From Lutraria lutraria (Eukaryota; Mollusca; Bivalvia; Venerida; Mactridae): DNA of 64,000 bases. A model generated the notes under the pieces. The model was not told the origin of the DNA, did no database searches, and saw only the letters and a program-made list of their open reading frames with translations. Positions 1-64,000 of this stretch are shown one piece after another. The DNA lies in the NCBI GenBank assembly GCA_964023205.1, contig OZ026847.1, positions 34,661,913 to 34,725,912 on the forward strand. The letters are read 5' to 3'. How positions within the stretch are numbered: position 1 is the stretch's first letter; each line of letters starts with the position of its first letter. Both the position numbers and the translations under genes were made by a program.

Positions 1-2558
1 TACGGATAGAGAGAACAAATATCCACATATTTGATTTCTTGGTCGTTGTCTACTTCATGATACAGTCGAACGGCATTCGTACGACCTCCGAACAAAGCTT
101 CCCTGGGTTGTATCGGTTCTTGACCATGATAGAATCGTTCCACTCTTGTCTTATAGGCAGGATCCTTTTGACAACGCTGATCAAATTCACATTCCCACAT
201 GACCACAACAGGGTACCCCTGTTCTTTCAAAGACTCCAGTCGTTTATACGTATCGTGATAGGCCTGTTGCATGCTTCTCAAAGTATACGGATTAATGGTA
301 CTTCGGTTAGGAAAACAGGTGGGGCACCCATGGTACCAACATCCCATAAATTCATACACGGTGTTGGTCTCTTGACAATAGCCATCCACGTAATAAGGTC
401 CAATTTTGACTTCGCCTTTGTTATTCAAGGCATGCCGAATATGTATCTCTTCGGTGACAGCCATCATTTGTAGCCAACGTATGCCTTTCATGGAATACCG
501 GGTTTTATTGGGATACCCGGCATCCGAAATCACGGCTAAACTATGAGGCGGCATGGAATTTTTGCGCCAGGCTTTGTTACACACTTGAGCTAATGTGGTA
601 GCTTCAGTAAATGGATCTATTTGATCACTTTCCAATAATTGTTGACGAAATTCTCCACACCCGCGTCTTAAAATGTCCACATCCGATTGACAGTATTTCT
701 CCATTTCCTTTTGAAAATCAAATACGTCACCTTTTCTTTCATTGTACCAGGTTAAAAACTCTTCACGTCGCTCTGGTTTCATACTATCCGGTTTGTAAAA
801 GTGTAGCGGCAAATAAGGTCCCACATAATCTTGATACGCCAGGGTGTTTGCATAGAATGGAAACCATCCTTTGGCTAACTCGGTCAGTCCAAATGTATTG
901 GGAAAACCGGAGAGAGGCATACTCAGGAAACTGAGGGAGTCAATCATGCGTATTCCATGCACTCTCAATTGAATGATTTTACTACCATTCATAATCAACT
1001 GGGGTTTCGCCGTCCCCTGAGTGAGCACATATCTAAGAATAAACTGAGCGTCATAGCCTTGAGCATTGTGGGCTATCACTGTCGATCCTCGATGGGTAGG
1101 GAGAAATAGCCAAGTACAGAATTGTTGTAACGTATTTTCACCACGGAATGTCATTTGTCTGGCTTCATTCACCTCTTCACAATACTCACATGGAGCTTTC
1201 ACTGACTTACACATACAGTCACCACAAGCACGTTGAGCCACACAAAAATTAGGGATATGTTCTCCAGAATCAAAACGACATTCAAAATCAAAAAAGATGA
1301 ATGGTACTTCTGGTTGTTTTCTATCGGGTGGTTCATACGTTGGAATGTAACAGTCATGATCTGGTCCTACTATGGCTTTACAACACCTGCATTTCTTTGT
1401 CCCTGGGCAAACGTGACTCCGTTTCGTTTCAATCACCTTTTGCCCACATTTCTTACAATTCCATACGGATTCACAAATGGTTTTACGTTGTTTTCCCGTT
1501 TTTGTTTTATGATTTTCAAAACATGCCTGACTCTGGAATAGGCGACGACAATCTGGACATCTTATAGATTGCCCTGCTGGGCACAGGGTGTGAGCATAAC
1601 ACTGACAAATATGGCTACACTGGTGTCCTTCACGGTGATCATAACTGATATCGCACCATTCACAATAATAACCCCGTCCGAGAAATCCGGTGATGGATAC
1701 GATACAGTCATAATGATTATCATGGTGAAAGATATGAATCACACGACTTTTTTCAGTCATAGCAGGTGGTTTGAATAACAATTCACTTCCATAATGTTGT
1801 GGATGGATTTTAATCACGTAGCTGGGATAGAGATAGTCCTGTAGTTTTTGGTATTCTTCTATACCACACGACTGATCCGATGAAATACCCACTTGCTTCA
1901 ACAATGCTTCAGCTTCGTATTTTTGAAGATTTTTCTTAGAGCGACGTATATAACCCCATCGTTTTTTCCATTCCGGGGTTTGATTTTCATGTACTTTACA
2001 CCGTCCTACCACAATCGATCTAGCTAAACACATAGAGTCTTTACTATTGTCAATACACACAACACTTGTCTTTGACTTCCGCATACTGAATAAGTTTGGT
2101 GCTTTAAACGTTTTCTTTCCGGTTCCCTGTGGCATAGCAATATGCGTAATTTCCATCTGTGCCGCCCCATCATGAATTTTAAATTGACGGTTACTTTGTG
2201 CCACACGTTCAATTTCATCCAACAATGTATCTCCACTAATACGAGATGCCCTATTAAACGGAACATGTATTCCAAAGTCCAAATCAGGATGTAGAATAGA
2301 TACTCGAACTCGATCATTCGACTTCACTTCACATCTCTTGTAGAGCTGATCCATCATATCATTAAACAACCTGTTTGTAAATTCAAACGATTGATTATAC
2401 GGTTGAAATGTCACATCATATACTCTAGATTGAGTCTTGAATTTCCTTGACTTTCTTTCCATGCGTGACTGTATGTCATAATAGTCGCGCACAGGCTCAA
2501 ACTTACTTCGTTTAGTTGGAGGTTCATCCTCACCACTAGTACTGTCGGTATCTGACAT
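1..2558 (-). CDS. Protein-primed family B DNA polymerase, Polinton/adintovirus type (C-terminus outside window)
   Basis: An open frame on the minus strand starts at the ATG at 2558-2556 and runs without a stop through the left window edge (852 complete codons). Seen: a conserved-looking N-terminal region at about residues 40-190 of the kind found ahead of Polinton-type polymerases; a Cys/His-rich region at about 299-405 with several CxxC pairs; 3'-5' exonuclease motifs Exo I (D424, E426 in FDFEC), Exo II (N498 to D503) and Exo III (Y622, D626); a WYHGCPTC segment at 741-748 with MWECEF near 787-792, resembling the nuclease-like insert of these polymerases; and the first residues of polymerase motif A, DICSLYP, from D846. 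The remaining polymerase and TPR motifs lie outside the window. Known of the family: replication from a protein primer in the nucleus or virus factory. The class is well supported; virus versus integrated transposon cannot be decided here. The start is supported by a TATA box about 30 bp upstream. Confidence 0.9.
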   Translation of the reverse strand, partial: MSDTDSTSGEDEPPTKRSKFEPVRDYYDIQSRMERKSRKFKTQSRVYDVTFQPYNQSFEFTNRLFNDMMDQLYKRCEVKSNDRVRVSILHPDLDFGIHVPFNRASRISGDTLLDEIERVAQSNRQFKIHDGAAQMEITHIAMPQGTGKKTFKAPNLFSMRKSKTSVVCIDNSKDSMCLARSIVVGRCKVHENQTPEWKKRWGYIRRSKKNLQKYEAEALLKQVGISSDQSCGIEEYQKLQDYLYPSYVIKIHPQHYGSELLFKPPAMTEKSRVIHIFHHDNHYDCIVSITGFLGRGYYCEWCDISYDHREGHQCSHICQCYAHTLCPAGQSIRCPDCRRLFQSQACFENHKTKTGKQRKTICESVWNCKKCGQKVIETKRSHVCPGTKKCRCCKAIVGPDHDCYIPTYEPPDRKQPEVPFIFFDFECRFDSGEHIPNFCVAQRACGDCMCKSVKAPCEYCEEVNEARQMTFRGENTLQQFCTWLFLPTHRGSTVIAHNAQGYDAQFILRYVLTQGTAKPQLIMNGSKIIQLRVHGIRMIDSLSFLSMPLSGFPNTFGLTELAKGWFPFYANTLAYQDYVGPYLPLHFYKPDSMKPERREEFLTWYNERKGDVFDFQKEMEKYCQSDVDILRRGCGEFRQQLLESDQIDPFTEATTLAQVCNKAWRKNSMPPHSLAVISDAGYPNKTRYSMKGIRWLQMMAVTEEIHIRHALNNKGEVKIGPYYVDGYCQETNTVYEFMGCWYHGCPTCFPNRSTINPYTLRSMQQAYHDTYKRLESLKEQGYPVVVMWECEFDQRCQKDPAYKTRVERFYHGQEPIQPREALFGGRTNAVRLYHEVDNDQEIKYVDICSLYP

Positions 2559-2667
2559 GATTATGATCTTAAAACTTCTCCGCCGTTTTTTATACTTCGG
2601 GTTCAAGGTCACAACGCGTGACACTCTATAAAAGACGTACGCTCCGTCCGTTTTTTATCATTTCAAC
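2559..2667. promoter_or_regulatory. Bidirectional promoter between polymerase and zinc-knuckle genes
   Basis: This 109-bp gap separates two divergent start codons. A TATAAAAA box on the minus strand (plus coordinates 2587-2594) faces the polymerase, and TATAAAAG on the plus strand (2627-2634) faces the zinc-knuckle gene. Between them, TCAAGGTCA at 2603-2611 matches the extended half-site of ERR/NR5A orphan nuclear receptors. Boxes and spacing are seen directly; use by a host receptor is inference. Confidence 0.7.
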
Positions 2668-3018
2668 ATGAGCGATCCTAAAATGAACCAAGTTGAAGAG
2701 AACCGAGATCAAACTTTGATGTATTCATTAAAGAAGAAAATTAAAGAGCTTAACAACTTAGCGGATCAGCTCTGTGGACAGAAAAATGTAACATGGGATC
2801 ATATCAAGTGTTATCGTTGTGGAAAGAAAGGACATTATTCTACAAGCTGTACGGAACCCTTCAACAATGAATGTTTTTATTGTCATGAACAAGGACATTT
2901 CATCGCAGACTGTCCTAAGAAACAAGGTGAACAGGTCGATCTACAGGACGCAGAACAGAGTAAGAAAAAACGTAAATACAAAAAGAATCCAACAAAAACT
3001 GTGAGTGACTTTGTGTAA
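2668..3018 (+). CDS. Small protein with two CCHC zinc knuckles
   Basis: This 116-residue protein has a charged, probably helical N-terminus (about residues 15-40), then two CX2CX4HX4C zinc knuckles (C48, C51, H56, C61 and C69, C72, H77, C82), and a Lys/Arg-rich tail (about 97-110) that could act as a nuclear localisation or nucleic-acid-binding segment. Zinc knuckles of this form bind single-stranded nucleic acid in retroviral nucleocapsids and CNBP-type cellular proteins. The gene is intronless, has a TATA box 41 bp upstream of the ATG, and diverges from the polymerase gene. An AATAAA at 3123-3128 lies 105 bp after the stop, so this gene appears to use ordinary polyadenylation. A role in genome packaging or replication is inference from context. 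Confidence 0.8.
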   Translation: MSDPKMNQVEENRDQTLMYSLKKKIKELNNLADQLCGQKNVTWDHIKCYRCGKKGHYSTSCTEPFNNECFYCHEQGHFIADCPKKQGEQVDLQDAEQSKKKRKYKKNPTKTVSDFV

Positions 3019-3122
3019 TCCAGACAATGTGTTGGACAATGTGTTGGACAATTGTGTATAAATTGGAGACTAAGTGAGTTGTATTGTGTTGTACTTTGTT
3101 GTACTTTATAAATGTTTTCAAA

Positions 3123-3128
3123 AATAAA
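3123..3128 (+). terminator. AATAAA poly(A) signal of the zinc-knuckle gene
   Basis: AATAAA lies 105 bp downstream of the stop at 3018 on the same strand, ahead of T/G-rich sequence. It is the only conventional poly(A) signal assigned to a gene of this element. Confidence 0.5.
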
Positions 3129-3188
3129 ATGATAGACAATGTAATATGCTTTTGTCTTTGCTTGAGATATAAAACGAATCTAACACAT

Positions 3189-3215
3189 ATGGTGGCCCTA
3201 ATAAGGGCCGTTGGG
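3189..3215 (-). terminator. Histone-type 3' stem-loop after the LYPDL protein gene
   Basis: On the minus strand, 10 bases after the TGA at 3222-3220, the sequence reads CCAAC, then a perfect 6-bp stem GGCCCT/AGGGCC around a TATT loop (3209-3194), then ACCA. Stem and flanks match the replication-dependent histone mRNA 3' element. The loop differs from the usual TTTC. A purine-rich stretch follows roughly 25 bases on, where the U7-binding element would lie. Confidence 0.65.
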
Positions 3216-3219
3216 TAAT

Positions 3220-3444
3220 TCATTGCATTTCTGCAAGAAATAGGTATCGCCAATAGTTGGCTCTCAAATCCTCATCATAAAAGATGGCAAGGTCAGGGTA
3301 TAAATTACCCATCTTGATATCCATCTTCACTTCTACACATGCATCTTGGAATTCAGACAAGTCTGGGTACAAATTACCCATCTTGACCACCCAAACATCT
3401 TCTTGTTCAGGTTCATCAGAAGAACTTTTCAAGCAGTTGCCCAT
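3220..3444 (-). CDS. 74-residue protein with acylation-type N-terminus and two LYPDL late-domain motifs
   Basis: Seen: the first seven residues, MGNCLKS, are identical to the N-terminus of animal RNF11, where Gly2 is myristoylated and Cys4 palmitoylated. An acidic stretch follows. The eight-residue string MGNLYPDL then occurs twice, with LYPDL at residues 25-29 and 48-52. LYPxL is the known ALIX-binding late-domain class used to recruit ESCRT. No transmembrane helix is evident. The gene lies between the zinc-knuckle gene (convergent) and the acidic coiled-coil gene (divergent), with CCAAT repeats in its upstream region and a histone-type stem-loop 10 bases after its stop. Inference: a membrane-anchored adaptor for ESCRT-dependent budding or scission. 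The strict PROSITE myristoylation pattern fails at Lys6, as it does in RNF11. The chief doubt is that the frame is short. Confidence 0.65.
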   Translation of the reverse strand: MGNCLKSSSDEPEQEDVWVVKMGNLYPDLSEFQDACVEVKMDIKMGNLYPDLAIFYDEDLRANYWRYLFLAEMQ

Positions 3445-3502
3445 GTTGAATCATGAAACATAAATGAGCTATGGAACATGAGAAAAACACTGACCTAGAA
3501 CA

Positions 3503-3584
3503 GACCAATGAAATGCCAGTAAAATAGACCAATGAAATACCGTTAAAATGGACCAATGAAATACTGTTAAAAATGGACCAATCA
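3503..3584. promoter_or_regulatory. Four CCAAT-box tandem repeats in a divergent promoter
   Basis: GACCAAT starts at 3503, 3527, 3551 and 3576, so the period is 24, 24 and 25 bp. The first three copies read GACCAATGAAAT followed by a similar filler; the last reads GACCAATCAGAG. They lie between the LYPDL gene (minus) and the acidic coiled-coil gene (plus). CCAAT boxes of the ACCAATCA type bind NF-Y and are typical of histone and other S-phase promoters, which fits the histone-type 3' ends of the flanking genes. Confidence 0.65.
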
Positions 3585-3646
3585 GAGTCCTTGTATCATA
3601 TGAGAGTCAGTGACCTTGCCTTGATCTAATTTCATTCTGTATCAAG

Positions 3647-3970
3647 ATGTCGCAACGCACGCTTAACATTATTAAGAGAAAGTATACAACCTTAGGGTTG
3701 TATATTGAACAACTGGAGATGCAGTTAGAAGAGTTGAGGTTGGAGGTGAAGACCCTGAGAGAGGGGAAGAAGTTCGCGGAGGAGGTTGTGGTCAGCTCTG
3801 GGGAAGAGGACTGGGGGGATACCCCTCAAGAATCAACCCCAGAGAACTGGGAAGATGAACTGGTAGAGGTTCCTTCGAACCTCTACCAACCTACACCGGA
3901 CCCGAAGGATGTCCAGAAATGGGACAAGTGGTGTCCTGCTTGTATGGGGAGATGCGGTCAACGCCATTAA
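3647..3970 (+). CDS. Acidic coiled-coil protein with C-terminal Cys motif
   Basis: I do not recognise this 107-residue protein. Seen: a basic N-terminus, a strongly amphipathic coiled-coil helix at about residues 14-48 rich in Leu and Glu, an acidic Ser/Glu/Asp/Pro stretch (49-75), a Pro-rich linker, and a C-terminal CPACMGRCGQRH with Cys at 96, 99 and 103 and His at 107 that could bind one metal ion. The gene is intronless and diverges from the LYPDL gene across the CCAAT repeats. GTGACCTTGCCTTGA lies about 30 bp before the ATG, resembling the TGACCTTGA sites ahead of its neighbours. Two histone-type stem-loops begin 20 bases after the stop. It is probably a structural or regulatory virus-like protein; function unknown. 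Confidence 0.6.
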   Translation: MSQRTLNIIKRKYTTLGLYIEQLEMQLEELRLEVKTLREGKKFAEEVVVSSGEEDWGDTPQESTPENWEDELVEVPSNLYQPTPDPKDVQKWDKWCPACMGRCGQRH

Positions 3971-3984
3971 TCCCCATACAAGCA

Positions 3985-4046
3985 CCAACGGTCCTTTTCA
4001 GGACCACCAACGGCCCTTTTCAGAGCCCCCATACAATTCAGAAAGA
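3985..4046 (+). terminator. Two tandem histone-type 3' stem-loops
   Basis: The first hairpin at 3990-4005 is GGTCCT, loop TTTC, AGGACC, preceded by CCAAC and followed by ACCA. The second at 4012-4027 is GGCCCT, TTTC, AGAGCC, with one mismatch. CAGAAAGAA near 4039 resembles the purine-rich histone downstream element bound by U7 snRNA. The match to the classical invertebrate histone element (AACGGCYCTTTTCAGRGCCACCA class) is seen directly. No AATAAA was assigned to this gene. Confidence 0.8.
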
Positions 4047-4277
4047 ATCACTCTCATATTGTCAATATTACTAGTATATTTACATTCCTATCTGATAACA
4101 CCAAATACAAATAGACGGTGTGAGGTAAGTTAAACATTTCCTACACATATAAGTGATAGTATGATGTGTACAATCATTTTCAACAAATATAAGTGCTGTG
4201 ATTGTACAAAGTATTTCCCCCACAAATATAAGTGTTAGTATGTGATGTACAATCATTTTCAACAAATGTCTGCAAAT

Positions 4278-4549
4278 TGCTGTGATAGTATAATGTGTAC
4301 AGTGTTCAAATTGCTGTGATAGTATAATGTGTACAGTATTCAAATTGCTGTGATAGTATTAAGTGTACAGTCTGCAAAGTGCTGTGATAGTATTAAGTGT
4401 ACAGTCTGCAAAGTGCTGTGATAGTATAATGTGTACAGTGTTCAAATTGCTGTGATAGTATAATGTGTACAGTCTGCAAAGTGCTGTGATAGTATAATGT
4501 GTACAGTATTCAAATTGCTGTGATTGTATAATGTGTACAAAGCATATCT
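4278..4549. repeat. 34-bp minisatellite, eight units
   Basis: Units begin with TGCTGTGATAGTATAATGTG-like sequence at 4278, 4312, 4346, 4380, 4414, 4448, 4482 and 4516, exactly 34 bp apart. Two variants of the unit end alternate (GTTCAAAT and CTGCAAAG classes). Diverged half-units extend left to about 4140. The array lies between the acidic coiled-coil gene and the Gln/Tyr-rich gene and could be an enhancer or replication element, or simply a satellite. Confidence 0.85.
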
Positions 4550-4558
4550 ACAATATAA

Positions 4559-4742
4559 CCTTGACCTTGACGTGTCAAACACTTGTTAAAAAAACTTGAA
4601 GTGTCACACTTGTAAAAACTTGAAGTGTCACACGTATTCAAAAAAACTTCTCACAATTGACCTTGACCTAATAGAACACTGGCGCGTGCAGGCAAAAAGT
4701 ATAAATACCCCCGGCGCAGACACTATTTTTTCATTATCTAGC
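4559..4742 (+). promoter_or_regulatory. Promoter of the Gln/Tyr-rich protein gene
   Basis: TATAAATA at 4700-4707 lies 36 bp before the ATG at 4743. CCTTGACCTTGAC at about 4559 and TGACCTTGACCT at 4658-4669 repeat the TGACCTTGA site found ahead of the polymerase and zinc-knuckle genes. Two copies of an AAAAACTTGAAGTGTCACAC-like direct repeat lie between them (about 4591 and 4615). The TATA position argues against the longer frame that opens at 4596. Confidence 0.65.
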
Positions 4743-5474
4743 ATGGAGTCCTTCAACATGCCATACGATATATTGAGAGAAGCACTAGAATCATCTGAGC
4801 TGATAGACCCGAATGCGGGTATGCATTACAACCAGCCGAAGTACAACCAGCCAAAGTACGGTCAACTACAGTATAGGCAGCCACAGTACAGCCAATACAG
4901 TCAACCACTGTACAGCCAATACAGTCAACAGTCCATGGTAGATGTACAGCCTATGGTAGATGTACAGCCGATACAACCCATGGTAGATGTACAACCCACT
5001 ATGACGAATACACAACCCATGGTAGATGTACAACCCACTATGACGAATACACAGCCTATACAACCTATGACGAATACACAGTCTATGGTAGATGTACAAC
5101 CCACTATGACGAATACACAGCCCTCTATGGCGAATACACAGCTTATGACGGATAAACAGTCTAATACAATGGGTGATACAAAGCCTACAACGGGGTTGTC
5201 TGTTCTACAAGGTATCAAGGAAGAAATGGTACAGATGAATCAAGTCATGCAAGAGATGGTCAGACTCATGAAAAATCAAGAAGTACGGTTTAAGCCACAA
5301 GAAATGATTGTACCTGTACAGTTTATGTATGATTCAAAGAAACGAAAACATGAGCATGAGAAAAAGAAACCGGAGCATGACAAAAAGAAACCGGAGATGA
5401 CAGAAACGAAGAAACGAAAACATGATCTTGAGAAACAACCTCGGGGCAAGTATGGTAAAGAAATAAAGAAATGA
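4743..5474 (+). CDS. Gln/Tyr-rich repeat protein with coiled coil and basic tail
   Basis: I do not recognise this 243-residue protein. Seen in order: a short N-terminal region; a Tyr/Gln/Pro-rich segment (about residues 28-63) of YNQPKY/YSQYSQP repeats; a second repeat zone (about 64-140) alternating MVDVQP and TMTNTQP hexa/heptapeptides, visible as tandem repeats in the DNA; a helical Met/Gln-rich coiled coil (about 158-182); and a very basic Lys/His/Glu tail (about 200-243) with KKRK and KKRKH nuclear-localisation-type clusters. Start chosen because ATG 4743 lies 36 bp after a TATA box. Two perfect histone-type stem-loops begin 26 bases after the stop. Low-complexity Q/Y composition suggests a self-associating or condensate-forming protein with nucleic-acid-binding tail; this is inference. 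Confidence 0.7.
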   Translation: MESFNMPYDILREALESSELIDPNAGMHYNQPKYNQPKYGQLQYRQPQYSQYSQPLYSQYSQQSMVDVQPMVDVQPIQPMVDVQPTMTNTQPMVDVQPTMTNTQPIQPMTNTQSMVDVQPTMTNTQPSMANTQLMTDKQSNTMGDTKPTTGLSVLQGIKEEMVQMNQVMQEMVRLMKNQEVRFKPQEMIVPVQFMYDSKKRKHEHEKKKPEHDKKKPEMTETKKRKHDLEKQPRGKYGKEIKK

Positions 5475-5495
5475 AGATCCGACTAACAGTCACAA

Positions 5496-5565
5496 CCAAC
5501 GGTCCTTTTCAGGACCACCAACGGCCCTTTTCAGGGCCACCATGTCTTTTCGAAAGAAAATTCTC
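5496..5565 (+). terminator. Two tandem perfect histone-type 3' stem-loops with U7-like downstream element
   Basis: The hairpin at 5501-5516 (GGTCCT, TTTC, AGGACC) is followed by a hairpin at 5523-5538 (GGCCCT, TTTC, AGGGCC). Each is preceded by CCAAC and followed by ACCA. CGAAAGAAAA at 5551-5560 sits where the purine-rich histone downstream element is expected. Both stems are perfect 6-bp pairs with the canonical loop. Confidence 0.85.
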
Positions 5566-6037
5566 TCATTGTCTCAAATATTTAGTCTATACAGTACAAA
5601 TAACAAAACACACACAGTACCCAGAACATTCCTAAAATCCATTTCATACTATTTTGGGGTACAACATTGATTTCCAATTTGTCCTAATTTGTCACAATTT
5701 TGAAAACTTCTGGGTACCAATTACGTTGATTAGTACCCAGGGTATCGCCATATACTACTTACGAAAGTAATAAAAAAGATGGAATTACGTATGGTATTTA
5801 TAAATTTAAACGAGAATCATAATTAGAATTCATAAATATTGAAATTTGAAACTTGGATATGAATAACTGCAGTAGAATCAGTCCTAACAAGATTGATTTC
5901 TTCGAAACATTGGTGATAAATAACAAATATAAGGACTTATCAATAAAGTGCAATATAGAATCTAGTTCCCTCTGTAACTTCAGTTAATAGTATTTGTTTC
6001 TGTCCTGTTGGTGATTCGGTAAACAAAATGTGCATGC
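5566..6037. other. Non-coding; possible right end of the virus-like element
   Basis: No gene seen. CTGGGTAC at 5710-5717 and GTACCCAG at 5733-5740 form an 8-bp hairpin, and another GTACCCAG occurs near 5617. The element may end near here: read from the right, the sequence near 5758 begins AGTAGTATATGG, and Polintons are known to start with AG. Without the left end this is speculative. Confidence 0.3.
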
Positions 6038-6240
6038 TTTAAGAAATTTCTTAAAACATTTAAGATACCTTTTTAGCTATCTTAAAATAAGTCGATATTT
6101 AAGTTAAAAATAAAGCTAAGATCATTTATAAATAACACTTAAGATATTTCTCAAATTTAAGAGCAAAATGAACAGATTTCAGGTATTTAAGTCAAAATTT
6201 AAGAAATCTTAAGTTAAGAAGCTTTATAAATACGGCCCCA
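6038..6240 (-). repeat. Harbinger-like MITE fragment
   Basis: Read on the minus strand the segment starts GGGGCCGTATTTATAAAGC and continues with many TTAAG/CTTAA motifs (AAGATTTCTTAA and similar), a style common to PIF/Harbinger-derived short elements of aquatic animals. No matching inverted end was found to the left, so it appears truncated. Family assignment is tentative. Confidence 0.4.
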
Positions 6241-7370
6241 GGGCTGCATTTGATTTACCTGAAACTGAAATCGGATACCGAAACATTTTTTTTGTTCCAG
6301 CGATTTATTTGACCGACTTTAAATCTTGATTCCGTAACAAGTCATCGAAACACTCATTAAGTATGATTCGAAGTGAAACATACAGATCCAAGACGGCGAC
6401 CTCACTATTTGTTGAATGCAGCAAATGGTGCAAATATTTTGAAAATATGCTAATAAAAGTTTATTCTCGAGTTGGCGGTACTAGTAACTGAATTCTGTAT
6501 TTTCAAGACTGAAACTACCGCAGCTCCTACCATTGCAGACTTTTGTATCTTCTCGGTGGTCATTTTGAAACATAACCATAAAACAGATCGAGTCACGGTT
6601 TACAGACTGATCAAAACATGTTAGTGATTCGGCGAAACATTATATGAAACACGTTCCCGATTTCTGAAAATCAAACGCCTCAGATTGCAATCAGCAAACA
6701 AAACTCAGAAGTTGAAGAAAATCGTGAAAAATGAAAGAATGTGAAAGCAGAAATCACTCATACCATAAGAAACATGCCACTTCATAAAGATCTTTACTCA
6801 CAATATCACGATATTCAGTTAGTTCCTTTCAGTGTAATGATTTGATTTTGGTAAGCAGAGGGAGGGACTAAGTTCTCCTTTATTGATTATGTCATGTATA
6901 TAATGATGATGAACACTGAAAGTCTTTACATACAAACCAAAGAAAGAACTGTACATCTTATTCTACAATAAAGGAAAAACGATGTAAGTACATGTATGGT
7001 TTATTTTTCGTCATGTGTATTTCTTGTATTCTTGTATTGTATATCAAGCTTACGTTACTTCATTTACGATATTTTCATTCATTTTTTGTCATAACGGTGA
7101 AAATATCCTCTGTTGAAAACGAAAGTGTGCTCTTAGGTTTTTGTCAATTTAGGTATATCTTTTCGTCCGAAAGTATGCTGAATGGTACCAAAATTTGGGC
7201 CAGTTTATGACCAATTTGTTGTGCATCAGTTGTTTCCAAATTGTAAAATGTTAGCTGATTTTTATCAATTCAAAGACAACAGGGGTCAAAAACAAAAGTT
7301 GCAGATCTCTTTTTATCAGATTATCAAAACAATTACCTCTGTTTTTCGATTTTGTTTTCATTTCTCAAAG
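6241..7370. other. Intergenic, nothing recognised
   Basis: About 1.1 kb of AT-rich sequence. Only short open frames with no recognisable domain or codon bias are present. No RNA gene seen. Confidence 0.5.
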
Positions 7371-7648
7371 TTAATTTTGTTTTTTGAATATCGTGTTTGA
7401 CGCAAGTGTTGATGCGACTGTGCATGGACCTAACGTAACGTCTAATGGCGTCATGAGGAATGTTATACCATTCTTTTTCGGATTGTTTATACCGCCTCTT
7501 GACCTAACCCTACGACCAAGCTCATCCCAGATGTGCTGAATAGGGTTAATATCTGGCACCCGAGCGTACTGCTGACGTAAATGACGTTGTCACACAGAGC
7601 AAGCATTGTTAATGCTTGAATTCGCTGAGTTTTACTAAGTCGCGTCAT
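7371..7648 (-). pseudogene. Internally deleted Tc1-like transposase
   Basis: On the minus strand an ATG at 7648 opens MTRLSKTQRIQALTMLAL, which looks like the N-terminus of a Tc1/mariner transposase. From about 7560, in another frame, DINPIQHIWDELGRRVR is the conserved block around the last catalytic acidic residue near the C-terminus. The helix-turn-helix region and most of the DDE core between them are missing, so about 1 kb has been deleted. A dead, non-autonomous copy. Confidence 0.75.
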
Positions 7649-8815
7649 TTTATTCTAGCCCAGATTTAAAGTCTTGTGTGTTTTTTTCCTTTCACCAAAA
7701 GCAAGAAGAAAGTGACAAAACACATTTTTGTAGACATGTGCATTTCACTAGGGCACGTCCATATCATGCAAAAGTAGGCTTTCGCTTAAACACTAAATCC
7801 ATACAGATTTTATTGAAAATTTATAAGCAAGATGGATAGGACAAGCTTCGAGTATATTATGTTGAAAATTGAGATCGATAAATCTTTTAGGACCGGAGAT
7901 ATTCAAATTTAAAAACTGCACACTTTGTTTAGCAACAGAGTATATGTGTTTCATTTGCCTTCATTTTTATCATAAAAGAACTGTTATCAAATGTTCAAGG
8001 TATTTGCTTCATTTAGATAAAAACTGTTATGAAATTACCGAGCTCACAATACTTTAATTTGTATTCTGATTTCAGGGACAGCAAAACATCATTACAAATA
8101 GAAATATTTAATGCTTAGATATGATTTAGATGTTTGGGTAAACATAACATCAAAATATAGTGTTAAACAAACCACATTTTTCGGCGCAGCTGTATTAAAA
8201 TTGATTTTGACCTACATTTGAACCAATGAAAGTGTTAGATACAAAGTTTTCAGCTGAAGAAAGAAGTTTGTCATTGGTTAAAAGTGTTGTCGTTACGAAA
8301 TTTTAGAGCAAAATTCGTAATTGTTGTAACAATAGTTGTTCGTAATTGTCTGAAAATAATACAATAATCAAAATCTGCGTATACCACAGTATAAAATTAA
8401 ATATCGGAACATTTTAACCATGCAAAATAAACTCAAAGTTTTATTTATGCCTGAACTGTTATGGTAATAGTATCATGTGGTTTAAAATGTTTAAATGTAA
8501 ATCATCACTGGGTCTAAACCCAACTTAAACAAATAAATACACAAATCTTAAAACACGCGAATCAAGTTTTTTAACAGATCTAGTGCTGCTTGTATGGTAA
8601 AACAAAACAAAATATTTAAAAAGATATTACTTGTTTAAAATGGACCTACATACCCTAATTTTAATGAGCGGGTAACCAGAATCTGGGACCAATATACACA
8701 TGTACAGGTTTATATTAAAAAAAAAACGTAGCTGACAACAATTTGAACCGACGGTGATGATAACGATTGGATTCAATAATTTGTTAATGTATTATAATGT
8801 AACTTCCATACCTTC
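7649..8815. other. Intergenic; upstream region of B-box gene copy 1
   Basis: No gene seen. A short stretch near 8745-8810 (GATAACGATTGGATTCAATAAT and following TAATGTAACTTCC) is a diverged match to the sequence at 11757-11815 in the tandem units downstream, so old unit sequence reaches this point. Confidence 0.5.
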
Positions 8816-8827
8816 GAAAACGAAAGT
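8816..8827 (+). promoter_or_regulatory. ISRE-like site, copy 1
   Basis: GAAAACGAAAGT matches the IRF/ISRE core (GAAANNGAAA) and ends 20 bp before the ATG at 8848. The same site in the same place precedes all five gene copies although the surrounding sequence of copy 1 is diverged. Confidence 0.6.
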
Positions 8828-8847
8828 AACATAAGTACAAATAAAAA

Positions 8848-10880
8848 ATGGCGTACGTAGGGCGTTCTCGGGTAAAGATGTCAGACGAAACATTTGATTT
8901 TGTGTGTACTGCGTGTGCGCGAGAAAACAAGACTTTGGAAGCTGTGAAATATTGTGTAGAATGTGGAGAGTATTGTTGTCAATCATGTACCGATTTTCAC
9001 AAGAAGATTTTACCTTTAAACGGTCACAATCTTACGGATGTCAGTCAAGGAAAGCAAGCGACCAGTCAACAATCCATCTTGACAGAATTTCCTACCGAAA
9101 GATGCAGTATACATAAAAGTAAAGTAATAGATATGTATTGTGAATATCACGATGTTGTTGGATGTTACGTATGCTTGGCTAAAGATCACAAGTAAGTATT
9201 TGTTTACTGATGACAAGTAAAGACTTGATGTCAAAATTTAGGACAAATACAATAAGTTTGATTCATCAAGTTTATAGAATCATATTTTGATTTAACTATT
9301 AATTAAGTACGTTGTAAAAAAATATCTAGTTTACTTTTCACAATGCTATAGTTCTTGCGCGGACGATGACGTCTAAATTTAAAACACTATGATCGCAATA
9401 CTCGAGATAATCAATGTTGTATATGATAAACAGGAAGTCCGTATTGAAAAATAATTGATGTTCTACGTTTCATCTGTATGTTTGGAAAAATAAATACATG
9501 TATATATGTAATTATTTCAGATCTTGTCAAGAAAGTCACATTCACTCAGTGTCAGATATGATTGACACTCTATTCAAATTATCTGACTATAAGCAGACAC
9601 ACAGTCTTCTAAAAGATATGATGGTTTCCATGGAAACACAAAGTAAATCTAAAGATACCAAGCTTCAAGCATTGAACAAAGCAAAGAAAGAAACCCTGGA
9701 CAAAGTGACAACATTCCAGAAAGCTTTAGAAGTCATCCTTAGAAAAAATGCTGAGTCATCAAAGAATGAAGTAGAAGCTGTATACAAGGAACTGGAGAAA
9801 GAAATTCTAGAAGAAAAGCACAACGTTGATAGCATACATCAAGATTTACAGTCAACAAATGACAAACTTAAGCAATCGAAAGGAAATAGAGCTCAGCGTT
9901 TTGTTTGTACTAAAATTGCTCAAGAAAAGATGAAAGTTGCAGACTGTGAGAAGAATAATCAATTGCAACGTCATACAGGCACACAGATATCATTTATTCC
10001 AAACGAATCATTGATGGAATATATGAAAGATTTACACTGTATTGGTCAAGTACAGAAACATGTAATACAGAAACATGATCATCTCTACACAATTAAGGGA
10101 AGTAGAGATATAAACATAAAACTATCTGGTGATCATAAAGCATGTTATTCCTACGGATGTTGTCTGACACATGATAACAAGCTACTTGTCACAGATGTCA
10201 ACAATAAGAAACTAAAACGTGTTGAACTACAGAAGATGTCAGTTGTTGACTATTGTACTTTAGATTCTGTACCATATGGTGTATGTTGTATCAGTAAACA
10301 TGAAGTTGTTGTTGCATGTAGTTATGACAACAAGATCCAGTTTGTTTCCATTGATAAGAAGATGACATCTACAAGACAAATCAAAATGTCTCATTTTTGT
10401 TATTGTATTGCTTTCAAGGATGGTAAACTTTATGTGACAGATAATTATGAGTCACTCTATGTTTATGATATGACTGGTACCCTGTTGAATACCATTACAT
10501 GTGATAATGCTGGGAATAAACTGTTTAGCAATAGTAGACAAGTTACATTCAATGAAAGTGGAAATAAAATGTTTGTAGGAGGTTGGGGCAAAGGACTTGT
10601 ATGTTTTGACGGAATGGGAAATTATTTCTCTACTGTTACAGACACTGACCTAACATGTGTAGATGGTGTATGTGTTGATGGTAGACGAAAAATGTTTATA
10701 GCTGGGTATATGTCTAATAATGTGATACAATACAGTGAGGATGGGAAGAAGCGTGGTGTGGTTGTGAAGAACGAAGATGGATTATATGATCCACTATCAG
10801 TGTGTTTTCATCAGGGACTGAATACTATGTTTGTTACCATGGATGACAGTGATGTTATAAAAATGTATGAACTGAAATAA
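8848..10880 (+). CDS. RING-less B-box/coiled-coil/beta-propeller protein, copy 1
   Basis: Two exons, 8848-9191 and 9521-10880, joined by a GTAAGT donor and a TTATTTCAG acceptor; 567 residues. Residues 20-60 form a B-box-1-like zinc module (C20, C23, C36, C39, C44, C47, H51, H60). Residues 86-123 form a B-box 2 (C86, H89, C98, H101, C106, C109, H114, H121/H123), and the intron splits this domain after residue 114. A coiled coil follows at about 125-270. The C-terminal half has six repeats of a YGVCCIS/VVVAC/IQFVSID pattern, an NHL-type six-bladed propeller. There is no RING, so it is not an obvious E3 ligase on its own. The family resembles TRIM-NHL proteins expanded in bivalves. The 5' part resembles copy 5, while the last 60 codons match copies 2-4. 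Confidence 0.85.
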
Positions 10881-11800
10881 ATAGACCTATTTACTTGTTA
10901 TCAAAATGTGACATGTACATTAAATTGGAATGAACCTGTTTAAACTAACATATAGACATGAATGGACATTGCTATAATCAAGATTGTGCATGTGTGGACA
11001 GCCTACTTCTTGATCAGAAAGACTGTGAATTTTCGTACTGCAGATTACTTGATAAATTGTAGATGACCTAGTTAATGCATTATGTATGTATTATGTACAT
11101 TATATAAGTTGTATGTATAAGAAAACATACTGTCATTTACAGGTACCTATTGTAGACATTAATGATTCTGGCCATTTCATATTCAGAATATTTTATATTT
11201 ACGTAGTTGTTGTATGAACATTTATATTTCATCATTTGTAAGAAATCATGTTATTTTCATTTATTTAGTGTTGATATTAATTTAGTGTAGATATTTATTC
11301 ATCTGACCATATTCACGATAGCTTATATTTACCTAGTTATCCTATATATCCTATAAATAAAAATTGTATGTGATCATTGTAAACGTTCTAAAATACCCCC
11401 TCCCCGCCCAATCTGAAATTGCTACCTACGGGATTGTAAAATCACAGACTGAGGCATGAGTTGAAAACAACATTACATTTTATACTGTACACCAAAAGCT
11501 TTTCTTCTGGACAACAAACATCAACTAATATTGATCCTAGATATATTTATCAGGTTTGAAGGGGATTATCTGTATAACATAAAATAATTAATAAGGATTT
11601 AAGAAATGTTTTGTTCATACATAACATGTGATATATAAAGGTCTATACTGTACAATATGTTGATATCATCTACACCATGAACATGCATCATAGAAGTTAG
11701 TGGGCTAAATAAAATAAAAAATCCGTTGATGACTAAATGTTTCAGCAGGCGGTTACGATTTATAACGATTGAATTCGCTTTCTTATTATATTATGATTAT
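10881..11800. other. 3' flank of copy 1 (repeat-unit sequence)
   Basis: 3' untranslated and spacer sequence, nearly identical to that after copies 2 and 3. AATAAA occurs near 11357. No further gene seen. Confidence 0.6.
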
Positions 11801-12034
11801 GTAACTTCCCAAAGTACTCGCACTGATTGCGTAACGTTTCTGTACTGATCAAGGGAAGTAACCGCTGCGGGAAGTTTGGTAAACTGGTACCCGTTGACTT
11901 GTGTGTACAAAGCCAACAGGTACGGCCTAAATTTCCCAGGATGCTGATTGGTCAAATACATTGGAATCCGGGCAGAATTCTGCCCGGGGGATCTCGCGAG
12001 ACTTTGCGTCATCGACGAATATTACGCGCGTAAT
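11800..12034. promoter_or_regulatory. Relic promoter plus CpG-rich palindrome cluster, unit 1
   Basis: Positions 11838-11885 match the sequence just upstream of copy 5 (40665-40715). Positions 11880-11965 match the promoter of copies 2-4 in inverted orientation, including an inverted CCAAT box. Three perfect palindromes follow: CCGGGCAGAATTCTGCCCGG (11968-11987), TCTCGCGAGA (11992-12001) and ATTACGCGCGTAAT (12021-12034). TCTCGCGAGA is the known CGCG promoter element bound by BANP in vertebrates. The cluster may mark a CpG promoter for an unannotated transcript. Confidence 0.6.
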
Positions 12035-13298
12035 TTGAATAATATAATATTTATATATGTGAACTGAATAGCTATTATCTGATATTGGTCTTTCAGAGTG
12101 AAACTCTTAATAAAGTTTAATTTAAATATACACAGTCTACTTACATGTAATTCGAAATGGACTAGTGACGTTTTAAAAAAAATATTTATTAAGTCTTTTT
12201 TAAAAATCGAGTTCTCGGTCACGATCGGTGTTAGGAGATTTTTTTTTCACCTTTGTAGATTTTTATACTTTTAAAAAAAAAATATGCTTTTAATTAAATT
12301 GCGGTATCACTTTAAGTCTTGAACTGTACAATAACATTAATCACCGAACACATTTGCTACTTTTGGAGTTTTTAACATGCTTTTATAATATATTATTACT
12401 TATGTAATTATGCGATGCTAATAACAAAGTAATTCAAGTAAGTTTAAAAAATAATTAATGCAAACAATATATTGTTAATAATCAATAGACCATGGCATAG
12501 TCTCCGTGTTAATCTCAATTTCAAAACAGACTTTGGTGAAATCAAGATAAGTCGCCAATTAAGTTGTTGTTATACAATATTATGTAACACGACCGTCTCA
12601 CTTCCTGGACCCTTATATTGGAGAAATGCTTTATGGATCATATCGCCGAAGGGGGTCAATATATTCTTGACCATTTGTGTCTGATATCATGTTTACAATA
12701 TACAACATAGATCATAATCTTAGTTCTGGTGTTATAACACAAAATAATTTCAATTAACAAAAAATAACTTAAAATGTCATTTGACTAACTGATGTACATT
12801 GTGCATGTAAGAGAAATATTTAATGGTATAAAAGAAGAATATTTGTTTTAAAGAAATTGATTCATATAATATATAATGCAGATCGATGCATTTTAGTATA
12901 CATATGAATTTTCTGATTTAACAACCAAAAACACATCAATTTTTATAGTAATTCATTTTTTATAATTTTTATTTTTTTTATTTAATGCGAACTATGCCCG
13001 TTGATTATACAATTGTGATCTCTTTAATTTGCTTCTGTAACGAATGTTCAGCAAATAACTTCTAGCATTAAAAGGGTTTATAGATCTCTGCGTACATTTT
13101 TCAGTTATACGGAAATCGCCGATGTTTCCCGATGAACAGCAACCAATCAAATAGCAAAAACGGACTGACCAATCAGTGCGCCGTATATTTTAGACCGTAC
13201 CTGTTCCTTTGGTGCACTGCATCATGGAACGGGAACCAGTTTAGAAGTTTGGTAACTTCCCCTTCAACGAAACCGAAAGTAGGGTTTAAAATCCAACA
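12035..13298. other. Spacer and promoter of copy 2
   Basis: AT-rich spacer with no convincing gene, followed by a promoter-like end. CCAAT boxes occur near 13141 and 13171, and TTGGTAACTTCCC sits just before the ISRE-like site. The short open frames here do not resemble proteins and recur only because the unit is repeated. Confidence 0.55.
13269..13280 (+). promoter_or_regulatory. ISRE-like site, copy 2
   Basis: GAAACCGAAAGT ends 18 bp before the ATG at 13299. Confidence 0.6.
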
Positions 13299-15327
13299 AT
13301 GGCGTATGGAGGACGTCCTCAGGTAAAAATGTCAAACGAAACATTTGATTTTGTTTGTACTGCGTGTGCGCGAGAAAACAAAATTTTGGAAGCTGTGAAA
13401 TATTGTGTAGAATGTGGAGAATATTGTTGTCAGCCATGTACCGACCTACACAAGAAGATTCGAATTTTAAAAGGTCACATTCTTACGGATGTCAGTCAAG
13501 GTAACCAAGCGACCAGTCAACAATCCATCTTGACAGAATTTCCTACAGAAAGATGCAGTATACATAAAAGTAAAGTGATAGACATGTATTGTGAATATCA
13601 CGATGTTGTTGGATGTTACGTTTGCTTTGCTAAAGATCACAAGTGAGTATTTGTATTTTGACTTAATTGAGGTAAAATATTAGAACACATTAAATAAGAT
13701 TTAATGCTTAATCTAGTTTATCGAATCATATTTTAATTTATTCAACAACTAAGTACGTTGTTAAAAAATATCTAATTCAATTTTTACATTGCTGATTCTT
13801 TCGTGGACGATGATGTCTAAATTTGAAACATCATGATCGCAATACTCTGAGAAAATAAATATTTTATATGATAAACAGGAAGTCCATATGGAAAAAAATT
13901 GATGTTACAGTTTGATATTTGCAGGTTCTACTTTTCATCTATATATTTGGAATAATAAATACATGTATATATGTAATTATTTCAGATCTTGTCAAGACGG
14001 TCATATTCACTCAGTACCAGATATGATAGACACTCTATTCAAGTTATCTGACTATGAGCAGACACACAGTCTTCTAAAAGATATGATGGTTTCCATTGAA
14101 ACACGAAGTAAATCTAAAGATACCCAACTTCAAGCATTGAACAAAGCAAAGAAAGAAACACTGGACAAAGTGACAACATTCCAGAAAGCTTTAGAAGCCA
14201 TCCTTAGACAAATTGCTGAGTCATCAAAGAATGAAGTAGAAGCTGTGTACAAGGAACTGGAAAAAGAAATTCTAAAAGAAAAACACAATGTTGATAGAAT
14301 TCGGGAAGATTTACAAACAACAGATGAGAAGCTAAAGCAATCAGAAGGAAATAGAGCTCAGCGTTTTGTTTGTTCCAAAATGGCTCAAGAAAAGATAACA
14401 GTAGCAGACTGTGAGAAGAACAAACAATTGCAACATAATATAGACACACATATGTCATTTATACCAAACCAATCATTGATGGAATATATCAAAGATTTAC
14501 AAAGTATTGGTCATGTACAGAAACATGATCACCTCTATAAAATCAAGGGAAGTAAAGATATAAGCATAAAACTGTCTGGTGATCGTAAAGCATGTTGTTC
14601 CTACGGATGTTGTCTGATACATGATAACCAACTACTTGTCCCAGATTGTAACAATAAAAATCTAAAACGTGTTGATCTACAGAAGATGTCAGTTGTTGAC
14701 TATTGTACTTTTGATTCTAAACCATATGGTGTATGTTGTATCAGTCAACATGAAGTTGTTGTTACATGTAGTGACGAGACGATCCAGTTTGTTTCCATCG
14801 ATAACAAAATGACACCTACAAGACAAATTCAAGTGTCGCAAGTTTGTTACAGTATTGCTTTCAATGATGGTAAACTGTTTATGACAAATTCTGGTAATTC
14901 ACTCTATGTTTATGACATGACTGGTACCCTGTTGAAGACCATTACTTGTGATAATGCTGGGAATAAACTTTTCCACTATAGCAGACATGTTACATTCAAT
15001 GAAAGTGGAAACAAAATGTTTGTTGGTGGTTGGGACAAAGGACTTGCATGTTTTGACGGAATGGGAAATTATTTGTCTACTGTTACAGACACTGACCTAA
15101 CATGTGTAGATGGTGTATGTGCTGATGGTAGAGGAAACATGTTTATAGTTGGGTATAGGTCTAATAATGTGATACAATACAGTGAGGATGGGAAGAAGCG
15201 TGGTGTGGTTGTGAAGAACGAAGATGGATTATATGATCCACGATCAGTGTGTTTTCATCAGGGACTGAATACTATGTTTGTTACCATGGATGACAGTGAT
15301 GTTGTAAAAATGTATGAACTGAAATAA
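13299..15327 (+). CDS. RING-less B-box/coiled-coil/beta-propeller protein, copy 2
   Basis: Exons 13299-13642 and 13986-15327 (GTGAGT donor, ATTTCAG acceptor) give 561 residues. It has the same order as copy 1: Cys/His-rich B-box 1 (about 20-60), B-box 2 split by the intron (86-123), coiled coil (about 125-265), and six NHL-type blades ending at the C-terminal MYELK. All zinc ligands are present and the frame is intact, so this is the best full-length representative of the tandem subgroup. Upstream CCAAT boxes and the ISRE-like site are conserved. Confidence 0.88.
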
Positions 15328-17738
15328 ATAGACCTATTTACTTGTTATCAAAATGTGACATGTACATTAAATTGGAATGAACCTGTTTAAACTAACATAT
15401 AGACATGAATGGACATTGCTATAATCAAGATTGTGCATGTGTGGACAGCCTACTTCTTGATCAGAAAGACTGTGAATTTTCGTACTGCAGATTACTTGAT
15501 AAATTGTAGATGACCTAGTTAATGCATTATGCATGTATTATGTACATTATATAAGTTGTATGTATAAGAAAAGATACTGTCATTTACAGGTACCTATTGT
15601 AGACATTAATGATTCTGACCATTTCATATTCAGAATATTTTATATTTACGTAGTTGTTGTATGAACATTTATATTTCATCATTTCTAAGAAATCATGTTA
15701 TTTTCATTTATTTAATGTAGATATTAATTTAGTGTAGATATTTATTCATCTGACCATATTCACGATAGCTTATATTTACCTAGTTATCCTATATATCCTA
15801 TAAATAAAAATTGTATGTGATCATTGTAAACGTTCTAAAATACCCCCTCCCCGCCCAATCTGAAATTGCTACCTACGGGATTGTAAAATCACAGACTGAG
15901 GCATGAGTTGAAAACAACATTACATTTTATACTGTACACCAAAAGCTTTTCTTCTGGACAACAAACATCAACTAATATTGATCCTAGATATATTTATCAG
16001 GTTTGAAGGGGATTATCTGTATAACATAAAATAATTAATAAGGATTTAAGAAATGTTTTGTTCATACATAACATGTGATATATAAAGGTCTATACTGTAC
16101 AATATGTTGATATCATCTACACCATGAACATGCATCATAGAAGTTAGTGGGCTAAATAAAATAAAAAATCCGTTGATGACTAAATGTTTCAGCAGGCGGT
16201 TACGATTTATAACGATTGAATTCGCTTTCTTATTATATTATGATTATGTAACTTCCCAAAGTACTCGCACTGGTTGCGTAACGTTTCTGTACTGATCAAG
16301 GGAAGTAACCGCTGCGGGAAGTTTGGTAAACTGGTACCCGTTGACTTGTGTGTACAAAGCCAACAGGTACGGCCTAAATTTCCCAGGATGCTGATTGGTC
16401 AATTACATTGGAATCCGGGCAGAATTCTGCCCGGGGGATCTCGCGAGACTTTGCGTCATCGACGAATATTACGCGCGTAATTTGAATAATATAATATTTA
16501 TATATGTGAACTGAATAGCTATTATCTGATATTGGTCTTTCAGAGTGAAACTCTTAATAAAGTTTAATTTAAATATACACAGTCAACTTACATGTAATTC
16601 GAAATGGACTAGTGACGTTTTAAAAAAAAAATTATTAAGTCTTTTTTAAAAATCGAGTTCTCGGTCACGATCGGTGTTAGAGATTTTTTTTCACCTTTGT
16701 AGATTTTTATACTTTTTTAAAAACAAATATGCTTTTAATTAAATTGCGGTATCACTTTAAGTCTTGAACTGTACAATAACATTAATCACCGAACACATTT
16801 GCTACTTTTGGAGTTTTTAACATGCTTTTATGATATATTATTACTTATGTAATTATGCGATGCTAATAACAAAGCAATTCAAGTAAGTTTAAAAAATAAT
16901 TAATGCAAACAATATATTGTTAATAATCAATAGACCATGGCATAGTCTCCGTGTTAATCTCAATTTCAAAACAGACTTTGATGAAATCAAGATAAGTCGC
17001 CAATTAAGTTGTTGTTATGCAATATTATGTAACACGACCGTCTCACTTCCTCGACCCTTATATGGGAGAAATGCTTTATGGATCATATCGCCGAAGGGGG
17101 TCAATATATTCTTGACCATTTGTGTCTGATATCATGTTTACAATATACAACATAGATCATAATCTTAGTTCTGGTGTTATAACACAAAATAATTTCAATT
17201 AACAAAAAATAACTTAAAATGTCATTTGACTAACTGATGTACATTGTGCATGTAAGAGAAGTATTTAATGGTATAAAAGAAGAATATTTGTTTTAAAGAA
17301 ATTGATTCATATAATATATAATGCAGATCGATGCATTTTAGTATACATATGAATTTTCTGATTTAACAACCAAAAACACATCAATTTTTATAGTAATTCA
17401 TTTTTTATAATTATTTTTTATTTAATGCGAACTATGCCCGTTGATTATACAATTGTGATCTCTTTAATTTGCTTCTGTAACGAATGTTCAGCAAATAACT
17501 TCTAGCATTAAAAGGGTTTATAGATCTCTGCGTACATTTTTCAGTTATACGGAAATCGCCGATGTTTCCTTCTGAACAGCAACCAATCAAATAGTAAAAA
17601 CGGACTGACCAATCAGTGCGCCGTATATTTTAGACCGTACCTGTTCCTTTGGTGCACTGCATCATGGAACGGGAACCAGTTTAGAAGTTTGGTAACTTCC
17701 CCTTCAACGAAACCGAAAGTAGGGTTTAAAATCCAACA
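15328..17738. other. Repeat-unit spacer 2, with relic promoter and palindromes
   Basis: Nearly identical to 10881-13298. The palindromes recur: the 20-bp CCGGGCAGAATTCTGCCCGG at 16415-16434, TCTCGCGAGA at 16439-16448 and ATTACGCGCGTAAT at 16468-16481. No gene seen. Confidence 0.65.
17709..17720 (+). promoter_or_regulatory. ISRE-like site, copy 3
   Basis: GAAACCGAAAGT ends 18 bp before the ATG at 17739. Confidence 0.6.
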
Positions 17739-19766
17739 ATGGCGTATGGAGGACGTCCTCAGGTAAAAATGTCAAACGAAACATTTGATTTTGTTTGTAC
17801 TGCGTGTGCGCGAGAAAACAAAATTTTGGAAGCTGTGAAATACTGTGTAGAATGTGGAGAATATTGTTGTCAGCCATGTACCGACCTACACAAGAAGATT
17901 CGAATTTTAAAAGGTCACATTCTTACGGATGTCAGTCAAGGTAACCAAGCGACCAGTCAACAATCCATCTTGACAGAATTTCCTACAGAAAGATGCAGTA
18001 TACATAAAAGTAAAGTGATAGACATGTATTGTGAATATCACGATGTTGTTGGATGTTACGTTTGCTTTGCTAAAGATCACAAGTGAGTATTTGTATTTTG
18101 ACTTAATTGAGGTAAAATATTAGGACACATTAAATAAGATTTAATGCTTAATCTAGTTTATCGAATCATATTTTAATTTATTCAACAACTAAGTACGTTG
18201 TTAAAAAATATCTAATTCAATTTTTACATTGCTGATTCTTTCGTGGACGATGATGTCTAAATTTGAAACATTATGATCGCAATACTCTGAGAAAATAAAT
18301 ATTTTATATGATAAACAGAAGTCCATATGGAAAAAAATTGATGTTACAGTTTGATATTTGCAGGTTCTACTTTTCATCTATATATTTGGAATAATAAATA
18401 CATGTATATATGTAATTATTTCAGATCTTGTCAAGACGGTCATATTCACTCAGTACCAGATATGATAGACACTCTATTCAAGTTATCTGACTGTGAGCAG
18501 ACATACAGTCTTCTAAAAGATATGATGGTTTCCATTGAAACACGAAGTAAATCTAAAGATACCCAACTTCAAGCATTGAACAAAGCAAAGAAAGAAACAC
18601 TGGACAAAGTGACAACATTCCAGAAAGCTTTAGAAGCCATCCTTAGACAAATTGCTGAGTCATCAAAGAATGAAGTAGAAGCTGTGTACAAGGAACTGGA
18701 AAAAGAAATTCTAAAAGAAAAACACAATGTTGATAGAATTCGGGAAGATTTACAAACAACAGATGAGAAGCTAAAGCAATCAGAAGGAAATAGAGCTCAG
18801 CGTTTTGTTTGTTCCAAAATGGCTCAAGAAAAGATAACAGTAGCAGACTGTGAGAAGAACAAACAATTGTAACATAATATAGACACACATATGTCATTTA
18901 TACCAAACCAATCATTGATGGAATATATCAAAGATTTACAAAGTATTGGTCATGTACAGAAACATGATCACCTCTATAAAATCAAGGGAAGTAAAGATAT
19001 AAGCATAAAACTGTCTGGTGATCGTAAAGCATGTTGTTCCTACGGATGTTGTCTGACACATGATAACCAACTACTTGTCCCAGATTGTAACAATAAAAAT
19101 CTAAAACGTGTTGATCTACAGAAGATGTCAGTTGTTGACTATTGTACTTTTGATTCTAAACCATATGGTGTATGTTGTATCAGTCAACATGAAGTTGTTG
19201 TTACATGTAGTGACGAGACGATCCAGTTTGTTTCCATCGATAACAAAATGACACCTACAAGACAAATTCAAGTGTCGCAAGTTTGTTACAGTATTGCTTT
19301 CAATGATGGTAAACTGTTTATGACAAATTCTGGTAATTCACTCTATGTTTATGACATGACTGGTACCCTGTTGAAGACCATTACTTGTGATAATGCTGGG
19401 AATAAACTTTTCCACTATAGCAGACATGTTACATTCAATGAAAGTGGAAACAAAATGTTTGTTGGTGGTTGGGACAAAGGACTTGCATGTTTTGACGGAA
19501 TGGGAAATTATTTGTCTACTGTTACAGACACTGACCTAACATGTGTAGATGGTGTATTTGCTGATGGTAGAGGAAACATGTTTATAGTTGGGTATAGGTC
19601 TAATAATGTGATACAATACAGTGAGGATGGGAAGAAGCGTGGTGTGGTTGTGAAGAACGAAGATGGATTATATGATCCACGATCAGTGTGTTTTCATCAG
19701 GGACTGAATACTATGTTTGTTACCATGGATGACAGTGATGTTGTAAAAATGTATGAACTGAAATAA
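17739..19766 (+). pseudogene. B-box/beta-propeller gene copy 3 with a nonsense codon
   Basis: Exons would be 17739-18082 and 18425-19766, nearly identical to copy 2. A single C-to-T change turns CAA into TAA at 18870-18872 (codon 264), just after the coiled coil; the propeller frame then resumes unbroken from 18873 to the normal stop. The predicted product would retain both B-boxes and the coiled coil but no propeller. With only this one lesion, it could be a recent pseudogene, a segregating null allele, a truncated regulator, or a sequencing error. Confidence 0.85.
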
Positions 19767-22185
19767 ATAGACCTATTTACTTGTTATCAAAATGTGACAT
19801 GTACATTAAATTGGAATGAACCTGTTTAAACTAACATATAGACATGAATGGACATTGCTATAATCAAGATTGTGCATGTGTGGACAGCCTACTTCTTGAT
19901 CAGAAAGACTGTGAATTTTCGTACTGCAGATTACTTGATAAATTGTAGATGACCTAGTTAATGCATTATGCATGTATTATGTACATTATATAAGTTGTAT
20001 GTATAAGAAAAGATACTGTCATTTACAGGTACCTATTGTAGACATTAATGATTCTGACCATTTCATATTCAGGATATTTTATATTTACGTAGTTGTTGTA
20101 TGAACATTTATATTTCATCATTTGTAAGAAATCATGTTATTTTCATTTATTTAATGTAGATATTAATTTAGTGTAGATATTTATTCATCTGACCATATTC
20201 ACGATAGCTTATATTTACCTAGTTATCCTATATATCCTATAAATAAAAATTGTATGTGATCATTGTAAACGTTCTAAAATACCCCCTCCCCGCCCAATCT
20301 GAAATTGCTACCTACGGGATTGTAAAATCACAGACTGAGGCATGAGTTGAAAACAACATTACATTTTATACTGTACACCAAAAGCTTTTCTTCTGGACAA
20401 CAAACATCAACTAATATTGATCCTAGATATATTTATCAGGTTTGAAGGGGATTATCTGTATAACATAAAATAATTAATAAGGATTTAAGAAATGTTTTGT
20501 TCATACATAACATGTGATATATAAAGGTCTATACTGTACAATATGTTGATATCATCTACACCATGAACATGCATCATAGAAGTTAGTGGGCTAAATAAAA
20601 TAAAAAATCCGTTGATGACTAAATGTTTCAGCAGGCGGTTACGATTTATAACGATTGAATTCGCTTTCTTATTATATTATGATTAGGTAACTTCCCAAAG
20701 TACTCGCACTAGTTGCGTAACGTTTCTGTACTGATCAAGGGAAGTAACCGCTGCGGGAAGTTTGGTAAACTGGTACCCGTTGACTTGTGTGTACAAAGCC
20801 AACAGGTACGGCCTAAATTTCCCAGGATGCTGATTGGTCAATTACATTGGAATCCGGGCAGAATTCTGCCCGGGGGATCTCGCGAGACTTTGCGTCATCG
20901 ACGAATATTACGCGCGTAATTTGAATAATATAATATTTATATATGTGAACTGAATAGCTATTATCTGATATTGGTCTTTCAGAGTGAAACTCTTAATAAA
21001 GTTTAATTTAAAAATACACAGTCAACTTACATGTAATTCGAAATGGACTAGTGACGTTTTAAAAAAAAAATTATTAAGTCTTTTTTAAAAATCGAGTTCT
21101 CGGTCACGATCGGTGTTAGAGATTTTTTTTTCACCTTTGTAGATTTTTATACTTTTTTAAAAACAAATATGCTTTTAATTAAATTGCGGTATCACTTTAA
21201 GTCTTGAACTGTACAATAACATTAATCACCGAACACATTTGCTACTTTTGGAGTTTTTAACATGCTTTTATGATATATTATTACTTATGTAATTATGCGA
21301 TGCTAATAACAAAGCAATTCAAGTAAGTTTAAAAAAATAATTAATGCTAACAATATATTGTTAATAATCAATAGACCATGGCATAGTCTCCGTGTTAATC
21401 TCAATTTCAAAACAGACTTTGATGAAATCAAGATAAGTCGCCTTTTAAGTTGTTGTTATGCAATATTATGTAACACGACCGTCTCACTTCCTGGACCCTT
21501 ATATGGGAGAAATGCTTTATGGATCATATCGCCGAAGGGGGTCAGTATATTCTTGACCACTTGTGTCTGATATCATGTTTACAATATACAACATAGATCA
21601 TAATCTTAGTTCTGGTGTTATAACACAAAATAATTTCAATTAACAAAAAATAACTTAAAATGTCATTTGACTAACTGATGTACATTGTGCATGTAAGAGA
21701 AATATTTAATGGTATAAAAGAAGAATATTTGTTTTAAAGAAATTGATTCATATAATATGTAATGCAGATCGATGCATTTTAGTATACATATGAATTTTCT
21801 GATTTAACAACCAAAAACACATCAATCTTTATAGTAATTCATTTTTTATAATTCTTATTTGTTTTTATTTAATGCGAACTATGCCCGTTGATTATACAAT
21901 TGTGATCTCTTTAATTTGCTTCTGTAACGAATGTTGAGCAAATAACTTCTAGCATTAAAAGGGTTTATAGATCTCTACGTACATTTTTCAGTTATACGGA
22001 AATCGCCGATGTTTCCCGATGAACAGCAACCAATCAAATAGCAAAACCGGACTGACCAATCAGTGCGCCGTATATTTTAGACCGTACCTGTTCCTTTGGT
22101 GCACTGCATCATGGAACGGGAACCAGTTTAGAAGTTTGGTAACTTCCCCTTCAACGAAACCGAAAGTAGGGTTTAAAATCCAACA
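19767..22185. other. Repeat-unit spacer 3, with relic promoter and palindromes
   Basis: Nearly identical to the two earlier spacers. The 20-bp palindrome is at 20854-20873 and TCTCGCGAGA at 20878-20887. No gene seen. Confidence 0.65.
22156..22167 (+). promoter_or_regulatory. ISRE-like site, copy 4
   Basis: GAAACCGAAAGT ends 18 bp before the ATG at 22186. Confidence 0.6.
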
Positions 22186-23989
22186 ATGGCGTATGGAGGA
22201 CGTCCTCAGGTAAAAATGTCAAACGAAACATTTGATTTTGTTTGTACTGCGTGTGCGCGAGAAAACAAAATTTTGGAAGCTGTGAAATATTGTGTAGAAT
22301 GTGGAGAATATTGTTGTCAGCCATGTACCGACCTACACAAGAAGATTCGAATTTTAAAAGGTCACATTCTTACGGATGTCAGTCAAGGTAACCAAGCGAC
22401 CAGTCAACAATCCATCTTGACAGAATTTCCTACAGAAAGATGCAGTATACATAAAAGTAAAGTGATAGACATGTATTGTGAATATCACGATGTTGTTGGA
22501 TGTTACGTTTGCTTTGCTAAAGATCACAAGTGAGTATTTGTATTTTGACTTAATTGAGGTAAAATATTAGGACACATTAAATAAGATTTAATGCTTAATC
22601 TAGTTTATCGAATCATATTTTAATTTATTCAACAACTAAGTACGTTGTTAAAAAATATCTAATTCAATTTTTACATTGCTGATTCTTTCGTGGACGATGA
22701 TGTCTAAATTTGAAACATTATGATCGCAATACTCTGAGAAAATAAATATTTTATATGATAAACAGGAAGTCCATATGGAAAAAAATTGATGTTGCAGTTT
22801 GATATTTGCAGGTTCTACTTTTCATCTATATATTTGGAATAATAAATACATGTATATATGTAATTATTTCAGATCTTGTCAAGACGGTCATATTCACTCA
22901 GTACCAGATATGATACACACTCTATTCAAGTTATCTGACTGTGAGCAGACACACAGTCTTCTAAAAGATATGATGGTTTCCATTGAAACACGAAGTAAAT
23001 CTAAAGATACCCAACTTCAAGCATTGAACAAAGCAAAGAAAGAAACACTGGACAAAGTGACAACATTTCAGAAAGCTTTAGAAGCCATCCTTAGACAAAT
23101 TGCTGAGTCATCAAAGAATGAAGTAGAAGCTGTGTACAAGGAACTGGAAAAAGAAATTCTAAAAGAAAAACACAATGTTGATAGAATTCGGGAAGATTTA
23201 CAAACAACAGATGAGAAGCTAAAGCAATCAGAAGGAAATAGAGCTCAGCGTTTTATTTGTTCCAAAATGGCTCAAGAAAAGATAACAGTAGCAGACTGTG
23301 AGAAGAACAAACAATTGCAACATAATATAGACACACATATGTCATTTATACCAAACCAATCATTGATGGAATATATCAAAGATTTACAAAGTATTGGTCA
23401 TGTACAGAAACGTGATCACCTCTATAAAATCAAGGGAAGTAAAGATATAAGCATAAAACTGTCTGGTGATCGTAAAGCATGTTGTTCCTATGGATGTTGT
23501 CTGACACATGATAACCAACTACTTGTCCCAGATTGTAACAATAAAAATCTAAAACGTGTTGATCTACAGAAGATGTCAGTTGTTGACTATTGTACTTTTG
23601 ATTCTAAACCATATGGTGTATGTTGTATCAGTAAACATGAAGTTGTTGTTACATGTAGTGACGAGACGATCCAGTTTGTTTCCATCGATAACAAAATGAC
23701 ACCTACAAGACAAATTCAAGTGTCGCAAGTTTGTTACAGTATTGCTTTCAATGATGGTAAACTGTTTATGACAAATTCTGGTAATTCACTCTATGTTTAT
23801 GACATGACTGGTACCCTGTTGAAGACCATTACTTGTGATAATGCTGGGAATAAACTTTTCCACTATAGCAGACATGTTACATTCAATGAAAGTGGAAACA
23901 AAATGTTTGTTGGTGGTTGGGACAAAGGACTTGCATGTTTTGACGGAATGGGAAATTATTTGTCTACTGTCGTACTGCAGATTACTTGA
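22186..23989 (+). CDS. B-box/beta-propeller protein copy 4, C-terminally truncated
   Basis: Exons 22186-22529 and 22873-23989 give 486 residues. The protein matches copy 2 until the start of blade 5 (MGNYLSTV), then ends VLQIT. The junction at about 23969 joins coding sequence to what is 3' untranslated sequence in copies 1-3, removing the equivalent of 15084-15480 in copy 2 (397 bp). The last two propeller blades are lost, so the propeller cannot close normally. Downstream sequence resembles the flank of copy 5 more than that of copies 1-3, so this is the original right end of the array. Could be a broken gene or a truncated functional form. Confidence 0.8.
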
Positions 23990-24928
23990 TAAATTGTAGA
24001 TGACCTAGTTAATGCATTATGCATGTATTATGTAAGTTATATAAGTTGTATGTATAAGAATATATCAAGCATTATACTGTAAAAAGAATGAATCCATTGT
24101 TTTATGTTTTATCGTCTGTAAGAAAACATACTGTCATTTACAGGTACCTATTGTAGACATTAATGATTCTGACCATTTCATATTCAGAATATTTTATATT
24201 TACGTAGTTGTTGTATATAAAGATGAATATGAACATTTATATTTCATCATTTGTAAGAAATCATGTTATTTTCATTTATTTAGTGTAGATATTTATTCAT
24301 CTGACCATATTCACGATAGCTTATATTTACCTAGTTATCCTATATATCCTGTAAATTAAAATTGTACGTGATCATTGTAAACGTTCTAAAATACCCCCTC
24401 CCCGCCCAATCTGAAATTGCTACCTACGGGATTGTAAAATCACAGACTGAGGCATGAGTTGAAAACAGCATTACATTTTATACTGTACACCAAAAGCTTT
24501 TCTTCTGGACAACAAACATTAACTAATATTGATCCTAGATATATTTATCAGGTTTGAAGGGGATTATCTGTATAACATAAAATAATTAATAAGGATTTAA
24601 GAAATGTTTTGTTCATACATAACATGTGATATATACAGGTCTATACTGTACAATATGTTGATATCATCTACACCATGAACCTGCATCATAGAAGTTAGTG
24701 GGCTTATGACTGTTATGGTCAATTGAGGGCAGTCGCATGTGAAATAGGCAAACTAGACAATTAAACTTAGGATTTAGCAGACCGAATGTACAAATAAACC
24801 CAAAACATGTACAATATGGTTGGAAACAACCTTTCCCAGACAGTTTGATGAATTTTAAGAAAAGAAACGTAGAATTTTTAACATGGCACACCAATTATTT
24901 ATTTTGCACCAGTTAAAAATAGGCAAAC
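23990..24928. other. 3' flank of copy 4
   Basis: Contains the old 3' flank of a B-box gene, then from about 24725 sequence related to 43617-43730 (AAATAGGCAAACTAGACAATTAAACTTAGG and following text, shortened here). It marks the start of a segment shared with the flank of copy 5. No gene seen. Confidence 0.5.
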
Positions 24929-26657
24929 GGGCGGATTTCTCAAAACGATTACCTTATTTTAAGTTAAGGTGTATTTTACGAGAACGTTAAGGTGTCACTA
25001 AGTTTACGTTATTCCGCTATCTGAAAACACCTCTTAACACTCTCGTAATGAACCCTAAAGTTACGGTATCGTAAGTTAGAAATAGCGTGTGCAATGATAT
25101 CATTTTCCCGGGATACGCTGTGTGTTTGCGTTAGTTGATTGAACTTACTCAACGTAAAATTTAGTATAAAGTTAAAATGGAGGATACAAAAAGAAAGCCA
25201 AATTTTGGACTGGATGAGCTCGATGTATTAGTGGAAGAGGTAAGAGTTCGTAACTTTATTTGGAAAATTCACTGATTCAATAAGTAATGAAAAGAAATCA
25301 CGATGTTGGAAAAAAAGTTGTCGCTAAGGTTAATTCCGTTGCCGTCTGTGAGTGTTGAAGACATCTGGAAAACAATGGATGGACTGGTCTTCCGCTGTGA
25401 GAGTGAAAGCGTCTAAAATAAAACAGTCAAGTAATATGACTTGGATGGACGTGCTTCTAATGCCGGACTGACGGAAGTTGAGGAGAAGATTTTAAGTGTT
25501 ATTGGTGTGACGGTCATGGATGGTATAACCGGAGGCATAGAAGCGATCACACCCGCTAGACACACAGAAGATTAGCATAACTCTTATAGAATACCGGCAA
25601 GTCTACAAGTCCCTGAGAACGTCGACGTCAGGAGAAGCCAATCAATCATTGACTTTGCATGCCATGAAAATCCTGAAGATATGGAAGGAGTCGCGCTGCT
25701 AACAGCGGAACCTCGGTCATCCGAACTCGATGTTTCTGAGACTGTTCCATTGAAGAAACGCGTCAGTGCTTCTTTAAATCAAACAGCTGATGAGCACTCA
25801 AGTGAAATTGTTCGCATAGAAAAGAGAGAGGCTTCTTGTCGAGCAGAAGCGTTTGGAATGAGCAGAACGGGCACTGAGTATTGATATACAGAGACTTGAA
25901 AATGAATACACTATCATCGATCTGCTGTATACAATTGCAACCAATACTACTCAACAGTCATTAGGGGACTCATCCAGCCACAGCCAAATGATGCAGATTC
26001 TAGCGATACACAATATTTTCGCTTGTAGCCGGTTCTAAAATAGGTATATATGCTTCATTGTAATACTGTAAAATTATTAACGAAAAATCACGTACAAGTG
26101 TTTCGGTCTATGTGATACGTCGTTACTTTTGATTACTGGTATTGAATGAAATTTGTATTTGATATATTCAAATTACTAACTCCTTGATAATGTGAATAGA
26201 AAAAAGCCACCCATCCCCGAAATGACAACAACAGCAACAACAGTATTAACAAAAAAAACCTATGAGTTAAGGAAAGTTATTACATTGGTCTTGATTTCGA
26301 CCGAATTTAAAACTTGTAAAACGATAGCCGTGAACGTATATAGTTAACAAGTAAAAAGTAAACAATTAATCATATGGATACTTGTATTTATTTATATTCT
26401 TGCATAATCATGTACTTGTAAGGAAATAATAAACTTATTTAAAAACACACTTACCCGCATACCCATGAAGAAAACAACGTCCAGTTCACGTTACAAGTAC
26501 GCTAAGTGGTGGATTTATTTGCCATAAGTTAAGGCACACTTTACGAGCAACCATAACTTAAGAGTTTTTCGAGATAGTGGGAAAAAAGGCTTAGAGCAAC
26601 TTTAGTTCTCGTTACGAACCTCTTAAGACTTAAGGTACGTTCGAGATATCCGCCCCA
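24929..26657. mobile_element. PIF/Harbinger-type DNA transposon, non-autonomous
   Basis: The left end GGGCGGATTTCTC and right end GAGATATCCGCCCC are inverted repeats, continuing with imperfect AAGTTAAGGT/ACCTTAAGTC similarity. The interior carries a decayed Myb/SANT-like gene and no transposase. An uninterrupted relative of the flanking sequence at 43640-43655 shows the pre-insertion state and implies a 3-bp target duplication (AAC left, AGC right), as known for Harbingers. Confidence 0.75.
25177..26035 (+). pseudogene. Decayed Myb/SANT-like (NAIF1/MSANTD-type) gene of the Harbinger element
   Basis: ATG 25177 opens MEDTKRKPNFGLDELDVLVEE, the start of a Harbinger-associated Myb/SANT-like domain (first helix). 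A frameshift follows, then SNEKKSRCWKK and a W-containing third-helix region near 25360-25400. LTEVEEKILSVIG..MDGITGG near 25470 matches the conserved block that follows this domain in the family, and a helical C-terminal stretch (ALSIDIQRLENEYTIIDLL) appears in another frame near 25870. Several frameshifts make it non-functional. In intact elements this protein partners the transposase. Confidence 0.7.
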
Positions 26658-27389
26658 GCTGGACCATTAAACATAAGGTTAGTTCTAAGAAAAACAACAA
26701 TATAACAAGTTTCTAACACGGCACATCAATAAACGTTTTTTTCTCTATCATGTAACAAATAGTCACAAGTTTATATAAATAAATAATAGCCTTATGACAC
26801 CGAGTCATAAATAATACAATTTCTACGGTGATAAATGCCAAGTGCTACAACACGTGCATGCGTACATGAGGTGATAGGTTGACGGTAAATTCAGGTGCGG
26901 ACGGATACGGAATTTATGCCAAACTCAAGCAGTGTGCTAAATCCCAGTCCAGTTTGGGACTAAAATACATGTACAATTCTTTAACTTACAATTCTTCGCC
27001 GAACAGTTCGCCGAAATCAGGTGAGAAATACAACAAATATTTATCACAGAAATAGAAAATTCATAACAGGCATGCGGTTATATATGATAATCTCGTTTAA
27101 AATGTAAATCTAAATAATTTTAAAAGAACTCGTCCAATAAAACTGCATGAAGCTCACCAAAGGCTCGCTTCATACTGTTTTATTATACTCGTTCAATGAA
27201 TTCAACACGGAATCCACACTCAATCCCTCAATGTATATCAATAATGCTAACAAAATCTTCTAAATTTATTCAGTGCACGGGTGAAAATGATCAACGAAAC
27301 TTTTCTTCTAGGTTGCAATATGGTCAAGAAAGCCAACCGTTGACATTAAAATGTAAAGTGTATTTACATTGCAAAATACTTCTGGCATT
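26658..27389. other. Duplicated flank, no gene
   Basis: Continues the segment shared with the region after copy 5 (TTCTAACACGGCACATCAATAA and later blocks match 43690-43920), with many substitutions. Confidence 0.5.
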
Positions 27390-27589
27390 TCAAAAACTCG
27401 ATGATGATTCCGCCTCCAAGTTAATCTTATTCGACAGCTGACACTCCTACGTAAGTTATAAGCCACTTGAACGAATTCGTATTCAGTGCCGAAATCCAAC
27501 GCTCCTCGTGTCCGTACATTGATATACATTTCCACACTCGATTAATGCGCTGGATGCCCGGTACAACAGAAAGTGGGAAATCTTCTGCT
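27390..27589 (-). pseudogene. Decayed duplicate of the TRIM gene's terminal FN3 exon
   Basis: On the minus strand this matches the last coding exon of the class C-I TRIM gene (44701-44912), including the upstream acceptor region, the NRVWKC block, the TEYEF block and the final TCGAGTTTTTGA. It is 12 bp shorter overall and carries frameshifts, so no continuous frame remains. No other exon of that gene is seen nearby. It shows that the 3' tip of the TRIM gene was duplicated together with B-box gene flanks. Confidence 0.8.
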
Positions 27590-27959
27590 CTGACGCGACA
27601 TCTACCCAATGATCATAGACCTACCCTAAACAGAAATTAAAAAAATGATAAATATAGAAAAGCGCACCACAGGCTATTTGTATCAGGGACTGTACACTAC
27701 ACTCAACATTACAGGGATATGTAAAATATAGAGTCCTGTCACTTAGAGTCCGTTTGTATGTACATGTATATCCAGACAGCTTAAAGATTATACGTTTATA
27801 CAATAAATCATTTTTTAATCGAAAGAAAGTATAAATATGATAAAACATGGACATTTTCATAATAACAGATGGTAAATGGTACGTTTATTGTACATGTACA
27901 TACATTTATATGATAAAGTTCGTGCTATTTACTGACTTGTATTATATTTGAAATCCCTA
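27590..27959. other. Intergenic, nothing recognised
   Basis: AT-rich sequence without a credible gene or repeat end. Confidence 0.4.
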
Positions 27960-28085
27960 AGTCACTGGCGAAATAGAAAATAGGGATTAAGGTTGAACGT
28001 AAAATGGCGTTTGGATGACAATGTCGGACGAAATTATTTGATTTCGTTTGTCCTGCGTGTGCATGAGAAAAAACATGTGGATCCG
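27960..28085 (+). pseudogene. 5' relic of a sixth B-box gene copy
   Basis: ATGGCGTTTGGATGACAATG at 28004 and following sequence (GGACGAAATTATTTGATTTC, CCTGCGTGTGCATGAGAAAA) is a diverged match to the first 25 codons of the B-box genes, with frameshifts. The upstream GAAATAGAAAATAGGG is a decayed form of their ISRE-like promoter site. Homology fades after about 28085. Confidence 0.75.
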
Positions 28086-28559
28086 AGAACGTTTTGATTC
28101 AAATATGAAAAAAAGGGTTTCAAAATATCTAGATCAATTCACTAGTGTATTGTAACGCAGCTAATTTCTTATATTTCTTTGTTGTTTACGCGCGTTACTT
28201 TATTTCGGGGAATTAGCTAAATGTACAATCTGTCAGCACAGGAATTCCCGTTGCTAATTACAATTCAACAGTAGTTACTACAAGTCCAAAACTTCAATGA
28301 TCCACTTTATGTTTTAAGGGAATAATAACAATAATAACGTCAATGTGAACAACAATCCAAATATGAAACACAATAAAACCTGGTGGCGAAATCGCACTAG
28401 CTGGTCTGTGGACATCTACCTTACAGCCAAGACAAAATTCAAGTATCTTCTATGTGTTGCGCATGCGTGAAAACATGGCGATGCAAAAATTTGAAGAAGC
28501 TATGAAAAAATCTTGATTTAGGATATAGGTGGATTATCGAATGTTTTAGTTGGGAACTA
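28086..28559. other. Non-coding, possibly LINE 5' region
   Basis: No gene seen. The 5' boundary of the following LINE lies somewhere here but I could not place it or a target-site duplication. Confidence 0.35.
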
Positions 28560-28623
28560 TTGTGCGTTTTGGTGAAGGATATATCAGTGTCTATGGATGT
28601 GGCTATAACTTTTTAGCAATGAA

Positions 28624-29760
28624 ATGAGGAAACGCAAAAACGATAACATTTCACCCATAGAAAAGGCGGTAACTGTTCAAACAAAGAAAACCAAAACTTC
28701 AAGTAAAAAGAAGGCAAAAACCAAGGAAAATCAAACTCCTGAGATGGCTGCAAATACAAGCTACGTCGCACAACCTGCTATTACTCCCCAAGTTCCTCCA
28801 CAGACGCCACAGCAAGTATTATTTCCCCACCCATATGCTTATTCTCCTTATGTTATGAATAGCAATTCGCCTACGTCATCTCAAATTACACAAGGTGTGG
28901 CTAATAATGATTTATTACACACTATTCTTCAAAAACTGGAACACATTGATGGCAAATTGAGTCAACTTGATAAAATTCAGTCAGCCGTAGATCAAATAAC
29001 GGTTCGTCTAAATACCATGGAGTCAAAATTTTCTGAAATAGAGCATAGCCAACAATTCATTGGTGAACAATACGAAACTGTGTCAAAAACTGCCAATGAA
29101 AACAAACAAGAACTATCTGATTTAAATAGTAAGGTGGAGAAATTATCTGCCGAAAATAAAGATCTCAAATGTGTGAATGCAAACATGTCTGATGACTTAT
29201 GTGACTTGAAATGCAGATCCATGCGGGACAATATGTTATTCTTCGGTATACCGGAAGGTCAAGGCGTTTTTAAACCAAACGTTATGCTCTCACAAGCACG
29301 CAATGAACAACACGAAGAAACATCCAATGAACAGCAAAATGTGGGTCAACCATCAGAACATCGTGAAAATACGGAATCATGCGAATCAAAAGTTCACACA
29401 TTCATATCCCAGGTTCTCAATATTCCAAACAGTGAGCAAAGTATTCTAATTGATCGTGCACATCGTGTCGGAGTATTTAGAGTCAATAAAACCCGTCCAG
29501 TAGTTGTGAAATTCAAGGATACAGCGTCTAAATTACGTGTCAAGGAATCACTAAAACTTGTTCGATTAAAAGATACACCGTACAACGTATCAGACCAATA
29601 TCCACCGGAAGTGCAACAACGGCGCAAAGATTTGATCCCTATTATGATTACAGCAAGGAAAATGGGTAAAAGGGCAGTATTAGTGAGAGACAAACTTTAT
29701 ATAGATAACAAGTTATTTGACCCTGCAGTGCACTCTGATATAATGGACAAACACACATAG
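28624..29760 (+). CDS. LINE A ORF1 protein (L1 ORF1p-like RNA-binding protein)
   Basis: 378 residues. A basic Lys-rich N-terminus (1-40) precedes a Pro/Gln/Tyr-rich stretch, then a long heptad-rich coiled coil (about 97-195). MRDNMLFFGIPEG at about 200-212 is the start of the L1-type RRM, and a C-terminal domain has the family's DRAHRVG and RPVVVKF blocks followed by SDQYPPEVQQRRKDLIPIM. In L1 elements this protein trimerises, coats the element RNA and acts as a chaperone. The frame ends in TAG, immediately followed by the ORF2 frame in the same register. Confidence 0.88.
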   Translation: MRKRKNDNISPIEKAVTVQTKKTKTSSKKKAKTKENQTPEMAANTSYVAQPAITPQVPPQTPQQVLFPHPYAYSPYVMNSNSPTSSQITQGVANNDLLHTILQKLEHIDGKLSQLDKIQSAVDQITVRLNTMESKFSEIEHSQQFIGEQYETVSKTANENKQELSDLNSKVEKLSAENKDLKCVNANMSDDLCDLKCRSMRDNMLFFGIPEGQGVFKPNVMLSQARNEQHEETSNEQQNVGQPSEHRENTESCESKVHTFISQVLNIPNSEQSILIDRAHRVGVFRVNKTRPVVVKFKDTASKLRVKESLKLVRLKDTPYNVSDQYPPEVQQRRKDLIPIMITARKMGKRAVLVRDKLYIDNKLFDPAVHSDIMDKHT

Positions 29761-32700
29761 GACAAGCATGAAAAGCATGTTTCCATAGCCTCGTGGAATA
29801 TTGAAGGCTTAGCAAATTGCATTGACGATGAAGACTTTGTAAATTTCTTATGTTGTTTTGATATATTTTTTACATGTGAAACTTGGCAAAGCAAAGATCG
29901 TAACTATGATATAGAGGGTTATAGCACGTGTATTTTACCTCGGCCTCAATCTATGAATACTAATAATAAACGTGGTCACGGTGGTTTATGTTTATTTTAT
30001 AAAACAACACTGTCTGATGGTATTGAAATAATGGATTGTGATAGCAATGGTATCATATGGGTAAAATTGAACAAGCGGTTTTTTCGTACGGATGATGATA
30101 TTTATGTATGTTTCTGTTACATTCCTCCACAGAATTCTGTTTATTTCGCTCTGCATCCAACAGGTTTCTTCGAAAGTTTAGAAACTAAAGTTCGCAAATA
30201 TTCCTCTTTAGGTAAAGTTTCGATCATTGGGGATCTTAATGCAAGAACTGGTACTAAGCCAGATTATCTGCTTTCAGATGACAACCTAGGTAGATATTGT
30301 GACAATGTAGAAATAGACTATAATTCGAGTAATGATAACACATTGACCGTTAGAAAAAACATGGATACAGTTGTTAATTCGTCTGGAAACAAGCTATTAG
30401 ATATTTGTATAAACTCTAAGTTGAACATTGTGAATGGTAGAGTTGGCAACGATAGTAATGTTGGTAAATACACATTTATGTCAACCATTGGTAACAGTAC
30501 GATTGATTATGTTATTATGTCACGTGATTTGTTTTCCTATGTACGTAATTTTGTTGTACATGACATGTTTTCTTTTTCATCTCATATGCCGATACATGTT
30601 GATCTTGATATATTTTGCTCAATTGATGATAGTGGTAAAAATGACGCTAGATATGAAAAACTTAATTGGGATGTTTCTTATGCTGATTCATTTCGTGAAC
30701 TTGTTAACTCAGATTTAAACTCTTTTAACCAGATTGCTGATAGAATATTAGGTAATGATTTAGATATTCACGATGGTATTAAGTCATTGTCAGATTTACT
30801 TTATGAAAAGGCTTTCAATTTATGTGGTGCTACCATAAATACGAAAGCTAATAAGAACAAAGACAACACTCGTAACTTCAAAAGTCCGTGGTTCAACGAC
30901 GAATGTGAAAACGCGCGGCGTGATTTTAAGCGAGCAAACAAAAATTATAACAAAGATAGATCTGATTTTAATCGGAATATTTTAATCGAGAAAAGAAAGA
31001 AGTATAAAGGCACTATACGTAAAGAAAAATCGTTGTTCAATTCTAAAAATAAAAATAAATTACATAATCTTGCTACAACTCAACCTCAAGCATTTTGGAA
31101 AGAAGTTAAGAAACTTAAACAAACAAAAAATGATAATACTATTGATATAGATGTTTTTTATGATCATTTTAGGAATTTATTTTCGGATGATACATATTTC
31201 ACTAACGATCTTGTGGAAGAAAGTATATCGGAGGATAATTTTATGCAAAATATACAAATTGACGAATTAGACTGTGAAATAACTGAAAGTGAAATAATTA
31301 AGGCAATTTCTAGTCTTAAGGCAGGAAAAAGTGGGTCGGATGATAAACTAATTCCAGAATTATTTATCTCATGTAAATTTATTATAGCACCTATGTTATG
31401 TAAAGTATTCAACCATATGTTTGATAACTGTGTATATCCCGAGTATTGGACAAAGGGCACGATCGTTCCAGTTCCGAAAAAGGGAGATAAAAACAATGTA
31501 AACAATTATCGCGGAATAACTTTGACAAGTATATTTTCAAAAATATTTTCTATCTTACTCGATAATCGTCTACGACAATGGGCTAGTGATAATAACATTT
31601 TGTCCGATAATCAGTTTGGTTTTGTTAAAAACAGAAGTACAGTGGACTGCATTTTTGTTTTAACTTCAATTATCGACAAAGTAGTGAATAATGAAAAGAA
31701 GAAAGTATATTGTTCTTTTATCGATTTTAAGAAATGCTTTGATTATGTTTATAGAAATGGTATCTGGTTCAAATTAATACAACAAGGTGTGTCTACAAAG
31801 ATTGTTAAAATGCTGCAAAAAATGTACGAAAGTGTGAAATCGTGTGTCAAGGTCAAAGGTTGTCTTTCTGAATATTTTGATAGTTATATGGGTGTTAAAC
31901 AAGGTGAACCTTTGTCACCATTATTGTTTATATTATTTGTGAATGACATGAAATCTTATTTACAAAACACATCTGATGATGTTTTTACTCTAGATCAATT
32001 ACAAATATTCTTACTTTTGTTCGCCGACGATACAGCTATATTTGCCTATTCTAAAGCTGATTTACAGCTATTATTAAACAAATTGCACTGCTACTGTAAT
32101 GAGTGGGGAATATCTGTTAACATAAACAAAACTGTCGTTATGGTTTTCAAGAAAGGAAATAGAGTCGAAAATGTGGATTTATTTTATGATGGTAATAAAC
32201 TTCAAATAGTCAAAACATTTACGTATTTAGGTGTTACACTATCATCAAACAGCAGTTTCTATCAAGCGCAAAAATCACTCTCTAACCAAGCAAATAGAGC
32301 ACTTTATTCTCTTAATTCACTTTTTGATGTTCTCTCTATGAAAATTTCTGAAAAAATAAAATTGTTTGATGCTATGATTATGCCAATACTAAGTTATGGA
32401 TGTGAAATATGGGGTTTTCATAAATCACCAGATATTGAAAAAGTACATATAAAATTCTTGAAACAATTGCTTTGCGTTCATTCTAAAACTTCAAATGCGG
32501 CCGTTTATGGCGAATTTGGACGATATCCACTTTTAGTTAGGAGAAAAATTAGAATTATAAGGTACTGGTATAGAATTTTGAAAGCCCCAAACTCATTAAT
32601 GTTCAAGTTACTGAATCTAAAAAATGATGAGGGAGAATCAATAAACTCTTGGTCAGTAAATGTTAAGTCATTACTATGTAATCTTGGTTTTTCGTACCTA

Positions 32701-33204
32701 TGGGATAGTGTAAACATAAGCATGTTTGAAATTAACTGTGTAATTCAGAGAATTATTGACAATTATACACAAAGTTGGTTTAGTGATTTAAATTGTTTTT
32801 CAAGATTGGAATGTTATAGAAGCTTTAAAACAAGTTTTGAATTTGAAAATTATCTCAATTGTATTAACAATGATAAATATAGACTATCAATGGCCCGATT
32901 TAGATGTTCAGCACACAAACTTGCTATTGAAGAGGGAAGATGTAGAAATATGGAGAAAAGCCAGCGTATTTGCAAATTATGTAATATGAATCAAGTAGAA
33001 ACAGAGTATCATTTTCTTTTAGTTTGTCCTTTTTATCTTAATCTTAGGAAAACACATCTTCAAAAATATTATTATACATGGCCAAATCGTCAGAAGTTTA
33101 GATCATTGATGAATTTGAGAAGTAATATAAAAGTAATTAAACTTGCATCTTTCATTCATTTTGCCACGTTATCAAGGGATTCCTTCTTAATACAAGCAAG
33201 ATAA
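29761..33204 (+). CDS. LINE A ORF2 protein: AP endonuclease and reverse transcriptase
   Basis: The open frame runs 1147 codons from the codon after the ORF1 stop. Residues 1-240 form an APE-type endonuclease: SWNIEG near the start, CETW, GDLNARTG, STIDYVI and a final SSHMPI where most family members have SDHxP. Residues about 480-800 form the reverse transcriptase: PVPKKGD, FIDFKKCFDY with catalytic D655, GVKQGEPLSPLLF and FADD with D756 and D757. The C-terminus has a CCHC-type finger (CKLCN..H..C). The first ATG in frame is 29953, which would drop the catalytic Asn and Glu of the endonuclease. Translation by readthrough or non-AUG reinitiation is therefore likely. No stop or frameshift is present, so the copy may be recent. 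Confidence 0.88.
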   Translation, partial: DKHEKHVSIASWNIEGLANCIDDEDFVNFLCCFDIFFTCETWQSKDRNYDIEGYSTCILPRPQSMNTNNKRGHGGLCLFYKTTLSDGIEIMDCDSNGIIWVKLNKRFFRTDDDIYVCFCYIPPQNSVYFALHPTGFFESLETKVRKYSSLGKVSIIGDLNARTGTKPDYLLSDDNLGRYCDNVEIDYNSSNDNTLTVRKNMDTVVNSSGNKLLDICINSKLNIVNGRVGNDSNVGKYTFMSTIGNSTIDYVIMSRDLFSYVRNFVVHDMFSFSSHMPIHVDLDIFCSIDDSGKNDARYEKLNWDVSYADSFRELVNSDLNSFNQIADRILGNDLDIHDGIKSLSDLLYEKAFNLCGATINTKANKNKDNTRNFKSPWFNDECENARRDFKRANKNYNKDRSDFNRNILIEKRKKYKGTIRKEKSLFNSKNKNKLHNLATTQPQAFWKEVKKLKQTKNDNTIDIDVFYDHFRNLFSDDTYFTNDLVEESISEDNFMQNIQIDELDCEITESEIIKAISSLKAGKSGSDDKLIPELFISCKFIIAPMLCKVFNHMFDNCVYPEYWTKGTIVPVPKKGDKNNVNNYRGITLTSIFSKIFSILLDNRLRQWASDNNILSDNQFGFVKNRSTVDCIFVLTSIIDKVVNNEKKKVYCSFIDFKKCFDYVYRNGIWFKLIQQGVSTKIVKMLQKMYESVKSCVKVKGCLSEYFDSYMGVKQGEPLSPLLFILFVNDMKSYLQNTSDDVFTLDQLQIFLLLFADDTAIFAYSKADLQLLLNKLHCYCNEWGISVNINKTVVMVFKKGNRVENVDLFYDGNKLQIVKTFTYLGVTLSSNSSFYQAQKSLSNQANRALYSLNSLFDVLSMKISEKIKLFDAMIMPILSYGCEIWGFHKSPDIEKVHIKFLKQLLCVHSKTSNAAVYGEFGRYPLLVRRKIRIIRYWYRILKAPNSLMFKLLNLKNDEGESINSWSVNVKSLLCNLGFSYLWDSVNISMFEINCVIQRIIDNYTQSWFSDLNCFSRLECYRSFKTSFEFENYLNCINNDKYRLSMARFRCSAHKLAIEEGRCRNMEKSQRICKLCNMNQVETEYHFLLVCPFYLNLRKTHLQKYYYTWPNRQKFRSLMNLRSNIKVIKLASFIHFATLSRDSFLIQAR

Positions 33205-33530
33205 TTGTTTTCTTTTTTTATTCTTAAACTGAAAACTCATGTTAGAAAGAAAAACTACAAATTTGTAGAACTTTATGACTATTTTACTCATAACAACATT
33301 ATAGTATATATTTAGGATAATTACATTAATTCATATTATTAACATCAATTGTATATGATATTGCTTTTTCACATAATCAAGTATATATGCTTTTCATTGT
33401 ACATGTATTATCATTATTTATAAGATCATTGTACCGCCAATGTAAATGTAAATAATTTAATTCATTTGGCGATGAACTGTTAAAGTTAAAAGCCAATAAA
33501 ATATTTGACTTTGACTTTGACTTGACTATC

Positions 33531-34404
33531 ATATAAATTTTTTACCAGTCCACCCAAGAGGGCTAGTCATGCATACAAAATGGGAGTGACATAAATTAAA
33601 ACGACCAATTAAAATACATGTACATAAATTCTGAAACTAGAAGAAAGGGTATTTTTGAAGACAGAACGATTAAATGATATACTTAAAGAAACGCAACATA
33701 TAAGCCGCATTAAGCTAATTATCACCTTCTTTGTTTGGTCAGTTATGCAAAAGTAGTTGCTATTGAAACAAAATGTTCAAGCCACGTACACAGACAGAAA
33801 AGAGGACTAAACTAAGGCGAATGACGATAAAGCTAGAATGCAGTATATGAGATTATCAAGTGTTATAGACAAACAAATAATTGAACATCTTAATGTATTC
33901 AAACATTATAAATACAAGAACACAGAGACATAAAAATACAAAATAAACCCAGCATAACAGTATACCTATTATAACTCAAAATACATATGTATACAATAGG
34001 CCTATTTATTCAAACGCACGTTTATATTTCTTTATCTGCTGAGCTATTTATGACAGAATTCATACATGTATCTAACGTACCCAATATTAGTAAGTCAAAA
34101 AAACCTGTTCTAGTGGCCACCTCCGAATTCAGACCACCCTGTGAATGAAGGCGACTCTTTTTAAATAAGTATCGGATTAAATAAAACAAAATGACCACCA
34201 AATAAAGACCACCTGTCAATAAAGGCATCATTTCGTCTTTCCCAAGGGTGGCCTTTGTTCACGTGTTTGACTGTATATTATACTACTGAGTTACATAAAT
34301 ATATCAGGGACACTACAGTACGTGGTATATTATTATTAGGTCATATTGAGTCTCTGCATAGTCCGTACTATTTACTTCTACACTTTCGTGATTTGGTAAA
34401 ATCG
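33531..34404. other. Intergenic with a pogo/Tigger-like fragment
   Basis: No gene seen. On the minus strand 34275-34090 begins CAGTCAAACACGTGAACAAAG and contains repeated GACCACC/GGTGGTC blocks, the style of pogo/Tigger terminal sequence (CAGTNAAAC). The family call is tentative. Confidence 0.35.
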
Positions 34405-34487
34405 TTTTAAAAACAATCCGTAGATGATTACAAGTTTCAGCAGACGGTTATGATTTATAACGATTGAATACGCCCTCTGATCAGAGG
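34405..34487 (+). repeat. Relic of B-box repeat-unit spacer
   Basis: CAGCAGACGGTTATGATTTA and the following TAACGATTGAATACGCCC match 11745-11780 (and its copies near 16190 and 20630) with few changes. It suggests that a further repeat unit once lay here. Confidence 0.6.
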
Positions 34488-35149
34488 CGCCGGAACTGGG
34501 GCGGCAGATCGCCGCCCAAATATTTCGGCAAAAAAAGAAGAAATTTCGGCATTTGTTTTTTTCGGAACCATAAATGTTTCAAATTTCTCAAATTTATTGT
34601 CGATAATACATCTAAATCATAACATAACATATGTTGTTATGTTATATAACATCTAAATCAAAGCGCGACGAGGTGTAACCTTGGTGATGACGGGCCGCTT
34701 CGGGTCGGGTAATCAACTATCGGTTAATTGTATTCAACGGAGTGTAATAGTGGTAGGTGTCAACCAATTAACGTATTCATTGATTGTCGGTTATGGACAA
34801 ATAATTAAGTCAAGTAGATCAATTAAGAAAATGCTGATTAAGGGGAAGGTGTTCAAACAGTTTTTTTAATGTCGGCTGTGTTTGAATAAAATTCATTTTA
34901 ATTGCATTAACTCTATATATTAATATATAGCGCGAATATGGCGGTCATGATTTTTTTCTCTATCGACTAGATACTAAAAAGCAATAAATTCTGTGTTTTG
35001 AACAATGAAAATTGTATGCCAATTGGAGATTAATTCACAATCACAATGTTAATCGTGTTCCTGTGGATATATTTGGACATTTTGTGATTAATATGGACAT
35101 TAGCTGTAATCTCCTTTGTGCATTTTACGCGGGATAATGCACGCTTTTT
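34488..35149. other. Non-coding, repeat-like
   Basis: CAGAGGCGCCGGAACTGGGG at about 34493 resembles an hAT-style end (CAGRG), but no matching right end was found. The open frame at 34681-34869 looks like noise. Confidence 0.3.
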
Positions 35150-35310
35150 TCACAGTTGACGGCACCAGTTACTAACTACAATTTCATTCAGATCATTCGA
35201 TAACATTTTGTGTAAATAGTCTGTGTACCACTGTGCTTATATTAGTGTTGGAGTTGATTTACATGGATTGTGATTTGTTTTTCATGAAGTAATTACAGAC
35301 TCAGTTTTGA

Positions 35311-36364
35311 ATGGGGGCTAAATCAAAACAAAAGAAACGGACTAAATCACAAGCCTCTCCAGAATCGGTAAATATAATCCCCGATAAACGTTCTGCTACG
35401 GAAATTAATCGTCCAAATATGGCTCAGCAACAGTCCGCTTCGCAGATACCTACAACTCCCATACAACAGGGCTTCCTGGCATCATTACCCCCTTACCCAG
35501 TTAACCACCAACTGTATTATTCACCACCAATGACCGAACAATCTCCAGCAAGTATTAATTTGCATCAAACGATGATGGACAAACTTGAAAGAATGGATAA
35601 AAAATTAAATAAACTTGATGCCATTGAACAACAAGTACAATCTATTACTCAGAAAACGACATTGTTAGATAATAGAGTATCTTCACTCGAGTCGTCATTG
35701 TCAGATAATAATAAAAAAAATGTGCGACATTGAACGGAGCAGAATCATGGACTCCCAAATTTGTGAAGAAATAAAAGCTAAACAAACTATTATTGATAAA
35801 AATCTGATGGCTGACCGAACACAGATTGATAGTATGTCACGTGATTTGAATACCTTGCGAGAGAACAATACTGATCTAAACGAACAAATTATTGACCTAC
35901 AATCGAGATCGATGCGTGACAACCTCTTATTCCACGGAATAAGTGAAAGCAGCTCATTTGAAGAGAGAAAGATTGAAAACTGTATTGAAAAAATCTATAA
36001 ATTTTGTGAGGATGAATTAAAAATGGAGAATCCTAAAGCTAGCATAAAAATTGACAGAGCACATCGCATTGGGAAATTCTCACAAGGTAGAAATCGACCA
36101 ATCGTCGCCAAATTTAATTTCTATCAAGATAAGTTAGAAATTAAACGCAGATCTTACGAATCGTCAAACCAAGATCGGAAGTTTGGAGTATCTGATCAAT
36201 ATCCCCAGGCCATCCGGGATCGCAGAAAAAAATTAGTTCCAGCGCTTATTGAAGCTAAGCGTAATAACAAAACCGCAAAATTGGTGTACGACAAATTGTA
36301 CATTAACGGTCAAATGTTTACTGCTGATAACGTGCATCTACTCAATAACGATAACTCCAGATAG
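35311..36364 (+). pseudogene. LINE B ORF1, frameshifted
   Basis: Two overlapping frames make one L1 ORF1p-like protein. Frame 1, 35311-35733, has the basic N-terminus, Pro/Tyr/Gln stretch and coiled-coil start. Frame 2, 35720-36364, has the coiled-coil end, SMRDNLLFHGISE (RRM start), DRAHRIG and SDQYPQAIRDRRKKLVP. The shift falls in a run of eight A at about 35711-35718, so a one-base slip is the likely cause. As in LINE A, the frame ends in TAG followed by GAC. Confidence 0.8.
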
Positions 36365-39300
36365 GACGCTCACACAAATAAGTTATCGTTCTTACTTTGG
36401 AATGTCAACGGAATAAGCAAAAAACTTGATGACTGTGACTTTATAAACTTTGTTTCGGATTACGATATACTTCTTCTTACAGAAACTTGGATATCGCAAC
36501 ATTCTAATGTTAATCTAACTGGGTATAAACATTTCACATGTGCTAGACCAAAATTTAATCGTGCGGCTAGGCGCAATAGTGGTGGTATAATTGTATATTA
36601 TAAAGAAATTTATCACAACTATCTACAGCTCATTAGCATAAATAATATTGGTATTTTGTGGTTTAAACTTAGCAAAGATTTTACTGGATATGAAAATGAT
36701 ACGTATTTCTGTGTCTGTTATATACCACCCGAAAACTCTTCTGTATACACAAATACTAAATCTCCTATGTTTAATGGTGATTACTTTGATGTATTGAACA
36801 GTGATATTATGCGTTATAATGATTTAGGAATGGTATATGTTACTGGTGATTTTAATGCACGCACGGGATTGTTGCCTGACTTTGTATCTAATATTCAGTT
36901 AGATCGTTTTGTGGACTTACCTACGGATGATGAAGTATTGTATACTTTACCTGTACGGAAAAATAATGATGTGTGTATAAATCCGTTTGGCCAACATTTA
37001 TTAAATCTTTGTAAATGTAATGATTTATGTATTGTAAACGGTAGATTAGAACAAGGAAATTTTACTTTTAATTCTTTGCACAGAAATAAACACATTGCCA
37101 GTACAGTAGACTATTTAATTTCAATGAAAAAATATTTTCACTATGTTTCGAATATGTGTGTCCTTGATATGAATGAATTTTCAGATCATTGTCCTATTGT
37201 TTTTACATTGTCTTGCTTTTGTAGCAGGAATGGTTTAACTCTATATTACTGTTGTGTACACTTTTTAACTATTTATTTATGATAACATTGTTTTCTGTAT
37301 TAATCAAGTAGTTTGATTGTTAAGATTTTGTAGCCTGTCCATATACTGTTTTGTGTAAACACTAATCAATGTATAATTACTATGTCTAGAGTATACTTCA
37401 TGAATCTCATGCTATTACAAATGTATCTTACCAGTTGCTCATGTTTCATGGGAATGTAATCCATTTTGGCGGGAATTTTTAGTATATAAGTCAGCGAAAT
37501 CTTATTATCTTTGCCTTTCTTATTGGACTCCATAGGTAACGTTTACCTTTTGTTTCAAAGACTGGTCACTTCACTTAAAATTCAATTTAGGGTTAAATTT
37601 TTGTCCAATTTAGCTTTGTTAGAAATTAACTTTAATAATTAAATTCAGTAGATAATAAACAGGCACCATTAGACATTGTATTATGTATTTATAAATATAT
37701 AATATCAGGATAAACTTAAATAAAATATATAGATCTTGTATAGTGAGTTATCATCTTTTATTTGCAATTAGTGTATAGTTATAAAGAAAACAAATACATG
37801 TATAACTTGATAAAACCACGATAGAACCTGGGTTGAAAGAATTATGCCTCCTGTTACACTTTCAACATACTTCGTATAATATTGACAGTAGTTGTAATGT
37901 TGATAAAATTACTTGGGATAGTAGTAGAAAAACTGACTTTATTTCTAGTCTTGAACAGAATAGACATTTATTTGATGATATTTCAAATAAGTTAACTGTA
38001 GTAATAATGAATCTGACATAAATCAATGTATACAACAGTTCTCTAGTATAATACATGATATCTCATTCAAATTATTTGGTCTGACGTATGTTCAGAATAG
38101 CAGATCATCTTCTCATAGTAAGAAGAAATCTGTTTGGTTTAATGATGATTGTAGATTGGCTAAATCAGTATTCCTTGATGCTAAAAGAAGGTATAAAAAT
38201 GATCCATCAAATTGTAATAAAGTATCTTTTCTTCAAGCTCGGGCATCGTTTGCTAAAACCAAGCGGAAATGTAAGAAATCGTTTTATTGTAATGAGGGAG
38301 TAAAATTGTCATCTTTGTGTAAATCTTCTCCCAGAAAATTTTGGAAATATATCAATAAATTTAAAAATAATTCATTACGTTCAAGCAATGTCGGAATTGA
38401 TGATTTTATTAAGCATTTTGAAACTATTTCTAATACGCCTCATTGTGACTTTAGTAGCGATAATTATACACAGTCTCGTGATAATCCATTATTCATTAAT
38501 CAATTAGATGCGCCTATTACAGTAGATGAAATCGTTAAAACTTTAAAGAACCTGAAACGTAATAAAACTTGCGATCTGGATGGTAATTTCGCCGATTTTT
38601 TTATTGACGCTAGTGATTTTATTTCTCCGTATCTTAGTGTTTTATTTAACAGAATCTTTGACTCTGGTATCTATCCAGAGCAATAGTCTAAAGGAGCTAT
38701 CATACCGATTTTTAAAAAAGGTGATGCTACATGTCCTGCAAATTACAGGGGAATCACCATAATAAATGTTTTAGCTAAAGTATTTTCTCTACTTTTACGT
38801 AACAGAATAAACAAATGGTCTGAAGATGATAATATTTTCAATGATTGTCAATATGGATTTCGTGACAACAGGTCAACATCTGATGCTATATTTATTCTAC
38901 ACAGTGTAATACAGAAAATACTACAAAAAAATAAGAAATTATGGTGTGTCTTTATTGATTACGAACGCGCTTTCGATACAGTTATTAGGGATGCTTTATG
39001 GGTAAAATTATTGAACTCGGGTCTGAGTTGTAAAATGTTAAATATTTTGAAAAGTATTTATAGTGATGTTACTCTTTGACAGGGTTAATCTCTCAGTAAA
39101 AACTAAATTCTATTTGTTTGACACTTTAGTTGTACCTATTCTTTTGTATGGGGCTGAAATATGGGGAGTATATAATTATAAAGAAATAGATAAATTACAT
39201 ATAAGAATTTGTAAGCGCATTCTAGGTGTTCATAAACATACACCGAACTATGCAGTACTTGGAGAACTTGGTAGGTTTCCTTTGTATGTCATTGCTAAAG

Positions 39301-39923
39301 AAAGGTCTTTAAAATTTTGGTTAAGAATCATGAAAAATCCAAATTCACAATTGTATGAAATTTACCAAAGTCAATGTAATATAAATAACAGTAATTCTTG
39401 GGCTTACAAACTGAATAGGGCTATTGACAATTTAGGCTGTACACATGCATATTATAATTTTAATCCTAATGTCAATTATTATCTTCAGTTTAAAGTTAAA
39501 CTGGAAGACCAGTTCATTCAAAAATGGCGTATCACAAATAACGGAATGTCAAAATTGTACTATTTTAATAAATTTAAATTAAATTTTGACCTCTCAGAAT
39601 ATATTAATAAATTTGAAAATGATAAACTACGATGTGAATTTTCTAGATTTAGGCTCAGCTCTCATACTCTTGAAATAGAAACTGGTAGGATAAGAAATGT
39701 AGCTAGAGAAAATCGACTATGTAAAATGTGCAATTCCAATCAAATCGAATCAGAGTACCGTTTCATGATGTGTTGTCCAAAATATAATGTAATTAGGAAA
39801 AAATATTTAGGTAAAATTTCTTGGCCAAGTGTCATTAAATTCATTTCCATAATGTCAAATAATAATAAAAAATCTCTTTATAAAATTGCTAAATTTCTGC
39901 AAGAAGCTTTTTATATTAGTTAG
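36365..39923 (+). pseudogene. LINE B ORF2, disrupted
   Basis: The frame continues from the ORF1 stop without an ATG. The endonuclease is intact to about 37230 (LLWNVNG, TETW, GDFNARTG, STVDYLI, SDHCPI). Sequence at about 37232-37825 has no counterpart in LINE A and looks like an insertion. Coding similarity resumes near 37890. TAG replaces the Trp codon of the YPE-W-K block at 38684-38686. After 39065 about 500 bp are missing, including the FADD catalytic motif; the C-terminal part (39063-39923) with the CCHC finger is open. The copy cannot make a working reverse transcriptase. Confidence 0.85.
37232..37825. other. Insertion within LINE B ORF2
   Basis: AT-rich, no open frame. It interrupts the region between the endonuclease and the NWD/TWD block conserved in LINE A. 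No clear terminal inverted repeats or long target duplication were found, so the nature of the insert is unknown. Confidence 0.45.
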
Positions 39924-40100
39924 GAATCTTTAGAAAACCTGTAATTGTCTGTATTATGTATGTTCTCAACTGTTTTTCTTTATATATGTTCGTATGTATT
40001 TGTGTGAAACCATATTCGTGTATATAATGTTGTAAATGTTTATTGACCATAGGCACTCAGTGCCGATTTTTGTCAAATAAAGTATATTTATATAATTAAA

Positions 40101-40620
40101 AGAAAACAGAAATATGTGTATATGTATATACCTTGTCCTGCCTCACATTGATTTGTAATAAAAACACACCTAACCAACCTAGTAATTTAAAATTTCCTAA
40201 ACGATCTTTTGGCACAAAGAAACCAGAAAACCGTTCGTTCAATGCACAGTGGTTTAAGACTCATCCCTTGATTCACTATGATGAGGTAATTATTAATTTA
40301 GAATAATATAAACAAGTTTCAATAATGTATCTGAACAAGGGATCAAACAGGCAATCAGAAAATTATTTTTTGAATTATTTAATTGTGTGTCCGTGCATCC
40401 GTCTGTCATTTCATTTCATTCATTGACTAATTTAACTTATTAGCCTAGGTAACAATATTTTCTAATGCCACTCAGAACAATATTATTATTCCATGTGATT
40501 TATATCCCAACTAGTGCACAAAAAAAATAAAATCACAAACTTAAATGTTACCCAAAATTGGCCTGAATGCGTAATTAATGGTGGTAATTTGAAAAAAATC
40601 CTGGGAGACACCCCACTGAT
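40101..40620. other. Intergenic, nothing recognised
   Basis: AT-rich sequence upstream of copy 5 without a credible gene. Confidence 0.4.
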
Positions 40621-40741
40621 AATATTTTGGTTATGAAACTTCCCAAAATCCTCGAAACGGTTACGAAACGTTTCTGTACTGATCAAGGGAAGTAACTGCT
40701 GCGGGAAGTTTGGTAACTTCCCTTTCGTCGAAATCGAAAGT
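40621..40741 (+). promoter_or_regulatory. Promoter of B-box copy 5 with ISRE-like site
   Basis: GAAATCGAAAGT at 40730-40741 ends 9 bp before the ATG. Upstream are GAAACGTTTC (about 40666), GGAAGTTTGGTAACTTCC, which is a 7-bp inverted repeat around TGGT, and the block shared with the relic promoters of the tandem units (11838-11885). Confidence 0.6.
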
Positions 40742-40750
40742 AGGATAACA

Positions 40751-42775
40751 ATGGCGTACGGAGGACGTCCTCAGGTAAAAATGTCAGACGAAACATTTGA
40801 TTTTGTTTGTACTGCATGTACACGTGATAACAAAACGATAGAAGCTGTGAAATATTGTGTAGAATGCGGTGAATATTGTTGTCAATCATGTACCGACCTA
40901 CACAAGAAGATTCGAATTTTAATCGGTCACAATCTTACGGATGTCAGTCAAGGAAAGCAAGCGACCAGTCAACAATCCATCTTGACAGAATTTCCTACAG
41001 AAAGATGCAGTATACATAAAAGTAAAGTGATAGATATGTATTGTGAATATCACGATGTTGTTGGATGTTACGTTTGCTTTGCTAAAGATCACAAGTGAGT
41101 TGTTATTTATTGACCATAAAAAGACTTAATCGAGGTCAAAAAATTAGGACAAACTACAAAAAATGAATCAAATTTATATAGAATCATATTTTAATTTAAC
41201 CAACAATCAAACTTGTACGCTGTACAAAAATATTTAATTTAATTTACTGATTCTTCCACGGACGATGACGTCTAAATTTGTGAACATTGTGAACGCAATA
41301 CTCCGAGATAGTAAATGTTATATATATATGATAAACAGGAAGTCCGTATTGATAAATAATTGATGTTACAGTTTAATATTTGCTATATTTGGAATAATAT
41401 ATACATGTACATATGTAATTATTTCAGATCTTGTCAAGACAGTCACATTCACTCAGTGTCAGATATGATTGACACTCTATTCAAATTATCTGACTGTAAG
41501 CAGACACATAATCTTCTTAAAGATATGATGGTTTCCATGGAAACACGAAGTAAATCTACAGATACCCAACTTCAAGCATTGAACAAAGCAAAGAAAGAAA
41601 CTGTTGTCAAAGTGACGACATTCCAGAAAGCTTTAGAAGCTATCCTTAGAAAAATTGCTGAGTCATCAAAGAATGAATTAGAAGCTGTGTACAAGGAACT
41701 GGAGAAAGAAATTCTAAAAGAAAAGCACAACGTTGATAAAATTCGGGAAGATTTAGAGACAATAGATGACAAACTAAAGCAATCAGAAGGAAATAGAGCT
41801 CAGCGTTTTGTTTGTTCTAAAATGGCTCAGGAAAAGATAAAAGGACCAGACTGTGAGAAGAACAAACAATTACATGATACAGACACGCAGTTATCATTTA
41901 TTCCAAACCAATCATTGATGGAATATATGGAAGATTTAAAGAGTATTGGTCAATTACAGAAACATGTAATACATGATCATCTCTACACAATCAAGGGAAG
42001 TAGAGATATAAATATAAAACTATCTGATGATGATATTGGATGTTCTTCCTTAGGATGTTGTCTGACACATGATAACAAGCTACTTGTCACAGATTACAGC
42101 AATAAGAAACTAAAACGTGTTGATCTACAGAAGATGTCAGTTGTTGACTATTGTACTTTAGATTCTGCACCATATGGTGTATGTTGTATCAGTAAACAAG
42201 AAGTTGTTGTTGCCTGTCATGATGACAAGATCCAGTTTGTTTCCATTGATAAGAAGATGACCCCTACAAGACAAATCAAAATGTCACATTTTTGTTATGG
42301 TGTTGCTTTCAAGGATGGTAAACTTTATGTGACAGATAATGGTAAATCACTCTGTGTTTATGATATGACTGGTACCCTGTTGAAGACCATTACATTGGAT
42401 AATGCTGGGAATAAACTGTGCAGCAGAAGTAGACATGTTACATTCAATGAAAGTGAAAACAGAATGTTTGTTGGAGGTTGGGGCAAAGGAATTGTATGTT
42501 TTGACGGAATGGGAAATTATTTGTCTACAGTTACAGACACTGACCTAACCTATGTAGATGGTGTATGTGTTGATGGTAGAGGAAACATGTTTATAGTTGG
42601 GTGCTGGTCTAATAATGTGATACAATACAGTCAGGATGGAAAGAAGCGTTGTGTGGTTGTGAAGAACCAAGATGAATTATATCGTCCACATTCAGTGTGT
42701 TTTCATCAGGGACTGAATACAATGTTTGTTACCATGAATAACATTGATGTTGTGAAAATGTATGAACTGAAATAA
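40751..42775 (+). CDS. RING-less B-box/coiled-coil/beta-propeller protein, copy 5
   Basis: Exons 40751-41094 and 41428-42775 (GTGAGT donor, ATTTCAG acceptor) give 563 residues. Both B-boxes keep their Cys/His ligands, the intron again splits B-box 2, and a coiled coil and six NHL-type blades follow, ending in MYELK. It differs from copies 2-4 throughout and resembles copy 1 in the linker before the propeller. It is separated from the array by about 17 kb of transposon-rich DNA and converges on the TRIM gene. Likely role (inference): IRF-induced immune scaffold or sensor. Confidence 0.87.
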
Positions 42776-44700
42776 ACAGTTGACTTAAAAATTGTTATCA
42801 AAATGTGACATGTACGTAATTGTACAAACTAAATTAAATAAATAAGAAGCTGTTTACATTGACTGTATATGAATCGACAATTCTATTATCAAGATTGTAC
42901 ATGTGTGAACAGCCATTTTTTTATCAAAAGACTGTGAATTTTTGTGCCCTTGAATTGACCCAAAATTGGCAAAAAATCAAATTCAAGGGCAGATAACTCA
43001 AGAAAGAGTTCGTCAACCCCAAATTTATTTCGCTTAAAATGTTTCTGTTATCATTTACAAGTTTAAGTTTAAAGAATTCATGACAGAGTTTTCATTTTCC
43101 CTGTATGTCTATGTGAAAAGAAACTGTAGCAAGCGTCCTTAATCGTGGATGACCTAGTTAATGCTTAATACAAGTATACCGAGCAACCTCTTTAAGGTAA
43201 CACCCTTCGTGAGTAGTAAAATAATGTTGCTGTTGAAAGTTCGTTGCTTTAGAGAGGTTACATTCATAGTTAAATCGTGCAGTGTTAAAAAATCATTCTG
43301 TTATTGCAGGGTGGTTGTTGTTCAAGAGAGGATTGCTCTGGAGAGGTTGTATGTTTAAGAACGTAACAATAATTATACTGAAAAGAGAACGAAGTTATTT
43401 CTTTATGTTTTTTCATCTGTAAGAAATCATGTTGTATGTATTTACTGTAGACATTAATCTGACCATTCCATATTTTAAATAGTTTATATTTACCTACATG
43501 TAGTTATCGTATAAAGATAAATATTGAAAGTATATGTGATTTTTGTAAACATTCTAAATTGAGCATTCCCCACCCCTCCCTATCTGAAATTGCTGATGAT
43601 TGTTGTATGGTCAATATCTAGGGCAGGCACATGTTAAAAATAGGCAAACTGGACCATCAAACTTAAGGTTAGTTCTAAGAAACACAACAAAATACAAAGT
43701 TTCTAACATGGCACATCAATAAACATTTATTTCTCTATAATGTAGCAAATAGTCACAAGTAAATAATAAATAAATAATAACTTTATGACACAGCGTCAAA
43801 ATAGTAAAATTATACGGTGATAAATACCACTACAACACGTGCATGAGTACATGGGGTGATTTATGGTGCTGAATGGATATTAGGATATATGGATCTTATG
43901 CCAAACTCAAGCAGTGTGGCTAAATCCTAGTCCAGTTTGGAACTCAAATACAATTGTAACTAAACCTTATACACAGTTAGTCGAAATAAGGTGAAAAAGA
44001 AAACAAATAATTATCGCAGAAATTGAAAATCCATAACAGGCATAAGGTACTGTTTATCTGTACATAAGTGCATGGGTCTTATCAGTGACTCCATTGCAAT
44101 TGTAATATATAGTCCCTAGTCTAATAAACTTTGAAAAGATAACTAAACATATTTGCAAATCTTAAATCTCAAAATGTTTGAAAATAATAGATATATCCTT
44201 TGACTGTTTTTTGCATGTTGTAATATTATTACAAAGATATGGTCACTGATCAATAACAAGGTATAACATTTAACAGAGATAGAAATCAATAAAAGTCAGT
44301 TAAGATTTCAAACAAGAGTAAAATTATCACATCAGTCTCCAATCACAAACACAGTATAAAATATGTATGACTAGCTTTGTTTTATATTTAATACTATGTT
44401 TTATTTATCACATGAGGTATGGGCGCTATAATATAATAAATCTACAAGCTGCTACTAAGTCACGTGACCCCTACGTTTAAACACATTGGGTTCATATTAA
44501 ATTACATGTATCCCTTAAAAATACTTGGTGATGTGGTGGCCACGGTCAACTTAATATACCACAATCTTGAATACTCAATATGGATGCAAAAATGTATAAG
44601 AACAGGTTATGTACTTCTATGTTGCATTATGGTCAAGAACGCCAATCGTTGACACCAAAAAGTAAAGTATGTTTATATTTTGCCATACACTTATGACATT
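42776..44700. other. Spacer between copy 5 and the convergent TRIM gene
   Basis: Holds the 3' flank of copy 5 and the parental version of the segment duplicated at 24725-27389. The intact site of the Harbinger insertion is at 43640-43655. A minus-strand AATAAA near 44400 may serve the TRIM gene. No other gene seen. Confidence 0.55.
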
Positions 44701-47700
44701 TCAAAAACTCGATGATGATTCTGTCTCCAAGTTAATCTTATTCGATAGCTGACACTCCCCACGTAAGTTATAAGCCAGTATAACGAATTCGTATTCAGTG
44801 CCGGAATCCAACCCAAACACTCGGTGCTCCTCGCGTCCGTACATTGATACACACTTCCACACTCGATTATGCGCTGGTTGCCGGTACAACAGGAAGTGGG
44901 AAATCTTCTGCTCTGAAGCGACATCTACCGGACTTGAAGAGAATATTTGAATAGAAGATGTGAAGCGTCTACATAATGACTCAATGATCGCTGGCACTGT
45001 AAGATTGGAGAAAAATATTTGTATCAATAAATTAATCGTGCAAAATAATTTAAAGAGCATAATACAAACGATAGATTGATCGTTGTGAACACATGCATAT
45101 AGTTTAAACCTATTTTATTGCTTATAACCTTCTTACTATATTACATAGAATAAATATGAACAATTTGTGCAAAGGGGTCGAGCCAAAAGTTCTAAAAACT
45201 TAGTTACGGCTCTTCCCATGTATATAAAGTATATTTTCACTGTTGGGTATCAAAAATGCCTTTAGATAGAAACCTGAGCATTACATGTAAGAAGTTAGAA
45301 GAGTAACGGTGTATGGTGTCATTCACATCACAAGATCTCTCCAGTACTAGTACAAATAACCTGCACCCAAAATGTAGCACTTGAGATAGTCAGCAAAAGT
45401 TCAACCATAAGAATGAAGACAAAAAGCGAGAGGAATATATTTATATAAAAGGGATGTGTCAAAATTCTAATTGAAATGGAATAGGTGTGAAGCGTACTTG
45501 AAAGAGAACGAGGGTGAATAAAAAAAGGAACGAAGGGCTTTTGAATTTGAAGATGAAAACGGAGGAACTGAGCTTAGAGCTTGAAAGAAAATTGGAGCAG
45601 AAAGATCACAAAAGGACATGGAGTTAAAACAACGACTATGACAAACAAACAAAAATCCATAAACTCAATCGATAAAACGAAGACAGACAGTATACATCTA
45701 CAAGGTATTGTATTATGGCGCAACAGTTTACTTACAGACGCGTTAAAGAAAACGTTTGGTTTAATAATTTAACATCTTCTTAATTTATTCGATATTTGAA
45801 AAGCCATATCATGTATTATCGTATTTGTAAAATATTGTATTTCCATAGTAATAGATCATTTTGTTCTCATACAATTATACCTGGTATAACGTTTTCATCA
45901 TCAGTTAAAGTTGTACATTGTACAACTTCTGAACTTCCCGACTTTCCTGAGGCATTGACAGCATTCAAGCAGAAATAATAAGTTGTTGATTTACACAAAT
46001 TTTCTAACAACAACACAAGGATACCAGACGAGTTTGTAGATATTTTGGTTGAACAGTTGTCCTCGACAGAATTCTTCACAATTACAGTCTCCTGAAAAAT
46101 AGACAAATCAGATTTATTTGACCTAACACCCAATTATCTTACATTTGCATTGTAAAGTACCTGGCGTGCCTACAAAAGCAATTCTGGCGTACAATCATCT
46201 GTAATGTCCCTTTCCCTTATTCTCCATAAGTTTGTATGTTAGGACATATTGCTATCAATTAACCATTTTCTGAACAGTTATTGGCCTGTTTGGAATTTGG
46301 TTATCAGTCTATCCAATAAGACAGGGTCAGAAATAAAACACCCGTGTATTGTGAGAGGAAATAAGAGACTTTATCCCAGTCTTAGGATACAACCTTCTGA
46401 TTGGGCAAACGAAACTAATTCGCAACCAATCAGATGCATGTATTTTGACAAATCATTTTGAGATCTAGATAGTCATGTTTCCCGAGGATATTCAAGGTAA
46501 TACCTGACACGTCACAACGAATGCTTCCGTAGATTTTTAGAATCTTATATATACTGTCGTTGTTGTTATTTATTTATAAAAAGAAGATCCAAATATTTGT
46601 TGTTAATGAAGTCTTTGCTAGCAGTTGGCGATATTGTAAAGTTAGACATACCTCTAGTTCCACATTTTTCTGTTCTTCTGAGCAGAAATGAATCTCATAC
46701 TGATCAACAACTTCATGGACATTACTAGGTGGACAAAGTGCGAGGACAACCGAATTTTCACTTCGTGAACATCTTGTGACGTCAACAATAGGGGTAGATG
46801 GTGCTGTAAGTTAAATTTAAGTTAAATTTACACATTGTCATGAAACTTGCCAATATAATTCCGGTTATTTCCGCACAAAGATTTCAATAATTTCTAGAAA
46901 TGATATATAATTTATTACATACAAGAAGAAGATATGAACTTTCAATTTAAATGTAGATTTACCAGTTGAAATCATTAATTTTATACTTATAAAGACTTAT
47001 AAACGTAACCAACAACACGTAATCTTGACTTGTTAAAAGCATTATTAACTTACGACTTAAATATTGTAATTCCCGCAATAAGACCTTTTCTCTACGACAG
47101 TCGACCACCTTGCTGTGTAAGCTGTCAGTATCTAATGGTGAGACAGGAACGCTGCTTTCACAATCCACGGTAGCTTTCTGTATTCTGTTAATGAATACAA
47201 ATAAATGTACATTATGTTCAAAGTCATAGAACTCAAATTCCATATATGAAAACTTAGCATATAAGTATTTAACTATTCAAAATGGTGCCTTACTCCCCAA
47301 ACCCTTTATCTTGTTTTTGTTTTGTTTAGAGGTCCAGGTCATATAACCAAATCTCCCATTGGCCCTCTTTTATCCTCATGTTTGTTGTGCAAAGCCGTGT
47401 TTTACAAGAACTACTAACTCAATAAATATAACATAGAAACTTATATCGTTTGTTTTAATTCACTGGTCATTCGATTAATCAAAGCACTGCAAGATCCTGT
47501 GAAAATTGAATATGATCAATGTGTAGAAATAAGTGTAACTACATGATTGTCAGGACACGTGTTCAGTGTTGGGCGTTTTCTCATTCAGCGTAAATAGACA
47601 CTTGTTGTTGTTTTCAAAGCGTTTAAATTAATTCTGTTCAAATTTTATCAATAAGATTTTTGGGAAACCAGATTACATTCTATTCCTGGTGAATAGCTGC

Positions 47701-50700
47701 ATTTTCAGAATTGATGGCTATATATTGAATTGTGTGTATCTAGATATACATGTATATTGTTGTTCATTACCTATTGCAAGGCAACATTTAATACAGTATG
47801 CAGAGAAAATAGTAAAATACATGTAATTACTTAATGTAAATTACAGAATTAATTTTAGAATTGTAACACTAAGGACGTAAGTTACCATCATGAAATTGCT
47901 TTTGCCTACATCACATTCAAATGTAGGCCTACAGTGTAATGCGTAAACAGTTTGTAAGTAATATTAATGGAATCATTTTACGTACCGTTCGTTTAGAGTG
48001 CTTGCAATCTGAAAACAGTCAATATTGTACATTAAAAAGAAATACGAATACATTTTTGTATATATGCGCTAAGAACAAATCTTCTCACTCGCATTATAAA
48101 AATACATTGAAAACTACTACAGGTTTGTCAGAAGTAAACACCGAATGTATTTACTCGTATTATGTCATGGACATCGCAATCGCGCCAAATTGGATTTCTA
48201 ATGACTGTTATTTTAAATATCTGGAAAACTTTTACATTTGTGTTCGAAATAAACTTTGAGTGTATACATACAAGTATTCTATCATAAAGATTCAACTTCT
48301 AATGACTGTAGAGGTCTGGATGTTTAAAGCACAGCATTTTGTCAGGTCAAGGTATTGGTTCAAGCATACCATAGCTAAAACAGCACTTAACACTTAGCCA
48401 TCATGTTACACCTTGTATGTAAGAACAAATTGATCTCCTAGTATTAAATCAATCGTTTTTATAACATATTGCTTAATGCGTTATGCAAATTACTTTATTA
48501 TATACTATTGGCAAGTTTCATAAGTTGAAATATTTTTATCGTGGCGAAGATATTTTTATAACACTACGACAATATATTTATGCTCAATGTTCAGCCTCAT
48601 CAATACAGTAAAACCTCGATTGTCCGAACTCGGAGTATCCGAAACCCTGGTGTTATCCGAAATAAAATTTCGATCTCGTCGATTTCGGAAAGTCAATGTT
48701 TCCCCGTACTTCCAGTTTAATGTTAAAACTTTAAACATGCACAATGTTACAAACCTCTAGAAACTGAGACTTCTCTGATTTTATAACATCTTGTACGTAA
48801 CTCTGAAGACCTTGTGAAGCCCCGAGAACCTTCTCCATGGTTTTAATACTTTCCTCTAGACTATTCTGATGAATTCTTTCTTCATATTCCAAGTCTGCCA
48901 GGAAGTAACTTCGCTTGTTCTCAACTTCAGCTAACAATGCATCACACTGCATGTTAATTTCATCTCGTCGCCTTGACAAGATATGCTAAAACAGATATTT
49001 TTTTATGATTATATAAAAGGTTTTGATTTTTAAAAGGTCGTCTTGACAATGCATGCATACTGTTACCGCTTTCTGAAATAAAAGAATAATTTATTCTTTG
49101 TATATATAGTTGGATGCTACAAAATCATATGACTTTTTATACAAATGTAAATTTTGTAATATCATTTGAGTTGTGGAAAAAGAGATACACTGTATAAGTT
49201 TATACAAAGACTTGCTATTATTAGTATTAAGGTAAATTACCTGTACATCTTTTAGTCCGTCTTTAAAATCTTTCAAGTTTGTCACAACTCGGGCTTGACT
49301 GTTTGACAACTTGTCCGAATTATCTTCTACACAATTCTGTATAGGAGAAAACGAGATAACATTGAAGAGATTGGTCTACTAGTATATGATTTACATATAC
49401 CTTGTACAAACTTAAATAAATATCAACATATTACATGGAAATGTAATACAAATACTAGACGTATTATGGTAAATACGCGTGTATTTCTATGAAACTTGGA
49501 AATAACAAAAACTGAAACTGGCTAAAAAATAATATTTGATAATTTACGTACCTTGAATTCTCTATAAGCTTGTTCAATCGGAACGACTGGATGTCCGGTA
49601 TGAATCGTGCTGTCATCCGTACCAGACGGGAATGGTTGTGTGCATAAACTACAATAGGAATCAATTAAAGTTTTATGAACTGACGTACTTCTTGATTCGG
49701 GTCTATTGTTGGCACTTTTATTTACTTTACTGCTAGTCTGTGTCCCTGGTTCCACAAATTCATGAGTATTGAATGGTTCCCGGTTTGGATGATTTTGTCT
49801 CAAACACGTGGCACAGAAATGGCGGCAACAGGAAGTGCAATACTTTTTCGCGCGTTTAGGTGTAGTAGCACTTTTACAATGTTGGCATTTAATGTCCGTC
49901 GTTGTATTTAAAGAGTTTGTTAAAGATGACAGTGTATGGACACTACTATTCAGTAATGACAAAGATTTGGCTAAGTTTTCGTTGGTTGAAGAATTGTTAC
50001 TCTCAGAAGATGATATCTGTTTAGTATTATGGTCGACAGATGGAGATGGCAACGATGTGTCAGATTTATCATTCGTTTGTTCTTTTTTATATCGTTCAAT
50101 AATATTTTCAAGGGCAATCACTCTTGGTAGACTTGAAATACCACCGCTTACGTAACAGTTGTCTCTACACACTGGACATCGTATAAAGTTAAAGTCAAAT
50201 AGATGTTCGGCACATGGAGAGCGACACAGCACGTGAGAACATGGAAGAATTATGGGATATGTGTATAATTCCAGACAAATCGGACACTGCAGGTCGTTAT
50301 CTACCTCCACATCCATGGTAATTGAAGAGTTCAGATTCTTTGGAGTTAACTTCCGTTGTTTGAGAATCGACCTTGTATTTCCAGAGGAATTAAGTTTTTG
50401 TTCCTAAAACGACAGAAAATTGAAGATGAAATTATTGTCATGTTATGTTACACTAAGAGTGCTGCTGACAGTTCAGAACTTCATGAGCAGACATTTCTTG
50501 CATATTATCAGAAAATCAGGAAACAAGATTATATAATTAATACAAATACTTGATGTTATATACAAACAATATCCTACAGACCCTCCCTCTCTTCACTACT
50601 TTTGCTCCCGTCTTTCTTTTCCTTTTGTCTTTATTTCCCCTCGTTCTTAATTACGTTCATATCTGTATTCTTCCCTTCTTTCGTCTCTTCTCTCCCCCTC

Positions 50701-53700
50701 CCCTCTCTCACTCTCTCTCTCACTCTCACTCTCTCACTCTCTCTCTCTCTCTCTCTCTCTACGATCTCCCTATTTTTCTATCGCCCTTCACTTGTCTATA
50801 TATTTTCTCTGAGGACCATATTCTGATGGTTTGTCTCCAAGTTTTATCAGAGTGTAGCATGTAATATACGTACACTGGATAAATAAAAAACTCTACAAAT
50901 CTATTAAACCACTTGATTGTACAAACAAAATCACCCACTAGATATTTGCTAGTAAAACCCGACATTTGGTCTGTATAAATATTAGTTTTAATTTTGAATA
51001 TAAATCGACAAGTTATCTAGCACTAAAATATAAAACAAATCACATTGAAGTATATAATGGCTTATTTTTGTATTCGGACACGAATTTCTCCAGACTTTAA
51101 CGGTATTCCGAGCCGTCAGCGACTTTTAATCAAACAATTAAATGTACACATAATTAGTCGCAGGTACTTCACGTTTGAGCCAAAATTTGTCGTTTTTATA
51201 GAGACTTGAGTTTACTTGAAGATATTGCCTAAATTAACATGATCTTTACATTTACATAAATTTAGAAAATGTGCTTTTAAATTTTAATACATTTTTGTTA
51301 TAAAAACTAGTTGTACATGTATCTCTATATAGTCTAATACGATATATTGGTATGAACTTTCAAAAATAATAAGACGTCATACGTGCTACACTGAAAAATG
51401 TTCAGTTACAATCAAGAATTAACATTGTTTGAATAAGAAAAATATTGAAAAATATTATGTCAATATGCAAGATTCATGCATTGAGCTTTTCTAAATCGTT
51501 TATCTATTTCCGGAAAATTACCGGAAATTACCGAAGTTTCCTATCTTTTAACAAATTATAAGAATTTATACACGTACATGAATAATTTTATAAATTTTGT
51601 GTATGTGAATTGAAAACTTAAAAGTCATGATTGTTCACAAAAATACACATTTTCACATTATTTTCTAGTGTGAAGTGTACAATGTGATAAAATATAAAAA
51701 TAAACTTACAAATTCAAATACCAGCCACAGGGGTTGGTTACTAACCTGTTAAATGTTTAATTTTATTATTTTGTCATTTCACACTGAACTTGTATTTTTC
51801 ATTGCAATTTGATATTAGCTCTACAAAATATTAAAATATGGACGCTAACCATCACTGATAACGGTTGTCATTTAGTTCACCACACCGCCATAAAACTACT
51901 CAAGACAAGTCGATCTTTCTACCTGGAGTCTGTGGATTCGAACCCTGCAAGGAGAAGGCACATCCACTTTTAAGCATGGGACTCGCCGATGCCGGGTGGA
52001 AAGTATGTACGCCTTCGGAGCGGGAGATCGAAGGTTCGAATGAAAGTGGAAACTGGGTTAGAACTGATGCAGTCGGTTGGTGACACGCAAGCTAGTTAAT
52101 CAATGGTTACCGTAGGCCCATCTCAGTCAGGCCCACGGCAAAAAGAGAAGTGATTCAGGAGTACCGTAAGAACAAAATATAGGTGTCTCAAAAGGTGGCC
52201 CTAGCAATAGGGGTGACAATATTACAATGTACCTTTACCTGTCATAAATTAATTACACTGAGCATTGGTACTTTCAACAACATGGAAGGTCAACACATTA
52301 CAGCTAATAGACAATTAGATATATATATACAGACATACATTTTATACATATATGTACCAGTACCTAGGAGATGTTCGCTCAGCCAAAGTTTAGTGGGCTT
52401 AATTGAAAGTCATAAAGATTTCCGATTTTCCAAATTTCATTTAAATCCAAATTTAATTATTTTAATTTCATTTTTACGATTCGTCTTCAAGCTTTCTTAA
52501 GTTCAAGAAGTTTTATACAAACGTCTTACACTTTGTGAATGATAATTAAATTCACATAAACATCGCATCGTTTACATAAACTATTAATACAACATTTAGC
52601 TTTCGACGATTTGTTGTTATCATACATAAAATTAAATCTTACCTTTTTAAAGCAAATAGATCATGTATACATTTAACGTTTGATATCTTAATGCAAATTT
52701 CGATAGAATCCTTCTTTATTTATCAATAAGTATACATTGCATATAAGTCCAGATTTCGAAAATGCATCCTGCACGTCACATCTAAATCCCAGAATCAATA
52801 CAAGTATATACACGCTTAACAAAATCTCCAAATCTCATGAAACAGTTCAATGATATGAAAAGATTTTATGAATCTTATTTATAGAATTAACAGACGAGAA
52901 ATAAAGCTGAAAGCCGTTTATGCTAATCAGTGTAGGTATATTTACACTTGATCAAATTTTATCGTAATTTCAATAGTGTAAAAATTCTTGCCTGTAAAAC
53001 ATGCGGACGTATTTATTCACATTTCTATGTACAGAGCACTTGAATTTAATGAAAAGAACATAGAAGTCTTATCAAGTTTATTTATACAAAGAGGATAAAG
53101 TTTTTACAAGTGAGGGATAAATTATTTCTGTACAAATCTGTCATCAGGGTTTTTAGTAATTAGTCTTTTAAGCTAGAATGAAACGGTGCCTGTGAAATTG
53201 ACACACTGAGAAAAAATACCAGCAATACATCATGTGTTATATGTCACAGTAGATGATTTATAGACATTTAATCGAACATTCGATGATAAATTTGCAACTG
53301 AAAAAAAAAGATCTTTGTATATTCGTTTTGAGGTAAGGTCGAAGGGAAACAAAGATGTGATAAAATTTTAAGATTCGCCAGATGAAATCGTTACGCGGTT
53401 TTTGTTACATTTAGTAAGATGGGATCCGGAGAATTTACTTAGGGGGGGGGGGGGGGGGCGTACATTACATGTACAAGATGCCTAGACAAGTTCAGTAAGA
53501 CAGGACTATATCTTCACATCTTTCCTCTATGAATTGGCTTCCAATTTATTGAACCTATTTTAGATTTTATTTCGAAGTAAAATTTAAAAGAAATTTTGCA
53601 ATAGTGTACGTTCAACTTGTCAAAACGAACAAACAACATTAACTTGAGCATACATTACTTGACTGTCCAGTCTGGTAGAGTAACAAACTTACTGTCTAGT

Positions 53701-56700
53701 GATATCATGGCGTGGTTTAGACTCTTGGTGCATTTATGCAGTTGAAACAGGCGCTATTCAACAATAGATCAAAAGATTGCGTCTCACTGATGATAAAATT
53801 TAACCAAATTAAGTCCACTATATACTCATAGAACTCCTACACAAACAATGAAATCTTAGTGGGCTGTTTATCAAATAAGTAAAACAATGAACCGTAAAGT
53901 TACAAAGATTATTCTGTTATGGAATCAGAAGATATCGTATAATACCAAAGTCAATGTTAGATTTAATATAATCTTCTGTTGTGTAACGTTAAGTAATCCA
54001 TCCTATTTCCTCTTTGTAAGAGTTCCCTCCCCTGTTTTGGTTGATACTCATGGTACTTAATAATGATTGATATTTAATTTGGGAAACTTTTCCTCCATAA
54101 AGTCAGTACTTGGCAAAGTTTATGCTTGAAACCACTATGTTTGTTTTGTAATGAGAAATTACGAGTTCAAGACTCCAGCGAAATACGCGCCGTAACACTT
54201 GACTAAAACATTACATGTACTCGTACATGATGTTCATCTGCCATCCTTCTCAACTGGCTTCACACAGCGAGGGTATAATAATTAATGCGCTTGAAACCAC
54301 AAAACGTACTTTTGATATTCATATTTAACAGACATATTCAATAGACAATCGAACAAACATTTTTTATTCAGTTCAGACAAGAAGAAAGTTACCTTATTTA
54401 GCGAAAAGTTATAAAAACACCGAATTTCTGTCTGTGAACGGGAAACAAACATTGTTTTATTTTGTCCCCAAAGTATCACGAAATGTAAGAAGGCACACGA
54501 AATAAACAAAGGAGTTCCGAGTACGGTTTATGGTCACTCATTAGTTAATTTAAGTCACGTGATTAAATATTAAATATATGCAGTACATGTGTATAAATTT
54601 ATGATCTGCCTGGCATAGGATGATTTAAACTTACGATCAAATTTACCACCAAGTCAAGTATAATTGTGAAAGTGCTTTGTCAACATGTTAAATATGGCTT
54701 ATAAATTCTTGTATAAAGTAATGGTTCATAAGTTAATAATCAGACATAAAAATTTATAATCTCAATAAATCACTTAATACATTTAATGGCTCGTGTGCAA
54801 ATGAATTATGTGGTAAACTGAACACATACATGTTTGGACCATGTCGAAACGAGGACAAACAAACTGGTCAATTCGATGTTAAACTTCAAGATGAAAAATC
54901 ACGGAGTTATATATATAAAGTTGTTGCTAAAATCATGGGTCCGACATTTGTACGACTTAAAACCAAGCCAAATCGAATGCAGACCATAACTAGATGAAAC
55001 CAAAAGATTGAGAAATGAACGAACCATCAGGATACTTGAATTTTAAAACTAATCTCAGATCTCAGATATACAGCTAAAATGTTGAATAACATTATACTTA
55101 GATGTTTGATATGTGTACACACCACATATACTTCAGTAACATATAAATATATTATATTTCCTAGGATTTATATATTAGTCCTTGATATTTCTTAATCAGA
55201 AGCTACTGAATTATTCAACATTGGTCGATTCAAGTTGTTTTTAAACATTAAAGTTATTATATAAACAGATAAACCTCACTTAGACACCTCCTGAGAATTG
55301 TGACTACTTTTGATAGGTGTTTATCTTTCCTTCTATATTCTTTCTGGATAAAGAAACCACCTAAATATATCAACCGTTTTTTTTTGCTCCAAGTCTAGTT
55401 TTCAAATCTAAGATTTTTCTGTACATAAAAATACTCACGATGCAAGAATTTCATCGGTTGACTAAAATAAATCCCTTATTTCCAAAAACTGTGTGAGTAT
55501 ACATGTCTACTTTTTGTCACATCACTACATAACTATTATACATGTGTATGTCTTTAGAATGTCTTAAATGCACGTTTTTTTTCTCACGTATCGCTGTATC
55601 CATCTTACAACTCCAAATGGAACTCGTAAAAATATATTTTCTTACTTTAAGTCGAATGCGTTTGAACGAATCGAGCTTGTATTATTGACTATGTCGCCAT
55701 TTTAGGCGTTTGAATTAATCTTTTGTGCGCCTGGAATAAATCCGGGGCTGTGTGTTTGTAAATCAGTGAATTTTATTTCACTTTTCGGCATTAAATGGTT
55801 GAAATCAATCTATAACTTCAATGTAAGACTTTAATATCGTATCTTATTGATATTTAAACACAGCGCGAACACATGTATCACATTGATATGCTGTCATGTG
55901 GATTTACTCGGCTTTTATTGCTGTCAAACAATTAGGGTTTCTATTTGACTTATCAAGGAATAATTATGACAAATTTGATTTTTTAAATGTACAAAGAGTT
56001 TCAACTCAATGGTATGCACTTAGTGGGATAAACACTAATGTAATATTTATTTGTAGTTTCCATTTAGGTTTGACAATCAGTGAAAGCGATTCTTAAATTG
56101 AGATCAATTATACGTTATCTACAATTTGGGACGACAATGATCATAACAATGCATTAAGTAGTTAACTTTTTTCATTTGTGCCAATTAAAGAAATATTCAC
56201 CAAAAGGGTGGTCGAACTACGTGATGTCTTTCTTTCACATGGTGATAAAGTCACATAACGTTTTAGTACATACATGTACAAGTAAAACAAAAATGGTTGA
56301 TTCTAACACTATTCAGTCACAATTTAATGTCCAGACGGACGGACGGACGGACGGACAGACAGACAATGCAAAGAACAAGAAGAGCATATTTACGAGAACT
56401 CGTCCTGGTATTTTTCCGGCTTCTTGAGAATTATACGAGTACACTAGTAATGCAATTAGCTTTATTGGTTGTAAAATAAAGGAAAGTTTACCTTGACATC
56501 TTTTTTCATATAATACACCAAAGCTCTCCAAGATGTAAAAGGCTTATCAGGCACACGTGACATTACCTTCGCAATTAATGATAATTCTAACAACTGCGAC
56601 CACGTGGTTTATTTTGACGAATTATCACGTGATCGATATTCAGTAAAAAATGTCTGCTATCCGAGTGTTTTTGATATCGAAGAGTGTAAACACCACTTCA

Positions 56701-59327
56701 ATGATTTGTTAAGTGCTTAAATCTGTATTCCAGAATTAAAAGCAGAACACGTGTTTAAAGTACAAAATGTTTTTATGAGAATCTACAAAATCTTAAAATC
56801 CGAATTTTGTTTGAATTCTCCGTTTCTTAAATTCACACCAAAATGCACGAGCGACAGTAAATACTTAATATCTCATCACTTCAAAGCACCTGGATTTATC
56901 TCAAATCGTGTTCCACTGACTTCAGCAGAATATATGCACGAGACTCACGTGAATTATTTATCGATAATCAAATCAATCAATTTCATCCTCTTAATTAACG
57001 AGAAATCACGTGACAATAACATGAAACGAATGGAAAACAAACAGTGTATGTTTTCTTATTAAAGAATCCTGATTTGGATCGATGAGAAGTCCCGGATGTA
57101 CAGAATAACATCAAACATTAATGATATAGAGAAACTAATTAGATTATACCAAACTTGTTATTGACCAAACATTTATTATGCAATTATGCCATATGTCGTA
57201 AAACCGCGTGTAAGTAACGTAAACTGGCGCTGCTCGAACTACTGTACGTCTGATATTGGACAAAAAGACGTCAGAGGTAAATTTGTGACAACATCTGCAG
57301 GTCATTATTAAATCATGAAGACATCATGTTCATACAACTATGAGAATAAAATTTGAGGAAACTGAAATGACTACTGGGATTCTTAGACCAAATATTTGAA
57401 CGAAATAACCACAAGTTCTAACAACAATAGAATTTGAATGATTTGAAGTTAAATAAGAAATCAGTACTTTGTTGTTGATATCTTTTTTTTTAAAAAATAG
57501 ACCAAACAACCACTTAATTTAACCATTCTATGCTGTACATTCTTAAACATATTTACATACAACTTCAGCCATTGGATAATGAAATATTCTATAATTTCAT
57601 TCATTTTACCAGCGGCGGTCGTACTAGCCTGTTTTTTTTTCAAATTGAATGATAGTTCAGCTTCAAGTCACTCGCCGGGACGCATGATTTTGATGCGAAC
57701 TAATGTACTACGCTTTTCTGCACCACCATGTAAGTGTTAACTTGACTAGTTCCCGTTTCAGGTAGCAGTGCAAGTCTATGTAAGTTCTGTTTTCATGAGT
57801 CATTTCAGTACTTTGATTATAGCAAGCATTACGTCGACTGCTTTAATAAACTTTAGATTAAATGTCCGTCTGCTGGTGTATTTTATCTAATCTGTTATGA
57901 TAGATCGAAGATATTGATTTTTGATCAAATTAACCAGGCGGATAATTAAAGTATTTTATTGTTAATCTGTGTATAGACTTTAGTTTTTAGATCCAATTTC
58001 AAATATTTTATTAATGTGGAGATGTGTACACGTTAGGTTTAAAAACACATCATAAAACAGATGTCTGGTTAGTTACTATGGCAACATTTGCCTGGAATGT
58101 TTCATAAACCCTTTTTTCACAATCGATCAAAACTGAACAATGCTGATATAAAAAATAAAGATTTTTTCTTTTATGTCCTGTCCAATCTTGTCATCATCAG
58201 TTATTGCTTGGTATTTTAAAATTAAAACTAGATCAATTATTTCAAGTGTTAAGCGGATATTTCTTCGTAAAACTCATTAAATTTGTTCATATTATGTGAA
58301 TGGTTCTATCTGTCTGTAAACAGTGTCTAATGATTATATACAATATAGGCATACAAGTGAAGATATATTGGGAGTATTTTTTCAATATGACAAAATACAA
58401 AATCAATACTGACTAAAATATCTACGTCTGTATTCGGTTATTTATATTCTTTTCCGATGTACACAGTTTTATTGCAGCCTGTTTGAGTCATTTTTCAGCT
58501 TGAGTTTCTCATGATATGTGGTTACGGTTCGCACTTACAATGGCCGAGTTGAGCACCAAGTCACTACTTGTCCCAAACATGTACAACCAAACGAACTGAC
58601 TATAATAATATCTATTTTTCACTTATCGAAAGCCGTCGTTGGCGACTGAGCATGATAGTTTAGGGAGAAAATTTTATACAGTTTTCGGATCACAACTTTA
58701 TTTAAGAACAATTTTTGCATGATCTGTGTCAAGAAAAACTTTCATATACATCACAGTCATTAAAATGCTTACAGGATAAAGTCTCGTCATTTTTCAGATA
58801 TTGATTATTTGATCAATTTCTTTAGCTACTTCACATTCTGATGAGTTTTCCCACACCTGGGAGCTGAATAAATACATCTACTTAGCACAGTACCTATTGA
58901 TCAAAATTCAATGATTATCTCACAAACGGATCAAATATTAAATATGAATGTAAAAAAATAATTTCGTTCACTGGGCATTTAATAATGTAAATGTTATTAT
59001 TAAAAGATAAAACTTATATTCACTACCTATTTGTATGCATGGACAAACGTCGGAAATTCTATTGAGAAATGTAATCATAACTATTGAAATATACATTTAA
59101 CAAAATTTCCAAAACTAATTTGAGATATGTTTGGGTGAAGTAAACCGACGTGACAAATACGAGATCTCAACTTCAGTCATCATTTTTTAAATTTCTGATT
59201 AATTTGGTTGCTCTGGTGAAATGAAGATAAGAATCCTGTTTACCTGTATATCTGGTCCGGTTCGTCTGTCCCCTGTCAGCCGGATGTCCGGTAAGTCACT
59301 CTTACTCCAATATGCGAACTGACTCAT
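44701..59327 (-). CDS. Class C-I TRIM-type RING protein (RING, B-boxes, coiled coil, FN3)
   Basis: Eight coding exons reconstructed on the minus strand, all with GT-AG borders and matching phases: 59327-59244, 50403-49552, 49336-49241, 48985-48755, 47177-47054, 46803-46652, 46091-45881, 44912-44701 (1962 bp, 653 residues). Exon 2 encodes a RING (CPICLE..CSHVLC..CPVC), a Ser/Asn-rich linker, B-box 1 (CQHC..CTSC..CATC..H..H) and a degenerate B-box 2 lacking several Cys. Exons 3-5 are coiled coil/COS-like, and exons 6-7 make one FN3 domain. Exon 8 gives most of a second FN3 (YEFVILAYN) and the stop; no SPRY is seen. The order fits the MID/TRIM9/TRIM36-type E3 ligases that bind microtubules. The first exon is inferred; ATG 50316 is the alternative start. 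Confidence 0.75.
48606..48692 (+). repeat. pogo/Tigger-like terminal fragment in a TRIM intron
   Basis: CAGTAAAACCTCGATTGTCC followed by three spaced TCCGAA motifs is typical of pogo/Tigger ends. Only one end is present. Confidence 0.45.
50690..50760. repeat. CT-rich microsatellite
   Basis: Runs of CTCTCT and CACTCTCACTCT ending in about ten uninterrupted CT units. Confidence 0.95.
51870..52170 (-). repeat. SINE-like segment with a Pol III B-box
   Basis: The minus strand reads GCAGGGTTCGAATCC near 51945-51931, a perfect B-box (GGTTCGAATCC) as in tRNAs, in a GC-richer block than its surroundings. No full tRNA cloverleaf could be drawn, so a tRNA-derived SINE is the more likely reading. Confidence 0.35.
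53442..53458. repeat. Run of 17 G
   Basis: An uninterrupted G17 tract, a likely length-variable and possibly G-quadruplex-forming site. Confidence 0.95.
56335..56365. repeat. GGAC/AGAC microsatellite
   Basis: Five GGAC units followed by AGAC units. Confidence 0.9.
56554..57012. promoter_or_regulatory. Cluster of six CACGTG E-boxes
   Basis: CACGTG occurs at 56554, 56601, 56626, 56748, 56946 and 57007. Three have the TCACGTGA form, one of them TCACGTGAC, which is the CLEAR-type site of TFEB/MITF factors. By chance about one CACGTG is expected per 4 kb. A candidate intronic enhancer. Confidence 0.55.
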
Positions 59328-59330
59328 TGT

Positions 59331-62300
59331 CTGAAAAATATATGTATCAAGTATAAAAACATATACAATGTAGATTTATGCTCACCAACATACATGAGCA
59401 TGTCTGGCTCAAATTCAAGCTCAATAACAAGCATGTATTCAATTTATGCCAATTTATGCTCACTCACAGAGATAAGCTCAGCAGATTACAATTTATGTTC
59501 ATTTACATACATGACGCTAGTCCATGCTCACAGAGATGTGACTGAAGAATGATCAGTTATGTGAGAAACACCGTGAATATAGAAGCATGATTCGTGAGCA
59601 CAGGATTAACTTATAGAGATGTTTGATTAAATAAAAGTGTTTCCTAACCAACACGATCAATAATGGAGAATTAAAAAGACATGCTAGCTATCTGAATTAT
59701 ACACCTTAACCAACATACAATATGGAATCCAACATTAGGTATTTGTTAATAAAACACGACCTAATCAGATAGTTTTATATCTAGGAGTGTCTAAACTATT
59801 AAAAAGACATTTAATTACATCAAAGTTTTATTTAATTCAAAAGTAATTCAAATTGTTTGAGAGCAATTACGGATTAACGTTGGGTTATACAAACATGATT
59901 TATTGAGATTGGTGAACTATTTATTACGTTGATTTGACAAAACTTAATAGCTTACCGGGATTATTTTGGGAGTATAAATTTACGTGAACAAATTTATGGT
60001 GATTCGTGAAGTATTGTGGGGTTAACATTAAAGGTGTGTTTAAAGGACAAACGTTCTGTGGCCCCGAGAATGTTTTTTTTTCAAGGATCTATTTAGCTAT
60101 AAACAAAATGTACAAATTTATACCCTCTTTTAAAACAACATTTTTACACAATATTTAGTATACTCATCTATAATTATTCAATTTCAGAGCATGTCAGTAG
60201 ATTTTAAATCACTCTGCGTTTTTCACGTGCTGCACGTGTCTTCCCCGATGAACCGCACGAGATTTTGCACACTTTTCATGGATAACCGGAAGTACACACG
60301 AAATCCTCGCTTTATAACCATTAAAAAAATCTCGTGCATTTTTTACAGAATTTCGTGCCACTAGTATTAATGCAAAATAAGGACGCTGTTAGATATAATT
60401 ATAGAATGCTATAATATACATGTATTTTCTAGTATCATTTTACATACCACAAAGTCCCGGAAATATCGGAAAGCAAACTTTTATTCAACAAACATCACAT
60501 TTTGTGAACGACTTGTTGATGTCTATGCTTTGAACATTGATAAGACACATTTAAAATATTAAATAAAACATAAACATAACATTTTCCCACATTTTCGTTT
60601 TCTCAGAATTCTATTTTTCTTTCTTGTGCATGTCACGTCACATATGTTTGAAATATATATGTTCTCTATTACAATGGTTTTTTTCATGGATACGTCGAAT
60701 AAAGAATTAACCTGTATATCACCAAGGTTGTGCTTTCACCATAAAAATGTTCCTTATTACAAAAGATATGGATACATACCTTATATAACCAGAAAATCCA
60801 AATAAATTATCGATAATTATCATGAATATCATAAACTTCGATTTATCAAGCAACCATTTTTATCTACATGAATCAGTCGTTACATATGTTGCTACTCGAG
60901 CGAATTCAAGCCCTCGCGTTAATTGAAGAATGAAAGATACTTATTTGTTAAAATACTTATATATACATAAAGTATACACATATACACTCATAATTTGATA
61001 ATCAATTACCAAAGTTGAATTGGAAGTTAACATATTTATTCATTTTAATTGAACAATTAATGTATCGATTGTCAATAGTTATGAATATTTTTTTATTAAC
61101 AATGAAAACTATATTTTTCCCACCGATTTTTAAAGGTCAGTTCTTTCATTATACATGTACCTACATATACATGTATATCAAAACGTAATCCGCTTAAGTC
61201 ACCGCGAAATATTATCGATAAATAATCGACATATTGTAGGTAAATAAAAGCCACATTTAATCCATAAATGGCTTTTAAATATTGTAGCTAATGCAATAAA
61301 TGTACACATATTATACATGTATGTTTTTTACATGATCCAACTAAACGAATGAAGATACAAGCTCCAATATCCAGACGACAAAATCCACGTGTCTTAATAT
61401 TTATCATTATTTAAAATTTATATAAATTTAAATCGAACTGTCAAATTCGTAGCAGTTCAAATATTTATAAAACTTAGGTATTTAATTTGTGGATAAAAAA
61501 ACATGAAATGTATAAACAGCAGACGAGCTTGTGTGATTAATAATATTTTATACCTGACATGAAATTGACAAAACAATGAGGCGTTTAAATATTCACCAGA
61601 TTTAAAGATAAGCTGAATGTAAAATTTATGTAGTCACGTTTCTGATGTATTTAAATATTAAAGAAGACATAACGAACGTTGTTAATTAGTAAATAAATAA
61701 TTTATTACCTAAGAAATTGTCGATGCATGGCAGTATATAGAAACGAATCTATTTCAAATATTCCTCCGAGATTTTGAACTAATTACTATTTTCTGTACCA
61801 TTTTAAGTAACTTTCACAGAAGAATATCGTTCCGTATACAAAATGTAAAGTCCGTCTGAATTTATGTTATATTAGATTTCATTTTAAACTTTTAAACATA
61901 GATTAGAAGCGTTAAATCACTGGCAGTATAGAAGTTCGCTGTGGTTTCATATATCTACAAATGTAAAGATTTGTACAAAGTTAAGCCGACCAATAAACAA
62001 ATAATCTTTTCTAAAACAAATGCTAACTGTGGTATATAATAGAATATTGTCGTAGCCGAGTGATTATGGATTACTAAATACACATTTTGTATACAACAGT
62101 CTACAGTGAATTGATTTCGAAGATTAATTGAGCGAAAATAAAAGAAAAATTCTTTTGAAAATATTGATTCAGTATAGAAATGATTACTATTCGCGAAGTG
62201 TTGGAATTTTTTTGTCCAACAATGAGCCGACAATATTTTATTTATTGAAAAGTTTTTTGTAAACTTTAGTGAAATATTTCAGATAAATGAAAACTCATTT

Positions 62301-63073
62301 ATATTAATAATAGAAAGCGGGGAAAACTGAATGCTTAACTAAACATGATACAAAGTTTGTACAAACTTGTGAAACCTGGTGATAAACGAGGCTTTAAATC
62401 TAGACAGGAAAATAATATACCAAAAACTAATTAATTGAACTCTTATGGTAAATTTATTCTTCAATATTCAATAGAATGACACTTGTATAAATCAAAATGT
62501 ACGATTTTAAATAATGTGCAGAAATTTAAGCTACGAGTGTGATAATACCGTTTCGGTTGAAAAAAAAATGTATAAAACACTCAGTTTATTTTAGTGCACG
62601 TATTATTTACTCAATTTTAGGTTTTGAATCTTCAATTAAGCAATTTTAGCTATCATGCATTATTAAAGATCATTTGGTTTCTTTCAAACAAATGAGGTAT
62701 GTATTATGGTTCGCAAGTATGGGGTTATGAATATTGCCATAGCATTACACAATAATTTCTGTAGAATACAACTAGGTCATAACTACAACTAAATCTTTTT
62801 TTACTATCTGCATATAGCTCTAGTTGCTGAGACTGAAATAGTCCGAACAATTTCTATACATGCATTATATAAACTACTTCAAATTACTACTTTGACTCAC
62901 AGAATAAACCCAGTTACATCTTGAAGTTGGTTTTGTTTAAATAAGGAAACCAAAGCATTTCAGCTGCCTTTAAAGAAAGTGTACTAAACTTGGTGTGGTC
63001 CAAATTATTGTCAGCTTCCTACATGTATATGGTGTGAAAAAATACTATGTACATTACATTTCACATATAGACC
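59331..63073. other. Upstream of the TRIM coding region, no gene seen
   Basis: AT-rich, with some locally repeated words (ATGCTCAC, TTTATG) near 59380-59520 and two adjacent CACGTG sites at 60224-60238. The promoter and any 5' untranslated exon of the TRIM gene may lie here but could not be placed. Confidence 0.4.
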
Positions 63074-63300
63074 TACCGGTACCTCCGTGGTCAAGTGGTT
63101 AAGATAGCTGACTTCAAATTACTGTAACCTCTTACTGACAGAGGGTTGTGGATTAGAGCCCAGCTACCGACCATGTCTATGTGAGAAAGTTGGAAGTTGC
63201 CTACGGAGGATGGGAGTTTAGTACTGGTTCATTCCTGGAACGATGGTTAGGTGAACTGTCTGCTTTATATGACTCTGACTGGTGAAAAGGGATGTAAAAA
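63074..63300 (+). repeat. tRNA-derived SINE
   Basis: CTCCGTGGTCAAGTGGTTAA followed by GATAGCTGACTTC resembles the 5' half of a tRNA including a Pol III A-box, and GGGTTGTGGATTAGAGCCC resembles a degenerate B-box at roughly the expected spacing. A non-tRNA body follows. Too degenerate for a working tRNA. Confidence 0.5.
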
Positions 63301-64000
63301 TCGAAGTAACATAAAATTTCACAGATATCATACTAACATGTTCCTTTTACATATACATGTACTGGTCTGGTATCTATAACTTCACAGTTTATATTTATAT
63401 GCTCGACTTACTGATGTAACCAAATAATTATAATCTACACAAACCTACTGATTAGTCAGTTTGTCATATTGTCAGAATAACAAGTGACCTTCTATTGATC
63501 AACAGACAAATTACAGTAAAATACATTTGTAAAGTTATAGTGAACTCTGATATGGTGTAGAATCAGATACAGTGAAGTATGTATTTTCCCAGAATTTTAT
63601 TTCATTGTTATCAATTTGATAGAGTAATTTTTTTTCTCTAAAACTGTGTTTGGACTGTTTTTAAAGTCAAACAAATCATTTATAAAAGCATTACAAAAAC
63701 AACAACATAATTTATCAAGTTTTATTTATCTTACTATCAAAGAAATGTTTTAAATAGAATCCTATACATACAAAAATTTAAAGAAATAATTTTTTAATTC
63801 ATACATCAATAATAAGATGGTGAAGTGGGATTTTTCATAAAAAAAGTTTACATTTTACCAACATTATATCTGCCTGTAAATTACAATCTGCAATAATCAA
63901 AGTTCATTCAGAATCAAGAACACACAGGGACTGGATGCTACATAGAGTATAAGTCTAACCTCCAGCCCTGCGGAATATACTTAAAAGCAAATATTAAGTT
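63301..64000. other. Intergenic, nothing recognised
   Basis: AT-rich sequence to the window end, no credible gene. Confidence 0.4.

Follow-up and report, generated by a model that had tools for sequence, protein, structure and literature searches.

Predicted histone-type mRNA 3′ ends on accessory genes of a bivalve Polinton

Hairpins of the class that ends replication-dependent histone mRNAs lie directly behind several genes of a virus-like element in the bivalve Lutraria lutraria. Do these genes, which encode no histones, form their mRNA 3′ ends as histone genes do? We analysed a window of 64,000 nucleotides (contig OZ026847.1, positions 34,661,913 to 34,725,912 of the forward strand), related copies of the element elsewhere in the genome, and the histone genes of the host.

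The element and its hairpins

The element, a Polinton 17.1 kb long that is flanked by a 6-bp target duplication, runs on to the left of the window. Its features within the window are as follows.

1–2558, minus strand: N-terminal part of a family-B DNA polymerase gene that continues left of the window (Pfam DNA_pol_B_2, 1.6e-16; remainder, in piece L011, 6.9e-15)
2668–3018, plus strand: zinc-knuckle gene, 116 aa (zf-CCHC, 3.9e-8), the hairpin-free contrast gene
3123–3128, plus strand: AATAAA, poly(A) signal of the zinc-knuckle gene (from the sequence)
3194–3209, minus strand: p74 stem-loop with TATT loop (GGCCCT-TATT-AGGGCC), 10 nt past the p74 stop; Histone3 31.0 bits
3220–3444, minus strand: p74, ORF of 74 aa, product starting MGNC, single stem-loop at its end; 66–91% identity in five other elements
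3505–3582, unstranded: four CCAAT boxes (3505, 3529, 3553, 3578) between the divergent p74 and p107 (from the sequence)
3647–3970, plus strand: p107, ORF of 107 aa, double stem-loop at its end; homologues in five other elements (in L057 as two frames)
3990–4005, plus strand: stem-loop 1 after p107 (GGTCCTTTTCAGGACC), same as the host H1 hairpin; invariant in 6/6 elements
4012–4027, plus strand: stem-loop 2 after p107, one mismatch in the window copy (hairpin scan and copy comparison)
4041–4046, plus strand: GAAAGA purine core, putative histone downstream element, +14 past the stem; surrounding stretch invariant in 6/6 elements
4700–4707, plus strand: TATA box upstream of p243 (from the sequence)
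4743–5474, plus strand: p243, ORF, outward-facing right terminal gene; Q/N-rich, with a lysine-rich C-terminus (from composition)
5495–5759, plus strand: right terminal inverted repeat, starting at the double hairpin; left partner in piece L012
5501–5516, plus strand: stem-loop 1 after p243, in the inverted repeat
5523–5538, plus strand: stem-loop 2 after p243, in the inverted repeat; Histone3 35.8 bits
5552–5557, plus strand: GAAAGA purine core, +14 past the stem, as in host H2A
5760–5765, plus strand: target site duplication (TACGAA), with a matching copy at the left end (from the sequence)

The assignment to the Polintons is based on gene content and on the element ends. PolB (PF03175) and an rve integrase (PF00665) with a chromodomain are present, together with a packaging ATPase (Pox_A32, 2.4e-8) and an Ulp1/adenain-type protease candidate (Peptidase_C5, E 0.043, under the cut-off). 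The capsid protein (MCP) had no Pfam match and showed homology, in the best 120 of 384 matches, to bivalve F54H12.2-like proteins, which we take to be capsid proteins. All six elements for which both ends were available are flanked by 6-bp target duplications (TACGAA, CATGAC, GCTAAT, AGTGAT, GACTCG, GCTTTG) and have paired terminal repeats that are 86–100% alike. In all six, the inverted repeat starts at the hairpin cassette or within 21 nt of it. Since the repeat begins with the cassette, one 3′ end is common to both outward-facing terminal genes.

The five hairpins of the preliminary description were recovered at their sites (3209–3194 on the minus strand, and 3990–4005, 4012–4027, 5501–5516 and 5523–5538), four of them with a TTTC loop and four with a perfect stem. 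They do follow three genes, as stated there; p157, which lies outside the window on its left side, brings the count to four, since a double hairpin closes this gene too. That the pair at 5501–5538 sits within the terminal inverted repeat is a point absent from that description. In the window element the hairpins lie 10–48 nt past the stop codon on the sense strand. Purine elements had been reported after both plus-strand sets, and GAAAGA is indeed found at 4041 and 5552, in each case at +14 past the last stem; the minus-strand p74 hairpin is without GAAAG(A) at this position.

A strict hairpin scan, which is blind to the TATT loop of the fifth, minus-strand hairpin, found four hairpins in the window against a mean of 0.19 and a maximum of 2 in 100 dinucleotide shuffles (at most one mismatch allowed). 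Perfect hairpins occurred in the 100 shuffles with a mean of 0.01 and a maximum of 1. With the Rfam model Histone3 (cut-off 34 bits), the segment 5518–5564 scored above the cut-off (35.8 bits), and 3214–3169 (31.0 bits) and 4007–4052 (23.3 bits) scored under it. Scores across the matches of the element family ranged from 23.3 to 41.6 bits. The hairpins of the host histone genes scored 30.5–34.5 bits, four of five likewise under 34. Folding z-scores of -4.2, -2.4 and -2.5 were counted in support of histone-type 3′ ends.

The zinc-knuckle gene carries the poly(A) signal ascribed to it, an AATAAA 104 nt past the stop, and this signal lies 104–122 nt past the stop in five of six copies, those in which the stop was located (the window included). 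PolB, MCP and some other genes showed neither a hairpin nor a poly(A) hexamer, so the hairpin and poly(A) classes of genes are not cleanly split. Pfam returned no histone match for the accessory proteins: p157, p107 and p243 matched no family, and p74 matched only PadR, under the cut-off. LxCxE motifs were absent from all four.

Recurrence and conservation in the host genome

Within this genome the hairpins recur across the element family; their absence from related elements, given in the preliminary description as grounds for refutation, is thus not borne out here. One hairpin pattern gave 2,168 exact genome matches and the p74-type pattern 338, with 0 for the reversed controls; the copy number of the element is estimated at 350. 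The first 100 matches listed resolved into 17 whole elements on C1, all of one layout, plus one place at the end of the list, and 14 of these 17 elements have all six hairpins. The p74 hairpin is in place at 30 of 30 capsid-gene copies on C1, C3, C4 and C5, which were chosen by protein match. Both the p74 and the p107 hairpins are present in five of five further elements, in the choice of which they had no part. At the terminal loci, down to about 70% protein identity, a hairpin follows the p157 or p243 match on the same strand, 7–79 nt beyond its end, in 20/20 cases, a count that is biased, 18 of the 20 loci having been fetched because of a hairpin. GAAAG stands at +14 in 16/20 terminal cassettes and in 5/6 copies of p107, and in none at p74.

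Most element copies are very young. Because the scored MCP copies (n=97) are 99–100% identical, copy number argues only weakly for selection. Among the other elements compared, the p74 hairpin is identical to that of the window in four of five and has one stem base changed in the fifth. It is 96% invariant, and the hairpin with its 3′ flank 94–96%, as compared with 47% for the DNA 50–180 nt beyond; the 80 coding bases ahead of it are 88% invariant, not far under the hairpin. Stem-loop 2 after p107 varies, with a U-A replacing a C-G pair in L015 and decay in L054. A figure of 30% invariance for the DNA past the p107 hairpins was set aside because several pieces end there. Covariation was slight (one pair, four cells): by two of five measures it was not above shuffles (459/500 as high), and by three it was above all but 13/500. 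The CCAAT boxes between p74 and p107 recur at 24-bp spacing in the five other elements, numbering 4, 4, 3, 4 and 4.

Beyond the host, searches of a viral contig collection (by pattern, MCP and MCP alignment) gave no confirmed related element, and searches of a genome contig collection (by MCP alignment and pattern) gave none. Two homologues of p157 were found in a protein collection, where they are known without DNA context.

Host histone genes and processing machinery

The host histone cluster lies on C6. The hairpin of host H1 consists of the same 16 bases as element hairpin 1, and the stems of the host core histones equal the stem of element hairpin 2. The host hairpins lie 28–31 nt past the stop. 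At +14, H2A has GAAAG and H3 has GAGA, and H4, H2B and H1 have neither. The description of the element hairpins as histone-type holds; they agree with those of the host histone genes in stem and loop, and in part in the C at -1 and the +14 purine core.

An SLBP RNA-binding domain is encoded in the host genome. The U7 family of Rfam (RF00066) had no match there, which says little because the family control matched in none of 14 genomes. A U7 pattern, TCTTTN{0,20}AATTTNTCTAG, matched 136 times as against 169 in the reversed control, and gave no convincing U7 gene; downstream sequence was folded for 41 of the 136 matches.

Hairpin matches at C12:22.88 Mb were considered as host histone genes and rejected, as the gene there, repeated in tandem, encodes a 109-aa protein that is not a histone (p109; C12:22.877–22.915 Mb). 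Here too a non-histone gene is followed by a histone-type hairpin, as in the element; unlike the element, the array consists of tandem units of about 1.5 kb and has homologues in Mya and Pinctada. No significant similarity was detected between p109 and p107, and the p109 product had no match in a structure database.

Proposed 3′ end formation, its alternatives and significance

Judging from sequence, we put at roughly 0.8 the probability that p157, p74, p107 and p243 of this recently amplified bivalve Polinton/Maverick make SLBP/U7-processed mRNAs without poly(A), mainly in S phase. Host SLBP would bind the hairpin and U7 snRNP the purine element about 14 nt past the stem; CPSF73 would cut between the two, and the resulting mRNAs would have one or two stem-loops at their 3′ end and bear no poly(A) tail. 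The cassette at the start of each inverted repeat would serve whichever terminal gene faces outward at that end of the element. Conventional poly(A) signals would be used by the zinc-knuckle gene and probably by the core genes. In the animals in which it has been studied, SLBP is present chiefly in S phase, and the four accessory products are therefore expected mainly during host DNA replication, a timing that is taken over by analogy from those animals.

It is unlikely that the hairpins bind SLBP and act on translation or stability while the mRNAs are cleaved and polyadenylated farther downstream. The p157 gene of the window element does have an AATAAA 88 nt past its stop, U7 was not identified in the host, and A[AT]TAAA occurs within 260 nt in 6/20 terminal cassettes, at least three of these hexamers lying past the element's end; in L001 the hexamer stands 100 nt past the hairpin. 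However, the other 14 of the 20 terminal cassettes lack the hexamer over this distance, as do the 200–260 nt past the p107 and p74 hairpins examined. The zinc-knuckle AATAAA, by contrast, is kept in the five copies read, and most terminal and p107 cassettes retain the purine core at +14.

A role of the hairpins as DNA, in replication, packaging or integration, would fit their place in inverted repeats, where the cassette marks the inner edge in all six elements. It is made very improbable by the two further sets internal to the element, after p74 and p107, by the loop and flanks, which follow the sense of the upstream gene in the 20 terminal loci, and by the same 16 bases in host H1. Identity with the H1 hairpin could instead mean that the signals were copied once from a host histone gene and carried without function in a young burst, as the near-identity of the scored MCP copies and the weak covariation would also allow. 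Slighter still are the chances of this, given three cassettes that differ in sequence, a p74 hairpin and 3′ flank far more constant than p74 itself or the DNA beyond, and the U-A for C-G replacement in a stem. Least probable of all is that the hundreds of hairpin transcripts are decoys that pull SLBP or U7 off host histone mRNAs: the numbers of genomic matches and the tandem arrangement suit such a role, but each hairpin set in the window element follows an ORF, some with promoter-like features, as expected of a coding 3′ end.

Histone-type processing of the accessory mRNAs would, as far as we know, be new for such elements. We know of no description of histone-type 3′ ends on Polinton accessory genes, and the portions of the literature that were searched, including those of Polinton and adintovirus papers, contained no earlier report. 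The element resembles Polintons/Mavericks and the related animal adintoviruses in its PolB, rve integrase/chromodomain, A32-like ATPase, F54H12.2-like capsid protein, inverted repeats and 6-bp duplications, and differs in that its accessory genes bear histone-type 3′ ends. With the histone mRNA 3′ end (RF00032, SLBP, U7 snRNP) it shares a 6-bp stem and 4-nt UNUN loop, an AAC 5′ flank as in the host core histone genes, small single-frame genes, and the +14 purine core in two of three cassette types of the window element. Unlike histone genes, its genes encode no histones, a tandem pair of hairpins follows three of the four in the window copy, and one cassette type belongs to the terminal inverted repeat. 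According to PMC6303110 and PMC12775136, no animal protein-coding mRNAs other than those of replication-dependent histones are known to carry a 3′ stem-loop instead of poly(A). Viruses are tied to histone biology elsewhere, once in a clam, through histone genes such as bracovirus H4 and Manila clam xenomavirus H3; the review consulted (PMC9145170) uses neither the term stem-loop nor SLBP. Those viruses encode the histone, whereas in this element unrelated genes bear the signal for the mRNA end.

The hairpin signals suggest that the expression of some of the element's genes is linked to the replication of host DNA. The CCAAT boxes between p74 and p107 may form a divergent promoter like that of histone gene pairs. 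We lean slightly towards the view that the terminal repeats have been turned into shared histone-type mRNA 3′ ends which, together with this promoter, place the accessory genes under S-phase control, the tandem hairpins being a new, double-SLBP messenger end. If the proposal is true, these transcripts would be the first non-histone, virus-encoded class of animal mRNA in which a stem-loop replaces the poly(A) tail, and the histone-only rule would be broken by a mobile element, at four non-histone genes and in an estimated 350 copies. It would also imply that poly(A)-selected RNA data fail to capture the p157, p74, p107 and p243 transcripts, and would give studies of SLBP and U7 a naturally occurring system of tandem stem-loops. 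For the Polintons, it would provide a route to couple expression to the replication of the host.

Stem-loop-ended genes of a Polinton element

The left edge of the window is spanned by a Polinton that is flanked on either side by a TACGAA target duplication. The host genome comprises 728.5 Mb, and the window corresponds to C16:34661913-34725912. The gene content of the element was compiled from separately read pieces, and includes PolB, an rve integrase with a chromodomain, an A32-like ATPase, a weak match to an adenain-type protease and an F54H12.2-like protein of a bivalve family. We take the latter to be the capsid protein; the closest named matches of its gene are from the clam Mercenaria (72–73%). 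Together with an 82% match of another gene to the clam Mya, this suggests a bivalve host. The integrase lies at 325-1398 of the fetched piece L011, and its C-terminal chromodomain may guide insertion to marked chromatin.

The Polinton element and its histone-type hairpins (16-nt stem-loops after small accessory genes, numbered by length in amino acids)
C16:34650530 to window 5759: Polinton element, 17.1 kb, both ends and TACGAA duplication
p157, left end of the element: hairpins 12 and 34 nt past the stop codon
p74: single hairpin, 10 nt past the stop codon
p107: hairpins 19 and 41 nt past the stop codon
p243, right end of the element: hairpins 26 and 48 nt past the stop codon

All five hairpins placed by the preliminary description at window positions 3209-3194 (minus strand), 3990-4005, 4012-4027, 5501-5516 and 5523-5538 are present there. 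Rfam Histone3 scored three sites in the window, at 35.8, 31.0 and 23.3 bits (cut-off 34), and a strict hairpin scan found four hairpins vs. 0.19 expected from shuffles. The three genes originally described as hairpin-ended hold, but this count was too low, the element having four (p157, p74, p107 and p243). No hairpin was found within 400 nt, or to the end of the piece, after any of 16 other element genes examined.

Three further features were observed. A 34-bp tandem repeat is present eight times between p107 and p243 (window 4234-4607), and repeated TGACGTCA-like (CRE-like) motifs lie upstream of p157 at locus L012 (about 4279-4398). Reverse transcriptase and endonuclease frames at window 29761-33204 and 36365-37282 are unrelated to the element.

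Conservation and copy number

A terminal hairpin follows p157 or p243 in 20/20 loci, to about 70% protein identity, a count that is biased because 18 of the 20 loci were fetched for containing a hairpin. The inner hairpins of p74 and p107 played no part in this choice. In five further elements p74 is 66–91% identical, and its hairpin is unchanged except for one base in one copy. Invariant columns amount to 94–96% around the p74 hairpin, 88% in the 80 preceding coding bases and 47% at 50–180 nt after it. Hairpin 1 of the p107 tandem pair is invariant in all six elements including that of the window, whereas hairpin 2 varies: one copy pairs U-A in place of C-G, another has a G-U form, the window copy carries a mismatch, and that at locus L054 has decayed. 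Covariation is weak; a single pair covaries, and shuffles do as well on two of five measures. The proposed search of related elements thus recovered the hairpins within this genome, in five further elements and hundreds of matches.

Exact genome matches number 2,168 for the CAACGGYCCTTTTCAGRRCC pattern and 338 for the p74-type hairpin, with 0 for both reversed controls. The first 100 places listed all lie on C1 and, but for a single one that closes the list, belong to 17 whole elements. Each of the 17 has hairpins facing outward at either end plus an inner set 1.3–1.7 kb from one end, and 14 display all six hairpins by exact match. As an independent test, capsid genes were found by protein, and 97 copies of 473 candidates were scored. 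We used all 30 copies on C1, C3, C4 and C5, where the p74 hairpin list is complete; each has a correctly oriented p74 hairpin 11.3–12.7 kb from the capsid gene. Arithmetic from the hairpin and capsid counts gives an estimate of about 350 elements. The Rfam Histone3 search of the genome resulted in at least 44 matches, a floor because only 75 of 131,090 candidates were scored, and its control gave a hit in one of 14 genomes, with a score under the cut-off. All 97 scored capsid copies are 99–100% identical and 96 contain no stop codon, which marks a very recent Polinton burst; a large part of the copy number stems from this amplification.

Poly(A) signals and inverted repeats

In the window element, AATAAA occurs 3–104 nt past the stop codon of the protease, the integrase, a 120-aa gene and the zinc-knuckle gene, the hairpin-less contrast gene. 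Neither hairpin nor AATAAA was seen for some further genes, PolB and the capsid gene among them. Among six copies of the zinc-knuckle gene looked at, the five in which the stop codon was found retain AATAAA at 104–122 nt. In 14/20 terminal cassettes (the hairpins and the stretch downstream of them), A[AT]TAAA is absent from the following 260 nt, and none was seen over the 200–260 nt downstream of those p107 and p74 hairpins that were examined. Of the other six terminal cassettes, L012 (offset 38) and L001 (offset 100) have the hexamer close by, and in the window, L003 and L008 it is past the element's end.

Left and right ends were both fetched for six elements, all with a 6-bp duplication. 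In four of them the ends match from the tip inward over 259–293 bases and stop at the double hairpin, although two of these four show poorer agreement in one or two 20-base bins. In the remaining two the match runs 10 and 21 nt past the last hairpin, with 96% and 86% identity. Each inverted repeat begins with the 3′-end cassette. Since the repeats reach to this cassette at both ends, the outward-pointing terminal genes have one 3′ end in common.

Match to host histone genes and putative processing

The histone genes of the host are clustered on C6, in tandem units of about 6.84 kb. The one unit read contains H3, H4, H2B, H2A and H1, each with a hairpin 28–31 nt past the stop codon; stem-loops are also reported on histone mRNAs of the bivalve Lucina (PMC6210712). 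The 16-nt hairpin of host H1 is identical to element hairpin 1, and the four core histone genes share the stem of hairpin 2 but have a TTTT loop. C at position -1 is common to the host core histone genes and the elements, the Rfam consensus and host H1 having A. GAAAG starts at +14 after the last stem in host H2A, 16/20 terminal cassettes and 5/6 p107 copies, and is retained at L054 although the second p107 hairpin has decayed. The other terminal cassettes have GATAGA at +14 (L001), CAAAAGA at +13 (L014, L020) or are rearranged (L019). The purine elements initially noted after the plus-strand sets thus recur in most terminal and p107 cassettes; the core is absent from p74 cassettes. The host encodes the SLBP RNA-binding domain in two adjacent stretches, presumably exons. 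U7 was not found in the host genome by Rfam profile and pattern searches, the profile's control being silent in all 14 genomes.

A tandem array on C12 (22876000-22884000, L009; also L010 and L013) consists of units of about 1.5 kb. In each unit a histone-type hairpin with one mismatch lies behind a non-histone gene of 109 aa. This gene has 227 homologues, including Mya and Pinctada (nearest named match Mya, 82%), and is a candidate for a second, unrelated stem-loop-ended non-histone message.

In the literature searched, for the most part open papers, no virus or transposon gene is described as carrying a histone-type 3′ end. On sequence grounds the hairpin finding is real: it recurs in hundreds of copies, agrees with the hairpins of the host histone genes and is wider than first described. 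The divergent p74/p107 pair has a common promoter region in which CCAAT boxes are spaced 24 bp apart, an arrangement that may resemble H2A-H2B promoters.

The downstream element is paired by U7, and CPSF73 cuts between it and the stem-loop, at a fixed distance from the downstream element (PMC7026596). Given a purine core at +14 of hairpin 2, the element mRNAs would be expected to be cut downstream of hairpin 2, so that the mature mRNA retains both hairpins. Stem-loop mRNAs are bound at the hairpin by SLBP, and their levels increase in S phase and drop afterwards (PMC12775136). By analogy, we infer that SLBP/U7/CPSF73 processing and the S-phase pattern would apply to the element's four mRNAs.
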